Source: Gemmatimonadota bacterium (lineage in GTDB: Bacteria; Gemmatimonadota; Gemmatimonadetes; Longimicrobiales; Gaopeijiaceae). Taken from it: a DNA stretch of 64,000 bases. Of the stretch, positions 1-64,000 are shown one piece after another; positions within the stretch are counted from its first letter, which is position 1; every line of letters begins with the position of its first letter. The translations under genes were made by a program, and so were the position numbers. The DNA is taken from the NCBI GenBank assembly GCA_022822325.1, contig JAJEBW010000018.1:62001-126000 (forward strand). The letters run 5' to 3'. The notes beneath the pieces were generated by a model. That model was not told the origin of the DNA and ran no database searches. It saw nothing but the letters and a program-made list of their open reading frames with translations.

Positions 1-2
1 CC

Positions 3-1055
3 GCATGCGGCGCCGAAAGCGGGAGCGAATCGGGCCCGGGACCGTCGGTCGTCACCCAGCCCCGCGTGACCTGGCGGCTGGCGTCGAGCTTCCCGCGCGG
101 CCTGGACGCGATCTTCGGTTCGGCCGAGATGCTGGGCGAGATCACATCGGCGCTGACCGGCGGTCGCTTCCAGATCCGGGCCTATCCGGCGGGCGAGCTC
201 GTGCCGGGGCTCCAGGTCATGGACGCGGTGCAGCAGGGAACCGTGCAGGTCGGCCAGAGCACGAGCTACTACTACACGGGGAAGAACCAGGCGCTGGCCT
301 TCGACGCGGGCGTTCCCTTCGGCATGACGGCGCGCCAGCAGGATGCGTGGCTGAACGAGGGCGGGGGACTCGACGTGGTCCGCGGGGTCTTCGCCGACTT
401 CGGGATCATCTCCTTCCCCGGCGGCAACACCGGCGGACAGATGGGCGGATGGTTCCGCCGCGAGGTCAACTCGGCCGAGGACCTCCGCGGACTCAAGATG
501 CGGATCCCGGGGCTGGGCGGCGACGTGATGGACCGCATGGGAGTGACGGTGCAGGTGCTGGCAGGCGGCGACATCTACCCGGCGCTGGAACGCGGCGCGA
601 TCGACGCCACCGAATGGGTCGGTCCCTACGACGACGAGAAACTGGGACTGCACCAGGCGGCGCCATACTACTACTATCCGGGCTGGTGGGAGCCGTCGGC
701 GTCAGTCTCCTACGAGGTGAACCGGCAGGCATGGGACTCGCTCCCCAGCGACTACCAGACGGTCTTCGAGGTGGCGGCCCAGGCCAGCGCCCGCCGGATG
801 CTCTACTACTACGACGCGCGGAACCCGGGCGCGCTCCAGCGCCTCATCGACGGCGGCACCCAGATGCGCTCCTTCTCCGACGACATCATGGAGCTCGCGC
901 GGACGACCATCGGCGAAATCCTCGAAGACTACGCGTCCGCCGACCAACAGTACCGCGAGGTCTACGACCACTGGCGCAACTTCAAGGAGGCGTCCTACCG
1001 CTGGTTCGGAACGGCGGAGCTGCGCTTTGCGAGCTTTGCGTTCGAGGGGGTGTAG
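3..1055 (+). CDS. TRAP transporter solute-binding lipoprotein (DctP/TakP-like), 5'-partial at window edge
   Basis: Periplasmic substrate-binding subunit of a tripartite ATP-independent (TRAP) transporter; it captures a carboxylate and delivers it to the DctQ/DctM permeases. The frame is open to the left edge and starts Ala-Cys-Gly followed by a Ser/Gly/Glu-rich linker, which looks like the remainder of a lipobox, so the signal peptide lies just outside the window. Family features seen are the WRLASSFP first strand, KMRIPGLGG with the Arg expected to bind the ligand carboxylate, ATEWVGPYDD, and YYYYPGWWEP. From memory these resemble the alpha-keto-acid (TakP) branch, so a 2-oxoacid ligand is a guess. 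The gene is convergent with dctQ-dctM (3208-5093), about 2 kb away with gene debris between them, an unusual arrangement for one TRAP system. Confidence 0.9.
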   Translation, partial: ACGAESGSESGPGPSVVTQPRVTWRLASSFPRGLDAIFGSAEMLGEITSALTGGRFQIRAYPAGELVPGLQVMDAVQQGTVQVGQSTSYYYTGKNQALAFDAGVPFGMTARQQDAWLNEGGGLDVVRGVFADFGIISFPGGNTGGQMGGWFRREVNSAEDLRGLKMRIPGLGGDVMDRMGVTVQVLAGGDIYPALERGAIDATEWVGPYDDEKLGLHQAAPYYYYPGWWEPSASVSYEVNRQAWDSLPSDYQTVFEVAAQASARRMLYYYDARNPGALQRLIDGGTQMRSFSDDIMELARTTIGEILEDYASADQQYREVYDHWRNFKEASYRWFGTAELRFASFAFEGV

Positions 1056-1159
1056 GGGGACTGCAGGCCAAGGAGGGCGAGGAGGTCGTCCACGGTCGCC
1101 GCGCGATTCCGGGCGACGACCTTCAGGATGCTGGATGGCGGCCTGACGCGAATCGGGTT

Positions 1160-1876
1160 GTGGGCGGGAACGACCTCGCGGCGCTCGCCGCCTATGCCGG
1201 CCTCTACGTCGAACAGGAGGTCCGCGCCGAAGGACTCGTCCGCGACATCGGCAACTTATCGCGCTTCCTGGAGGCCGTCTCCTTCTCGCACGCCGCATCG
1301 CTCAACGTCAGCGAAGTCGCCCGCGAATGCGAGGTCAGCCGATCCACCGTCGCCGGCTATCTCGAACTCCTGGACGACCTTCTGCTCTCCTTCCGCTTGC
1401 CCGTCTTCTCCCGTCGCGCCAAACGCCGCCTGGTCACCCACCCGCGATTCTTCTATTTCGACACCGGCGTCTTCCGCAGCCTCCGCCCGCGCGGCCCCCT
1501 CGACCGCCCCCACGAGATCGACGGCGCGGCGCTCGAAGGACTGGTTGCACAACATCTGCGCGCCTGGCTGGATTGGTCGGACGCGACGGCCACCCTTCAC
1601 TATTGGCGCACTCGTTCGGGCTCGCAGGTGGATTTCGTCGTCTACGGCACGCCCGGGATCTGGGGGATCGACGTCATGAACGCCGACCGGATCCGCCCTG
1701 CCGATCTGCGGGGCTTGCGCGCATTCGGCGACGAGTATCCGGAGGCGGAGCGGGTGTTGTTGTACCGCGGCGAACGTCGGCTTTTGCGCGGTGGCGCGTT
1801 GTGTCTGCCGGTGGAGGACTTTCTGCTGAGGCTGAATCCGGGGAGGGGGCTGGCGGATCCGATGGGGCAGGGGTGA
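1160..1876 (+). pseudogene. C-terminal remnant of an AAA/DUF4143 ATPase
   Basis: The translation matches the DUF4143 half of the predicted-ATPase family: a helical segment with RFLEAVSFSH, a winged-helix-like part (SEVARECEVSRSTVAGYLELLDD), then HYWRTRSGSQVDFVVYG, the nuclease-like end with the Asp of the E-V/Q-D-F motif. The usual N-terminal 200 or so residues with Walker A and B are absent; homology begins about base 1169, just downstream of the TRAP lipoprotein stop. A GTG at 1160 could give a short protein, but without the ATPase half it is most simply a decayed gene. In the C-terminal motif the expected E-x-K after the Asp reads I-D-V-M-N, a further sign of decay. An intact relative lies at 20368-21669. 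Confidence 0.7.
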
Positions 1877-2063
1877 CCTCAGATTGCTTGACCACTGTTC
1901 GGGTGAAAACGGCGCACACGGGGGTGGAGTTCGGTTGCCGCAGCGTTCGCCTTCGCCGACGCCCGATCGACGACTCAAGAGGTCGCCGATTGCCTCGCGA
2001 AAGCGAAGGGATGCCAGCCGGACCCCCCGAAAAGGTTAGCCCGCCCAGGTTGGCTTGACCTGA

Positions 2064-3065
2064 CTATTCCGTTTCCTCGGGCGCAGGGAGATTCCTGATC
2101 CTGTCGGCGAAGAGGCGGTGAAGCGCCTCGGCTCTTTCCAGCAGCCAGCGGTATTGATCGGTGCGCCCGTCGGGGTGCTCGATGTTCGTAGAAAGGCGCC
2201 AGTAGATTCGGCGTTGTTGTACACCTTCCGGGTTGTGCCACTCAAGAGGTTCGAATTCATGTTGGTCCTCGATAGCCGGTTGGTGGGCCTTGAGGCGGTT
2301 GAAGTGATGGTCAGCGTCTCCGCCCGAAATCTGCAGCTCCGCCCTGAGTTCATGGCCACCACCCTTGGCTGCGATAGACGCGATGCCAACGATGAAGAAC
2401 CCAGTGCGCCTAACCCCGGCGATGGGCAACCAGTGATCGGTTCGCGGGGTTTGGGTCTTTGTCACCACCTCGCCGTTGCGTGAGACGAAGTCTCGAAATC
2501 CCTCCCAGAATTCGAGCCGAAATCGCTGCGTCTCCGAAAGGCTCGGCCTCGACCCTCCCCCGTCCATTCCACGCGGCCCCGCCACCACATTCAGCCTCGG
2601 TGCCGGCGACGACTCCCCAATCTTCCATAACTCAATCTCCACCGCAAAGAACCGCGTTCCCCCCCCACCAATCTCGTTCAGCCAGTCCACCGCCTCCCGG
2701 TGTTGCTCGGTGAAGCTCCGCGCGACCCACACCGCAACCTTCGCGCCGAAATGAGCGGCGTAGGTCAGCACCTTCCCCAAGTGATCGTGATCGGTCTGCC
2801 CCAACTGGTTCTCGACCACGACCTTCGCACCATCGTTGGTGTCGCGGCAGACGAGATCGGCTTCATACGGGCCCACCCGCGCCTCCCGTTCCAGCAGCTC
2901 CAGCGACATCCCCAACTCGTCGCCCAGAATCCCCAGATTCGTGTCTTTGGCCAGCCACGGAGTAAAGTCGCTCTCCTCGTTCGGCCAGACATCCCTCAGC
3001 GGGACCGGCGTCAGCGTGCCCAGGCCAGCGGCAGCCACCGCCGTCGTCCCCTTCTCTCCGTTCAT
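2064..3065 (-). CDS. DUF4268 domain protein with PD-(D/E)XK-like N-terminal region
   Basis: A 333-residue protein. The N-terminal half has a PRLRDVWPNEESDFTPWL-like segment, then EADLVCRD and VVVENQLGQTDHDHLGK, an arrangement typical of the nuclease-like fold that precedes DUF4268 (acidic residue, then E-N-Q in place of E-x-K). The C-terminal 140 residues (from about RFRLEFWEGFRDF) match DUF4268, often found in mobile or defence neighbourhoods. I infer a nucleic-acid-related accessory role; no reaction can be assigned. It sits between the broken DUF4143 ATPase and dctM and is transcribed in the same direction as dctM, 142 bp downstream of it. The ATG at 3065 lacks a strong ribosome-binding site; no better start is seen. 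Confidence 0.75.
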   Translation of the reverse strand: MNGEKGTTAVAAAGLGTLTPVPLRDVWPNEESDFTPWLAKDTNLGILGDELGMSLELLEREARVGPYEADLVCRDTNDGAKVVVENQLGQTDHDHLGKVLTYAAHFGAKVAVWVARSFTEQHREAVDWLNEIGGGGTRFFAVEIELWKIGESSPAPRLNVVAGPRGMDGGGSRPSLSETQRFRLEFWEGFRDFVSRNGEVVTKTQTPRTDHWLPIAGVRRTGFFIVGIASIAAKGGGHELRAELQISGGDADHHFNRLKAHQPAIEDQHEFEPLEWHNPEGVQQRRIYWRLSTNIEHPDGRTDQYRWLLERAEALHRLFADRIRNLPAPEETE

Positions 3066-3207
3066 GTCAGGCGTTCCCCAAACCGATCAGGACCTTGTCC
3101 GGGACCGCTGCTCTGCGCACCCGCCGCCGCCAATCCTCTTGCCCCCGCTTCCCGATCCAATTCGAACAAGGCCGGGCGCCGCGACGCAAGCGTGCTCCAA
3201 CCCCCCG

Positions 3208-4529
<1,322 letters not shown>

Positions 4530-4530
<1 letters not shown>

Positions 4531-5093
4531 CAGAGCTTGATCCCCACGTGCGCCTCATCGGCTTCGGCGTCCGCGTCCCCGCCCCTTCGCAGCATCCCGA
4601 TATCCCGGATCAGCTCGACCGCGCCCTGCGCCAGCAGCAGAACGAAGGCCACGATGATCACCGCCTTTATCGGGTAGCGCGGCAGCCCGCTGGGGTCGGG
4701 CGAACCCTCGCGCACCACCCACGAGTTGCGAATCGACGGCCACGAAACCCACAGCACAAAGACGCAGAACGGCATCAGCATCAGCGCCGACCCGACGACG
4801 TTGACGAGCGCGCGCGAGCGGGCGCGCAACCGGCCGTAGATGACGTCGACCCGCACATGGGCGTTTTCCTTCAGCGCGTACCCGGCCCCGAGCAGGAAGA
4901 TCAGCGAGAAGAGGTACCACTGCAGCTCCAGGTAGAGGTTGGAGCTGAGATCGATGCCGATCCGGCGACCGGCCCAACGCGCGATCGCGTTGAAGGCGCC
5001 GATGCTCACCATCAGCAGCGCCATCCAGGAAATGAAGCGCCCCAGGCCGCCGGTCATGCGGTCCACGAAGCGCGTGTATGCGTTGTCGTTCAA
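4530..5093 (-). CDS. dctQ: TRAP transporter small permease (DctQ)
   Basis: A 187-residue membrane protein with four predicted helices, the small permease that pairs with DctM. The start MNDNAYTRFVDRMTGGLGRFISWMALLMV and the central LELQWYLFSLIFLLGAGYALKENAHVRVDV are the DctQ family signature; E/LQW and the R-V-D-V are conserved there. It is first in a two-gene unit with dctM. Upstream, bases 5094-5408 carry no intact gene: they hold dispersed element copy A and a truncated gene start, so any dctQ promoter must lie in or next to that debris. Confidence 0.93.
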
Positions 5094-5217
5094 GGTGGGG
5101 AAGGAGGTTCGGGTGGGAGTCGGCCGCCGCAGTCGCCCCTCGCTTCGGGTCTCCGGCGCAAATCGGCAACGCCCAGTCTACGGCGGGGAGGGCCGCCGGG
5201 CAAGTTTCCCGCGCCGG

Positions 5218-5412
5218 TCAGGGGGTTCGCCGCCCCGGAGCCGCATTCCCGGCCGGGGAACGACAAAGGGGGGTGCGCGCGCGCCATCGTCGCGACGGAT
5301 CGTCCCGGGCCGGCCCGCGCAGGGGCCGGGGGGCGGGTGGTCCGCAACCGTGGAACCGGGGGCTGCGCCGCCGCCAGTCCAGCACGGCCCGGTCGAAATC
5401 GTTGCGGTTCAT
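5218..5412 (-). pseudogene. Truncated duplicate start of the permease-prefix-domain gene
   Basis: Begins with the same 16 residues, MNRNDFDRAVLDWRRR, as the intact gene at 5409-6128, including the ATG overlapping an upstream TGA. After residue 16 the similarity stops and the frame reads through dispersed element copy A to a stop at 5218. The resulting 64-residue frame is Arg/Pro-rich and has no domain. I interpret it as the 5' end of a deleted paralogue, or a partial tandem duplication, not a working gene. Confidence 0.65.
5266..5329 (+). repeat. Dispersed GC-hairpin element, copy A
   Basis: G-run plus T and alternating GC ending GCC (5266-5285), a 20-nt spacer (5286-5305, atcgtcgcgacggatcgtcc), then the invariant 24-nt block (5306-5329) that starts CGGGCCGG and ends GGGGCCGG and can fold as CCGGCCC/GGGCCGG. 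The alternating GC tract is one GC unit longer than in the other copies. A truncated gene start (5218-5412, minus) runs directly into it. Confidence 0.85.
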
Positions 5413-5418
5413 TGGGCC
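5365..5418. repeat. 54-bp direct repeat, copy 1
   Basis: Bases 5365-5418 are identical to 6081-6134 (54 of 54 by eye). On the minus strand the repeat covers the last codon and stop of one gene and the first 17 or so codons of the next. The other copy is the real start of the permease-prefix-domain gene. Confidence 0.9.
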
Positions 5419-6128
5419 TCCGCCGGTTGAGCGGATCGCGATCGGGCCGATTCCAATGGGCGCGCATTTCCTCCGCGCAGCCACAACCCGGCCGCCACGC
5501 AGAGAAACGAAGCGAGCCACACCCAGTAGCCGATCAGGAGGTCGTCGCCGAATGGCAGCCATTGGAGGTTGAGCAGCGCAGCTCCGGCTACAAGCCACTT
5601 CAGCCTGCGTCCTGTGCGGCCGCGTCCGCGCCGAAGCGCGATGTAGCTGGCCGGGATCAGGAAGTTGGTCAGCGCGCTCGCCGTCGGGGGCAACGCGTCC
5701 CGGTCCAGCGGCGAATCCACGGCGGCGGTCAGCGCTACCCAGAACGCCTCGTATCCCATGATGACCTCGCGCTCCGCTTCCTGCACCTCTCCGTTGGGCA
5801 GCGGAATCGGCGGCTGCGTGCACCCCTCCAGCGTCGGCAACCACCAGCTCGCCGCCCAGAGCGCCCACCCCGCCCCCATCCACCGCCGCCAGCGCGGCTT
5901 CCCGGCCTTCGCGAACTCGCGTCCGAGCGCGGCGCCGTCGCCCAGCCCCTCCGCCGCGAGCATCACCGCGCGGCCCGGCTCCAGCGCCCGCCCAAGCTCC
6001 ATCTCCATCTCGGCGCGCGCCCTCAGGTGGTCCTCCAGCTCGTCCAGCTCGCCGATTCCCAGCGACGACGCGCGCTCCTCGCGCCGCCGCCAGTCCAGCA
6101 CGGCCCGGTCGAAATCGTTGCGGTTCAT
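5409..6128 (-). CDS. Permease prefix domain 1 membrane protein, PadR partner
   Basis: A 239-residue protein. The N-terminal about 75 residues (MNRNDFDRAVLDWRRR, then ELDELEDHLRARAEMEMELGRALEPG and AAEGLGDGAALGREFAK) match permease prefix domain 1, which usually precedes FtsX-like ABC permeases and travels with PadR regulators. Here the permease is missing; instead three or four hydrophobic segments follow (WALWAASWWLPTL, the FLIPASYIAL segment, WLVAGAALLNLQWLPF, GYWVWLASFLCVAAGLWL). Likely a small inner-membrane protein of unknown function. Its ATG overlaps the PadR stop (ATGA), so it is coupled to padR and probably co-regulated. Confidence 0.75.
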   Translation of the reverse strand: MNRNDFDRAVLDWRRREERASSLGIGELDELEDHLRARAEMEMELGRALEPGRAVMLAAEGLGDGAALGREFAKAGKPRWRRWMGAGWALWAASWWLPTLEGCTQPPIPLPNGEVQEAEREVIMGYEAFWVALTAAVDSPLDRDALPPTASALTNFLIPASYIALRRGRGRTGRRLKWLVAGAALLNLQWLPFGDDLLIGYWVWLASFLCVAAGLWLRGGNARPLESARSRSAQPAEAQ

Positions 6129-6134
6129 TGGGCC
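6081..6134. repeat. 54-bp direct repeat, copy 2
   Basis: Identical to 5365-5418; here it is the authentic padR-stop/permease-prefix-gene-start junction. Confidence 0.9.
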
Positions 6135-6487
6135 CTCCGCCATAGAAGCTCGAGTGTCGCATGCACGGCGCGCCAGCTCTCGCGGTCGCGCGCCAACTGT
6201 CTCCGGCCCCTGTCGGTCAGCCGGTAGTACTTGCGGCGTCTTCCCTGTTCGGTCAGCGCCCAGCGGCCCGCGATCAGGCCATCGCGCTCCAGGCGGTGCA
6301 GGACCGGGTAGAGCATCCCGTCCGACCATTCGACCCGCCCGCCCGAGAGAAGCCGGACCTGCTTGAGGATCTCGTAGCCGTAGCTTTCGCCGCCGGTCAG
6401 GATCGAGAGGACCATCGGCCGCGACGAGGCCGCGACGAGCTCCTTCGAGGTGCGCGGTTGCCCCCGGGTTGGCGTTTTGCGATTCAT
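6125..6487 (-). CDS. PadR family transcriptional regulator
   Basis: A 120-residue winged-helix repressor. It has the PadR core LVAASSRPMVLSILTGGESYGYEI, GRVEWSDGMLYPVLHRLERDGLI and RRRKYYRLTDRGRRQLARDRESW, which are wHTH helices, the Y-P recognition segment and the wing. The family usually represses a neighbouring membrane or stress gene and often itself. The start at 6487 has GGAG about nine bases upstream; an in-frame ATG at 6502 is possible but has no such site. It is coupled (ATGA) to the permease-prefix gene and divergent from the beta-propeller lipoprotein at 6649, with a candidate operator between them. Confidence 0.9.
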   Translation of the reverse strand: MNRKTPTRGQPRTSKELVAASSRPMVLSILTGGESYGYEILKQVRLLSGGRVEWSDGMLYPVLHRLERDGLIAGRWALTEQGRRRKYYRLTDRGRRQLARDRESWRAVHATLELLWRRAQ

Positions 6488-6596
6488 TTGGCGTATCTCC
6501 ATTGTTATTGGGAGCCGGTCCGGCCGGTCCGCGCCGGCATCGTGGCTGCACCGGGTCGCCGGTTCCGGCGGGTTCCGGTCTTCTTGCGATTCCAAC

Positions 6597-6619
6597 GATA
6601 CATGGATCATCAAGGTATC
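6597..6619. promoter_or_regulatory. Candidate operator: GATAC-N13-GTATC inverted repeat
   Basis: A perfect 5-bp inverted repeat (GATAC at 6597-6601, GTATC at 6615-6619) lies in the divergent region between padR and the lipoprotein gene. AAGGTAT also occurs twice here (6612-6618, 6629-6635). Position and symmetry suit a PadR site, but the arms are short. Confidence 0.35.
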
Positions 6620-6648
6620 TAACACTGCAAGGTATGAGAGGTTCCCCG

Positions 6649-8025
6649 ATGCGTCAACTTTTCCGTCTTCCGCGAACCCTCGGCCGCCGCAACGATCACG
6701 GCTCCCTCGTCGCCATCGCACCGTCCCGCGCGGCAATTCCTTCTCCAACGCCAACCCCCGGACGCGCCGCCGCTCGCTTCCTCCCGGGCGCCCTGGCCCT
6801 CCTTGCGCTCGCCGCCGCCTGCGATCCCCCGGCTCCGCCCGCGCCCACCATCGCGATCGACAGCGCCGGGGTCCGAATCGTGACCAGCGACCCGATCGGC
6901 TCCACCGCAAGCTGCACCCTCAGCCCCGAGCCCATCTTCTCCATCGGCGACAGCGAGGACGACGACAACCAGTGGTTCAGCAGCGTCCGGGGCGTGGGAA
7001 GGCTCTCCGACGGCTCGGTCGCGGTGGCGGACCGGGCCAGCGCCGAAGTGCGGATCTTCGCCCCCGACGGCAGCCACCTGCTCTCGATGGGCCGCCACGG
7101 CGAGGGCCCCGGCGAGTTTCAGGATCCCTTCGTCCTCTGGGCGCTCCCCGGCGACACCCTCTGGGTGGGCGACTACCGGCCCTGGCGCTACGTCGTCTTC
7201 ACGCGCGAGGGCGAGTGGGTCCGCAATGTGGCGCTGGATCCGATGTATCCCAATCCGTCGCGGGGCGGCGGCGTCCTCGACAATGGCGTTTCGGTGAATG
7301 CGCTGGACAAGAGCGCCCGCGCCCGCGATTTTGCGGCGCGCGACACCCTGGTCGTGGAGGCGCACGACCGCGACGGCCGGCGAATCGGGGTGCTCGCCCG
7401 GTTGCCGGCCCGCACCATGGGACGCGCCACCGACACCGACGCCTACAACTACTACATCAGCCCCTACTTCGACTCCCGCGCGGAGGTCGACGCCCGCGAG
7501 CGCGCGATCGCCCTGGCCCACACCTCGACCGCCGAGGTGCGTTTGTTCGACGAGGAGTTCCGGCTACGCTCGATCGTCCGCTGGGAGGTGCCGAACCAGG
7601 AGGTCACCGCCGCCGATCTGCGCACCTGGCGCGAGGAGTACGTCATCCGGCGGAACACGGGGTCGAATGTCTGGGACGACGACTTCGATGGGCCGATGAT
7701 CAGCTCCCAGCGCCCCGTCGCCGATGTCATGCCGGTCCTCTCGAGCGTTCTGGTGGGACGCGATGGGCGGCTGTGGGTCCGTCCCTACCGCAGACCGGGC
7801 GGAGATGCGACCCGGTGGATGGCCTTTGCCCGCGAGGGCGAGTTCCTCTGCCACCTGGAGCGGCTGCCGCCCGGATCGAACTTCGATGTCTGGGAGTTCG
7901 GCGCCGACTACGCGCTGGGGCTCCGGACCTCCGACCTGGGCGTCGAGACGGTGTTGGTGCACGCGCTGCACGGGCCGGGGGAGGGGGACGGCGAGGCCAA
8001 CGCGGCGGAGGGAGAATCCCGGTGA
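6649..8025 (+). CDS. Six-bladed beta-propeller lipoprotein
   Basis: A secreted lipoprotein of 458 residues. The N-terminus has an Arg-rich stretch, a hydrophobic core (FLPGALALLALAAAC) and a lipobox ending at Cys, then a Pro-rich linker. The body carries NHL/6-bladed-propeller-type repeats: SDGSVAVADRASAEVRIFAPDGSHL, MGRHGEGPGEF, and a later SSVLVGRDGRLWVRPYRR and FAREGEFL. Such proteins are common in Gemmatimonadota; the ligand is unknown. The ATG at 6649 follows GAGAGG by about seven bases; an in-frame ATG at 6634 is weaker. It is divergent from padR and may be its target. Confidence 0.8.
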   Translation: MRQLFRLPRTLGRRNDHGSLVAIAPSRAAIPSPTPTPGRAAARFLPGALALLALAAACDPPAPPAPTIAIDSAGVRIVTSDPIGSTASCTLSPEPIFSIGDSEDDDNQWFSSVRGVGRLSDGSVAVADRASAEVRIFAPDGSHLLSMGRHGEGPGEFQDPFVLWALPGDTLWVGDYRPWRYVVFTREGEWVRNVALDPMYPNPSRGGGVLDNGVSVNALDKSARARDFAARDTLVVEAHDRDGRRIGVLARLPARTMGRATDTDAYNYYISPYFDSRAEVDARERAIALAHTSTAEVRLFDEEFRLRSIVRWEVPNQEVTAADLRTWREEYVIRRNTGSNVWDDDFDGPMISSQRPVADVMPVLSSVLVGRDGRLWVRPYRRPGGDATRWMAFAREGEFLCHLERLPPGSNFDVWEFGADYALGLRTSDLGVETVLVHALHGPGEGDGEANAAEGESR

Positions 8026-8143
8026 CCGGGGTCGAGCCGGCCGTGCGCCGGGGGTAGCTCCGGGCCCTCGGATTCGGTCCTGGACGGATTCGAGTCGATC
8101 TTGGAGATTGGTGTCGCGCTGAGGCATCGCGATGTGTCCGTCC

Positions 8144-8266
8144 ATGCCTGACGAGGGATCCCTGCGCGGAATCCTGGTGGATGCAAACCTGCTCGTGCTC
8201 CTGGTGGCCGGCGCCACCGATCCGGAGATCGTCAACCGACATGGACGGCTGGGGATCCATGCTCGG
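8144..8266 (+). pseudogene. N-terminal stub of a PIN-domain nuclease
   Basis: The frame reads RGILVDANLLVLLVAGATDP then EIVNRHGRL, a good match to the first strand and helix of PIN-domain toxins, including the first catalytic Asp (V-D-A-N). Similarity ends at about base 8266, and the frame then runs into dispersed element copy B with no further PIN residues. The remaining three acidic positions are missing, so it cannot be functional. Confidence 0.6.
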
Positions 8267-8330
8267 TGGGGAATTATCGGCATCTGCAGGACCGTCGTCT
8301 GCAGGATCGGTAGCGGAGGCATACGGACCC

Positions 8331-8395
8331 CCGGCCCCTGCGCGGGCCGGCCCGGGCGGTCGCCGGACGAAAAGGGCGCGCGCGCACCCCCCCCC
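8331..8395 (-). repeat. Dispersed GC-hairpin element, copy B (inverted)
   Basis: Same architecture as copy A on the minus strand: 24-nt hairpin block at 8331-8354, a 20-nt spacer at 8355-8374 (minus-strand reading cttttcgtccggcgaccgcc), alternating GC at 8375-8386, then a C9 run (8387-8395). It lies in the gap between the lipoprotein gene and the gpmI 3' end, directly after the PIN stub. Confidence 0.85.
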
Positions 8396-8425
8396 AAATC
8401 ACGGACCGGATTCGCGGCTCAACGG

Positions 8426-10129
8426 CTACTCGACCAGCCCCCGCCCCGTCATCTCCTCCGGCTGCGGCAATCCCATCGCCTGGAGCACCGTCGGCGCGAC
8501 GTCGGCCAGGATCCCGTCGCGCACCCGCCGCGTCCCCGGCGCCAGCCCTCCTCCCGCCGCCAGAATCAGCCGCACCGGCCCGGTGGTGTGGGCCGTGAAG
8601 GGGCTTCCGTCCTCGCACAGCATCCGTTCGGCGTTCCCGTGATCGGCCGTCACCAGCGCGGTCCCGCCCCTCGCGCGCACCGCCTCCAGCACCCGTCCCA
8701 CGCAGGCGTCCACCGTCTCGACCGCCCGGACCGCCGCCGGAATTTCGCCCGTGTGCCCCACCATGTCGGCGTTGGCGTAGTTGACCAGGATGAAGTCGTG
8801 CCGCGCTTCGGCGATGCGGGCCAGGAGCGCCTCGGTCAGCTCGGGCGCGCTCATCTCGGGCTTCCGGTCGTAGGTGGCGACGCCGGGCGATGGAATCAGG
8901 TGGCGGTCCTCGCCGGGGAAGGGCTCCTCGACGCCCCCGTTGAAGAAGTAGGTGACGTGGGGGTATTTCTCGGTTTCGGCCATCCGGAGCTGCGTGCGTC
9001 CGGCGCCGGCCAGGACCTCGCCGAGCACATTGTCGAGGGTCCGCGGGGGGAAGAGGACGGGGTGGGGGAAGTCGTCCTCGTAGCGGGTCATGGCGACCAG
9101 ACGGCGGCAGGGGCCGCGGGGCGAACCGGCGTTGGAAGGATTGGCGTGGGGAAAGTCGTCGTCCATGAGCGCGGAGACGAGCTGGCGCGCCCGGTCCGCT
9201 CGGAAGTTGAAGAAAAGGACGGCGTCGGCGTGGCGGATGCCGTCGTAGGGCGGGGCGGGGTCGGTTCCTTCGGCCCCCGCATCCCCCCTCCCGACCACCG
9301 CCGGCCGCAGAAACTCGTCGGTCGTCCCGGCCGCGTAGCTTTGCGCCACATGCTCCGATGCGCTCTCGGTCCGAATCCCCTCTCCCCGCGCGATCGCCCG
9401 CCAGGCGAGTTCGGTGCGCTCCCAGCGGCGGTCGCGGTCCATCGCCCAGTACCGTCCCGAGACCGTCGCGATCCGGAGCAGGGGCGCGTTCCCGGTGTTG
9501 CCGCCGCCTTCGCCGGTTCCGGCGCCCCCGCCTTCCTCCGCCCTCGCGCCCGCGCCCGCGTTGCCATCCCCCTGCCTTGCGCGTTGCGCCTGTCGGCCGG
9601 CCCGCGCCTCCAGCTCCCGAATCCAGCGGATCCCCGAGGTCGGGGAGGCGTCGCGCCCGTCGGTGACCGCATGGACCCGGACCGGCAGCCCCTCGCGCTC
9701 CGCCCAGTCCAGCAGCGCCCACAGATGCGAGATCTCGCTGTGCACGCCGCCATCCGAGCAGAGCCCCACCAGGTGCAGCGCGCCGCGCGACCGCTTCAGC
9801 TCGGCGCCGAGTTCGAGCAGGGCGGGGATGCGGAAGAAGGATCCGTCGCGAATCGCCGCCCCGATGCGCGTCACCTCCTGGCGCACGATTCGGCCCGCCC
9901 CCAGATTCAGGTGCCCGACCTCGGAGTTGCCCATCTGGCCGGCCGGCAGCCCGACCGCCTCGCCCGAGGTGCGGAGGAGTCCCCACGGGCAGCTCCGGAC
10001 GAGTTCGTCGCGCACGGGCGTGCGGGCCATCGCGACGGCGTTCCCCTGGGCGGCGACCTGGGCCGGATCGGTGGCGCCGACGCCCCAGCCATCGCAGACG
10101 ATCAGGACGGTGGGACGGCGATGGGTCAC
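8426..10129 (-). CDS. gpmI: 2,3-bisphosphoglycerate-independent phosphoglycerate mutase
   Basis: Interconverts 3- and 2-phosphoglycerate in glycolysis/gluconeogenesis. The 567-residue protein shows the alkaline-phosphatase-superfamily metal sites VLIVCDGWG, GQMGNSEVGHLNLGAG with the phosphorylated Ser69, AVTDGRDASPTSG, FFNFRADRARQL, NYANADMVGHTG and LVTADHGNAE. It is longer than usual (about 510) because of a Gly/Ala/Arg/Glu-rich insertion between the WIRELEARAG helix and ATVSGRYWAMDRDRRWER, where most homologues have only a short loop. Its start at 10129 faces an apparently gene-free region; no operon partner is evident. Confidence 0.96.
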   Translation of the reverse strand: MTHRRPTVLIVCDGWGVGATDPAQVAAQGNAVAMARTPVRDELVRSCPWGLLRTSGEAVGLPAGQMGNSEVGHLNLGAGRIVRQEVTRIGAAIRDGSFFRIPALLELGAELKRSRGALHLVGLCSDGGVHSEISHLWALLDWAEREGLPVRVHAVTDGRDASPTSGIRWIRELEARAGRQAQRARQGDGNAGAGARAEEGGGAGTGEGGGNTGNAPLLRIATVSGRYWAMDRDRRWERTELAWRAIARGEGIRTESASEHVAQSYAAGTTDEFLRPAVVGRGDAGAEGTDPAPPYDGIRHADAVLFFNFRADRARQLVSALMDDDFPHANPSNAGSPRGPCRRLVAMTRYEDDFPHPVLFPPRTLDNVLGEVLAGAGRTQLRMAETEKYPHVTYFFNGGVEEPFPGEDRHLIPSPGVATYDRKPEMSAPELTEALLARIAEARHDFILVNYANADMVGHTGEIPAAVRAVETVDACVGRVLEAVRARGGTALVTADHGNAERMLCEDGSPFTAHTTGPVRLILAAGGGLAPGTRRVRDGILADVAPTVLQAMGLPQPEEMTGRGLVE

Positions 10130-10524
10130 TCGGTGGCCTTTCGTCCGCTTGCGGATGGCGCGGGCATTTCCGGATGATTCGAGTTAAAGATCGTGGCGAG
10201 CAATTTAGCCCCGGAGGGCCGGAGCGCCGGCCAGGCCTGCGTGTCGGGCGGAATCGGATTCGGTACCTTGACTGAGCCGGACCGGTGATTGTTCATCGTC
10301 CGCACCCGGTTCTCCGGCGTCGGCCGCGCGGCGATTCCGGGCAGCGCCGTTTTCCCGATATCCGTGGGAGTGGAACGACGACGAGGCGCCGTTGCCCGGC
10401 AGATGAGCGTCAACTCCTGGATCGCGGGGATCGTTCGCGAGGCGTTGGCCTCTTCGGTCCAGGCGCACAGGCGAAGTCCTGATCCATCGGCGGCTCCGGG
10501 TCGCCCCGCCCGAGGAGGATCCCC
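10130..10524. other. 395-bp gap between divergent genes
   Basis: Presumed to carry the gpmI and 10525 promoters. No complete gene is recognised. On the + strand a short stretch (10376-10468) looks like a ribbon-helix-helix antitoxin remnant, listed separately. Confidence 0.5.
10376..10468 (+). pseudogene. Possible ribbon-helix-helix antitoxin remnant
   Basis: The frame reads RRRGAVARQMSVNSWIAGIV then REALASSV, which resembles the second helix region of Arc/HicB-type antitoxins (pattern R-x-x-A-x-x-R-x-M-S-V-N-x-W-I). It has no clear start, no beta strand before it and no toxin beside it. The match is short and could be chance. Confidence 0.3.
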
Positions 10525-12126
10525 ATGCAGCCAACCCGATCCTTTCCCTCTCTCCTCCTCCTCGCCGTCGGTTGCGCCCCGGCGGACGACCCCGGCCCGG
10601 CCATCTGGTTCGCTCTGGACGCGCCCCGCGTGGAGGGGATTCGGTCGAACGCTCTGGTGCCGATGGCCCGCCTGCATGCCGATGGAAGCTGGGATCTCCC
10701 CTGGCCCGTTCCACGGCGCATTTCGCGGGGCCATCCCGAGCAGGCGTCGCTGATTCCGGTCGACCGCGACGGCTTCCTGCATCCTCCGCCCGGCGATTCC
10801 GACGACCTGCCGCGGCCCGGAATCCACTGGCTTTTTCCCTACGCCGCGGCGGATTCGGCCCGGTTGCGTTCGGTGGCTCCGGTGCGCTGGTATCGCTACG
10901 CGGCGGGGGAGCTTCTGCAGGCGCAACGGAGCGTGGCCGAGCGGATCGTCAATGGCGACAATTCCCGCTGCAGCTTCTGGGTGCTGGACAACTCCGCCGA
11001 CCGCCACGCCGACGCCCGTCCGGGTCTGGCGCTCAGCGTTCCGGCGCCAAGCCCGCTGCGCGAGGACGAAATTCACGGACTGGATGAGATGCTGGCCGAG
11101 GCCGGGCTTCCGCATCAGCCCGCCGACGCCGATGGCGGCTACGACTACCGGGGATTCCACGATCGCCACAACGACGACTATCCCCATGCCGGCCGTTATC
11201 CGCAGCGCTCTCTGGCCGGGCTGGTGCGCGTCCGGGAGGGGCTGGCGGTCGCCCTGGTCCGGTTCGTGGAAGCGGGCCCGCGGTTCGGATCGATCAGACC
11301 CGTTGTCACCTGGGCGCTGGTCGAGCTGCGCGAGGGAGGCGCGCGGATCGTGTCGCGCTTCTCGGCGAGCGAGGCGCTCTGCACGGGCAGGCCGGCCGAA
11401 GACCGCGGCGGGGAGCTCTGGCTGGCGCTTTCGACCCGCGACGGCTCGCGGCTCGATCCTCTTGGCAAACGCCTGGCCTCCGGAAGCTGGGACGCCGCCT
11501 GGCCGGAGAGAATGCATTTCATGGAGATGGACCGCGGCGGCTTTCTGCGCCATTGGCGGAACCGGGCAGGCGAACCCGAAAATCCGCCCGGTCACTGGCC
11601 CCTTCCCTTCCGGAACGTGGACGGGGAGCGCGCCAGGCTCGACCTTCCCCTCCTCTGGTACCGTCACTCGCGCTGGCGCACGGCGCCCGGCGCCGTGACC
11701 GATGTGATGATGGCCAGCCGCCACTGCGACGAGGGGTGGGCGCTGCGGCTGGAGCCGGATCAGGGTTTGCGCGAGTCCTCGGGCCGGAGCGTCGGCGTTG
11801 CCTTCAGCCGGCCGACGGCGACGCGGCTTGCGGAGGAGACGCCGCAGCTGAAACGGATTCGGGACCGGCTCGGGCTGATCGACCGGCCCTCCTCGCGCGA
11901 GGAGGGAGGCTATCGGGTGGGGAGAAGCTGGTATCCGATTCGCGAAGTGGTTGGCTACTTTCGGCTTGCCGACGGAACCGTGCTTGGGGTGGTGCAGGAG
12001 TACCACTACGAGGGCGACGCGACGGTGGCGTTCGAAGTTCCGGCGGCCCTGGCGCAGGGCGGGGAAGGCGTCGCTGCAACCGACACCGCGCGCATCGTGC
12101 TGGACGTGCATGGGGGCGGGTGCTGA
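10525..12126 (+). CDS. Secreted lipoprotein of two similar halves, unknown function
   Basis: A 533-residue protein whose N-terminus (MQPTRSFPSLLLLAVGCAP) is a short signal peptide with a lipobox Cys. I do not recognise a named family. The two halves resemble each other: GSWDLPWPVPRR, VDRDGFLH, HWLFPYAAADSARL and PVRWYRYAAG in the first correspond to GSWDAAWPERMH, MDRGGFLR, HWPLPFRNVDGERARL and LLWYRHSRW in the second, in the same order and similar spacing. This suggests an internal duplication of a small domain. The ATG follows GAGGAGG by about eight bases. The next gene starts at or just after its stop, so the two are probably co-transcribed. Confidence 0.75.
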   Translation: MQPTRSFPSLLLLAVGCAPADDPGPAIWFALDAPRVEGIRSNALVPMARLHADGSWDLPWPVPRRISRGHPEQASLIPVDRDGFLHPPPGDSDDLPRPGIHWLFPYAAADSARLRSVAPVRWYRYAAGELLQAQRSVAERIVNGDNSRCSFWVLDNSADRHADARPGLALSVPAPSPLREDEIHGLDEMLAEAGLPHQPADADGGYDYRGFHDRHNDDYPHAGRYPQRSLAGLVRVREGLAVALVRFVEAGPRFGSIRPVVTWALVELREGGARIVSRFSASEALCTGRPAEDRGGELWLALSTRDGSRLDPLGKRLASGSWDAAWPERMHFMEMDRGGFLRHWRNRAGEPENPPGHWPLPFRNVDGERARLDLPLLWYRHSRWRTAPGAVTDVMMASRHCDEGWALRLEPDQGLRESSGRSVGVAFSRPTATRLAEETPQLKRIRDRLGLIDRPSSREEGGYRVGRSWYPIREVVGYFRLADGTVLGVVQEYHYEGDATVAFEVPAALAQGGEGVAATDTARIVLDVHGGGC

Positions 12127-13348
12127 GGTGGAGGATTCCATCGCCGCCCTGGACGCGCTCGACCTCGACGGCCGCCCCGCCCCCCCCATCCCCCTCGTCT
12201 CCGCCGCCCCGCCCCCCGATCACCCCGCGCTGCGACGCTGGCGAGCCGCGGTCGGGCCCGTTCGGTTCGGCCAGACTTCCGCGGCGGCCCCGCCCGGCCC
12301 GGAGGCGGCGAACCCCGGCGAAGATCGCGCAACGGCGCCCCCCTCTTCCCCCGCAGCCCCTCCATCCGGCGGCCATCCCGCGCGCGACCGCCACCTGGAA
12401 TCGCGGCGGCCCGCGAACCCGGCGACGGCCTCGTCCCCCGCCTCGAACTGGCCCCTGACCGTCGCGGTCTGGAACACCCATGTCGGCGGCGGCGCCCTCG
12501 GAGCCCTCTGGGACCACCTCGCCGGGGGCGGCCGCGCGAACCGGCCCACCGCGCTTCTCCTGCAGGAAGTCTTCGCCGCGGGCACTCACATTCCCCAGCC
12601 GCCACCCTCCGGCGCGGTCTGGCCCTCGCGAATCGCGCCCGATCCGCCCGGCGAGCTCCGCACCGACATCGTCTCCTTCGCGCGCGCCCGGCGACTGTCG
12701 CTCCTCTACGTCCCCTCGATGCGCAACGGCGGACCGAAGCGTTCATCCGGCGCGGGCCGCAAGGGAAACCGCGCTTCCTCCAAACCCGCCGCGAACGCTC
12801 CGCCTGCGGAAGACCGGGGCAACGCGATCCTGGCGAATGTGCCGCTGCGGTCGCCCTGCGCGATCGAGCTTCCCTTCGAGCGCCAGCGCCGCGTCGCCGT
12901 CACCGCCCGGCTGACCGTCGGGTACACGACCGTCACCCTCTGCTCCCTTCACCTTGACAACCGCGCGCCGTGGAGCAAGGCGTGGCGCACCCTGGGCCCG
13001 GCCCGCACCCGCCAGATGGCCGGTCTGCTCCGCGTCTTCCCCGAAGCGACCGACCCCGCGTCCCCCTCTCCGCGCGTCCAGATCCTCGGCGGCGACCTCA
13101 ACACCTGGGTCCGGCAGCGGCGCGAGGGGGCCTGGCGACGGGCGCGCAAGCGATTCCCCCATCCGCGGTCGCCCGACCGGAGGCCCACCCACCACCTCGA
13201 AATCGGCGGCTTGCCACGGCTCTCCGACCACCTGATGTTCCTGCTGCCACCCGGCCTGCGGGGCGGTTGCCGCCGCCTGGAGAGCGCCTTCGGTTCGGAT
13301 CACTACCCGCTGGCGGGAACGATCGAGCCCGCGGACTCCGCCCAATAG
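12110..13348 (+). CDS. Endonuclease/exonuclease/phosphatase-fold protein
   Basis: The C-terminal about 300 residues carry the metal-dependent phosphoesterase motifs in order: [10 protein letters not shown] (Asn), LLLQEV (Glu), [22 protein letters not shown] (Asp and Asn), and the final GSDHYPL Asp-His pair. The substrate (nucleic acid, phosphoinositide or other) cannot be told. The first about 100 residues are Pro/Ala-rich with no domain. The ATG at 12110 overlaps the previous gene by 17 bp; a GTG at 12128, two bases after the upstream stop, is an equally likely start. The 3' end overlaps the convergent dihydroorotase gene by 46 bp. Confidence 0.8.
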
Positions 13349-14691
13349 CCTCCCCGCTCCCGGTCGAACTCCAGCCTTCCCCCGCAGGGCTCCATCTCCA
13401 CCTTTCCATTCGCGAAGACCGTCCGTCCACCCACCCAGGTCCGCACCGGCCAGCCTTGCAGCCGGGTTCCATGCCAGGGAGTCCAGCCGCACTTGCTCCA
13501 CTGATCCTCGTTGCGCACGACCCGCTCCTCGGCCATGTCCACCAGCACCAGATCCGCGTCCCCGCCCGGCTCGATCCGCCCCTTGCCCACGATGTCCCAG
13601 ACGCGCGCGGGGCCGTCGCTCGTCCAGGCGGCGATATCCTCCAGGGTGCAGCGGCCGCGGTTCGCCTCGTTCAGCATCAGCGGCAGGACGAGCTCCACCG
13701 CCGGCACCCCCGACGGCGATTCGGGGTAGGGGAGGCGCTTCTCCTCCAGAGTGTGCGGCGCGTGGTCGGTGGCCAGAATCTGAATCGCGCCCGCCTTCAG
13801 TCCGCGCCAGAGCGCCTTGCGGTCGCCGGCTTCCTTGAGCGAAGGATTCATCTGCGCCAGCGAGCCCAGGCGGTCGTAGTCGGATGTGTCGAAGAAGAGG
13901 TGATGGGGACAGACCTCGGCGGTCACCAGTTCGCGCTTTTCCAGGAGACGGCAGGCCAGGATCGCGACCTCCTCGGCGGTGGAGGCGTGCAGCAGGTGGA
14001 AGCGGTGGCGATGGCGGTCGGCGAGGTCGATGGCGCGCAGCGTGGCCGTGAGCGCGGCCCAGCGGTCCCGGATGCGGGAGTGGTCGCGGATCGTCGGCGG
14101 GCTGCCGATGCGTTGGCGGTTGGCCCGCACGGTGGTCTCGTCCTCGCAGTGCGCGGCGATCGGCAGGACGGTCTCGGCGAAGATCGCCTCCAGCGACTCC
14201 TGGTCGTCGACGAGCATCTCGCCGGTGCTCGACCCGATGAAGATCTTGATGCCGGGCGTCGGCAGATTCCGGGTGCGCTCGATGCGCCGCAGCTCCGCAA
14301 GGTTGCCGGTGGTGGCGCCGGCATAGAAGCCGTAGTTGACGACCGACCGGCGCGCCGCCCGCTCCAGCTTTTCGCGCAGCGCCCGGACCGTGACCGTCTG
14401 CGGGACGGTGTTGGGCATCTCAAGGAAGGAGGTGACGCCGCCGGCCGCGCAGGCCATGCTTCCGGTGCGGAGGTCCTCCTTGTGGGTGAGGCCGGGGTCG
14501 CGAAAGTGGACCTGGTCGTCGATGACGCCGGGCAGAAGGTGCAGCCCCGCGGCGTCCACGATCTCGTCGGCGCGGGCGTGGCGCGGCGGATCCACATCGG
14601 CGATCGTGCCGTCTTCGATCAGAACGGAGGTGCGCGCGGTCTCCTCCGGCATGACGACGGAGGCGTCCCGGATCAGGGTGCGGTGCGGCAT
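13303..14691 (-). CDS. pyrC: Dihydroorotase
   Basis: Amidohydrolase-superfamily enzyme of pyrimidine synthesis, converting carbamoyl-aspartate and dihydroorotate. The 462-residue sequence has the expected TIM-barrel order: [41 protein letters not shown] (candidate carboxylated Lys), [24 protein letters not shown] and ATDHAPHT. The first metal-binding His of the usual D-x-H-x-H is Gln60 here; from memory D-D-Q-V-H-F-R also occurs in a Bacteroidetes-type subgroup, so this is not necessarily a defect. It lies 27 bp downstream of nfuA on the same strand and could be co-transcribed with it. carB is elsewhere in the window at 46951. Confidence 0.88.
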
Positions 14692-14718
14692 GGGGCGCCG
14701 AATCGGACGAGCGCCGAA

Positions 14719-15309
14719 TCAGGTGAAGTAGGGGTTGTCCCCGCTGGCGTGGTCGGTCACGTCGTGAATCGCGGTCACCTCGGGGACGGCCTGCGAGACC
14801 ATCCGTTCGACCCCCTGGCGCAGCGTCATGCGCGACATGGCGCACCCCTGGCACCCGCCCGCCATCTCGATGTAGATTTCGGTCCCCTGCACATCCACCA
14901 GATTGATCGACCCGCCGTGCGACGCGATCGCCGGATTGATCTCGGTGTTCAGCACATGGGTCACGCGCTCGGCCAGTTCGCCGTCCGGTCCGGCCTCGCC
15001 CATCGCCGCCCTGACCGCGTCGGGGTTCGGCGTGATCTGGAAGCCGCTTTCCTGGATCGTCTCGACGAAATCCACCCGGGCCCCGTCCAGCCGCTCCACG
15101 CTTCCCTCGTCGACGAGCACCGTGAAGGCGCCCGCATCGACCTCCAGATCCGACGGCGCGCGCGCCTCGGCCTCGACCAGGGTCAGCTCGTAGTTCGGGG
15201 CGAAGGGACTGCCCTCCACCGCGATCCTGAGCGCCTGGGGACCCTCCTCCTCCATGTCCATGAACGACGCGACCATCTCGCGTGCGCGATCGGTGAATGT
15301 CAGCTTCAT
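14719..15309 (-). CDS. nfuA: NfuA-type Fe-S cluster carrier
   Basis: A 196-residue Fe-S cluster delivery protein. The N-terminal half is an A-type-carrier-like domain (MKLTFTDRAREMV, LRIAVEGSPFAPNYELTLVE) that lacks the A-type cysteines, as in NfuA. The C-terminal half is the Nfu domain with NTEINPAIASHGGSINLVDV and GGCQGCAMSRMTL, whose C-x-x-C binds the cluster at a dimer interface. It is in the same orientation as pyrC and sbcC. The 236 bp upstream of it contain a triplicated ATCCATCGCCC motif. Confidence 0.9.
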   Translation of the reverse strand: MKLTFTDRAREMVASFMDMEEEGPQALRIAVEGSPFAPNYELTLVEAEARAPSDLEVDAGAFTVLVDEGSVERLDGARVDFVETIQESGFQITPNPDAVRAAMGEAGPDGELAERVTHVLNTEINPAIASHGGSINLVDVQGTEIYIEMAGGCQGCAMSRMTLRQGVERMVSQAVPEVTAIHDVTDHASGDNPYFT

Positions 15310-15365
15310 CGGGAATGTCTCTTGCGGGTTTGATCAGGCCGATCGACGGCGAAGGTCCGGGGCGA

Positions 15366-15412
15366 AATCCATCGCCCGAAGAAAAATCCATCGCCCTTGG
15401 AATCCATCGCCC
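15366..15412. repeat. Triplicated 12-bp motif upstream of nfuA
   Basis: AATCCATCGCCC occurs at 15366-15377, 15385-15396 and 15401-15412; the first and third are followed by GAAGAAA. It lies in the intergenic region between the nfuA start and the sbcC stop. Confidence 0.8.
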
Positions 15413-15545
15413 GAAGAAATTAGCCCGCTTTGTCCGCGCCAACAATGCGGGCCCTCGCGGCGGGGCAGGCCGGATCGGCCCGCCGACCAACGTCCTGCGG
15501 AATCCCGGGGCGCACCCGGGGGCGTCCGGGGAGTCGACTGGCCGG

Positions 15546-18500
15546 CTAGTCCAGAAGCCCGGCCAGCGCCGACGCTCCGGCCAGCGCCGCATCCTTCCTC
15601 TCTGCGGACGACATCCAGACCGCCCGGCTGCCCGCGGGGGTCCGGGTGACGGCCAGCACATCGTCGATCTGCTCCGCCACCGCGCCGACGTGCGAGATCA
15701 CCCCGACCATGCGGCCTCGGCGCGCCACCTTGGCCAGCGCTTCGATGGCGGCGTCGAGGTTGCCGCGGTCCAGCGACCCGAATCCCTCGTCGAGGAAGAG
15801 CGACTCCAGGCGGCCGCCGGAGCGGGCCATCATCTCGACCATCCCCAGCGCCAGCGAGAGAGAGCCGATGAACTGTTCGCCCCCCGACAGGCTGGCCGGG
15901 GTGCGCGCCTGGCCCGACTGGGTGTCCACCACGAGCCACTGCTGGTCGTCCATCGCGCCGGGATCGGCAAAGGCGTAGCGACCGCCGGTAATCTCCGTCA
16001 GCACCTGCGACGCGGCGATCAGGAGTGCGCGCGACCGCCGCAGCGTGAGCCACTTGAGGAAGGCGCCCGGTTTGAGGGCCGCGTCGAGGTCGCCGAGGGC
16101 GCGTTCGAGATCGGCGGCGTCGCTTGCGGTGCGGTGGAGTTCCAGGAGGTCGTCGAAGATGGCGGCGAAGGCGTCGCGGTCGCGTTCGGCGTTCCGGGCG
16201 GCGTAGCGCGCGTCGGTGGCGCGGGCGTCGACGGCGACAAAGAGGTCGCCGAGGTCGGAAGGGTCGGCGGGCGGGTCGAGCGCCGCGGCGATCCGGCGGG
16301 CCTCGGCGCGGGCGGACGCTGCCGCGAGGGTGGCGCGTTGGCGGAGGTCGGCGGCCAGTTCGCGGGACCGGTTCATCGCGCGGCGGAGTTGGCCGATCGC
16401 GTTGTCGGCCAGGCCGGGATCCGGCCGGTACAGGGTGGGGGGAAGGGTGATGTGTTCGTCGAAATCGGCCCGGATTGCCTCTTCGCGGATGGCCTCGGCG
16501 ACGGCGGCGCGCTGGGTGTTCAGCTCCTCGAGGATGAGCCGGAGCGGCTGCTCGACGGCGGCCCGGCGGGTGTCTTCGAGGCGGGCCAGCCTGGTGCCGG
16601 TCTTCTCGATCTCGTCGCGGAGCTTCCGGCGCTTCTCCTCGCGCAGCGCAAGGATTTCCTGGCGTTCGGTGGCGGCGTAGCGGGCGCGGTCCACGGGGGC
16701 CGTGTCGATGGCTTCCAGATCGACCGGGTCGGGGGGCAGCGCGAGGTTGGGGCGGAAGGGCGGGGGGAGGGACTGGATGCGACCGCGCAGGGCTTCGAGG
16801 CGCTCGGTGGCGGCCTTGCGGGTGCGACGGACCTCGGCGGCGGCGCCCTGGCGGGTGACTTCGGCGGTGCGCGCGGCGACGGTGGCGGTGGTGTGTGCGG
16901 CGCGGAGGCGCTCGGTGGTGGAGTTGTGCTCGGCGAGACGGGATTCGGCGTCGCGGAGGAGTTGGGTGGTGGTGGACAGGATCCGGGTGCGGTCGGGAAG
17001 GGGGGGATCGTGATCGACCGAGCCGGAGGCGACCTCCGATTGCATGGTTGCGGGAAAGGCGCCCGGTCCCGCGGCTCGCCGAAGGCGTCCCAGCGCCTCG
17101 GTCAGTTCGGAACCCACGCCGTCCAATCGTTTCTGGATGTCCGAGACGCTCCGGCGGGCGGCCAGGTCGTCCGCTTCGACCGACGCCACGGTCCCGCGCG
17201 CCTCGCGCAACCGCGCCCTCGCCGCACTCTGCTGCGTACACGCTTCCTCCAACCCCTGATCCGGCGGCGGCGCCCAGCCCGCGGGCAATTCGCGCTCGCA
17301 GACCGGGCAATCGTCTCCCGGGCAGAGGCCCTGCGCCGCAGCCGCGGCCGCATTCGCCCGTTGCGCGTCGGCCAATTCAGCCTCCGCCCGCTCCGCTTCC
17401 CCCCTGGCCTCCACTTCCGCGCCGCGCGCCGCGTCCAACTTCGGAGCGACCGCGTCCAACTCGCGCCTGCGGTTCGTCAGTTCGTCGCGCGCCCTGCCCA
17501 GCCGCACCCGCAGCTCCTCGCACCGCTCATGCCACTTCTCAACCTTCGTCCGCTCTTCCTTCGCCAACTCCACCGACTCGGACAGCGGCGCCGCCAACTC
17601 CCGGTGCGCCTCCAGCCGCGCCGCCGCCTTGCCCAGCGCCCGTCCCGCCTCTGTCGCTTCGCGCTCCGCCTTCGCCAACGCTCCCCCCGCCCCCCGCATC
17701 GCCGCCGCCGCCTCGGCCGCCCTCTCGGCCTCTCCCGGCATCGCCTCCAACGCGGCCAGCACCCGCGCCAACTCCTGCAAACCGGCCCTGTCGTCGCTCG
17801 GAATCGACTTCAGCCTGCGCCTGAGCTCCGCCTCCGCGGCCTCCATCTCCTTGCGCTCGGCATCGATCCGCCGCTGCTCCCTCGCCACCGGCGCCAAACG
17901 TTCCGCCAGCCGGTCCATCGCCGCCGGATCCACACGGTCCAACACCCCCTCCGCCGCCCGGGTCACGGCCTCGCAGCCGCGCAATGCCTCCAGCGCCTGC
18001 CAGGCCCGGTCCCGAAGCGCCGCCAGCGCCCCCGAGCGTTCCCCCGCCTCCTTCCGGACGGCCTCCAATCCCTCCAGGTGCGCCCGGGGATCCTCGGGGT
18101 GGCGCGCAACCTCGTCCGCCAGCCGCACCGACAGCATGCGCACCTCGGCCAGCTTCCGCCCGGCCGCCACGCCCGCCTCCTCCAGCTCCCGAGTCCGCCA
18201 CACCTGCCTGAGAATCTCGGTCCGGGCCGAGGGCGCGTCCTCCACGAGCAGCCGCGCAAAGCGTCCCTGCGGCAGAATCACCGTGCGCAAAAAGGCGTCC
18301 GAGTCGAGTCCGATCAGCCTCTGCACCCGATCGTTCACCGGACGGACGTGCTCCACCTTCTCGATCGTCTCGCCGCCGGGTCCGTAGCGAACCAGTTGCG
18401 CCACCGCCGTGCGCAGCCCCGTGCCCGCCTTCCGGTCCACCCGCGCAACCTCCCACTCCTGGCCCGAAACCCGGAAGCGCAGCACGACGCGCATCACATC

Positions 18501-18704
18501 GGAGGTGTCGTTCAGCAACTCCTGCTTGGAACGGCCGCCGAGCGAGGGCTGCCCGTACAGCGCGTAGATCATCGCCTCCAGAATCGAGGACTTGCCCGCG
18601 CCGGTGTCGCCGACGATCGCGATTTGCGTGCGGTCGCCGAAGTCCACCACAACCTCGGAGCGGAAGGAACGCAGTCCCTCGACGGCGATTCGGAGCGGAC
18701 GCAT
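15546..18704 (-). CDS. sbcC: Exonuclease SbcC subunit (Rad50-like ATPase)
   Basis: A 1052-residue SMC-like ATPase that with SbcD processes hairpins and protein-blocked DNA ends. N-terminal Walker A is AIVGDTGAGKSSILEAMIYALYG; the middle is a long Ala/Arg/Glu-rich coiled coil interrupted near residue 460 by a zinc-hook CPGDDCPVC. The C-terminus has the ABC signature ASLSGGEQFIGSLSLALGM and the Walker B SLFLDEGFGSLD. Length is within the family range (about 1000-1050). It is 95 bp downstream of sbcD on the same strand. Confidence 0.95.
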   Translation of the reverse strand: MRPLRIAVEGLRSFRSEVVVDFGDRTQIAIVGDTGAGKSSILEAMIYALYGQPSLGGRSKQELLNDTSDVMRVVLRFRVSGQEWEVARVDRKAGTGLRTAVAQLVRYGPGGETIEKVEHVRPVNDRVQRLIGLDSDAFLRTVILPQGRFARLLVEDAPSARTEILRQVWRTRELEEAGVAAGRKLAEVRMLSVRLADEVARHPEDPRAHLEGLEAVRKEAGERSGALAALRDRAWQALEALRGCEAVTRAAEGVLDRVDPAAMDRLAERLAPVAREQRRIDAERKEMEAAEAELRRRLKSIPSDDRAGLQELARVLAALEAMPGEAERAAEAAAAMRGAGGALAKAEREATEAGRALGKAAARLEAHRELAAPLSESVELAKEERTKVEKWHERCEELRVRLGRARDELTNRRRELDAVAPKLDAARGAEVEARGEAERAEAELADAQRANAAAAAAQGLCPGDDCPVCERELPAGWAPPPDQGLEEACTQQSAARARLREARGTVASVEADDLAARRSVSDIQKRLDGVGSELTEALGRLRRAAGPGAFPATMQSEVASGSVDHDPPLPDRTRILSTTTQLLRDAESRLAEHNSTTERLRAAHTTATVAARTAEVTRQGAAAEVRRTRKAATERLEALRGRIQSLPPPFRPNLALPPDPVDLEAIDTAPVDRARYAATERQEILALREEKRRKLRDEIEKTGTRLARLEDTRRAAVEQPLRLILEELNTQRAAVAEAIREEAIRADFDEHITLPPTLYRPDPGLADNAIGQLRRAMNRSRELAADLRQRATLAAASARAEARRIAAALDPPADPSDLGDLFVAVDARATDARYAARNAERDRDAFAAIFDDLLELHRTASDAADLERALGDLDAALKPGAFLKWLTLRRSRALLIAASQVLTEITGGRYAFADPGAMDDQQWLVVDTQSGQARTPASLSGGEQFIGSLSLALGMVEMMARSGGRLESLFLDEGFGSLDRGNLDAAIEALAKVARRGRMVGVISHVGAVAEQIDDVLAVTRTPAGSRAVWMSSAERKDAALAGASALAGLLD

Positions 18705-18799
18705 CGGTCAGCCTCGCTCCCCGCTTCCCGCCCGTGGTCCACTGCGCAACGTTCGCGTCTCCTGGCGCATGGCCGGCGCGATGGCGCGGCTCGCGATCG

Positions 18800-20074
18800 T
18801 CATCGGTCCGCTCCCCCGCGCAACGCCCGCATCGCCCGCTCCGCCCGAATCGAGAGTTCGGTCACCCGGAAGTCCGGTCCTCCCTCGTCGCCCGCACCCC
18901 CCAGCGCCTCGCGAAAGAGCGCCAGGACGGTCTCCACCGGCGCCTTGGTCGCGCGCCCGGTCGCCGCAGTCTCGCGCCATTCGGCAAAGAGCTCGTCCAT
19001 GGGGGGCTCGCCGTCCTCCTCGTCGTCGCCGCCGCCGATCGGCTTCACCCGCCGGTTCCTGACGTCGTTGACCAGATTGAAGATGACGCACGCCGGCGCC
19101 CGCTCGGCCACCTGTTCGGCCAGATCGGGAATCGGGTCGTCGGACTTCACCGTCGCTTTCAGGAAATAGCCGCCCGCTTCGCCCTCCGCGGTCCGTTTTT
19201 CCCATTCGTCCAGCCTGGCTTCGAGCTTCTCCAGCGTCCCCTCGAAATCGACCAGCGGCCGCCCCGGGGGAAGTTCGCGCTTGCGCACCTGCACATCGTT
19301 GCCGACCTCCACGACGACCGCGTGTTTGCGCTCGCCCACCTCGCCGAAGTCGAGCGGAATCAGCGATCCCGAGTAGCGCCCGGAAACGTTGCCCGGCAAC
19401 CGCTGCGGCTTGTGAATGTGCCCGAAGGCGCAGTAGAGGGCGCGTTGGAGGCCGGTCGTGTGGGTGGCGTGGTCCCTGCCCACCGTGAAGCGTCGTTCCG
19501 AAGCGCCGGCCCTGGCCCCGTCCACATGCAGATGCGCCGCATGGAAGACGAATCCGTTGGGCCCCGCGGACTGCCGCGCCACCCTGATCACCTGGTCGTT
19601 CACCGACCGGATGCCGTCCGCGTAGTCGCCCTCGAAGCGCGCTGCGTCGCCGGTGGCGTAGTCGCTGATCGCGCCGGGAGGAATGAAGGGAACGCAGGCC
19701 AGCGCCGCCCGCAATCCCCCGCTCGCCGGAAACTCCAGAACGCGCGGCCGGGCGACGAACCAGAGCCGCCGGGGAGACGCGACGGACGCCATCCGGTCGA
19801 GCACATCGAAAAGCGCCACGGAATCGTGGTTGCCGCGAACGACGACGGTGGGCGCGATGGCCGCGAGCCGTTGCAGCGCGGTGACGCCGAGCTGCAGGGC
19901 GGGGTAGGGGGGGCGCGCGGCGTCGAAGAGGTCGCCCGCATGGACGATCAGATCGGGCCGCTCGGACCCGGCGATGGCGAGAAGGGCCCGGAGCGCGGTT
20001 TGGTGGTCCTCGGAGCGGTCGTGCCGGCCGAGCCTGGCGCCCAGGTGCCAGTCGGCGGTATGGAGGAGTTTCAT
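18800..20074 (-). CDS. sbcD: Exonuclease SbcD subunit (Mre11-like)
   Basis: A 424-residue metallophosphoesterase, the nuclease of the SbcCD complex. Motifs: MKLLHTADWHLGARL, LIVHAGDLFD, VVVRGNHDS, FHAAHLHVDG and CAFGHIHKPQ, which supply the Mn ligands. The start at 20074 is chosen because MKLLHTADWH is the canonical N-terminus; a second ATG at 20095 is in frame and sits in a duplicated TCATGGGTGGA (20071, 20092). The frame remains open upstream through dispersed element copy C (20112-20276). First gene of an sbcD-sbcC pair. Confidence 0.94.
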   Translation of the reverse strand: MKLLHTADWHLGARLGRHDRSEDHQTALRALLAIAGSERPDLIVHAGDLFDAARPPYPALQLGVTALQRLAAIAPTVVVRGNHDSVALFDVLDRMASVASPRRLWFVARPRVLEFPASGGLRAALACVPFIPPGAISDYATGDAARFEGDYADGIRSVNDQVIRVARQSAGPNGFVFHAAHLHVDGARAGASERRFTVGRDHATHTTGLQRALYCAFGHIHKPQRLPGNVSGRYSGSLIPLDFGEVGERKHAVVVEVGNDVQVRKRELPPGRPLVDFEGTLEKLEARLDEWEKRTAEGEAGGYFLKATVKSDDPIPDLAEQVAERAPACVIFNLVNDVRNRRVKPIGGGDDEEDGEPPMDELFAEWRETAATGRATKAPVETVLALFREALGGAGDEGGPDFRVTELSIRAERAMRALRGGADR

Positions 20075-20111
20075 GGGTGGACACAGTACGGTCATGGGTG
20101 GATCGGTACAA

Positions 20112-20276
20112 CAACAGGGGGGTGCGCGCGCGCCATGACCACGCGGGGGCCATCCGGGCCGGCCCGCGCAGGGGCCGGGAGCAGGCGCCGGGGCTCGGCG
20201 CGAGGCCGGAGGGTCGGGCCGGTCGTTCGGCGGCCTGCCTTGCGGCCCGCGGACGATCCATGGGCGCCCGGGGGGG
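20112..20276 (+). repeat. Dispersed GC-hairpin element, copy C (long form, left flank of NACHT module)
   Basis: Core: CAACAG then G-run, T, alternating GC (to 20134), spacer 20135-20154 (atgaccacgcgggggccatc), invariant 24-nt block 20155-20178. Unlike copies A, B and E, similarity to copy D extends about 100 bp further right, to the CCATGGGCGCCCGGGGG end at about 20276. A direct repeat of copy D, about 5.8 kb away, with the same spacer. Confidence 0.9.
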
Positions 20277-20332
20277 GGGGGAGACACTCGGTTGGGGATG
20301 GGTCCACGGCCTTGCAGCCACCTGGTCGCGCC

Positions 20333-20352
20333 ATTGAGTATTTTCACTCAAT
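20333..20352. promoter_or_regulatory. Perfect palindrome upstream of the AAA/DUF4143 ATPase gene
   Basis: ATTGAGT-attttc-ACTCAAT, a 7-bp perfect inverted repeat in an AT-rich patch 15 bp before the ATG at 20368. Its position suits an operator overlapping the promoter or transcript start; autoregulation is inferred. Confidence 0.6.
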
Positions 20353-20367
20353 GATTATCTTGGCTAC

Positions 20368-21669
20368 ATGCCTGCCTACCACCGCCCCCATGTCCAACGT
20401 CTGGTCACCCTCCTTGCGGAGGAACGGCGACGCCGATTGATCGCCATCACCGGCCCGCGCCAGACCGGCAAGACGACGATCGCCCGGCAAGCGCTCGCGG
20501 CACTCGCGTCATCCGGAATCGCCTGGCGATATGTGGCGGTGGACGCGCCTCCGCGCACGGGTCCGGAATTGCAGCCCGGCGACACCCATTCGTGGCCCGA
20601 GTTTGGGGGCCCATCGGGCACGGACGGCAGCACCTTTCGTGGTCAGCGCGATACGCGCTGGCTGGTTGGAATATGGGAACAGGCGCGTTACGCCGCCGAA
20701 CGCTCTCCCCGCGGAGCCGTCCTGGTGCTGGACGAGATCCAGGACATCCCCGACTGGTCCCGAACGGTGAAGGGGCTCTGGGACCAGGACCAGGCGACCG
20801 GTTGTCCACTCCGCGTCGTCGTCATGGGATCCGCGCCGCTCCAGTTGCTGGTCGGCCTGGGCGAGCGGTTGGTCGGCAGGTTTCTGCCCTTTCCCGTCAG
20901 GCACTGGTCCCTGGCGGAGATGGTGCGCGCATTCGATTGCAGCATGGACCAATACCTGTTCTTTGGCGGGTACCCGGCGGGAGCGGAACGGTGGGACGAC
21001 GAGGACGATTGGCGAAGCTACATCAAGGATGGAATCGTCCAACGCAACGTCGAGCGGGACATTCTCTCCCTGACCCGGGTGGACAAGCCCGCGCTCCTTT
21101 CCAGCCTGCTTGAACTGGGCTCCCTCTATTCAGGGCAGATCCTCTCCTACAACAAAATGGTGGGGCAACTCCAGGACGCCGGCAACACGACGACGCTGGC
21201 ACGCTACCTTGCGCTCCTGAGTGGCGCGGGATTGCTCGCAGGACTCGGCAAGTACAGTTCGAAAGCCCACCGTCGACGCGCTTCCAGCCCCAAGCTCAAC
21301 GTGCTCAATACGGCACTCATGACGGCTTCGTCAGGGTATACGTTCGAGGAAGCGAAGGCCGACCGCTCGTTCTGGGGCCGGATCGTTGAGAGCGCGGTGG
21401 GCGCCCATCTCCACAATACCCTCGCACCGGGAGCCAGACTCAGTTACTGGCGCTACAACGGTCTGGAAGTGGATTTCGTGCTCGCACGCGGGCCGCGTTT
21501 GACGGCGATCGAGGTGAAGACCGGTGTTTCGCCTGGCAGGTTGAGCGGATTGAAGGAATTTGGGAGTCGTTTCAAGCCCACCCGTTCGATGGTCGTGGGC
21601 ACCGGAGGCGTGGCGCTGCACGAGTTCCTTTCGGAGCCCGCCAGCTTCTGGCTGGAGAAGGAGGGATGA
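20368..21669 (+). CDS. AAA ATPase with C-terminal DUF4143 domain
   Basis: A 433-residue predicted ATPase. Walker A GPRQTGKTT is at residues 29-37, the Walker B VLVLDEIQDI has Asp122-Glu123, and a sensor-like VVVMGSAPLQLL follows. The C-terminal DUF4143 region ends in WRYNGLEVDFVL and AIEVKTG (Asp369, Glu382, Lys384), a PD-(D/E)XK-like arrangement. The family is widespread in mobile and accessory regions; its biochemical role is poorly defined. Its TGA overlaps the ATG of the NACHT gene (ATGA), so the two products are made together, which suggests they cooperate. A perfect palindrome lies just upstream. Codon use is less GC-biased than in flanking core genes, consistent with transfer. Confidence 0.88.
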   Translation: MPAYHRPHVQRLVTLLAEERRRRLIAITGPRQTGKTTIARQALAALASSGIAWRYVAVDAPPRTGPELQPGDTHSWPEFGGPSGTDGSTFRGQRDTRWLVGIWEQARYAAERSPRGAVLVLDEIQDIPDWSRTVKGLWDQDQATGCPLRVVVMGSAPLQLLVGLGERLVGRFLPFPVRHWSLAEMVRAFDCSMDQYLFFGGYPAGAERWDDEDDWRSYIKDGIVQRNVERDILSLTRVDKPALLSSLLELGSLYSGQILSYNKMVGQLQDAGNTTTLARYLALLSGAGLLAGLGKYSSKAHRRRASSPKLNVLNTALMTASSGYTFEEAKADRSFWGRIVESAVGAHLHNTLAPGARLSYWRYNGLEVDFVLARGPRLTAIEVKTGVSPGRLSGLKEFGSRFKPTRSMVVGTGGVALHEFLSEPASFWLEKEG

Positions 21670-24600
21670 CACCGCTTTGCGTGCCGCGGCGGGTTCACGA
21701 GGTGAGCCTTGATCCGGGCCCGTCCGCGGAACCCAACGCAGCCTCGTCCGCGGAGGCGAGTTGGTTGGCGGACTACCGCGACGCGCCGGCGTACGTGCTG
21801 CTCGGCGAGCCCGGAGCGGGCAAGACAACGGCGTTCGAGATGGAATGCGATGCCGATTCGGATGGCAACGAGCCGGTTGGCGTCAGGGACTTTGCGGAGA
21901 TGGAGGTAGGGAGCCATCCAGAGTGGCGAGGGAAGACTCTCTTTATCGACGGGCTCGACGAGATGCGAACGGCATCCGGCAACTGGCGTGGACCGCTTGA
22001 CTCGATCAGGAGACGTTTGGAGCGTCTCGGTCACCCGCGTTTTCGTCTCTCGTGCAGGGCTGGCGAGTGGTTGGGCGAGGACGATGCCGCTGCCCTCAAA
22101 CGGCTTGGCGCGTACCGTGAATTGGTCGTGCTCCGATTGGATCCCCTTAATGAAGACGAAATCCGCACTCTTCTGAAACACCGCGTTGGGCCAGCTCGGG
22201 CCAGCGAGCTCATCAATTACGCGCGCGAGCATGGCCTATACGGGGTTCTTCAGCACCCGCTCAATGTCGAGTTGCTGTTGGAGGTCGGAATGGACACCGA
22301 CCGGATCTCCGGGAGCCGGGGCTTGTTCGAATCGGCCTGCATGTCGATGACCCGGGAGCGGAATCCAGCGCACCGCGCCGCAACGCGGGGGGCGTCTCGT
22401 CCCTCCGGGGCGTCGTTGCTGAGTGCGAGCGGCCGCATCTGTGCCCTGAGCCTCCTGACCGATACTCTCGGATGGGCGGTTGATCCGGCTGAAGCGACCC
22501 TTGGTTATCCGTCGATTCGCGAAATCGGGAATGCGGATTCCGGTGTAGCCGTCGAGGAGTTGGACGGCGCGCTCCGTACCCGGCTTTTCAGGCTTGCCGC
22601 GTCCTGCCGTTTCGAACCGATTCATCGACAGGTCGCAGAGTTTCTCGGGGGCCGGTTCCTGGGCGGGCTGGTGGAAAGCCGCGTGGTCTCGGCCCTCCGG
22701 ATGCGCGCGCTCATGGCGGGCGGCGACGGCGCACCCGCGCCATCGCTGCGTGGTCTCGCGGCGTGGATCGCGGTCCATAGCCCAAGATCTCGCCCTTCCC
22801 TGATCCGTGACGATCCGCTTGGCGTGGCCAGCTACGGCGATCCTTCGGAGTTCCCTCTACAGGATCAGCGGCAGCTGGTGTCCAACCTTCGCGACCGCGC
22901 CCACCAGATCGACATCTGGGAGTGGCCGACGGCCGCCCTTCCATCGCTGGCCACGCCCGGAGCCCTTCCGATCGTGCGGGAACTGGTCTCCTGCCCGGAG
23001 CGTGACGACGCCACGCAATCACTCGCGTATCTGGCGATGCGCGCCATCGCTCAGACGGACGGTTCGGTCATTCCGCGATATCTTCGGACTCCATTGCTGG
23101 GCGTGGTACGTGACACGCGCTGGTGGCCTGGTACACGGGCCGCCGCCCTGAAGGCGTGGATCGCGAGCGATTCGGCTGAAAGACGCCACGTCGACGAAGC
23201 CCTGAAGCTCCTGAAGGAGATCGCGGACGACGTATTGGATGACCCGAGGGGAAGCCTGACCGGGCTGCTGCTCGGCCTATTGTATCCAGAGCACGTCACG
23301 CCAGATGAGCTCTGGGATTATGCGCAGCCGGTCGCACCCAATCCCATCGGCAGCGGACACTCGGAGTTCTGGCTGTACGAGCTTCCGCGACGTTCCGAAG
23401 AAGGGGGCCTGCTGGCGGAGGTTCTCGACAGCCTGTGCCAATGGCTGGACGGTCGGCCGCGTGGCATTGACGACCACTGCACTCGCGACGGGATTGCGAA
23501 GATGTTCGCTCGCGCCCTGGAACGGCACGGTGACGACATCGAAACCGGGCGGTTGTACACCTGGCTCAGGGTGGCCCTGCCCTGGATGTCGAACAAGAGC
23601 GATCTCGAACTGTCAAGTCTGGTTCGGCGTCGTCTTGGTGTGGACACGCCGGATGAGGACATCAGGGCGAAGACCGCCGCCTGGCTCAGAGAACGGCCAT
23701 CGACCCAGAAGGCGCTGATGCTGGAAATCGTTCGCCGCCTGGACGACGATGAAATCACCGTGCCGGCGGACCCTGTCTCGCCCACAGGCTCGCTGACCCT
23801 GGACGATGTACTCGCCGGTGCCCCAACCGCCGACTTCGCGCCCTGGTTCCTGGAACTAGCCGTATCGCTGTCGGAATCCCGTCCGTGGCTCGCGTGCCAC
23901 ATGTTGCGCCGGACCGGCATTGGTGCACGCACGTTGGCGGAACTCCTCGACGCTCGCCGCAACCCGTGGGAGAAGAAAGCGGACTCCGCTGCTCCAGAGG
24001 CCCCGCCGAAGGCCAACAGCCTCACCCTTGACGAGGTCCGCGCTCGAGTTTCCGGGCACCCACCGCTCGAAGAATGCCTTGAATCGCTGTTGGCGCCGGT
24101 CCCGCGGCCGAACCCGGGGCATCCCCTTGTCCTGAAGCGGGAGCGCCAGCGGCAGGAATGGATCGAATGGGTGCGGGAGCAGGCCGGCGCGCTGCGGTGC
24201 GGTGAAGGTCCGCCAAGGACGTACCAGGATGTGGCGAGTGCCTATCTGGCAGTCAACAAGTCGGTGCGCGGCGACGCTCCCGAGGAGCGAGTCCGCAGTC
24301 TCTTCCTTGGCGACGAGGAGTTGTCGCGCGTCGCGCTGGACGGCCTCCGGCGGGTGGCTCGTCGCACCGATCTCCCAACTCTGGACGATCTGGTCCGGCT
24401 CGACGAGGAAGGGAAAGTCTCCTATTTCGTCCTTCCGCTGCTAGCTGCCCTTGAGGAAGAAGAACGGATGGCCAACGCGGACCGCGCGCGCCTGGAGGGA
24501 GACGCGTTGCAACGTGCGCTCGGCTCTCTTCTGCTGGCCAGGGACAGGGACTACGACGCGACCCATCCGGCATGGTATGCACGGGCGCTAGGATCCAGTC

Positions 24601-25907
24601 CCGAAGCAGTAGCCGACGCGTTCGTCAGGGTGTACCGGTCGCGCATCCGCCGGTCCTCGGACGTGGACGGGCATTTGCGTGCCTTGACTCGTGCCGAATC
24701 GCATGCGGAAGTGGCTCGGTCGGCTCTGCCGCGACTGTTGAGGTCGTTTCCCGCCAAGGCGACGGTCGACCAGGTTTTCTTTCTGAACCATCTGATTCCG
24801 GCGGCTTTGGAGCATGTAGACCGGGACGAGTTGGCGTCGATCGTTCATCGGAAGCTCGAACTGGTCAGCCTGCGAATCGGGCACCGCGTACGATGGTTGG
24901 TCACCGGAATGTTGCTTGGCGAACCGCAGGCAGAGGAACGGCTAGACCACTTCCTTTCCGACGGTTCGGACGCCCGCGTGCGCGAGTTCGCGGACTTTCT
25001 CAAGGTGCGCAAGGTTGCGGAGCGAATCAGATCGCTACCGGTCCGGTCGTTGGCGATGATTGTCAGGAGGCTCGGCGGATACTTCGCTCCAGCTCTTGGC
25101 GGAGTTCCGGGCCACATGTCTCAAGAGATGGACGAAGCGCTTCAAACCGACGGCCTGATCCGCACGGCTCTGGACGCTCTTTCGTTCCACCCCACCCCGG
25201 AGGCCACCCAACTCATCAAGTCCCTGCTTGATGATGAGGATCTTGCCAAGTGGCGGGAGCCGGTCACCGAGGCGCTCGACGCCCAAAGGGTCGTCCGGCT
25301 GGACGCGGAATTCGAGCCGCCGACGATCCGGGATGTAGTGAGCGTTCTGAAGGGGGACAGGCCGGCTGGCGCAGCGGATCTCGCCGCGCTGACGGTGGAC
25401 AGAATCCTGGAGATCGGCGAGCGGGTGCGGGACGTTGATGCCGATCTGTGGCGGCACTTCTGGAACGAGGGAAAACACGGAAAGGATGAGAAACCCAAGA
25501 TCGAACCCTCCTGCCAGCAGGCGCTCCTTGCCGCATTGCGCGCTGAACTTCCAGAACGCGTGCGGTTGGATTCGGAGGCAAGGTACGCGGGCGGCGGACG
25601 CGCCGACTTGCGGGTCTCCTTCCGTGACTTCGCCGTGCCGGTCGAGACGAAGATGAGCTCGAGCCGCGACTTGTGGACAGGCGTTGCCGATCAGTTGATC
25701 CCCCGATATACCCGCGACCCGAGATCGGGCGGCTACGGCATCTACGTCGTGTTCTGGCACGGCCCGAAACATGCGAAACGCCCAACCCCGACGGGAAGGC
25801 CGCCGCCAACGCCGGACGAGCTAAAGGATCGCCTGACTCGACAATTGACGACCGAAGCTCAACGGCAAAAAGTCTCGGTGATCGTTCTGGACGTAAGCCC
25901 GCCATGA
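21666..25907 (+). CDS. NACHT-type NTPase with C-terminal PD-(D/E)XK nuclease-like domain
   Basis: A 1413-residue STAND-like protein. After a short N-terminus, Walker A GEPGAGKTT is at residues 47-55 and the Walker B TLFIDGLDEM at 91-100 has the NACHT-type D-G-x-D-E. A winged-helix-like and long helical-repeat region (about 200-1250) follows, as in STAND sensors. Near the end Glu1304 (SEARY), Asp1314 (GRADLRV) and Glu1327-Thr-Lys1329 (VPVETKM), followed by LWTGVADQLIPRY, match the restriction-endonuclease fold. Bacterial NACHT and Avs proteins are known antiphage sensors; a defence role here is inferred. In Avs proteins the effector is N-terminal, whereas here the nuclease-like part is C-terminal. 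Coupled by ATGA to the ATPase; dispersed copy D starts 28 bp after its stop. Confidence 0.85.
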   Translation: MTPLCVPRRVHEVSLDPGPSAEPNAASSAEASWLADYRDAPAYVLLGEPGAGKTTAFEMECDADSDGNEPVGVRDFAEMEVGSHPEWRGKTLFIDGLDEMRTASGNWRGPLDSIRRRLERLGHPRFRLSCRAGEWLGEDDAAALKRLGAYRELVVLRLDPLNEDEIRTLLKHRVGPARASELINYAREHGLYGVLQHPLNVELLLEVGMDTDRISGSRGLFESACMSMTRERNPAHRAATRGASRPSGASLLSASGRICALSLLTDTLGWAVDPAEATLGYPSIREIGNADSGVAVEELDGALRTRLFRLAASCRFEPIHRQVAEFLGGRFLGGLVESRVVSALRMRALMAGGDGAPAPSLRGLAAWIAVHSPRSRPSLIRDDPLGVASYGDPSEFPLQDQRQLVSNLRDRAHQIDIWEWPTAALPSLATPGALPIVRELVSCPERDDATQSLAYLAMRAIAQTDGSVIPRYLRTPLLGVVRDTRWWPGTRAAALKAWIASDSAERRHVDEALKLLKEIADDVLDDPRGSLTGLLLGLLYPEHVTPDELWDYAQPVAPNPIGSGHSEFWLYELPRRSEEGGLLAEVLDSLCQWLDGRPRGIDDHCTRDGIAKMFARALERHGDDIETGRLYTWLRVALPWMSNKSDLELSSLVRRRLGVDTPDEDIRAKTAAWLRERPSTQKALMLEIVRRLDDDEITVPADPVSPTGSLTLDDVLAGAPTADFAPWFLELAVSLSESRPWLACHMLRRTGIGARTLAELLDARRNPWEKKADSAAPEAPPKANSLTLDEVRARVSGHPPLEECLESLLAPVPRPNPGHPLVLKRERQRQEWIEWVREQAGALRCGEGPPRTYQDVASAYLAVNKSVRGDAPEERVRSLFLGDEELSRVALDGLRRVARRTDLPTLDDLVRLDEEGKVSYFVLPLLAALEEEERMANADRARLEGDALQRALGSLLLARDRDYDATHPAWYARALGSSPEAVADAFVRVYRSRIRRSSDVDGHLRALTRAESHAEVARSALPRLLRSFPAKATVDQVFFLNHLIPAALEHVDRDELASIVHRKLELVSLRIGHRVRWLVTGMLLGEPQAEERLDHFLSDGSDARVREFADFLKVRKVAERIRSLPVRSLAMIVRRLGGYFAPALGGVPGHMSQEMDEALQTDGLIRTALDALSFHPTPEATQLIKSLLDDEDLAKWREPVTEALDAQRVVRLDAEFEPPTIRDVVSVLKGDRPAGAADLAALTVDRILEIGERVRDVDADLWRHFWNEGKHGKDEKPKIEPSCQQALLAALRAELPERVRLDSEARYAGGGRADLRVSFRDFAVPVETKMSSSRDLWTGVADQLIPRYTRDPRSGGYGIYVVFWHGPKHAKRPTPTGRPPPTPDELKDRLTRQLTTEAQRQKVSVIVLDVSPP

Positions 25908-25935
25908 ACGGTGTGCGAGGCGCTCGTACGATCAT

Positions 25936-26099
25936 CAACAGGGGGGTTGCGCGCGCGCCATGACCACGCGGGGGCCATCCGGGCCGGCCCGCGCAGGGGC
26001 CGGGGTCGAAGCCTGGGGCTCGGCGCGAAGCAGGAGGGTCGGGCCGGTAGTTCGGCGGTCTGCCTCGCCGCCCGCGGACGATCCATGGGCGCCCGGGGG
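25936..26099 (+). repeat. Dispersed GC-hairpin element, copy D (long form, right flank of NACHT module)
   Basis: Direct repeat of copy C: same CAACAG start, an extra T after the G-run, the same 20-nt spacer (25960-25979), the invariant block 25980-26003, and the same right-hand extension ending CCATGGGCGCCCGGGGG, with scattered substitutions between about 26004 and 26070. Confidence 0.9.
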
Positions 26100-26130
26100 A
26101 ATGACCCATCTCATAGGTTGAATTCGTTGT

Positions 26131-26173
26131 CATTCATGAAAATCCGCAATCAGACCTCTGATTTTCATGAATG
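26131..26173. repeat. Perfect 14-bp inverted repeat, orphan operator or hairpin
   Basis: CATTCATGAAAATC (26131-26144) is matched exactly by GATTTTCATGAATG (26160-26173), with an inner AATCAG-acct-CTGATT pair. It is AT-rich within GC-rich DNA and lies 31 bp after copy D, as the 20333 palindrome follows copy C. The next gene starts 200 bp away; bases 26174-26377 hold no gene I recognise. It may be the operator of a deleted gene. Confidence 0.8.
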
Positions 26174-26377
26174 GCGTCATGCGGACGGGCAAAGCGAGTG
26201 TGGATCCCCCCACGGAAGCCCCCGGCGCGCAGCCTGCGCCGCAGCCGGAGGCCCGGATCCGGCGATTTGCGGCGAGAAGGGGGAAAGCACTACTATACTT
26301 TGCTACCGGAGACTCCCTTCGCGTTTGCAGGAGTCGGCCACCCACCCGTTTGACCGAAAGACAGGAGAGCCTCCGAC

Positions 26378-26647
26378 ATGACCAGCTCGTTGCTCGTTGA
26401 GGAGCGAAGGTTTCTGCGGGAGAACCAGGCCGCGCTTCGCAGGAAGCACCCCGGCAAGTACCTGCTCGTCAAGGGGACCGCCGTGCACGGCGCCTACGAG
26501 ACTCGGGACGAAGCCATCACAGCGGGGGTCCGAATGTTCCCGGAACCTGGCGCGGCCTTCCTGGTTCGCTCAGTGGAGGATGTGGACGATCCCGTGGTCA
26601 GCAACCCCGCGCTGTCGATAGGAGTTCCATTCACATGCCCCACATGA
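26378..26647 (+). CDS. Small DUF5678-like protein
   Basis: An 89-residue protein. The segment HPGKYLLVKGTAVHGAYETR then DEAITAGVRMF resembles DUF5678, a small alpha/beta domain (pattern G-K-Y-v-x-v-x-x-g-x-V-x-G, then a helix). The function of the family is unknown to me. An AGGAG-type site about ten bases upstream supports the ATG at 26378. It overlaps the next gene by 13 bp and is probably co-expressed with it. Confidence 0.65.
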   Translation: MTSSLLVEERRFLRENQAALRRKHPGKYLLVKGTAVHGAYETRDEAITAGVRMFPEPGAAFLVRSVEDVDDPVVSNPALSIGVPFTCPT

Positions 26648-27096
26648 CGGTCCGGATTCACGACAAGTCGTGTCAATCGCTCCCTCGGATGTTGCAGAAC
26701 AGAGGTCCAATTGTTCCGGTATCCATTTCCATCGGGGACCAGCAGCGAGTCGCACTGGTAGCTGCCGGTCGTGAGGCTCCGGCGCCAGTAACGGGACTTG
26801 CGCTGATCGACACGGGTGCCACGCTCACCTGCATCGGAACCCAGGCGGCCCAACAAGCAGGATTGCCCACGGTTGGAACGGGCAGCATGATGTCGGCTAC
26901 CCAGGCGTCCGTCCAGGTGCCGATGTATGCGGCAAAGATTGACATTCAGGGTTTTGTGGCGATCAACACGGCACAGGCGTACGGATCCCCCGCATTGGAC
27001 GGCCAGGGGATTATCGCATTGATCGGTAGAGATGTCTTGTCAAAGTGCATCCTCAACTATAATGGTCCCGAGGCCACGTTTACATTGTCGATTTAG
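26635..27096 (+). CDS. Retropepsin-like aspartic protease
   Basis: A 153-residue single-domain aspartic protease of the retropepsin type. ALIDTGATLTCI places the catalytic Asp59-Thr-Gly-Ala, and the later IIALIGRDVLSKC is the conserved hydrophobic-G-R-D segment of this fold. Such bacterial proteins are expected to work as dimers with one catalytic Asp each. No signal peptide or membrane segment is seen, so it is probably cytoplasmic. It overlaps the upstream DUF5678-like gene by 13 bp; from memory such pairs recur, but the substrate is unknown. The ATG at 26644 is an alternative start. Convergent with the radical SAM gene. Confidence 0.75.
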   Translation: MPHMTVRIHDKSCQSLPRMLQNRGPIVPVSISIGDQQRVALVAAGREAPAPVTGLALIDTGATLTCIGTQAAQQAGLPTVGTGSMMSATQASVQVPMYAAKIDIQGFVAINTAQAYGSPALDGQGIIALIGRDVLSKCILNYNGPEATFTLSI

Positions 27097-27182
27097 CCGA
27101 TGGCGAGGATGGCGTCGAGCCGCGGCGCGCATGGTCCGGAACACTCGCCGATCCCCGGGCGGGCTTTGACCTCCGCTGTAAT

Positions 27183-28148
27183 TCAGAATGGTGGATTGAA
27201 ACCGTCCTTGCCCTCGCCGAGCCGGCATCCTGCGCGCTCAAGACGCTGCCGGATCACATGCTCCGCCTGGTTGTAGTGATCCCGGTAGCGGGGCATGACC
27301 TGACCGCGGCCGCGTCGCAGCTTCTCGGCCACGATCGCGAGTGCGTCATCCCTGGTCCCCGCCACAAACTTGCCCCGCTGGAAGTGGAATGGCTGGATGA
27401 TGAACTTCTCCACGCCGGTCGCCAGCAGGCTGGCCGCGAACTCTTTGGCATCGCGCACAAGGAGCAAGGGCGTCATCGTAATGCAGCTCTGGATGCCCTC
27501 TTCGACCAGTTGGCGGGCCGCGGCGAGGCGCCGGGCGTTGCTCGGGCACGACGGCTCGAAGGCCTTGCGCACATCCTCGTCGTCGGTGGTGACGGTCAGG
27601 TTGACCTGGACGCGGCCGCCATTGGCCTCGATCTCCCGGAACAGATCCGCATCGCGAACCACATCGGGGCTGCGGGTCTGGACGACGAGCTTGGGCCGGT
27701 GCCGCCGCGCGAGGATCTCAAGAAGTTGCCGGGTCAGCTTCAGCTTGCGCTCGATCGGCTGGTACGGGTCGGTGACGCTGCTCATGTAGATGAGGGTGCC
27801 GTCCAGGCGCTTGCGGCGCTTCTCCAGGAGACGGACCGCGTTCTCCTTGACCTGGACCCACCGCCCCCAACGGTCGCGCCGCTCGGCCCCGGTCATCGAG
27901 CCGGACGCGCGGGAGAAGAAGGCGGCGTAGCAATATGTGCAGCCGAAGGCGCAGCCGGAGTAGGGGTTCAGGGTGAAGTCATATTCTTCCATGAAACCGG
28001 TCGCCTTGGTGAGGATGGCGCCAGCGGGCCTGTATTCGATTGCAGCGCGGCCGAGGCGGGTGGGGCGGGGGGGCGGGTCGGAGGTGGGGTCCGGAGGTTC
28101 GGATGACACGGATTCTCCGAAGAGGGTGAGTTGGCGCGGATTGGTCAT
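27183..28148 (-). CDS. Spore-photoproduct-lyase-family radical SAM protein
   Basis: A 321-residue radical SAM enzyme. The cluster motif is in NPYSGCAFGCTYCYAAF (C-x-x-x-C-x-x-C), preceded by ILTKATGFMEEYDFTLNPY and followed by IYMSSVTDPYQPIERKLKLTR, all typical of the SPL/PA0069-type family. The reaction is not known; spore photoproduct lyase repairs a thymine lesion, but most relatives in non-spore-formers are uncharacterised. Its ATG overlaps the stop of the upstream methyltransferase-like gene by four bases (ATGA), so it is the last gene of the run nurA-herA-methyltransferase-like-radical SAM. Confidence 0.88.
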   Translation of the reverse strand: MTNPRQLTLFGESVSSEPPDPTSDPPPRPTRLGRAAIEYRPAGAILTKATGFMEEYDFTLNPYSGCAFGCTYCYAAFFSRASGSMTGAERRDRWGRWVQVKENAVRLLEKRRKRLDGTLIYMSSVTDPYQPIERKLKLTRQLLEILARRHRPKLVVQTRSPDVVRDADLFREIEANGGRVQVNLTVTTDDEDVRKAFEPSCPSNARRLAAARQLVEEGIQSCITMTPLLLVRDAKEFAASLLATGVEKFIIQPFHFQRGKFVAGTRDDALAIVAEKLRRGRGQVMPRYRDHYNQAEHVIRQRLERAGCRLGEGKDGFNPPF

Positions 28149-29785
28149 CGGAAGGTCCCCCGGAAACGCACTTCATCGTCAAAGATGGGATTTCTGCGCA
28201 GATCCCATTCGACCAGACTATTGAGGTCGCGGTCAGCGCGAGAGTTGATCCATTCAGGCCACTCGCGTGACATCCGAATCGCAAGCTTCTTGCGCCATCC
28301 TGTTGTGTGGACAAGACGGCCCCGAATCGCCGGCTGCACCCTCTCGGGTACAAATCGGCGAGCCGATTGTTCCCCTGCAATGGGGCGCAATACTCTATCC
28401 AGGGATTCAGCCTTGGTTTCGTCGGCCGTTACCAACACGGCATCAGGAATCAGTGCTTCGGTGGCCTGGTGCAGATCCCGTGAAAGGTGGTAGGCTGCAT
28501 GAATCGAAGTCAGCCAGCGATCACCCCTGACCATCCGGGATGTCCTGAGAGAATCGAGGCACTGGGCAAGGGAATCGTAGGTACGGCACTCTGGTGACAT
28601 GGCTACAATGCGTTCCTGCAAGCTTCGTAGCATCTTTGCATCCGGTGAATCAGCTTGCACCTTGACAAGTTGGTTCTGCAAACGCTTGGAGAAGTCCTGC
28701 CACAGCCTTAAACCAATGTCCTTCATGGGCGACGAGGTATCGATGCCGTGTACGAAGACCTTCGTCTTTGGGCTACACCCCTCGGACGCAAACAACGCCA
28801 AAGCAATCTGTACGGCGCGAGCCCCGCATCCCAAGTCGAATACATGTAAGTAAGGCGGGTGTCCTCCCGCGGAGCCACCGAACCCGTAATCAAACAGTTG
28901 CCCCTGCTGGGGGTCTCGCCTTTGGTCCGCAACTCGGCCAGCGGCCCCGCTCCCGCGAAGCACTGATCTCAGAAACGAATATATCAGATTGATCTGCCGT
29001 GGCTGATACCAAGTAAGGTAGAAGAGTGCCGCCCATTCGTCGTGATACTTCCCCAACGGTTCAACACTGGTATCGACGCGATTGGCCACTTCGGATGGGG
29101 TCAACCCAGCGGATAGTCGGCGGTATTCCCGTGCTGCTACGGCGGCGATCGCTTTATCCAGTAGCGACCAAGGGAAAACGGGTCGGTCTGGCTTGGGCGA
29201 TCCTCGCGTGTCCACAACAATGACGGATGTCTCTTCTGCGCCCCGTCCCTCGCCAGGCATGCGATGGAAACTGCAATATGATCGATATGCGCAACAACGT
29301 TCCATCGGCGTTTCGCAAGCGTGTCTTCCGACCGCCAACTGGGGACCCCTCTGCAGGGCATCGTCCTGCAAGTCGTACACTTCGATCACTTGGAACACCT
29401 GGCCGCAACCCATACACTCTTCAATTGTGCCAAGCAGAGATGTAGCAGTGAAAATGTCGGGGTTCAATGGTGACTGGAGAAGGTGGTTGTCCTGCGGTCG
29501 GGGACTCTTTGGACGATGCGATCGGACGTATTCCATTACGGCCGCTTCCATCTCCGCGAGACGCTCCATGCCGATGTCCCACTGGTTCGGCCGGAAAACT
29601 ATGTCCGTTTTGAAACAAGCGACTTCCTGTTGGTGCACCTTAAACAATCGCACTCTACCCCGTTCCGTTCCGTCTTGATCCGCCGGATCAAAAATCAGCA
29701 TTCCGGTTTGCCGACCCGCATCAGTGCGGAGTCTCCGCCGCCAGCCGACCCAAACGGATCGGCCATCGTAACGGATTTCCTTCAT
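28145..29785 (-). CDS. Unrecognised methyltransferase-fold protein
   Basis: A 546-residue protein I cannot assign to a family. In the middle, LHVFDLGCGARAVQIALALF then VFVHGIDTSSPM looks like motif I and the acidic end of strand 2 of a class I SAM-binding fold. The N-terminal half has cysteine clusters (EECMGCGQVF and CETPMERCCAYRSYC) that could bind metal. The C-terminal half is charged and has no domain I know. Base composition is visibly AT-richer than its neighbours, a sign of acquisition. It lies 26 bp downstream of herA and is coupled by ATGA to the radical SAM gene; RNA or DNA modification is conceivable but unproven. Confidence 0.6.
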   Translation of the reverse strand: MKEIRYDGRSVWVGWRRRLRTDAGRQTGMLIFDPADQDGTERGRVRLFKVHQQEVACFKTDIVFRPNQWDIGMERLAEMEAAVMEYVRSHRPKSPRPQDNHLLQSPLNPDIFTATSLLGTIEECMGCGQVFQVIEVYDLQDDALQRGPQLAVGRHACETPMERCCAYRSYCSFHRMPGEGRGAEETSVIVVDTRGSPKPDRPVFPWSLLDKAIAAVAAREYRRLSAGLTPSEVANRVDTSVEPLGKYHDEWAALFYLTWYQPRQINLIYSFLRSVLRGSGAAGRVADQRRDPQQGQLFDYGFGGSAGGHPPYLHVFDLGCGARAVQIALALFASEGCSPKTKVFVHGIDTSSPMKDIGLRLWQDFSKRLQNQLVKVQADSPDAKMLRSLQERIVAMSPECRTYDSLAQCLDSLRTSRMVRGDRWLTSIHAAYHLSRDLHQATEALIPDAVLVTADETKAESLDRVLRPIAGEQSARRFVPERVQPAIRGRLVHTTGWRKKLAIRMSREWPEWINSRADRDLNSLVEWDLRRNPIFDDEVRFRGTFR

Positions 29786-29811
29786 ATGAGGCGGCCCCAC
29801 CCCACCCCCCC

Positions 29812-31797
29812 TCACAACCCCGCCCCCGACCCCGACATCGCCCCCAGATTCGCCATGATCGATTCGGTGCGCTCCCGTTCCCGGGCCTCGTCGGCCGCCG
29901 CTTCCTCCGGGTTGGTCGCGAAGGGGGGGAAGGGGAAGCGGAGCGGAATCGGTTCGGGCACAATCGGTTGCGAGAGCACCATCGTGCCCGGCATGAACCT
30001 GGACGCCCGTTCGCGCAGGGATCGCGACAGGAACCGGTAGGCGTCGGCCTCGTTTGCGTCCAGACGGCCGGCCACCTTGAGCGAGGCGTTGCGGGGAAGC
30101 GCCGGGGCCACCGCCGAGGCCGCCTGCTGCGCGCCCACCAGCAGCACGCCCAACGACCGGCCGCGTTCGGCGATGTCCACCAGCAACTCCTTCAATGGCG
30201 AGAACCCCTTCGACGGCGCGTACTTGTTGAGCTCGTCGAGGACCACGAACCGAAGCGGCATTCGTCCCGTTCCCTGCTTTTCGCGCCACACCCGGTCCAG
30301 AAGCGAGCCGACCACGAAGCGCTGGGCGTCGTCGTGCAGCGTCGAAATGTCCACGACATGCAGCCTTGCGTTCTCGGCCGACACGGGCGTGAGACCGCAG
30401 CCGATCAGCGGGCCGATGTGCTTGCGCAGCCGCAGGAGCCGTCGCACATAGGCCTGGCGGGTGCCGGAGGTCGTGCGTCCGAACCACAGCTTGAGCGCCT
30501 GTTCGTCGTCGCGGTTGGCCATCTGTTCGGTGAAATCGACGAAATCGCCGAAATCGGTCATCGGATGTCCGGCGCCCGCCGGGACCGCCTCGGGTTCCCT
30601 GGCCGCCAGCCGTTCCGGGTCGTAGGTGATCTTCTCGTCCACGGTGGGAAGGATGACGACGGCCCCCGATTCGCCCCCCTCCAGCCGCCGCAGATGGCGC
30701 AGAAGCTGAATGCGGAACTGCTGCTCGATGAAGCCGATCTGGGTCTTGCGGTCGTCTTCGGCGGTGAAGCAGAACTGGAGGAGCTCATCGCGGATGAACT
30801 GTTCAGGGGTCCAGCCGTAGGCGTGCACGTCGGCGGTGTCGCGGGACTTGACGCCGGGCACCGAGCCCGATACGCCGGGACGCCGGGGCGCGTGGAGCCT
30901 GACGGAGCGGAAGGGACCGGGATCGTCGACGCCGAGAGCGCGCCACTGGGCGCGGACGCCGGGCCGGGCCGGGAACTCCGAGTTGGGGCGGTCCAGGTGA
31001 AGCAGATCCTCGCCCTTGGTGTTGAAGACGAGCGCGCGCACATTCTCGCGTTCGGCGCGGCCGCCCAGGAGCGCCATCCCGGCATCGGTCTCCAGAAGCT
31101 GGTAGAGGACGTAGAGCGCGTAGGAGGTCTTGGTCGCCACGCCGGAGATCCCCGAGATCGAGAAGTGCCCGCCCGAGCGGCCATCGACGAAGCGCATGTC
31201 GGCGTAGACGGGATCGCCCCCCATGTCCAGTCCGACGGGGAGCTTGCCCTTCTTCATCTCGTCCTCGAAGAGCGCGGCGGAACGGTCCGGTCCGACGGCC
31301 TTCATTGCCTCGGCGCCCGCGCTCGGGGCCACGAAAAGCTCGGGGACGACGCGCAGCACGCGAACCTCGGCCAGCCGGATGTGTTCGGCGGGCATCGTGC
31401 GGTCCACGACCCGCGCGGTGTCGGAGGGAAGGTCGGCGCCTTCGAAGCGGCTGCGCAGCTCGGTGACGATTCCGTAGTGCGTGACCTGGTTGCCGCCGAC
31501 GGACTCGCCGCCGCTCCCGCTCTCGACTCCACCGCGGCCTCCGCCCCCGCCGGGAAGCTCGGTGCGAACGGCGACGAGTTCGTCGAGTTGCACATGGGCG
31601 CCCGGGTCGAGGACGACCTGGAAGTCGCGCGAGTTGCTGCCCTGCGAGCCGTCGACGAGGCCGATGCGGGGATCGGCGAGCGAACCCTCCGCCGAACCGC
31701 CGCCCGCAGTCTCGTCTGCCCGGCCCGGGTCTTCCGTTCGTTCCTCTTCCGGGTTCCGCGGACGGCCCCCGCCCGGGCTGCTCTCCCGATCGCTCAT
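29812..31797 (-). CDS. herA: HerA-like hexameric helicase (DUF87)
   Basis: A 661-residue FtsK/HerA-superfamily ATPase. The N-terminus is disordered and acidic, followed by a HAS-barrel-like domain; Walker A is a variant GISGVATKTS around residue 215, and the Walker B region is RFVVLDELNKYAPSKGFSPL, then GVLLVGAQQAASAV as the sensor. HerA works with the nuclease NurA in DNA-end resection and, in bacteria, also in several antiphage systems. A GAGGAG ribosome site for this gene lies inside the last codons of nurA, six bases away, so the pair is an operon. The next gene follows after 26 bp. Confidence 0.87.
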   Translation of the reverse strand: MSDRESSPGGGRPRNPEEERTEDPGRADETAGGGSAEGSLADPRIGLVDGSQGSNSRDFQVVLDPGAHVQLDELVAVRTELPGGGGGRGGVESGSGGESVGGNQVTHYGIVTELRSRFEGADLPSDTARVVDRTMPAEHIRLAEVRVLRVVPELFVAPSAGAEAMKAVGPDRSAALFEDEMKKGKLPVGLDMGGDPVYADMRFVDGRSGGHFSISGISGVATKTSYALYVLYQLLETDAGMALLGGRAERENVRALVFNTKGEDLLHLDRPNSEFPARPGVRAQWRALGVDDPGPFRSVRLHAPRRPGVSGSVPGVKSRDTADVHAYGWTPEQFIRDELLQFCFTAEDDRKTQIGFIEQQFRIQLLRHLRRLEGGESGAVVILPTVDEKITYDPERLAAREPEAVPAGAGHPMTDFGDFVDFTEQMANRDDEQALKLWFGRTTSGTRQAYVRRLLRLRKHIGPLIGCGLTPVSAENARLHVVDISTLHDDAQRFVVGSLLDRVWREKQGTGRMPLRFVVLDELNKYAPSKGFSPLKELLVDIAERGRSLGVLLVGAQQAASAVAPALPRNASLKVAGRLDANEADAYRFLSRSLRERASRFMPGTMVLSQPIVPEPIPLRFPFPPFATNPEEAAADEARERERTESIMANLGAMSGSGAGL

Positions 31798-31803
31798 CGC
31801 TCT

Positions 31804-32826
31804 CTACTCCTCTCGGTTGCGCCGAGGGTGCCGGTTGTGCCGAGGGCCCCGGTTTTGCTCATGGTTTCGGTTGCGCTGGAGGACGGCTTCGCGAACCGCC
31901 CGAAGCGCGAGCCGCGAGTCCCCCAGCAGATGATGAAGATGGGATTCCAGACGCGCCACCGGAGCGAGATTGACCGGAGCGCGAGCGTCGCGGTGCGCGG
32001 CCGAGGCGAAGGACGGAATCCAGCGCGCGGCCCGGTTCATCGAACGAATGGCCCGGTCGGCGCCGGAGCTGGCGGGCACCTCGATGCGCGCGATCCCCGC
32101 CCACGGACTCGCCCAGGGACCGGAATCGCCCACGCGAATGTAGCAGGCGTAGCGGTCGTCCTTCATGACGAAGATGCTCGTGCGTTCCCCCACCCCGAGC
32201 CGCGGCACCCGCGTCCAGTGCTCGATCGCGAGGGTGCGGCGATGATGCGTCTTCACATAGCCCACCACCGGCGTCGTGCGGCTGCGGCGGATGCTGTGCA
32301 GCGGACCGTCGAAGACGACCAGCCACTCCCGGGCGCAGAGCCGGTCGGCGATCTCGGCCTCCGTGTCGCGCATGAGGCGCTGAAGATGCTGCGGCGCCGC
32401 GTGGGGCTCCTCGCTGTCGACCGCCAGGCTCAGCCAGCGCCACCCGCCCGGATGCGGCCGCAATCGCACCCGCCGCCCCCCGCCGAAGATGACCGCGCGG
32501 CCCGTCTCCACCTCCGCGATCGACGCCGGCCCCCTGGGACCGATCAGCACCGCGCCCGCGCCCCACGCCCCCGCCACCCCTCCGATCGTGCCGCCCTCGC
32601 GATCGGTGCGGGTCAGGTGGGCCTCGGTCCGGCGCACCCCGTCCACGAAGGCCAGCCTGGAGGGCGGCCCGGCGCCCCGCGGCCGGTGAATGCGAAAGTT
32701 GCCCCCGTCCTCGATCACCCGGCATTCGACGGTGTGCTGGTCCTCCTCCGTCGCGAGAAACCCGGCTCCGTGCGAGACGTCGAAGGGTTCGACCCCGATG
32801 AAGGGAGGGCGGGTTGGGGGATGCAT
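31804..32826 (-). CDS. nurA: NurA-domain nuclease
   Basis: A 340-residue protein with NurA features: RLAFVDGVRR (first metal-binding Asp), the mid-region REWLVVFDGPLHSIRR (second Asp), and a later VGERTSIFVMKDDRYACYIRVG segment. NurA is the nuclease partner of HerA, which is the next gene. The ATG at 32826 gives the natural MHPPTRPPFIGVEPFDV start; the ribosome site is weak. The C-terminal tail is Arg/Asn-rich. This is the first gene of the minus-strand run, so its promoter is expected in 32827-33272. Confidence 0.8.
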   Translation of the reverse strand: MHPPTRPPFIGVEPFDVSHGAGFLATEEDQHTVECRVIEDGGNFRIHRPRGAGPPSRLAFVDGVRRTEAHLTRTDREGGTIGGVAGAWGAGAVLIGPRGPASIAEVETGRAVIFGGGRRVRLRPHPGGWRWLSLAVDSEEPHAAPQHLQRLMRDTEAEIADRLCAREWLVVFDGPLHSIRRSRTTPVVGYVKTHHRRTLAIEHWTRVPRLGVGERTSIFVMKDDRYACYIRVGDSGPWASPWAGIARIEVPASSGADRAIRSMNRAARWIPSFASAAHRDARAPVNLAPVARLESHLHHLLGDSRLALRAVREAVLQRNRNHEQNRGPRHNRHPRRNREE

Positions 32827-33272
32827 GGCGGGTGGCGGGAGGGTTCGGCAGGGGTGGCGGAGCGAGTCGCGGCGGGAAGGGCAGAGACGATAGGCGGAGA
32901 CGGCGCGAAGGGCCAGTGGCGGCGCAAGCCCGGCGGGGTGGGCAGGCAAGGGCAGGGGTGAACGCTGGGGGGGACGAGGACGACGCGGTTCTCGCGGCCG
33001 GGCGGATCGGCGCGGCCGGCGAACGGTGGGGCGCGGCGACCGGGGTTGCGCGCGCGCAGGGCGCGAACGCGCTGGATTTCGGACGCGGCCTGCATGGCGG
33101 CTCCGTCCCGCGTCCCTCGCGCGGTTCGATGACCGGCGCGGCGGCCTCCCCCGAATTGCGGCGCCGCGGCCACTCGGCAACGATCGGCGCCGACGCGCAC
33201 GCGGCACTCTTCGTAGCTTTCCCGGGCCCAGCGAGCAGTCTCTCCACCCCCCCCACGCCCCCGGACCCCCCC
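32827..33272. other. 446-bp gap between divergent genes
   Basis: Between the nurA and SDR starts. Very GC-rich, no gene, tRNA or clear repeat recognised. A short GGGGTTGCGCGCGC match to the dispersed element at 33042-33056 lacks the spacer and hairpin block. Confidence 0.5.
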
Positions 33273-34133
33273 ATGCAAACCATCGCCATCACCGGCGCCA
33301 ACCGCGGGATCGGACTCGCGACGGCGCAGACCCTGGCCGCGGACGGCCACCGCATCCTTCTTCTCTGCCGCGACGAGCGGCGCGGCCGGCGCGCCCTGGC
33401 CACTCTCCCCCCCCTCCATGGAGAGGCGCGCCACCACCTGGTCCTCTGCGACCTGGCCTCGCTGGAAAGCGTTCGCGAGGCGGCCCGCCGGATCCTCGAT
33501 CCGGACCGTCCCCTGGACGCGCTCGTGAACAACGCCGCCGCGCTCCCGCGCCAACGCACCCTCAGCCGCGACGGATTCGAGCTTCAGCTCGCGGTCACGC
33601 ACCTGGGCCACTTCCTCCTGACCCACATCCTTCTGCCGCTGCTGCGCCGCGGGGCCGCCCGCGCGGGAAAGAGCCGGATCGTCACGGTGTCGTCCGCCGC
33701 GCACGCGGGACCCCCCTTCGACTTCGACGACCCCCACTGCGAGAGGCGCCGCTACCGCCGCACCCAGGTCTATCAGCAGAGCAAGCTGGCCAACGTCCTC
33801 TTCACGGCCGCGCTGGCGAGGCGCGTGGCGGGCGAGGGCGTGGAGCCGGTGGCGCTGCACCCGGGCGTCTACGACACGGAGATTCTGCGCGACTACCTGG
33901 GGCGCGGTGCGGCGGGCGGCGCGGTGCGGACCTTCGTGGGAACCGATCCGGACCGGGCCGGGCCGATCCTGGCTGCATTGGCGGCGGGGCGGCGGGACGA
34001 GGCGCTGGCCGGGAAGTATCTTGACAAGAGCGTGGTGACGAAGCCGTCGAGGGCGGCGCGCGACCGGGATGCGCAGGAGCGTCTCTGGGCCTGGAGCCTG
34101 GAGGCGGTGGGACTCGGAGGCCGCGACGGTTGA
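33273..34133 (+). CDS. SDR family NAD(P)-dependent oxidoreductase
   Basis: A 286-residue short-chain dehydrogenase. TIAITGANRGIGLATA is the T-G-x-x-x-G-I-G nucleotide-binding motif, LVNNAA the N-N-A-A strand, TVSSAAH the catalytic Ser strand, and YQQSKLANVLF holds the Y-x-x-x-K pair. The C-terminal layout (HPGVYDTEI, GPILAALAAG, GKYLDK) resembles the retinol-dehydrogenase-like subgroup, so an alcohol/ketone substrate with NADP(H) is likely; the physiological one is unknown. Preceded by a C-rich leader with no obvious ribosome site. Confidence 0.88.
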   Translation: MQTIAITGANRGIGLATAQTLAADGHRILLLCRDERRGRRALATLPPLHGEARHHLVLCDLASLESVREAARRILDPDRPLDALVNNAAALPRQRTLSRDGFELQLAVTHLGHFLLTHILLPLLRRGAARAGKSRIVTVSSAAHAGPPFDFDDPHCERRRYRRTQVYQQSKLANVLFTAALARRVAGEGVEPVALHPGVYDTEILRDYLGRGAAGGAVRTFVGTDPDRAGPILAALAAGRRDEALAGKYLDKSVVTKPSRAARDRDAQERLWAWSLEAVGLGGRDG

Positions 34134-34307
34134 GGCGGGCGGGCGCGCTTTCCGCCCAATCCGTCCCGGGTCCGGGCGCGCAGCGATTTCGCGCGGGCGC
34201 GGGTGGCCGGGTCCGGGATCGCCGCCCTCCCTCCCCCTCCTTTGCCCCAGGTTTTTCGACGGCGCGGCAAGAACGCGATGAAGCGGCAAGAACGCAATGA
34301 AAATGCA

Positions 34308-34328
34308 ATGAACAAGGACGCGATTTGA
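34308..34328 (+). other. Six-codon mini-ORF duplicating the glyS start
   Basis: ATG AAC AAG GAC GCG ATT TGA ends right before the glyS ATG, and the glyS start (MSKDAM) is a near copy of it (MNKDAI). It arises from a short tandem duplication of the start region; whether it is translated or affects glyS initiation is unknown. Confidence 0.5.
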
Positions 34329-35669
<1,341 letters not shown>

Positions 35670-35859
35670 GGGGTTGAACGAGCGGTTGGAGGCCGCGGCG
35701 CCGGGAGAGCGGGCCGGACCCGGCGGAGACCCCGCCGAAGGGCGGACGGACGAGCCGGCTCCCCCGGTAGCGCCAAATGCCCCCATGGGGTAGCCTATCA
35801 GGCGAAATCTCGATCCCGCGCCCCCACCGAGCCCCCCACTCCCCAGGAGCCCCCCACCC

Positions 35860-37314
35860 ATGTCCACCCGTTCCGAAGTCTTCACCACCCGCTGGGGCAT
35901 GCTGCTCGCCATGCTCGGCATGGCCGTCGGCACCGGAAACATCTGGCGCTTCCCCCGGATCGCGGCGTCGAACGGCGGCGGGTCCTTCCTCGTCGCCTGG
36001 GCCGTCTTCCTCCTCCTCTGGTCGGTCCCGCTCCTCATCCTGGAGTTCGGAATGGGGAAGGCCACGCGCCGGGGCACGATCGGATCCTTCATCCGGACGA
36101 TCGGGCCGAAGTTCGCCTGGATGGGCGCATGGGTCGCGTGGGTCGCGGTCGCGATCATGTTCTACTACTCGGTCGTGATGGGTTGGACGATCCGCTTCTT
36201 CTTCGCGACGCTCACCGGCGACATTCCCACCGCCGACCCCGGCTCCTTCTGGAACGCCTTCAACTCCACCCCGCAGGCGCTCCTCTTCCACGCGGTCGCG
36301 GTCGGGCTCGGCGTCTTCGTCGTCTCGCGCGGCGTCCGCGGCATCGAGAAGGCCGCCCGCTTCCTGATCCCCTCGCTCGTGATCCTGGTCGTGATCCTCG
36401 CGATCAAGGCGCTCACCCTGCCGGGGGCCTCGCAGGGCCTCGCCTTCCTCTTCACCCCCGACTTCAGCCAGCTCGGCGACGTGCGCATCTGGCTCGAGGC
36501 GCTCACCCAGAACGCCTGGGACACCGGCGCCGGCTGGGGTCTGGTCCTCTCCTACGCGATCTACATGCGCTCGCGCGAGGACACGGCGCTGAACGCCTTC
36601 GTCATCGGCTTCGGCAACAACTCGATGTCGCTGCTGGCGGGGATCATGGTCCTCTGCACGATCTTCTCGGTCATGCCCGAGGCGGCGGACGAGATCGTGG
36701 GCGCGGGCAACGAGGGGCTGACCTTCATCTGGGTGCCGCAGCTCTTCGCGGAGATTCCGGGCGGCCGGTTCTTCATGGCGCTCTTCTTCCTCGCGCTGGT
36801 CTTCGCGGCGTGGTCCAGCCTGGTGGCGATGATCGAGCTGGCCTCGCGCATCCTGATCGACCTCGGCCTGACCCGCAGGCATGCGATCATCGCGGTCGGT
36901 TCGGCGGGCTTCCTCTTCGGCGTCCCCTCGGCGCTGCGGCTCGGCATCTTCCAGAACCAGGACTGGGTCTGGGGGGTCGGCCTCATGCTCTCCGGCTTCT
37001 TCTTCGCCTTCGCGGTGGTGAAGTACGGGGTGACGAAGTGGCGCGAACGCTTCATCAACACCGGCGATTCCGACGTGCGCATCGGGAAGTGGTGGGACTG
37101 GGCGATGCGGCTGGTGCTCGTGCAGGCCGTCGTGCTCCTGGTATGGTGGCTGGTGCAGGCCGGCGGCGGCGACTTCGCTTCGGCCGAGACCTGGACGCTC
37201 TTCTCCCCCTACAATGTGGGATCGGTGCTCATCCAGTTCGCGGTCGTGATCCTGGCCCTGCTCGCGCTCAACGGCTGGCTGGTCCGGCGCATCCGGGCCG
37301 CGCGCGGCGAGTGA
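35860..37314 (+). CDS. Sodium-dependent NSS family transporter
   Basis: A 484-residue, about 12-helix neurotransmitter:sodium symporter, LeuT/MetP type, importing an amino acid with Na+. TM1 shows LAMLGMAVGTGNIWRFPRIAASNGGGSFL, the G-N-x-W-R-F-P signature, and GWGLVLSYAIYMRSRED and FGNNSMSLLAG follow in TMs 6-7. The resemblance to MetP plus the presence of a MetS small subunit at 46675 suggests methionine/alanine import, but the two genes are 9.4 kb apart. The leader 35670-35859 shows no gene. Confidence 0.93.
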   Translation: MSTRSEVFTTRWGMLLAMLGMAVGTGNIWRFPRIAASNGGGSFLVAWAVFLLLWSVPLLILEFGMGKATRRGTIGSFIRTIGPKFAWMGAWVAWVAVAIMFYYSVVMGWTIRFFFATLTGDIPTADPGSFWNAFNSTPQALLFHAVAVGLGVFVVSRGVRGIEKAARFLIPSLVILVVILAIKALTLPGASQGLAFLFTPDFSQLGDVRIWLEALTQNAWDTGAGWGLVLSYAIYMRSREDTALNAFVIGFGNNSMSLLAGIMVLCTIFSVMPEAADEIVGAGNEGLTFIWVPQLFAEIPGGRFFMALFFLALVFAAWSSLVAMIELASRILIDLGLTRRHAIIAVGSAGFLFGVPSALRLGIFQNQDWVWGVGLMLSGFFFAFAVVKYGVTKWRERFINTGDSDVRIGKWWDWAMRLVLVQAVVLLVWWLVQAGGGDFASAETWTLFSPYNVGSVLIQFAVVILALLALNGWLVRRIRAARGE

Positions 37315-37362
37315 AGGGCCCGGCGACTTGCGGGCGCTCCTGACCGGCGGCGGCCCCTTCCC

Positions 37363-46674: not shown

Positions 46675-46803
46675 ATGACCACCGCCACCTGGATCACCAT
46701 GATCGCGATCATGACCTTCGTCTGGGGAGGCCTCGCCATCGCTCTCCGCACGGCCATCCGCAAGGAATCCGCCAAGTCCGGTCCGGCTTCCGACGCCCCC
46801 TGA
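46675..46803 (+). CDS. metS: MetS-like small subunit of a methionine/alanine NSS transporter
   Basis: A 42-residue one-helix protein. The segment TWITMIAIMTFVWGGLAIAL, with the conserved hydrophobic run ending W-G-G-L, then a basic/charged tail, matches the small-subunit family (MaAIMP_sms) that accompanies MetP-type NSS transporters and is required for transport in the known case. An ATG at 46675 with GGAG about seven bases upstream supports it as a real gene. It is 147 bp before carB and 9.4 kb from the only NSS transporter in the window, so its partner is uncertain. Confidence 0.78.
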   Translation: MTTATWITMIAIMTFVWGGLAIALRTAIRKESAKSGPASDAP

Positions 46804-46950
46804 TGCCCGCGCCCGCGCTCCGCCTCCGGCCACGCTCCCCGGCCGTCCCCGCCGCGCCGGCCCCGCGCGGTCCCGCTCCTCCGCGCGCTCCGGCAACCCG
46901 CGCGCCGCTCCGCACCCCGCGCCCACCCCACCCTCCCACGCGCTTCCACC

Positions 46951-49900
46951 TTGCCTAAACGCACCGACATCGACTCGATCCTGATCCTGGGGTCGGGTCC
47001 CATCGTCATCGGACAGGCCTGCGAGTTCGACTATTCCGGCACCCAGGCGGTGCGCGCGCTCAGGGAGGAGGGCTACCGGGTCGTCCTGGTCAACTCCAAT
47101 CCGGCGACGATCATGACCGATCCGGATCTGGCGGACCGCACCTACATCGAGCCGCTCACCGCGGAGTGGGTGGAGCGGGTGATCGAGCGCGAGAAGCCCG
47201 ATGCGCTGCTCCCCACGATGGGCGGACAGACGGCGCTCAACATCGCGATGGATCTGCACCGGCAGGGAGCGCTGGCCGCGCACGGCGTCGAGCTGATCGG
47301 GGCCGACGAGCGATCCATCAGGATGGCCGAGGACCGCGAGGAGTTCACCGCGGCGATGAACCGGATCGGCCTCGCCGTGCCCCACGGAGGCTTTGCCCGC
47401 AGTCTCGACGACGCCCTTGAGATCATCGAGGACACCGGCTATCCAGCGATCATCCGGCCCTCCTTCACCCTGGGAGGCACCGGCGGCGGCACCGCCTACA
47501 ATCTGGCCGAGTTCGAGACCCAGGTGCGCAAGGGACTCGACGCCAGTCCCATCGGCGAGGTGCTGATCGACCGCTCGGTCATCGGCTGGAAGGAGTACGA
47601 GCTCGAGGTGGTCCGCGACGGCCTCGACAACGTCATCATCGTCTGCTCGATCGAGAACTTCGACGCCATGGGGGTGCACACCGGCGACTCGATCACCGTG
47701 GCCCCGGCACAGACGCTCAGCGACGTCGAGTACCAGCGCATGCGCGACGCCGCGATCGCGATCATCCGCGAGATCGGGGTCGAGGCGGGCGGCTGCAACA
47801 TCCAGTTCGCGGTGAACCCGGCGGACGGCGAGATGCTGGTGGTCGAGATGAACCCCCGTGTCTCGCGCTCCTCGGCGCTGGCGTCGAAGGCCACCGGGTT
47901 TCCGATTGCCCGCGTGGGCGCGAAGCTGGCGGTGGGATACCACCTCTACGAACTCCCCAACGACATCACGAAGACGACTCCCGCCTCCTTCGAGCCGGCG
48001 CTGGACTACGTGGTGGTCAAGTTCCCGCGCTTCGCCTTCGAGAAGTTCCCGGACGTGGACGACACCCTGGGGGTGCAGATGAAGGCGGTGGGCGAGACGA
48101 TGGCGATCGGGCGCACCTTCCGCAGCGCCTGGCAGAAGGGGCTGAGGGGAATGGAGGTGGGGCGAATCGGCTGGGTGACCGGCGCGACCCCCGCCGACGA
48201 CGGGCTGGAGTCGGACGCGCCCGAGGCGATCCTGGCCGCCGTGCGCAGGCCGACCACGTTGCGCAAGTACCAGCTCAAGCGGGCGCTCGAGGCGGGGATC
48301 CCGATCGAACGGCTTCACCGCGCCACCGGCATCGACCCGTGGTTCCTCGACCAGCTTGCGCAGATTGTGGAACTCGAGGCCTGGTTCGCCGATCTGCCGT
48401 CCCTCGTTGCGGCCTCCCTCCGCCACATGAAGCGCGAGGGATTCGCCGACGCCCAGCTTGCCGCCCTGCGGGGAGTCGAGGAGGCCGCCATCCGGTCGCT
48501 GCGCCGGAAATGGGGGATTCGGCCAACCTACAATGTGGTCGACACCTGCGCCGGAGAGTTCCCCGCGGCGACGCCCTACTACTACTCCTCCTATGAATCC
48601 GAAGACGAATCGAACCCCACGGATGCGCGCAAGATCGTCATCCTGGGGAGCGGGCCGAACCGGATCGGGCAGGGGATCGAGTTCGACTACTGCTGCGTGC
48701 AGGCGGTGCTGGCGCTCAGGGAGGCCGGCTTCGAGACGATCATGGTGAACTCGAACCCGGAGACGGTCTCGACCGACTTCGATGTAAGCGACAAGCTCTA
48801 CTTCGAGCCGCTGACGCTGGAGGACGTGGCCGGGATCGTGGAGCGGGAGCGGCCGGTCGGAGTGATCGTGCAGCTCGGCGGGCAGACGCCGCTGAATCTG
48901 GCGCGGCCGCTGGAGGAGCTCGGGGTGCCGATCCTGGGGACTTCGGTGGATGCGATCGACCGGGCCGAGGACCGGCGCCGCTTCGAGAGGGTCTGCCGGC
49001 GGATCGGGGCGCGGGTGCCGGCCAACGGGACCGCGATGAGCGTGGAGGAAGCCGTGCGGATCGCGCGCGAGATCGGCTTCCCGGTGCTGGTGCGGCCGTC
49101 GTATGTGCTGGGCGGACGCGCAATGGAGATCGTCTACGACGAGGAATCGCTGAAGGGCTACTTCGCGCGGGCGGCGAAGGCCTCTCCCGACCACCCGGTG
49201 CTGATCGACCGCTTCCTGGAGGACGCCTTCGAGGCGGATGTGGACGCGCTTTCGGACAGGACCGAGGTCGTCATCGGGGGGATCATGCAGCACATCGAGG
49301 ACGCGGGGGTGCACTCGGGGGACTCGGCGTGCGTGCTGCCGCCCTACCTGCTGGGTCGGCCCGAGCTCGACGAGATGCGGCGGCTGACGCGGCGCTTCGC
49401 CCTGGAGCTGGGGGTCGTGGGGCTGCTCAACGTCCAGTACGCGGTCAAGGACGGGCAGGTGTACGTGCTCGAGGTGAACCCGCGCGCCTCGCGGACCGTG
49501 CCCTTCGTGGGGAAGGCGACGGGGGTGCCGCTGGCCCGGCTGGCGGCGCGCCTCATGGTGGGCGAAACGCTGGCCGAACTCGGGGCGGCGTCGGAGCCGG
49601 AGGTGAATGGAGTCGCGGTCAAGGAGGCGGTCTTCCCCTTCAACCGCTTCGATGTGGATACCCTTCTGGGTCCCGAGATGCGTTCGACCGGCGAGGCGAT
49701 GGGAGTCGACGACTCCTTCGGAATGGCCTTCGCCAAGGCGCAGGTCTCGGCGGGGAACCGGCTGCCCGAGGGGGAGGACGACCTGTCGGTGATCGTGACC
49801 GTCAACGACTCCGACAAGCCCACCGTCACGCCGCTGGTGCGCCGCCTGTCCGACCTGGGATTCCATATCCTGGCCACCTCCGGAACCCGCAGCCACCTCC

Positions 49901-50211
49901 GCCAGCTCGGCATCCCCTGCGAGCGGGTGCGCAAGGTCGGCGAAGGGCGTCCCCATATCGTCGACCGGATCGTGAGCGGGCAGGTGGGTCTGCTGATCAA
50001 CACGCCGCTCGGCAAGAAATCTCAGTACGACGACTACGCCATGCGGCGCGCGGCGATCGCCTGCGGGGTGCCCTACCTGACCACGATGTCGGCCACGAGC
50101 GCGGCGGTGGACGCCCTGACCGCCATGCGGACCCGCAGCCCCGAGATTCTGAGCATCCAGGAGCGGATCGCGCGGACGCGGGAGCCGGCCGGGGCGGCGC
50201 AGGGGTCGTGA
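46951..50211 (+). CDS. carB: Carbamoyl-phosphate synthase large subunit (TTG start)
   Basis: Synthesises carbamoyl phosphate for arginine and pyrimidines with the amidotransferase CarA. The 1086-residue protein has two ATP-grasp halves, each beginning ILGSGPxxIGQ ([21 protein letters not shown] and [20 protein letters not shown]), with [38 protein letters not shown] and [20 protein letters not shown], an oligomerisation domain, and a C-terminal MGS-like regulatory domain ([12 protein letters not shown]). Homology starts exactly at a TTG (46951), with no ATG in the right place. carA is not adjacent. pyrC is elsewhere in the window (13303-14691). Confidence 0.97.
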
Positions 50212-50359
50212 CGCGGCGTCTGCCCCCGAACCTGCGGACGAACGGTGCCGCGAACACGGAAGCCGTCCGTTTGCCGACGAACGATCCGATCATGCCGACC
50301 AATCCAGACGTAATGTCTTCCGTTGCCAGTCGGCACCAGCCCAGGCCGAGAATATCCTC

Positions 50360-51328
50360 GTGACCGCCTTCCTCATGCACCCCTCGGCGGTCCTCCACGA
50401 CACCGGCTGGGGGCACCCCGAGCACCAGGGGCGGCTGCGCGCGATCGCGTCGGCGGTGAAGAACGACATGGTTGCGCTGCACGGGCGGGTGGTGCAGGCG
50501 GCGCCGGAGGCGGCCCGCGAGGAGGATCTGACGCTGGTCCACACCGAGGCGCTCGTTGCCCGGGTGCGCGGCGCCGCGGACGATGCGCGGAGGCAGGGGC
50601 GCCCGGTCGCCATCGATGCCGACACCCGAGTTTCCGCCGCGTCGTGGGATGCGGCGCTGGGAACGGTGGGCGCGGGGCTGGAGGCGGTGCACGGGGTCGC
50701 CGGGGGGCGCTTCCGCAACGCCTTCGTGGCCGCGCGTCCGCCGGGACACCACGCGACGCCGAGCCGCGCGATGGGGTTCTGCCTCTTCAACAACGTCGCC
50801 CTCGCGGCGGCCAGCCTCCGGGCCCGGGGCGAGGCCGGACGCATCCTGATCGTCGACTGGGACGTCCACCACGGGAATGGCACGCAGGATGCCTTCTACG
50901 ACGATCCGGCCGTGTTCTTCCTCTCGCTCCACGAGTACCCGCACTATCCCGGCGCCGGAGCCGCGCACGAGACGGGGCGGGGAAGGGGGGAGGGGTTCAC
51001 CCTGAATGTGCCGTTGCGGCCGGCCACCCCGCGCGACCACTACCTGCGCGCATTCGAGAGGGCCCTCGGGACCGCGGTGGCGCGCGCGGCCCCCGACTTC
51101 ATCCTGGTGTCGTCGGGATTCGACGTCCTCGCCGGCGATCCCCTGGGCGGCCAGCTCCTGGAGCCCGCGGATCTGCACGAGACCACGCGGATGGTCCTGG
51201 AGGCCGCCGACCGCTGTTGCCGGGGCCGCGTTGTGGTATTCTTGGAGGGAGGCTACGATCCCGTCCGGCTCGGCCGCGGGTGCGTGGCGGTAATCCGTGC
51301 TCTGGCCGGAGTGGCGATGGATGACTGA
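50360..51328 (+). CDS. Histone-deacetylase-family amidohydrolase
   Basis: A 322-residue arginase/deacetylase-fold enzyme, zinc-dependent, probably acting on acetylated polyamines, small amines or proteins. Signatures: GHPEHQGRLRAI, AARPPGHHATPSRAMGFCLFNNVALAA (catalytic His pair), VDWDVHHGNGTQDAFYDD (zinc Asp/His), SLHEYPHYPG and VVFLEGGYD. The GTG at 50360 is chosen; an ATG (MHPS) at 50375 is possible. It overlaps the next gene by eight bases. Confidence 0.9.
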   Translation: MTAFLMHPSAVLHDTGWGHPEHQGRLRAIASAVKNDMVALHGRVVQAAPEAAREEDLTLVHTEALVARVRGAADDARRQGRPVAIDADTRVSAASWDAALGTVGAGLEAVHGVAGGRFRNAFVAARPPGHHATPSRAMGFCLFNNVALAAASLRARGEAGRILIVDWDVHHGNGTQDAFYDDPAVFFLSLHEYPHYPGAGAAHETGRGRGEGFTLNVPLRPATPRDHYLRAFERALGTAVARAAPDFILVSSGFDVLAGDPLGGQLLEPADLHETTRMVLEAADRCCRGRVVVFLEGGYDPVRLGRGCVAVIRALAGVAMDD

Positions 51329-51998
51329 CCGACCGACCCTTCGACCCTCGACCCAATCGCGCGCGCACCGGCGCTCCCCGACCCGGCCCCGACCCTCCCG
51401 GACCGTGCGGCGTCCCCGGCCAGCCCCCGGCGAGTTGCCGTGCGGCCCCGGTCCCGCGACCCCCTCCGGTCGTGCAGGCGGATCGCGCAAGAGATGGGGA
51501 CTCGCTCTCCTCTGCGCCGCTCTGGCCGCCGCCTGCGGACCCAACTCCCCCGCGGACACGCCCCAACTCGCCTCCCGCGACGCCAGCTCCGCGCCGGAAC
51601 GGGTCCATCCCGAGGCCACCGAGGCCATCTCCCGCCTTCGTTCCCCCTTCTGCCCCGGCCTCATGCTCGAAGTCTGCACCTCGATCCAGGCCGAAGCGCT
51701 GCGCGACAGCATCCACCTCGCCGCCGAATCGGGTCTGTCCGCCGACGCCCTGGTGGAGCGGATGATCGCCGCCTACGGAGAGGAATACCGCGCCGTTCCG
51801 AAGCGCGAGGGAGCGGGGCTGCTGGCCTGGGCGATGCCGCCGGTCGCCCTTGTCGCGGGACTCGGACTCGTCGTGGTTGCATTGCGGCGGATGCGGGGCC
51901 GCGACGGAGCCGGAGACCATCCCGGGGACCTCACCGACGAGGAACGGGCCCGGCTCGACGAGGCGCTGGCCGAGTTCGAGGCGATGGAGCGGGATTGA
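51321..51998 (+). CDS. CcmH/CcdA-system-like cytochrome c biogenesis protein
   Basis: The C-terminal half (AISRLRSPFCPGLMLEVCTS, then LVERMIAAYGEEYRAVPKREGAGLLAWAMPPV and a transmembrane helix) follows the layout of CcmH/NrfF, the thiol-oxidoreductase-like apocytochrome c chaperone. The usual L-R-C-x-x-C is replaced by R-S-P-F-C with a second Cys nine residues later. A lipobox-like ALAAAC is present, but about 60 Arg/Pro-rich residues come before it from the ATG at 51321, so the true start may be further down. It overlaps the deacetylase gene by eight bases. No other ccm genes are in the window. Confidence 0.65.
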   Translation: MTDRPTLRPSTQSRAHRRSPTRPRPSRTVRRPRPAPGELPCGPGPATPSGRAGGSRKRWGLALLCAALAAACGPNSPADTPQLASRDASSAPERVHPEATEAISRLRSPFCPGLMLEVCTSIQAEALRDSIHLAAESGLSADALVERMIAAYGEEYRAVPKREGAGLLAWAMPPVALVAGLGLVVVALRRMRGRDGAGDHPGDLTDEERARLDEALAEFEAMERD

Positions 51999-52002
51999 GG
52001 GC

Positions 52003-52043
52003 GCGGGACTCCAGGCGGGACTCCAGGAATGGCGGGACTCCAG
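52003..52043. repeat. Three copies of GCGGGACTCCAG
   Basis: At 52003-52014, 52015-52026 and 52032-52043, the first two in tandem, right after the CcmH-like stop and directly before dispersed element copy E. Confidence 0.85.
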
Positions 52044-52052
52044 GAAAACGAA

Positions 52053-52114
52053 GGGGGTTGCGCGCGCACCCTTGCCGCGCCGCCGCCATCCGGGCCGGCC
52101 CGCGCAGGGGCCGG
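52053..52114 (+). repeat. Dispersed GC-hairpin element, copy E
   Basis: G5-TT-alternating GC with one A substitution (to 52070), spacer 52071-52090 (cttgccgcgccgccgccatc), invariant 24-nt block 52091-52114. Bases 52115-52336, up to the peptidase gene, hold no gene; CCCGATCGGG is a 10-bp palindrome within them. Confidence 0.85.
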
Positions 52115-52336
52115 ACGCCGCCTTCCGGGGGACGCCCCTCCCGATCGGGTCGGCGGACCCGCGCCACGCCCGGGACCGGACGCCAGGCGGCTCTTCGAGT
52201 CGGCCCGCAGACCGGACGATGACCGGGTCCATCCCGCCGCCCGCGCCGCTCCCGGGCTCGAGGGCGAGGGGGTGGCGAAGTCGGCCCGCGCGGCGGCCCG
52301 AGGGCGACCGCACCGATCAACGATGGAGGACAGGGA

Positions 52337-53569
52337 ATGACGCGACTTCAGGCGGACGCTTCCGGTGTGCTTCTCGCCGGCGCCGAAGGGATCGAGAGAG
52401 TCCAGGCGGCGCTTCGCGAACGCGCCCTTGACGGCTGGCTCATCTACGACTTCAAGGACCGCAACCCGATCGGGCGTTCGCTGCTCGGCCTCGAATGGAC
52501 GACCCGGCGCGGCTTCGCCCTGGTCCCCGCGAAGGGTCCGCCGCGGCTCCTGATCCACGCGATCGAGCACTCCTCGTGGCGCCACCTCGACTGGCCCAGG
52601 GCGAGCTACTCCAGCCGCGGGCAGATGGAGGAGGGGCTGCGCGCGCTCCTGTCCGGATGCACGCGGGTCGCGGCCGAGACCTCGGCGCGGAGCGACGTGC
52701 CCTACCTCGACCTCATTCCGGCGGGCATGCGCGATGTGATCCTGGGCGCCGGCGTCGAGCTGCACAGCTCGGGCGACCTGGTCTCCACCTTCTACGCGGT
52801 CTGGACCGACCGGCAGCGCGAGGAGCACGGCCGCGCTTCCGGGATCGTCAAGTCGCTGGCGCGCGACGCCTTCGCTCGCGCGGCGGATCGTGTGCGGCGC
52901 GGCGAAAGCGTCACCGAGGGCGCCCTCGCACACTGGATCCGCAACGAACTCGCGCGGCGCGGCGCCCCCGCCCAGGCCGACTGCATCGTCGCGATCGGAC
53001 CGAAGGCCGCCGACCCCCACTACGATCCGGGCGACGTCGGCGAGCCCATTCGCGCGGGCGATCTCCTCCTCATCGACCTCTGGGGCGCGCTCCACGACGA
53101 CTCGGTCCCCGCCGACCAGACCTGGATGGGCTACATGGGCGCCGAGCTTCCCTCCCGGATCGCCGAGCTGTGGATGGCGGTGAAGGCGGCCCGCGACGGG
53201 GTGGTCGCCTCCCTCGTCGAAAGGCACGCGCGCGGCGAGACGATCCGCGGCTTCGAGGCCGACGACGTGGCGCGCGGGATCATCGCCCGGGCGGGCTACG
53301 GCGAGCACTTCATTCACCGCACCGGCCACTCCATCGACCGCGACATCCACGGCCGCGGCCCCAACCTGGACAACCTGGAGACTCGCGACGACCGCATTCT
53401 GGTGCCCGGCGTCGGCTTCTCGGTGGAACCGGGGATCTACATTGCCGACGATGTGGGCATCCGCACCGAACTCAACATGCACATGGGTCCGGATGGCCCC
53501 GAGGTCACGGTCGACGAGCCCCAGCAGGAGGTCTTCCTGCTCCTGAAGGACTCGTCCACGGACCGCTGA
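52337..53569 (+). CDS. M24 family metallopeptidase (Xaa-Pro aminopeptidase-like)
   Basis: A 410-residue pita-bread-fold peptidase. The N-terminal domain is creatinase-like; the catalytic half gives the five metal ligands in order: LLLIDLWG (Asp), DDSVPADQTW (Asp), HRTGHSIDRDIHGRGPN (His), FSVEPGIY (Glu), IRTELNMH (Glu). It probably cleaves Xaa-Pro peptides or dipeptides in the cytoplasm. ATG at 52337 preceded by GGAGG at good spacing. PriA starts 18 bp after its stop, a likely shared transcript. Confidence 0.9.
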   Translation: MTRLQADASGVLLAGAEGIERVQAALRERALDGWLIYDFKDRNPIGRSLLGLEWTTRRGFALVPAKGPPRLLIHAIEHSSWRHLDWPRASYSSRGQMEEGLRALLSGCTRVAAETSARSDVPYLDLIPAGMRDVILGAGVELHSSGDLVSTFYAVWTDRQREEHGRASGIVKSLARDAFARAADRVRRGESVTEGALAHWIRNELARRGAPAQADCIVAIGPKAADPHYDPGDVGEPIRAGDLLLIDLWGALHDDSVPADQTWMGYMGAELPSRIAELWMAVKAARDGVVASLVERHARGETIRGFEADDVARGIIARAGYGEHFIHRTGHSIDRDIHGRGPNLDNLETRDDRILVPGVGFSVEPGIYIADDVGIRTELNMHMGPDGPEVTVDEPQQEVFLLLKDSSTDR

Positions 53570-53587
53570 GCGACGACCCCTCCCATC

Positions 53588-55915
53588 GTGCCGCCGCCGT
53601 CCCGCTCCCTGATCGAGGTGGCGGTTCCCGTGCCGCTCCGCCGTCTCTTCAGCTATTCGGCGCCGGGTCCGGCGCCGCCCCTGGGTTGCGCGGTGCGGGT
53701 GCCCTTCAAGGGCCGGACGCTGACGGGCTGGGTGGTGGGAGAGGGAAGGGAGGTGGAGGGGCTGCTCGATGTCCACGCCGTCCTCGATCCGGCCACCCGG
53801 GTGACCGAGGAGCTGCTCGAGCTCGCCCGCTGGATCGCCGACTACTATCTGGCGCCGCCGGGTCTCGTGCTGCGCGCCATGGTTCCCGCCCCGCGCGCCT
53901 CGCGACCGAAGCAGCGTCTGGTGGCCCGGGTTCTGCGCCAGATCGGCACTCTCGGCGAGATCGAAGAGGTCTTCGGACGGGCGCACCGCCAGCGCGCCGC
54001 CTTCGAACGCATCGTGGCGGGGGGCGGGGTGCGGGCGGTGGCCGCCCTGGCCGAAGACGGCTTCTCGCGGTCGGTGGTCGACGGATTGGCGAAGAAGGGG
54101 CTGATCAGGGTCGAGAAGGCGGTCGTGCTCCGCGATCCCTTCGGCGACGAACCCCCGGAGAAGACTCCGACCCACACCCCCACGCCCTCCCAACGCTCCG
54201 TGATCGGAAAGCTGGCGGCCGCGCTGGAGTCCGGTGGCGGAACCTTCCTCCTGCATGGCGTCACCGCTTCGGGCAAGACGCTGGTCTATATCGAGCTGAT
54301 TCGGCGGGCGCTGGAACGGGGGACCGGCGCGATCGTGCTCGTCCCCGAGATCGCGCTGACGCCTCAGACCGTGTCGCGCTTCCGTTCGGCCTTCGGCGAT
54401 CTGGTGGCGGTGCTGCATTCGGGTCTGTCGCACGGGGAACGCTTCGATGCCTGGCGCGAGGTGCGATCCGGGAGGAAGCGGATCGTGATCGGGGCCCGGT
54501 CCGCGGTCTTCGCGCCCCTGCCGCGGCTGGGGGCTCTGGTGGTGGACGAAGAGCACGACGGCAGCTACAAGCAATCGACCACCCCCCGCTACCAGGGCCG
54601 CGATGTGGCGGTCGTGCGGGCGCGGCGCGCGGGCGCGGTCTGCCTTCTCGGATCGGCGACCCCCTCGCTGGAAAGCTGGGCCAATGCGCGCTCCGGCAAG
54701 TACATCCTGCTCGAACTTCCCCACCGCGTCGGCGGCGGCGTCCTTCCCGAGGTGCATGTGGTCGATCTCCGCAAGGGAAGAGACCGGGCAAAGGCGAGGA
54801 CCTCCTCTTCCGCCCGGTCTTCCCGCGGGACGCCTTCCTCCGCCACCGGCCCTTCCCCCGCTCTTCCTTCCCCTGCCCCCATCCCCCCCTCCCGTCGCGC
54901 CGCCGCCGAGTCCCCTCCCGACCCGCCCGGCCACATCCTCTCCCCCCCTCTGGCCGAGCTCCTGCGGCGCCGCGTCGCGAAGGGCGAACAGACGATTCTC
55001 CTCCTGAACCGCCGCGGATACGCCAGCTTCGCCCTCTGCCAGAGCTGCGGCGAAGTCCTCGAATGTCCCCACTGTTCGGTCTCGATGACGCTGCACCGGG
55101 CCCGTCGCCGGATGATCTGCCACCACTGCGGCTACGGCGAGCCCCCGCCCGACCGCTGCCGGAGCTGCGGCGACCCCACCCTCGCCTGGCGCGGACTCGG
55201 CACCGAACAGGTCGAACGGATCGTGCACCAGAGCCTGCCCGGGGCGCGGATCGCGCGGATGGACGTGGACACGACCGGCGGCAAGTGGGCGCACCGGGAC
55301 ATCCTCGAGCGGGTGCGCTCGGGCGAGGTCGATATCCTTCTGGGCACCCAGATGATCGCCAAGGGGCTCGACTTTCCCCGCGTCACCCTGGTGGGGGTCG
55401 TCAATGCCGACATCGGACTTCATCTTCCCGACTTCCGCAGCGGCGAACGCACCTTTCAGCTCCTCGCGCAGGTGGCGGGACGGGCGGGGCGCGGAAGGTT
55501 GCCGGGCAAGGTGGTCATCCAGAGCTACCTCCCCGACCACTATGTGATCCGCTCGGCGGTTCGCCACGATTACGCCGGATTCGTGGAGCGGGAACTCGCG
55601 TCGCGCACCGATCCGCCCTATCCGCCCTTCACGCGCATGGCCCGCATCGTGCTGAGCGGCCCCGGCCAGGGCACCACCGTGACGGCGGCCGAGATGCTGG
55701 GCGAGTGGCTGCGGCCCCACACCATCGACGGTCCCGAGGTGCTCGGTCCGGCGCCGGCCCCCTTCGAGCGTCTGCAGCGGCGCTATCGCTGGCACCTGAT
55801 CCTGCGGGGAAGGGCGGCGGGGCTGGGCCGGACGCTCCTGGCGGTGGCCAACGACTTCCGGCCTCCGGGAAATGTCCACTTGGCGATCGACCGCGATCCC
55901 GCCGATCTGATGTAG
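53588..55915 (+). CDS. priA: Primosomal protein N' (PriA helicase)
   Basis: Restart helicase for stalled replication forks. The 775-residue protein has the 3'-DNA-binding start (EVAVPVPLRRLFSYS), Walker A LLHGVTASGKTLVYIELI, ALVVDEEHDGSYKQ (D-E-E-H box), GSATPSLESW, the zinc-binding cysteines in LCQSCGEVLECPHC and ICHHCGYGEPPPDRCRSCG, and ILLGTQMIAKGLDFP. A Ser/Pro-rich insertion of about 60 residues lies between VVDLRKGRDRAKAR and GHILSPPL, where homologues are short. Start is GTG at 53588. Confidence 0.95.
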   Translation: MPPPSRSLIEVAVPVPLRRLFSYSAPGPAPPLGCAVRVPFKGRTLTGWVVGEGREVEGLLDVHAVLDPATRVTEELLELARWIADYYLAPPGLVLRAMVPAPRASRPKQRLVARVLRQIGTLGEIEEVFGRAHRQRAAFERIVAGGGVRAVAALAEDGFSRSVVDGLAKKGLIRVEKAVVLRDPFGDEPPEKTPTHTPTPSQRSVIGKLAAALESGGGTFLLHGVTASGKTLVYIELIRRALERGTGAIVLVPEIALTPQTVSRFRSAFGDLVAVLHSGLSHGERFDAWREVRSGRKRIVIGARSAVFAPLPRLGALVVDEEHDGSYKQSTTPRYQGRDVAVVRARRAGAVCLLGSATPSLESWANARSGKYILLELPHRVGGGVLPEVHVVDLRKGRDRAKARTSSSARSSRGTPSSATGPSPALPSPAPIPPSRRAAAESPPDPPGHILSPPLAELLRRRVAKGEQTILLLNRRGYASFALCQSCGEVLECPHCSVSMTLHRARRRMICHHCGYGEPPPDRCRSCGDPTLAWRGLGTEQVERIVHQSLPGARIARMDVDTTGGKWAHRDILERVRSGEVDILLGTQMIAKGLDFPRVTLVGVVNADIGLHLPDFRSGERTFQLLAQVAGRAGRGRLPGKVVIQSYLPDHYVIRSAVRHDYAGFVERELASRTDPPYPPFTRMARIVLSGPGQGTTVTAAEMLGEWLRPHTIDGPEVLGPAPAPFERLQRRYRWHLILRGRAAGLGRTLLAVANDFRPPGNVHLAIDRDPADLM

Positions 55916-56167
55916 AGGTCGGAGAGCGGGGGTTGCGGGCGCCGAAGGGCGGCTGTCGTTAACCTTACATCGGCGACCGGCGGTGGCCCGGCGGCCCGCG
56001 GACGAACACCGAGCGGCATTCGAGCGGCGTTGTCCCCATGGCCCCGTCGCCGGGTCGCCCCGACTTCGTCGTGCCTTGCCCGCCCGGCGCCTCGCCGCTC
56101 CCGGCGCGCACTCGGCACGATGCACGGACTGCTGCACGGAGGATTCCGGACCGGAGGGGGACCGCGC

Positions 56168-56725
56168 GTGAACTGCCTGGCTCTGAACGCTTCGTACGAG
56201 CCGCTGATGATCGTTCCCGCCCGGCGCGCCATTCGCCTGGTGATCGACGACAAGGCCGAGATCCTGGAGCACGACGCCGCCCGCGCCTTCCGCTCGGTCC
56301 GCGCGGAGCACCCCTTCCCGCTGGTGATTCGACTGGTGCGCTTTGTGCATGTGCCTCGCCGCTTCCGCCGGCAGGTCACCAACACCTTCCTCTTCGCCCG
56401 CGACGGCTACGCCTGCCAGTACTGCGGACGCCACAAACGGGAGCTGCGGCCGCGCGAATTCCTGACCCGCGATCATGTGCTGCCGCTCTCTCGCGGGGGC
56501 GGCAATGGGTGGGAGAACGTCGTCACGGCCTGCTCGAGCTGCAATCATCGCAAGGGCGACCGGCTTCCCCATGAGGCCGGGCTGGCGCTGGCGATTCGTC
56601 CCGCCGAACCCGATCATGTGCGGCTGGTCTGGGCGGTGCGAAAGATCACCCCCATTCAGGCGAAGTACATCCGCATGTTCTTCGGCGACGACGCGGCGGA
56701 GCTGGGGATCGTCGAGGAGGACTGA
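56168..56725 (+). CDS. HNH endonuclease family protein
   Basis: A 185-residue protein. The GTG at 56168 (MNCLALNASYEPL) follows GGAGG about ten bases upstream and gives the natural start of this common family; an ATG at 56120 adds an unconvincing tail. The HNH core is YACQYCGRHK, then RDHVLPLSRGGGNGWENVVTACSSCNHRKGD, with two C-x-x-C zinc knuckles and the H-N-H residues. Widely conserved in bacteria; precise DNA role unknown. The gap after priA (55916-56167) shows no gene. Confidence 0.9.
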   Translation: MNCLALNASYEPLMIVPARRAIRLVIDDKAEILEHDAARAFRSVRAEHPFPLVIRLVRFVHVPRRFRRQVTNTFLFARDGYACQYCGRHKRELRPREFLTRDHVLPLSRGGGNGWENVVTACSSCNHRKGDRLPHEAGLALAIRPAEPDHVRLVWAVRKITPIQAKYIRMFFGDDAAELGIVEED

Positions 56726-57086
56726 AGGCGCCCGGCGGGAAGCGGGATGCCGATGGGCGGCGACCGCGTCGGGACCGGCGCCCCCGGGAAAGAGCGATCG
56801 CCGAGTCCGGCCCGCCAGGTCGCGTCGCGGTTCGGGTCGTCAAAGCCGGGGCGCATCTTCCGGACCCGGTTTCCCGGGGCGAGCCGGCGGCGCGGGCAAG
56901 GAGGACCGGGCGGCTGTCGGCAGCGGACGCGAGGCGTGGCGGGGACCCCCACGGCGCTGGTATCGTTGTCGGTCGCCGGCGGCGAGCTCTACCCGTTCGC
57001 GGCGGCAAGGAGGGGGAACGGCGGGATCCGCCCGGGAGCGACCCGGGAGGGGGATCCGGTGGGGCACTGCGACGAAGGGGGACTGA
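56726..57086. other. 361-bp gap without a recognised gene
   Basis: Very GC-rich, open in several frames without recognisable protein. GGATCC lies near both ends of a local CCCGGG-containing inverted stretch (57027-57060). Nothing else seen. Confidence 0.5.
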
Positions 57087-57491
57087 ATGGCTCGGCACAA
57101 CCGCGAGAAGCGCACTCGCCGTGGAGGACCGCGGCGGCCGGCGCCGGTTCGCAACTCTTCAACTCCTTCGCCGCCCCCCCGCGCGGCTCCGGCGAAGAGT
57201 CCGTTGCGCTCGGTCCGCGAAGTCGCTCCGCCGACCGGCATCCCCATTCCCACCCGCCAGGTGATCGTGGACGGCGTCGCCTGGACCGTCAGCCAGCGGG
57301 GAGCGTCGCGCGTCGGCCGCGCGGGGACGGGATCCGCCGCCATTCTCAGCCTGAGCGTCGAACCGGAGATTGCCGGAGCGCCCTCCGCACCGGATCCTCC
57401 CACCCGCTACTTCCTTGCCCGCTCGCTCGGGGACGTCCCCGAAGAGCAGCTCGTCGCCTTCGTTCGGGACTGCGTTCCCGCAGCGGGCTAA
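57087..57491 (+). CDS. Uncharacterised 134-residue protein
   Basis: Basic, Pro/Arg-rich N-terminus (about 50 residues) then a compact part: PTRQVIVDGVAWTVSQRGAS, then PDPPTRYFLARSLGDVPEEQ and LVAFVRDCV. No family recognised and no signal peptide; an all-G ribosome site precedes ATG 57087. It stands 90 bp before the sigma factor gene, same strand. The C-terminal half looks like a small globular domain, so I think it is a real gene. Confidence 0.55.
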   Translation: MARHNREKRTRRGGPRRPAPVRNSSTPSPPPRAAPAKSPLRSVREVAPPTGIPIPTRQVIVDGVAWTVSQRGASRVGRAGTGSAAILSLSVEPEIAGAPSAPDPPTRYFLARSLGDVPEEQLVAFVRDCVPAAG

Positions 57492-57580
57492 CGGCGATGT
57501 TCCCGGCGCTGTCCTTCACCGCGAGAACGCCGGGCCGCCCCTTCAACAGGACGGCTGCGGCGCGTGTCCGATAAGAGCAA

Positions 57581-58129
57581 ATGAAGGAGCGATCCGACGC
57601 GCAACTTGTGATTCTGGCGCGTTCCGGCGATTCGGACGGCTTCGAGGAGCTCGTTCGCCGCTACCAGCGAGCCGCCTACGCGGTGGCGCTGGGAGTGACC
57701 GGAAAGCGGCAGGATGCCGAAGACGCCGTGCAGGAATCGTTCCTCGTCGCGCTCGAGCGGCTTGATGATTGTCGCAATCCGGCCAAATTCGCGGGTTGGC
57801 TGCTGACGATCGTCAGGAACCGGTCCAGAAATCTGGTTCGGCGCGAGAGCCTCCGCGGCGGGGAACAGATTCCGGTGAGCGCGCGCACGACCGATCCCGG
57901 ACCCGACAGGGTGGCGCATCTGGCGGCGCTGCGAAGGAGGCTCAGGGCCGCGCTGGACGGGTTGCCCGAGGTACAGAGAGAAATCGTGCTGCTGCACGAC
58001 CTGGAGGGATGGAAACACAGCGAAATCGCGGACCGGCTCGGGATGCCCTCGGGAACCGTCCGGTCGCACCTGCATTTCGCGAGAAAGGCGCTGCGCGCCG
58101 AGCTGGCCGACTGGAAGAACGACGGATGA
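57581..58129 (+). CDS. ECF-type RNA polymerase sigma factor
   Basis: A 182-residue extracytoplasmic-function sigma factor. Region 2 is GFEELVRRYQRAAYAVALGV with DAEDAVQESFLVALERLDD; region 4 is LDGLPEVQREIVLLHDLEGWKHSEIADRLGMPSGTVRSHLHFARKAL. There is no region 1 or 3. The following gene encodes a short membrane protein that may be its anti-sigma factor, and an efflux system comes next, so it probably controls envelope or drug stress genes, itself included. Start ATG 57581; no strong ribosome site. Confidence 0.93.
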   Translation: MKERSDAQLVILARSGDSDGFEELVRRYQRAAYAVALGVTGKRQDAEDAVQESFLVALERLDDCRNPAKFAGWLLTIVRNRSRNLVRRESLRGGEQIPVSARTTDPGPDRVAHLAALRRRLRAALDGLPEVQREIVLLHDLEGWKHSEIADRLGMPSGTVRSHLHFARKALRAELADWKNDG

Positions 58130-58160
58130 CCCGTCGAGCCCGGAAGGAAGGAACCACGCC

Positions 58161-58580
58161 ATGCAGGAACAGGTGACGAGAAACCAGGCAATGCGAAACA
58201 ACGACCGCAGGACCATCCTGGCTGCGCTGGACCCCGGCCGCGACAACCCCGGCTACTGGCGGGAATGCCGGGCCCGGATCATGGACCGCGTGGCTTTCGA
58301 GTTGGCCCGGCGGCGGGCGGCGGCGCGCGCGTCGGTGGCTCAGGTGCTTTCGGGCTGGTCGCGCAGCCTGATTCCCGCGTCGGTGGCGGCCGCGGTGATC
58401 GCGGCGGTGGCGATCGCCTCCGAATCGCAGCGCGTGGCGGAGCCGCCCGAGGCGCGGCTGGTGCTCCAGGATGTGCTCGGCGAGGCGGCCGACGAGACCG
58501 GCCTCGAGGCGTTGCTGGCAAGCGACCGCACCGCCAGCCCAAGCGCCTTCATGGCGCTGGTGGAGGGCATGGCTCCGTGA
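58161..58580 (+). CDS. Putative anti-sigma membrane protein
   Basis: A 139-residue protein. A basic/charged cytoplasmic N-terminal half (about 65 residues) is followed by one transmembrane helix (SLIPASVAAAVIAAVAIASE) and a short outer part. No zinc-finger anti-sigma motif is visible. Position directly after the ECF sigma gene and topology suggest a regulator that binds the sigma factor; this is inference. It overlaps the next gene by four bases (GTGA). Confidence 0.6.
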   Translation: MQEQVTRNQAMRNNDRRTILAALDPGRDNPGYWRECRARIMDRVAFELARRRAAARASVAQVLSGWSRSLIPASVAAAVIAAVAIASESQRVAEPPEARLVLQDVLGEAADETGLEALLASDRTASPSAFMALVEGMAP

Positions 58581-59080
58581 CGGCGCGCGAACGCCGCGCC
58601 CGGCTCCTCTCGATTCTGCTTCTGGCCACCACACTGGCCGCGGGCGTGATGCTTGGGCGGGCGTGGTCGGTGCGCGCGCCCCTGCCCGACGCCCCGGCGC
58701 CCGCCGATCTGGTTTCCGAACCCGAGCCCGAGCCGGAAGAAACGGATCCCGCGGAGGATGCGGCGGCGGAAGGCGAGGAACGCGGCGACGGCGAGAGGCG
58801 CAACCGGGAACCGGTCATCTACGAGGTGGGGCTCGAAGCCTCCCAGCGCGAGAGCGTCGACCGGATCATCACGCACTTCCGGGAGCGCTCGCGGTCGCTG
58901 AACCGGGAGATGCGGGATCGCTACGACCGCGAGCAGGCGGCGCTCTTCTCGGCGACGCGCGATTCGCTCAGGGCGGTGCTGAATCCCGAGCAGATCGTCC
59001 GGTACGACTCCTTGCTGGCCGTGCGCTACGGCGGCGAACGCGAGGACGACGGCGGCAATCGCCGGCAACGACGGCGGTAA
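58577..59080 (+). CDS. Membrane-anchored Spy/CpxP-like (heavy-metal-sensor-like) protein
   Basis: A 167-residue protein: one N-terminal membrane anchor (LLSILLLATTLAAGVMLGRAW), a Pro/Glu-rich linker, then a helical domain (ESVDRIITHFRERSRSLNREM, ALFSATRDSLRAVLNPEQIVRYDSLLA) of the Spy/periplasmic-sensor type, which binds unfolded proteins or metal. GTG start at 58577 overlapping the previous stop. Part of the sigma-anti-sigma-efflux row and probably in the same stress response. Confidence 0.65.
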   Translation: MTARERRARLLSILLLATTLAAGVMLGRAWSVRAPLPDAPAPADLVSEPEPEPEETDPAEDAAAEGEERGDGERRNREPVIYEVGLEASQRESVDRIITHFRERSRSLNREMRDRYDREQAALFSATRDSLRAVLNPEQIVRYDSLLAVRYGGEREDDGGNRRQRRR

Positions 59081-59081
59081 C

Positions 59082-60440
59082 GTGGGCACAACCATGCGAA
59101 TCAGGGAGAGAACGGCCATGCGCGAGTCGGCCATGGAATGGGTGGGGCGCAGAGGCGCCTCCCTGGCGTGGTGCGTTGCCGCGCTGGCGTGGGGCGGTGG
59201 GGCGGGGGGGCAGGAGTCGCTTGATCGCATCACGATGGACGAGGCGCTGGAACAGGCGCTGATCCACAGTCCGCAACTGGCCCAGAGCCAGGCGACGGTC
59301 AACAACGCGAGCGGAACCCGGCGGCGCGCGTGGGGCGCCTTCCTGCCCAACCTCAGCATGGGATCGGGGGCCTCGGTGCAGAGCCAGAACCGCTTCGATC
59401 CCACCACCCAACGGCTCGTGTCGGGGAGCAGCGATTCCTACAACGCCTCTCTGAACGCCAACTACCAGGTCTTCCAGGGTGGCCGCAAGTTCTCCGAGCT
59501 GGATCGCACCGAATCGGCCCGGATCGAGGCCGAGGCGCGCCTGAGCAACCAGCGTTTCGCCATCCTCCTGCAAACGCGCACCCTCTTTCTGAATGCGCTC
59601 CGCCAGGAGGAACTCGTCCAGGTGGCCGAGGCGAGCGTGGCCCGCGCCGAAGAAAGCCTCGAGATCACCCGCACCCAGGTCCAACTGGGAACCGGCACCC
59701 GCTCGGACAGCCTCCGCACCCGGCTCGAGCTGGCCAACGCGCACCAGAGTTTGCTTCAGACGCAGAACCAGCTTCGGGCCGCGCGCTTCAATCTGGGACG
59801 CCAGGTCGGTGCGGATGGACCGGTTGCGCCGGTTCTGCCCGACGACGCCGGACCGGGACCGCTGGCGCTCGGCGAAGAGGAAATCATCGCCCTCGCCGAA
59901 TCGGTCTCGCCCGCCGTGCGCGCCGCCGCCGCCGCATCGGCCGTGGCGGGGGCCGCCGAGAGCAGCGCCCGAAGCTCCTACCTGCCCACGCTGTCCGTCT
60001 CTTCGGGCTACACCTGGGCCAATCAGGATCGCTCCTTCACCGGCGGCAACACGAGCTGGAATCTGCGCATTTCCGGCAGCTATCAGATCTTCGACGGCTT
60101 CCAGCGCCAGCAGAGCGTCTCGCAGGCCTCCGAGTCCAGGCGGGTCGCGCGGCTGACCGAGGAGGATGCGCGGCGCGGGGTGCGCCAGGATGTGGACGCG
60201 GCGCTCCGCACCCTGGAGACGCAGGAGCAGGCGATCGCCATCGCGGACGAGGCCGTATTCGTGGCCGAGGAGGATCTGCGGCTGATCCGCGAGCGCTACG
60301 AAGTCCGGATGGCCACGATTCTCGATGTGATCACCAGCCAGGTCGCGCTCGACCAGGCCGAAGCCAATCTCGTCTCCGCCCGGTACGACTATATGGTCGC
60401 AAAGGCGGAACTCGAATCCATTGTGGGGAGGGAGCTGTGA
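59082..60440 (+). CDS. TolC family outer-membrane efflux protein
   Basis: A 452-residue outer-membrane channel. After an N-terminal leader ([15 protein letters not shown]) comes [24 protein letters not shown], then the two long helical repeats with [30 protein letters not shown] and [25 protein letters not shown], the usual paired outer-strand and coil pattern. GTG at 59082 directly after the previous stop; ATG at 59094 is an alternative. Its TGA overlaps the ABC-transporter GTG. It completes a tripartite export system with the following adaptor and ABC proteins. Confidence 0.9.
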
Positions 60441-61231
60441 GGAAATCGAATCGCGTGAAGCAATCAGGTCGCGTGAAGCGACCCCGCGCCATGAACCGGC
60501 CGGCGAGTGGGGGGAATGGAGCGGCGAAGGGGAACGGAACCGTCATCCTGACCGAGGAGCTGAAGAAATACTACTTCCTGGGGGCCGAGACGGTGCAGGC
60601 GGTCCGAGGGGTCGACATGGTGGTCCAGCGCGGCGAGTTCCTCGCGATCATGGGCCCTTCCGGCAGCGGCAAGTCCACCTTCATGAACCTGATCGGCTGT
60701 CTGGACACCCCGACCGGGGGCGACTACTGGCTGAATGGACGCAAGGTCTCGGAGCTGAGCGACGACCAGCTCGCCCGGGTACGCAACCGCGACATCGGCT
60801 TCGTCTTCCAGACCTTCAACCTCCTGCCGCGGGCCAGTTCTCTCCACAACGTCGAGCTGCCGCTGATCTATGCGGGGGTGTCGGCGCGGGAACGGCGCCG
60901 GCGGGCCTGCGAGAAGCTCGAACTGGTCGGCCTCGGCGACCGCATGGACCACAAGCCGCCCGAACTTTCCGGAGGACAGCGCCAGCGCGTCGCGATCGCC
61001 CGCGCCTTGGTGAACGATCCCGCCCTCCTCCTGGCCGACGAGCCAACCGGAAACCTCGATTCGGTGACCTCCCGCGAGATCGTCGCCATCCTCACAGCGC
61101 TCAACCAGGCCGGACAGACGATCGTGCTGGTCACGCACGAACCCGACATCGCGGCCGCCGCCTCGCGCCAGGTCCACCTAAACGACGGTCTGGTCGAACG
61201 CGACTTCGCCAATCTGGAAGCAAGAACCTGA
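60437..61231 (+). CDS. MacB-type ABC transporter ATP-binding protein
   Basis: A 264-residue ATPase of the MacB/LolD-like group. Walker [21 protein letters not shown]-loop [11 protein letters not shown], signature [19 protein letters not shown], Walker [14 protein letters not shown], and [10 protein letters not shown] with the switch His. Start is the GTG at 60437 behind a GGGAGGGAG ribosome site, overlapping the tolC-like stop by four bases (GTGA). In this family the ATPase powers a partner permease, here most likely the permease at 62914. Confidence 0.93.
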
Positions 61232-61249
61232 TCCGGAAGAGAGAACCCC

Positions 61250-62839
61250 ATGAGCCAGTTCCATCGCCGCCGCCCGCCGCCCATCGTGGGCCTGGCCCTC
61301 CTCCTCGTCGCGGCCGCCGCCTGCGAGCCCGCCGCCGAGGAAACGGACGCGATCGCGATTCAGACCGCTCCCGCCGAGGTGCGCGACCTGCGGATCACCG
61401 CCGAAGCCACCGGCGAGCTCGAGCCCGTGCTCCGGGTCGAGGTCAAGTCCAAGGCATCCGGCGAGATTCTCGATCTGTACGTGGACTCGGGGGACGAGGT
61501 CGAACCCGGGACCCTGCTCGCGCGCGTCGATCCCCGCGATGTGCAGAACGCCTTCGATCAGTCGCAGGCCGATCTGGATGTGGCGCGGGCGCGGATCGAC
61601 ATTGCCGACGCGCAGTTGAACCGTTCGCGGGAACTGCTCGAATCGGAGGTGATCACGGCGCAGGAGTTTGAGAGCCGCCAGCTCGAATTCGCGAATGCGC
61701 AGGCCGCTCTGGTGCGCGCCGAGACCAACCTCGAGCTGGCCAGGCTGCGGCTCGCCGATGTGACGATCCGGGCGCCGATGGCCGGCACGATCCTCGAGAA
61801 GCAGGTCGAGTACGGGTGGGTGATTCAGTCGGCGACGCAGAATGTGTCGGGCGGGACGACCCTCTTCGTGATGGCCAACCTGGACGACATGCGCGTGCGG
61901 ACCCTGGTGGACGAGACCGATGTGGGCCAGCTCACCGCGGGCATGGGCGCGACGGTCACCGTGGAGGCCTTCCCCGATCGAACCTTCCGCGGCGAGATCG
62001 AGAAGATCGAACCACAGGCGGTGATTCAGCAGAATGTGACGATGTTCCCGGTGATCATTTTGCTCGACAACCGCGCCGGGCTCCTCAAGCCAGGCATGAA
62101 CGCAGAGGTGGAAGTACTTGTAGATGAAAGACTTGCGACGCTAACGGTCCCCAACAACGCGGTGGTTCAGCCTCAGGAGCTCGCGCCGGCCGCCGAAGTT
62201 CTGGGGCTTGATCCGCAGTCCATGGCGGTGGATCGCGCGGTGTGGGCGGCGCTGATGACCGAGGCGGCGGCCCGTTTGGGCGACGCTCCCCGGGGCGCGA
62301 TGACGGGTGGCGGACCGGCTGTGGCCGGCGGTGGGGAAGCGGCGGGACGGATGGCCGAGATCCGCGCCGCGATGGAGGCCGGAGAGATCTCGCGCGATTC
62401 GGCGATGGCGATCTTCGCGACGATGCGGCAGCAGCGCGGGGGCGGAGATTTTCAGCGGGACGGCCAGAGCGACGAGCGGGCGGCGGCCCCGGCGGAAGGA
62501 GCGCGCACCGGCGGCGACGAGGCGGCGCCCCGATTCGGCGGCGGCAGGATGGCGGGACAGGGCGGCCGCGGATTCGGCGGCGGCATGGGCGGCATGATGG
62601 CGGCCATGGGCGGGTCGACCGGCGATCAAGCCTTCCAGCCGGCGGTGGCCTTCGTTGTGGACGCGGCCGGGAACGTCGAGGCGCGTCCCGTGGTGATGGG
62701 GGTCAGCGATTGGGATTACGCCGAGATTCTGGCAGGCCTCGAGGAGGGCGAAGAGCTCGCGCTGATCGGGGCGGCCCAGCTTCAGGCCCGCCAGCAGGAA
62801 CGGCTTGAGCAGATGCGCGGTCGTTTCCGGCCCTTCTGA
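61250..62839 (+). CDS. MacA-like periplasmic adaptor lipoprotein
   Basis: A 529-residue membrane-fusion protein. Lipobox ALLLVAAAAC, then a lipoyl/barrel-sandwich pair (EVKSKASGEILDLYVDSGDEV, AGTILEKQVEYGWVIQS) around a coiled-coil hairpin (FDQSQADLDVARARIDIADAQLNRSRELL), a beta-barrel (LDDMRVRTLVDETDVGQL), and a C-terminal membrane-proximal domain. A Gly/Ala/Met-rich insertion of about 120 residues (after AAEVLGLDPQSMAVDR, up to AFQPAVAFVVD) is unusual for the family. It links the ABC transporter to the TolC channel. Confidence 0.9.
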   Translation: MSQFHRRRPPPIVGLALLLVAAAACEPAAEETDAIAIQTAPAEVRDLRITAEATGELEPVLRVEVKSKASGEILDLYVDSGDEVEPGTLLARVDPRDVQNAFDQSQADLDVARARIDIADAQLNRSRELLESEVITAQEFESRQLEFANAQAALVRAETNLELARLRLADVTIRAPMAGTILEKQVEYGWVIQSATQNVSGGTTLFVMANLDDMRVRTLVDETDVGQLTAGMGATVTVEAFPDRTFRGEIEKIEPQAVIQQNVTMFPVIILLDNRAGLLKPGMNAEVEVLVDERLATLTVPNNAVVQPQELAPAAEVLGLDPQSMAVDRAVWAALMTEAAARLGDAPRGAMTGGGPAVAGGGEAAGRMAEIRAAMEAGEISRDSAMAIFATMRQQRGGGDFQRDGQSDERAAAPAEGARTGGDEAAPRFGGGRMAGQGGRGFGGGMGGMMAAMGGSTGDQAFQPAVAFVVDAAGNVEARPVVMGVSDWDYAEILAGLEEGEELALIGAAQLQARQQERLEQMRGRFRPF

Positions 62840-62913
62840 CCCCGTCTTTCGGCCAGGCCACTGCCCGGCGAAGAGTCCTCCACCCACCGATCCTCGGGAG
62901 TTGAGAAGGCCAG

Positions 62914-64000
62914 ATGTTCATTCTGCGTGAAATCATCTTTGTCGCACTCGCGTCGATCCGCGCCAACGCTCTGCGCTCGGGTCTCACCACCCTGGGCATC
63001 GTGATCGGCACGGCGGCGGTCATTACCATGGTCGCGCTGGGGGAGGGGGCGCAGCGTCAGGTGCAGGAACAGATCGAGACGATGGGCACCAACATCCTGA
63101 CGGTGCGGCCGGGTCAGGGCTTCTCGCGCGGGGTGGCCACCGGCAACCGGCGTCTTGAGGAGCAGGACGCCCTCGCGCTGCGCAACCAGGTCGGCAGCCT
63201 CTATGATATCGCCCCCGAGATCGAGGGGCGCTACCAGGTCACCTATGCCCGCTGGAACTCCTCGAACTCGATCGTGGGAACCTGGCCCTCCTTCTTCTCC
63301 GTCTACAGCCATGAACTCGCCTACGGCCGCTTCTTCGACGAGGGCGAGGAGCAGGGCCGGCGCAGGGTGGCGGTTCTGGGATCGAATGTGCCCGAAGATC
63401 TCGGCACCCCCGGGGGACTTCTCATTGGCCGCACGATCCAGATTCGCGGCATCCCCTTCGAGGTGATTGGAATCCTGAGGGAAAAGGGCGGCGCCATGTG
63501 GATGCAGCCCGACGACCAGATCTTCATTCCCCTCTCCACGGCGATGTACCGGGTGATGGGGGGACGCGACCGCCTGCGCTCGATCTATGTGGCCGCCGCC
63601 TCGCCGGAGGAGCTGGACCCCGCCTGGGCCGACATCGACCGCGTCATCCGTCGCGAGCACCGCATTGCGCCGACCGAAGAGGCCGACTTCAGCATTCAGC
63701 AGAGCTCCGACATCCTGGAGACCTTCAACGAGACCACGCAGACCTTCTCGCTTCTGCTCGCCGGGATCGCGGGGGTGAGCCTTCTCGTGGGCGGAATCGG
63801 AATCATGAACATCATGCTGGTGAGCGTAACCGAGAGAACGCGTGAGATCGGGGTGCGCAAGGCGTTGGGCGCCACACGGTTGACGATCCTCTCCCAGTTC
63901 CTGATCGAGGCGCTGGTCCTCTGCGTTCTGGGTGGATTGCTGGGGGTGGCCGGGGGATTCGGAAGCGCGCAACTGATTACCGAGCTCTACGGGTCGCAGA
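62914..64000 (+). CDS. MacB-like ABC transporter permease, 3'-partial at window edge
   Basis: FtsX-fold permease beginning MFILREIIFVALASIRANAL, then the first helix (RSGLTTLGIVIGTAAVITMVALGEG), a large periplasmic MacB-PCD domain, and the second helix set (LLLAGIAGVSLLVGGIGIMNIMLVSVTERTREIGVRKALGAT) before the window ends at residue 362. The cytoplasmic ATPase is the separate gene at 60437. Start ATG at 62914 with a GGGAG-type site upstream. Confidence 0.9.
   Translation, partial: MFILREIIFVALASIRANALRSGLTTLGIVIGTAAVITMVALGEGAQRQVQEQIETMGTNILTVRPGQGFSRGVATGNRRLEEQDALALRNQVGSLYDIAPEIEGRYQVTYARWNSSNSIVGTWPSFFSVYSHELAYGRFFDEGEEQGRRRVAVLGSNVPEDLGTPGGLLIGRTIQIRGIPFEVIGILREKGGAMWMQPDDQIFIPLSTAMYRVMGGRDRLRSIYVAAASPEELDPAWADIDRVIRREHRIAPTEEADFSIQQSSDILETFNETTQTFSLLLAGIAGVSLLVGGIGIMNIMLVSVTERTREIGVRKALGATRLTILSQFLIEALVLCVLGGLLGVAGGFGSAQLITELYGSQ

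Follow-up and report, generated by a model that had tools for sequence, protein, structure and literature searches.

A putative mobile defence operon between direct repeats at the herA/sbcD site of a Gemmatimonadota genome

Two coupled genes for an ATPase and a NACHT-like protein are enclosed by direct repeats of 166 bp in the 64-kb stretch of Gemmatimonadota DNA analysed here (the window). We regard the pair as probably a self-contained mobile two-gene defence operon, of which the 166-bp repeats record the insertion rather than being a device dedicated to its movement. The span that moves would comprise its own promoter and an operator-like palindrome, the ATPase gene and the NACHT nuclease gene, and would end at the stop codon; in this lineage the operon would have landed in a variable site between herA and sbcD. 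The original prediction of an acquired mobile cassette is borne out by ten insertion sites in the genus, empty sites in relatives and silent-site evidence of transfer, and its defence-like content by matches to the antiphage family EruA and to PDC-S01.

The ATPase-NACHT operon and its relatives

The AAA_14-DUF4143 ATPase of PDC-S01 type (433 aa; 20368-21669) and the EruA-related NACHT-like protein (1413 aa; 21666-25907) are both encoded on the + strand, and the coupling through an ATGA overlap that had been described for them is found at these coordinates. Their lower GC bias relative to the neighbours is likewise upheld, with GC3 values of 0.77 and 0.73 versus 0.86-0.88 for sbcC, sbcD and herA. 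The ATPase matches the PADLOC model PDLC04791 of the candidate defence class PDC-S01 over almost its entire length (residues 4-428 to 2-393 of 395, E 8.1e-141), the assignment being based on this model match, and its C-terminal EVDFVL...IEVK resembles what we take to be a PD-(D/E)XK signature. The NACHT-like protein carries a Walker A motif, GEPGAGKT (residues 47-54), and a Walker B motif of the DGLDE type, LFIDGLDE (92-99), which we take to be NACHT NTPase motifs and whose key residues are invariant in all 16 aligned rows. No Pfam family matches this protein at E 0.01, no PADLOC model does at E 0.1, and the NACHT model is absent among the Pfam matches of 16 relatives at E 0.1. Its middle region is long, with weak HEAT-repeat matches in some relatives, and is followed by a predicted PD-(D/E)XK-like nuclease domain (25245-25904, + strand). 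An alignment-based model was used instead of a poor single-sequence model of the C-terminus (pLDDT 42). The domain is assigned a restriction-endonuclease fold with the conserved D, E and K of such nucleases, and residues D1314, E1327, K1329 and Q1343 are invariant; a search of solved structures by sequence returned no match.

Among named families, the antiphage protein EruA (NCBIfam NF058535) is homologous to the NACHT-like protein over its full length (residues 30-1411 to profile positions 14-1318 of 1318, E 5.5e-221), and the score of 737.1 bits, under the equivalog cut-off of 1000, makes the latter a relative and not EruA itself. HyoA (NF058534) is matched best by the C-terminal 245 or so residues, at 110 bits versus a cut-off of 1200. 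While the gene studied here is operonic with a DUF4143 ATPase gene, two plasmid homologues, from Vibrio and Bradyrhizobium, have no such ATPase annotated next to them (these two were examined among 28 plasmid records that contain distant homologues). Bacterial NACHT and Avs antiphage STAND proteins combine a P-loop NTPase, a DGLDE-type Walker B and a nuclease-like effector, and the NACHT-like protein shares all three features; it differs from them in its C-terminal nuclease-like domain, in the lack of a PADLOC match at the threshold given above and in belonging to a two-gene operon. PDC-S01 is a single-gene candidate class, whereas the ATPase gene here is almost always followed by a NACHT nuclease gene. 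Literature searches by name returned, among the matches listed, no antiphage EruA (the top match being an unrelated E. coli regulator), only an unrelated use of the name HyoA, and for DUF4143 a single match, which concerns Argonaute. A published study reports the PDC-S01 ATPase family to be fourth in frequency among prokaryotic defence systems and notes that most candidates of this kind still await experimental validation (PMC12988326).

The pairing extends well beyond the genus. A GTDB scan gave 306 relatives, of which the best 80 were compared. Two of these are cut by a contig end; among the remaining 78 loci, 75 have an ATPase gene starting the pair at most 400 bases upstream. Because it was obtained from the 80 best-scoring of the 306, this rate describes the close branch rather than EruA relatives in general. 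The records span Gemmatimonadota, Acidobacteriota, Chloroflexota, Pseudomonadota, Latescibacterota, Binatota, Nitrospirota, Dadabacteria and others (phylum mapping partly manual). Two of the three exceptions (L146 and L147, near 7560-7960) are copies without an ATPase gene in one Dehalococcoidia genome, each preceded by what looks by eye like a resolvase-like coding sequence. Plasmids and phages yielded distant relatives only (28 plasmid records and one phage record, all below 60% identity), and a single viral contig carries a relative, at 33% identity. This branch of PDC-S01 is thus tied to a NACHT nuclease, which provides the ATPase family with a concrete partner and a testable mechanism.

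Upstream of the ATPase gene lies the palindrome CATTGAGTATTTTCACTCAATG (20332-20353, + strand), a likely operator that forms the left edge of the mobile cassette in the comparison of close copies, followed by a -10-like TATCTT (20356-20361, + strand) six bases before the ATG, where we infer a near-leaderless promoter. The palindrome is kept with small changes across 11 close copies in the genus while the DNA upstream of it differs, and the pattern TGAG-N6-10-CTCA occurs at a single site of the window, at 20335. More widely, of the 71 loci with enough upstream DNA, 48 have TGAG-N6-12-CTCA no more than 150 bases ahead of the ATPase match (some of them being near-identical relatives), versus 25 of 1420 random windows from the same loci; in 33 of these 48 loci, 32-36 bases separate its start from the match. 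Since the palindrome is kept across phyla, its regulator is suggested to be a product of the cassette itself. Several solitary DUF4143 genes at herA/sbcD (L103, L104, L105, L108 and L114) appear by eye to have another palindrome, TCGGATGCG...CTCCGA, in the corresponding position just ahead of a near-leaderless start, which suggests that each branch of the DUF4143 family may have its own operator.

Based on these family relationships, we hypothesize that the pair consists of a NACHT sensor-nuclease and a regulatory or accessory ATPase with a putative antiphage role. The NACHT protein would sense infection via its large middle region and use ATP to oligomerise, activating the C-terminal PD-(D/E)XK nuclease; the ATPase would be either a regulator or a second subunit that acts on DNA, and repression of the operon at the palindrome would be exerted by one of the pair. 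Some other self-regulating conflict module, of toxin-antitoxin-like type and not directed at phages, seems quite unlikely. Autoregulation is common in toxin-antitoxin operons and is suggested here by the palindrome, and the EruA match falls under the equivalog cut-off; however, both partners match defence families, and the site also carries defence-like genes of the Fic, Schlafen AlbA and GmrSD-like kinds.

Movement of the cassette within the genus

The cassette lies in the herA-sbcD interval (window 20072-29811), which is bordered by sbcD (18800-20071, - strand) and by a gene for a HerA-like ATPase (29812-31797, - strand; PADLOC mad8 and weak HerA matches, no Pfam match at 0.001). The other cargo consists of a retropepsin-like aspartyl protease gene (26635-27096, + strand), a radical SAM protein gene (27183-28148, - strand) and a protein gene of uncertain start codon with no Pfam, PADLOC or NCBIfam match (28145-29797, - strand). 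Among 15 genomes with an sbcD orthologue, this one counted, the gap between herA and sbcD is 17-40 bp in six, which represent the empty form of the site, 267 bp in G011 and at least 1.2 kb in eight, four of which reach a contig end. Cargo at this site elsewhere (L102-L115) includes other DUF4143 ATPases, Fic, Schlafen AlbA and GmrSD-like genes. As gap lengths and cargo differ between genomes, herA/sbcD is a variable, defence-like site in the genus.

A relative of the NACHT-like protein is present in 19 of 22 congeners (one genome per species, all draft assemblies) and a close one in ten of them, with 70-82% identity depending on the segment. With the copy studied here, the 11 close copies occupy ten sites, and only those of G011 and G020 stand at a common one, as judged from flanks of up to 6 kb (some shorter, and that of G003 without a right flank). 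Similarity among the close copies stops upstream just before the palindrome, and downstream at about the stop codon in the ten copies whose end is present, except in G011/G020; beyond the stop codon, G014 and G022 have 13 bases in common.

At four-fold sites, this genome and G011 are 78% identical in the ATPase gene and 67% in the NACHT gene, versus 50.5% in herA, 50.3% in sbcD and 51.9% in sbcC. The cassette likewise exceeds the core genes when this genome is compared with G001 and G004 (all five genes), with G014 (without herA) and with G003 (ATPase, sbcD and sbcC only). Between G001 and G011 the cassette reaches 58% and 63% versus 68%, 67% and 55% for the core, and between G011 and G014 62% and 60% versus 75% for sbcD and 68% for sbcC; in comparisons among other congeners, the cassette frequently shows no greater likeness than the core genes, or even less. 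Because these identities disagree, cassette and core have different histories, and the silent sites point to horizontal transfer of the cassette. Its identity is also mosaic: G011/G020 are nearest for the ATPase and for parts of the C-terminal half of the NACHT-like protein, and G022 is nearest for residues 1-400 of the latter, with G018 equal in two of four windows.

Several sites have counterparts lacking the cassette. At the G021 site, G018 has a clean empty form. At the G001 site, G004 retains an mtnA-like gene (name read from the sequence), of which G001, with the cassette, has only fragments. At the site occupied in G011/G020, SDR-like and propeller-like genes (names again read from the sequence) are adjacent in G008, with no cassette between them. 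At the G014 site, the search for an empty form returned right-flank matches only. In G007, compared at the G012 site, the left flank is fused to the last 55 or so bases of the NACHT gene; this is a deletion scar with a few bases of shared sequence and the one cassette loss found. With ten occupied sites, empty ones, duplicated flanks and the scar of a deletion, this one genus offers good material on how defence operons that lack mobility genes move.

The direct repeats and their two-box element

The repeats lie at 20109-20274 and 25933-26099, both on the + strand, about 5.82 kb apart from start to start, and are 92% identical, with 14 differences in 168 aligned columns, three of them gaps. Columns 1-72 contain one substitution and one indel, and the final 30 columns are identical. 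The left copy, a two-box interspersed element followed by a tail of about 96 bp, begins 37 bases upstream of sbcD, which runs in the opposite direction; the right copy begins 25 bases past the NACHT stop codon on the same strand as that gene. Direct repeats around the pair, 5.8 kb apart, had been described with coordinates that are correct within three bases, and the 20-nt spacer and additional 100 bp or so ascribed to both copies are there as well: the spacer, of about 20 nt between the conserved boxes, shows no difference between the two copies, and the tail past the element is common to these two only (40 best matches scored, copies cross-compared). Independent insertions of the element to the left and right of the cassette are ruled out because spacer and tail are shared by the window pair alone.

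The element corresponds to the first 70 or so bases of the repeat, namely GGGGTTGCGCGCGCRCC, a spacer of about 20 bases and CCGGGCCGGCCCGCGCAGGGGCCGG; the second box is nearly invariant, the box-to-box distance is 21-24 bases and the spacer sequence is free. The window contains five copies of this GC-rich repeat (5267-5330, 8330-8392, 20109-20182, 25933-26007 and 52052-52114). A search with the 22-nt box at up to two mismatches gave 73 matches in the genome and none with a reversed control pattern, so that the element is not a product of chance. After merging of copies identical over 40 bases, 71 remain, the window pair having collapsed together, and in all 71 the first box is upstream, with spacers and flanks mostly unlike. 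The 21-base box, again at up to two mismatches, occurs 74 times in this genome versus 0-3 times in each of 22 congeners (reversed control 0-2), and full two-box copies are found once each in G002, G006, G009, G013 and G015. The element family is a private expansion of this genome.

Its nature was approached in several ways. A REP element with a RAYT transposase finds no support, as Y1_Tnp (PF01797) has no match in this genome (G000, an assembly 94% complete), while the control search matched five of 14 genomes. A stable RNA was rejected on the grounds that four folded copies do no better than shuffles (z -0.5 to 0.5), and a GATCCAT word in seven of 73 tails is too weak to count as a recurring tail motif. 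The window holds no Rfam family at gathering scores. It also contains no tRNA gene that could have served as an insertion site, nor do 11 of the 12 loci scanned; the sole tRNA, a tRNA-Pro in L081, lies 1.7 kb from a paralogue. Measured against a transposon, the repeats of about 166 bp are direct and not inverted, and neither of the two bracketed genes is a transposase.

A search for other cassettes between two elements had also been proposed. Of the ten other neighbouring same-strand pairs within 10 kb, one has long homology on both sides of a gene; other same-strand element pairs are rejected as cassette brackets. The one case, at C46:123337/125542 (L267 1629-2149 and 3834-4354), consists of direct repeats of about 525 bp that include the element and surround a 406-codon gene, which by eye is beta-propeller lipoprotein-like; it is the sole pair beyond that of the window with a long common tail among the 71 merged copies. 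Weaker likeness is seen in L255, where two copies in inverted orientation, separated by 75 bases, resemble each other in their tails (67 nt, 76%), and between L260 and L269, in the DNA upstream of their copies (88 nt, 80%). In all, 11 neighbouring pairs within 10 kb are on the same strand versus 6.9 expected (simulated P 0.07), and opposite-strand neighbours are in excess (13 versus 6.7, P 0.01).

Origin of the repeats

We consider it most likely that the 166-bp repeats arose by duplication of host DNA, comprising the element and neighbouring sequence, during insertion of the cassette or soon after. Direct repeats around cargo do recur in the genus, which counts in favour of the original prediction, with other repeat sequences in each case. 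At the G011/G020 cassette, about 0.9 kb of the left flank recurs on the right as a collinear but decayed copy. At herA/sbcD, the herA 3' end is directly duplicated in G003 (L349 719-933 and 2699-2913; 215 bp, 93% identity, 1980 bp between starts) and in G014 (L273 11376-11513 and 12981-13118; 138 bp, 91%, 1605 bp between starts). The duplication in G003 encloses a GPNNAGKST-type ATPase gene, OLD-like as read by eye, and since G014 holds a related, apparently broken stretch, the two duplications may be one event. Long flank repeats comparable to these are lacking at the cassette sites of G014, G021, G004, G001, G022, G012 and G018 (0.8-3 kb of flank), where the strongest of the short, weak direct matches are those of G021 (33 nt at 82% and 68 nt at 74%).

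The element is not a general vehicle of the cassette, which moves independently of it, as it is expanded in this genome only and brackets no other close copy. The same two facts count against the earlier idea that the cassette moves by way of this repeat. No element was found in the flanking DNA compared at the ten other close copies, nor at two paralogues in the same genome, one of which could be examined on a single side. It is unlikely that the repeats are active sites of homologous recombination at which the cassette is exchanged or excised as a circle with one repeat. Such sites would fit two copies in the same orientation, 92% identical over 166 bp, that enclose exactly one transferred operon, as well as the C46 pair with its enclosed gene and the duplicated host DNA around cargo at G011/G020 and, with another ATPase gene, at G003/G014. 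However, a single element left behind at an empty site, as first proposed, occurs in none of the empty herA-sbcD junctions, other insertions are clean (G021) or gene-replacing (G001), and no recombinase is found among the assigned genes from sbcD to herA, nor Y1_Tnp anywhere in the genome. Loss through the repeats had been proposed too, yet the single loss observed, that of G007, is a short-homology deletion and not repeat-mediated. Once present, the repeats could nevertheless permit loss by homologous recombination.

The repeats might also be unrelated to the insertion, which we find doubtful. The element would then be a terminator-like feature of gene 3' ends, normally found just past genes; the right copy would serve the operon, and the left copy would remain from a lost gene or from an earlier local duplication. 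Of 26 copies called intergenic, 16 have a gene of the same strand to their 5' side, which in 12 cases ends within 63 nt. The right copy itself follows the NACHT gene at 25 bases, box B folds into a 7-bp hairpin, and a local duplication gave rise to one other element pair. The gene calls are crude, however, and must be regarded as unreliable around the element because 17 of 43 copies fall inside called ORFs; the four folded copies do no better than their shuffles, and the exact bracketing of a transferred operon by a long duplication would be left unexplained.

Returning to the duplication of host DNA at insertion, we propose, as a tentative extension with less than even chances, that a widespread two-component defence system with its own operator moves as a bare promoter-to-stop cassette without transposase or integrase, by an entry that duplicates the flank. 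Such a route, for example single-crossover integration of circles carrying a piece of host sequence, would leave 0.14-0.9 kb of local host DNA directly repeated, also around other hotspot cargo, and the cases would be this window, G011/G020 and the herA 3' ends of G003 and G014.

Two further repeats were noted in passing. An inverted repeat, CATTCATGAAAATC...GATTTTCATGAATGG, seen by eye at 26109-26170, to the right of the right repeat and upstream of the retropepsin gene, is a possible operator of another cassette. At about 15065-15315 of L096, a repeat of around 250 bp has many occurrences across congeners, often at 82-95% identity.
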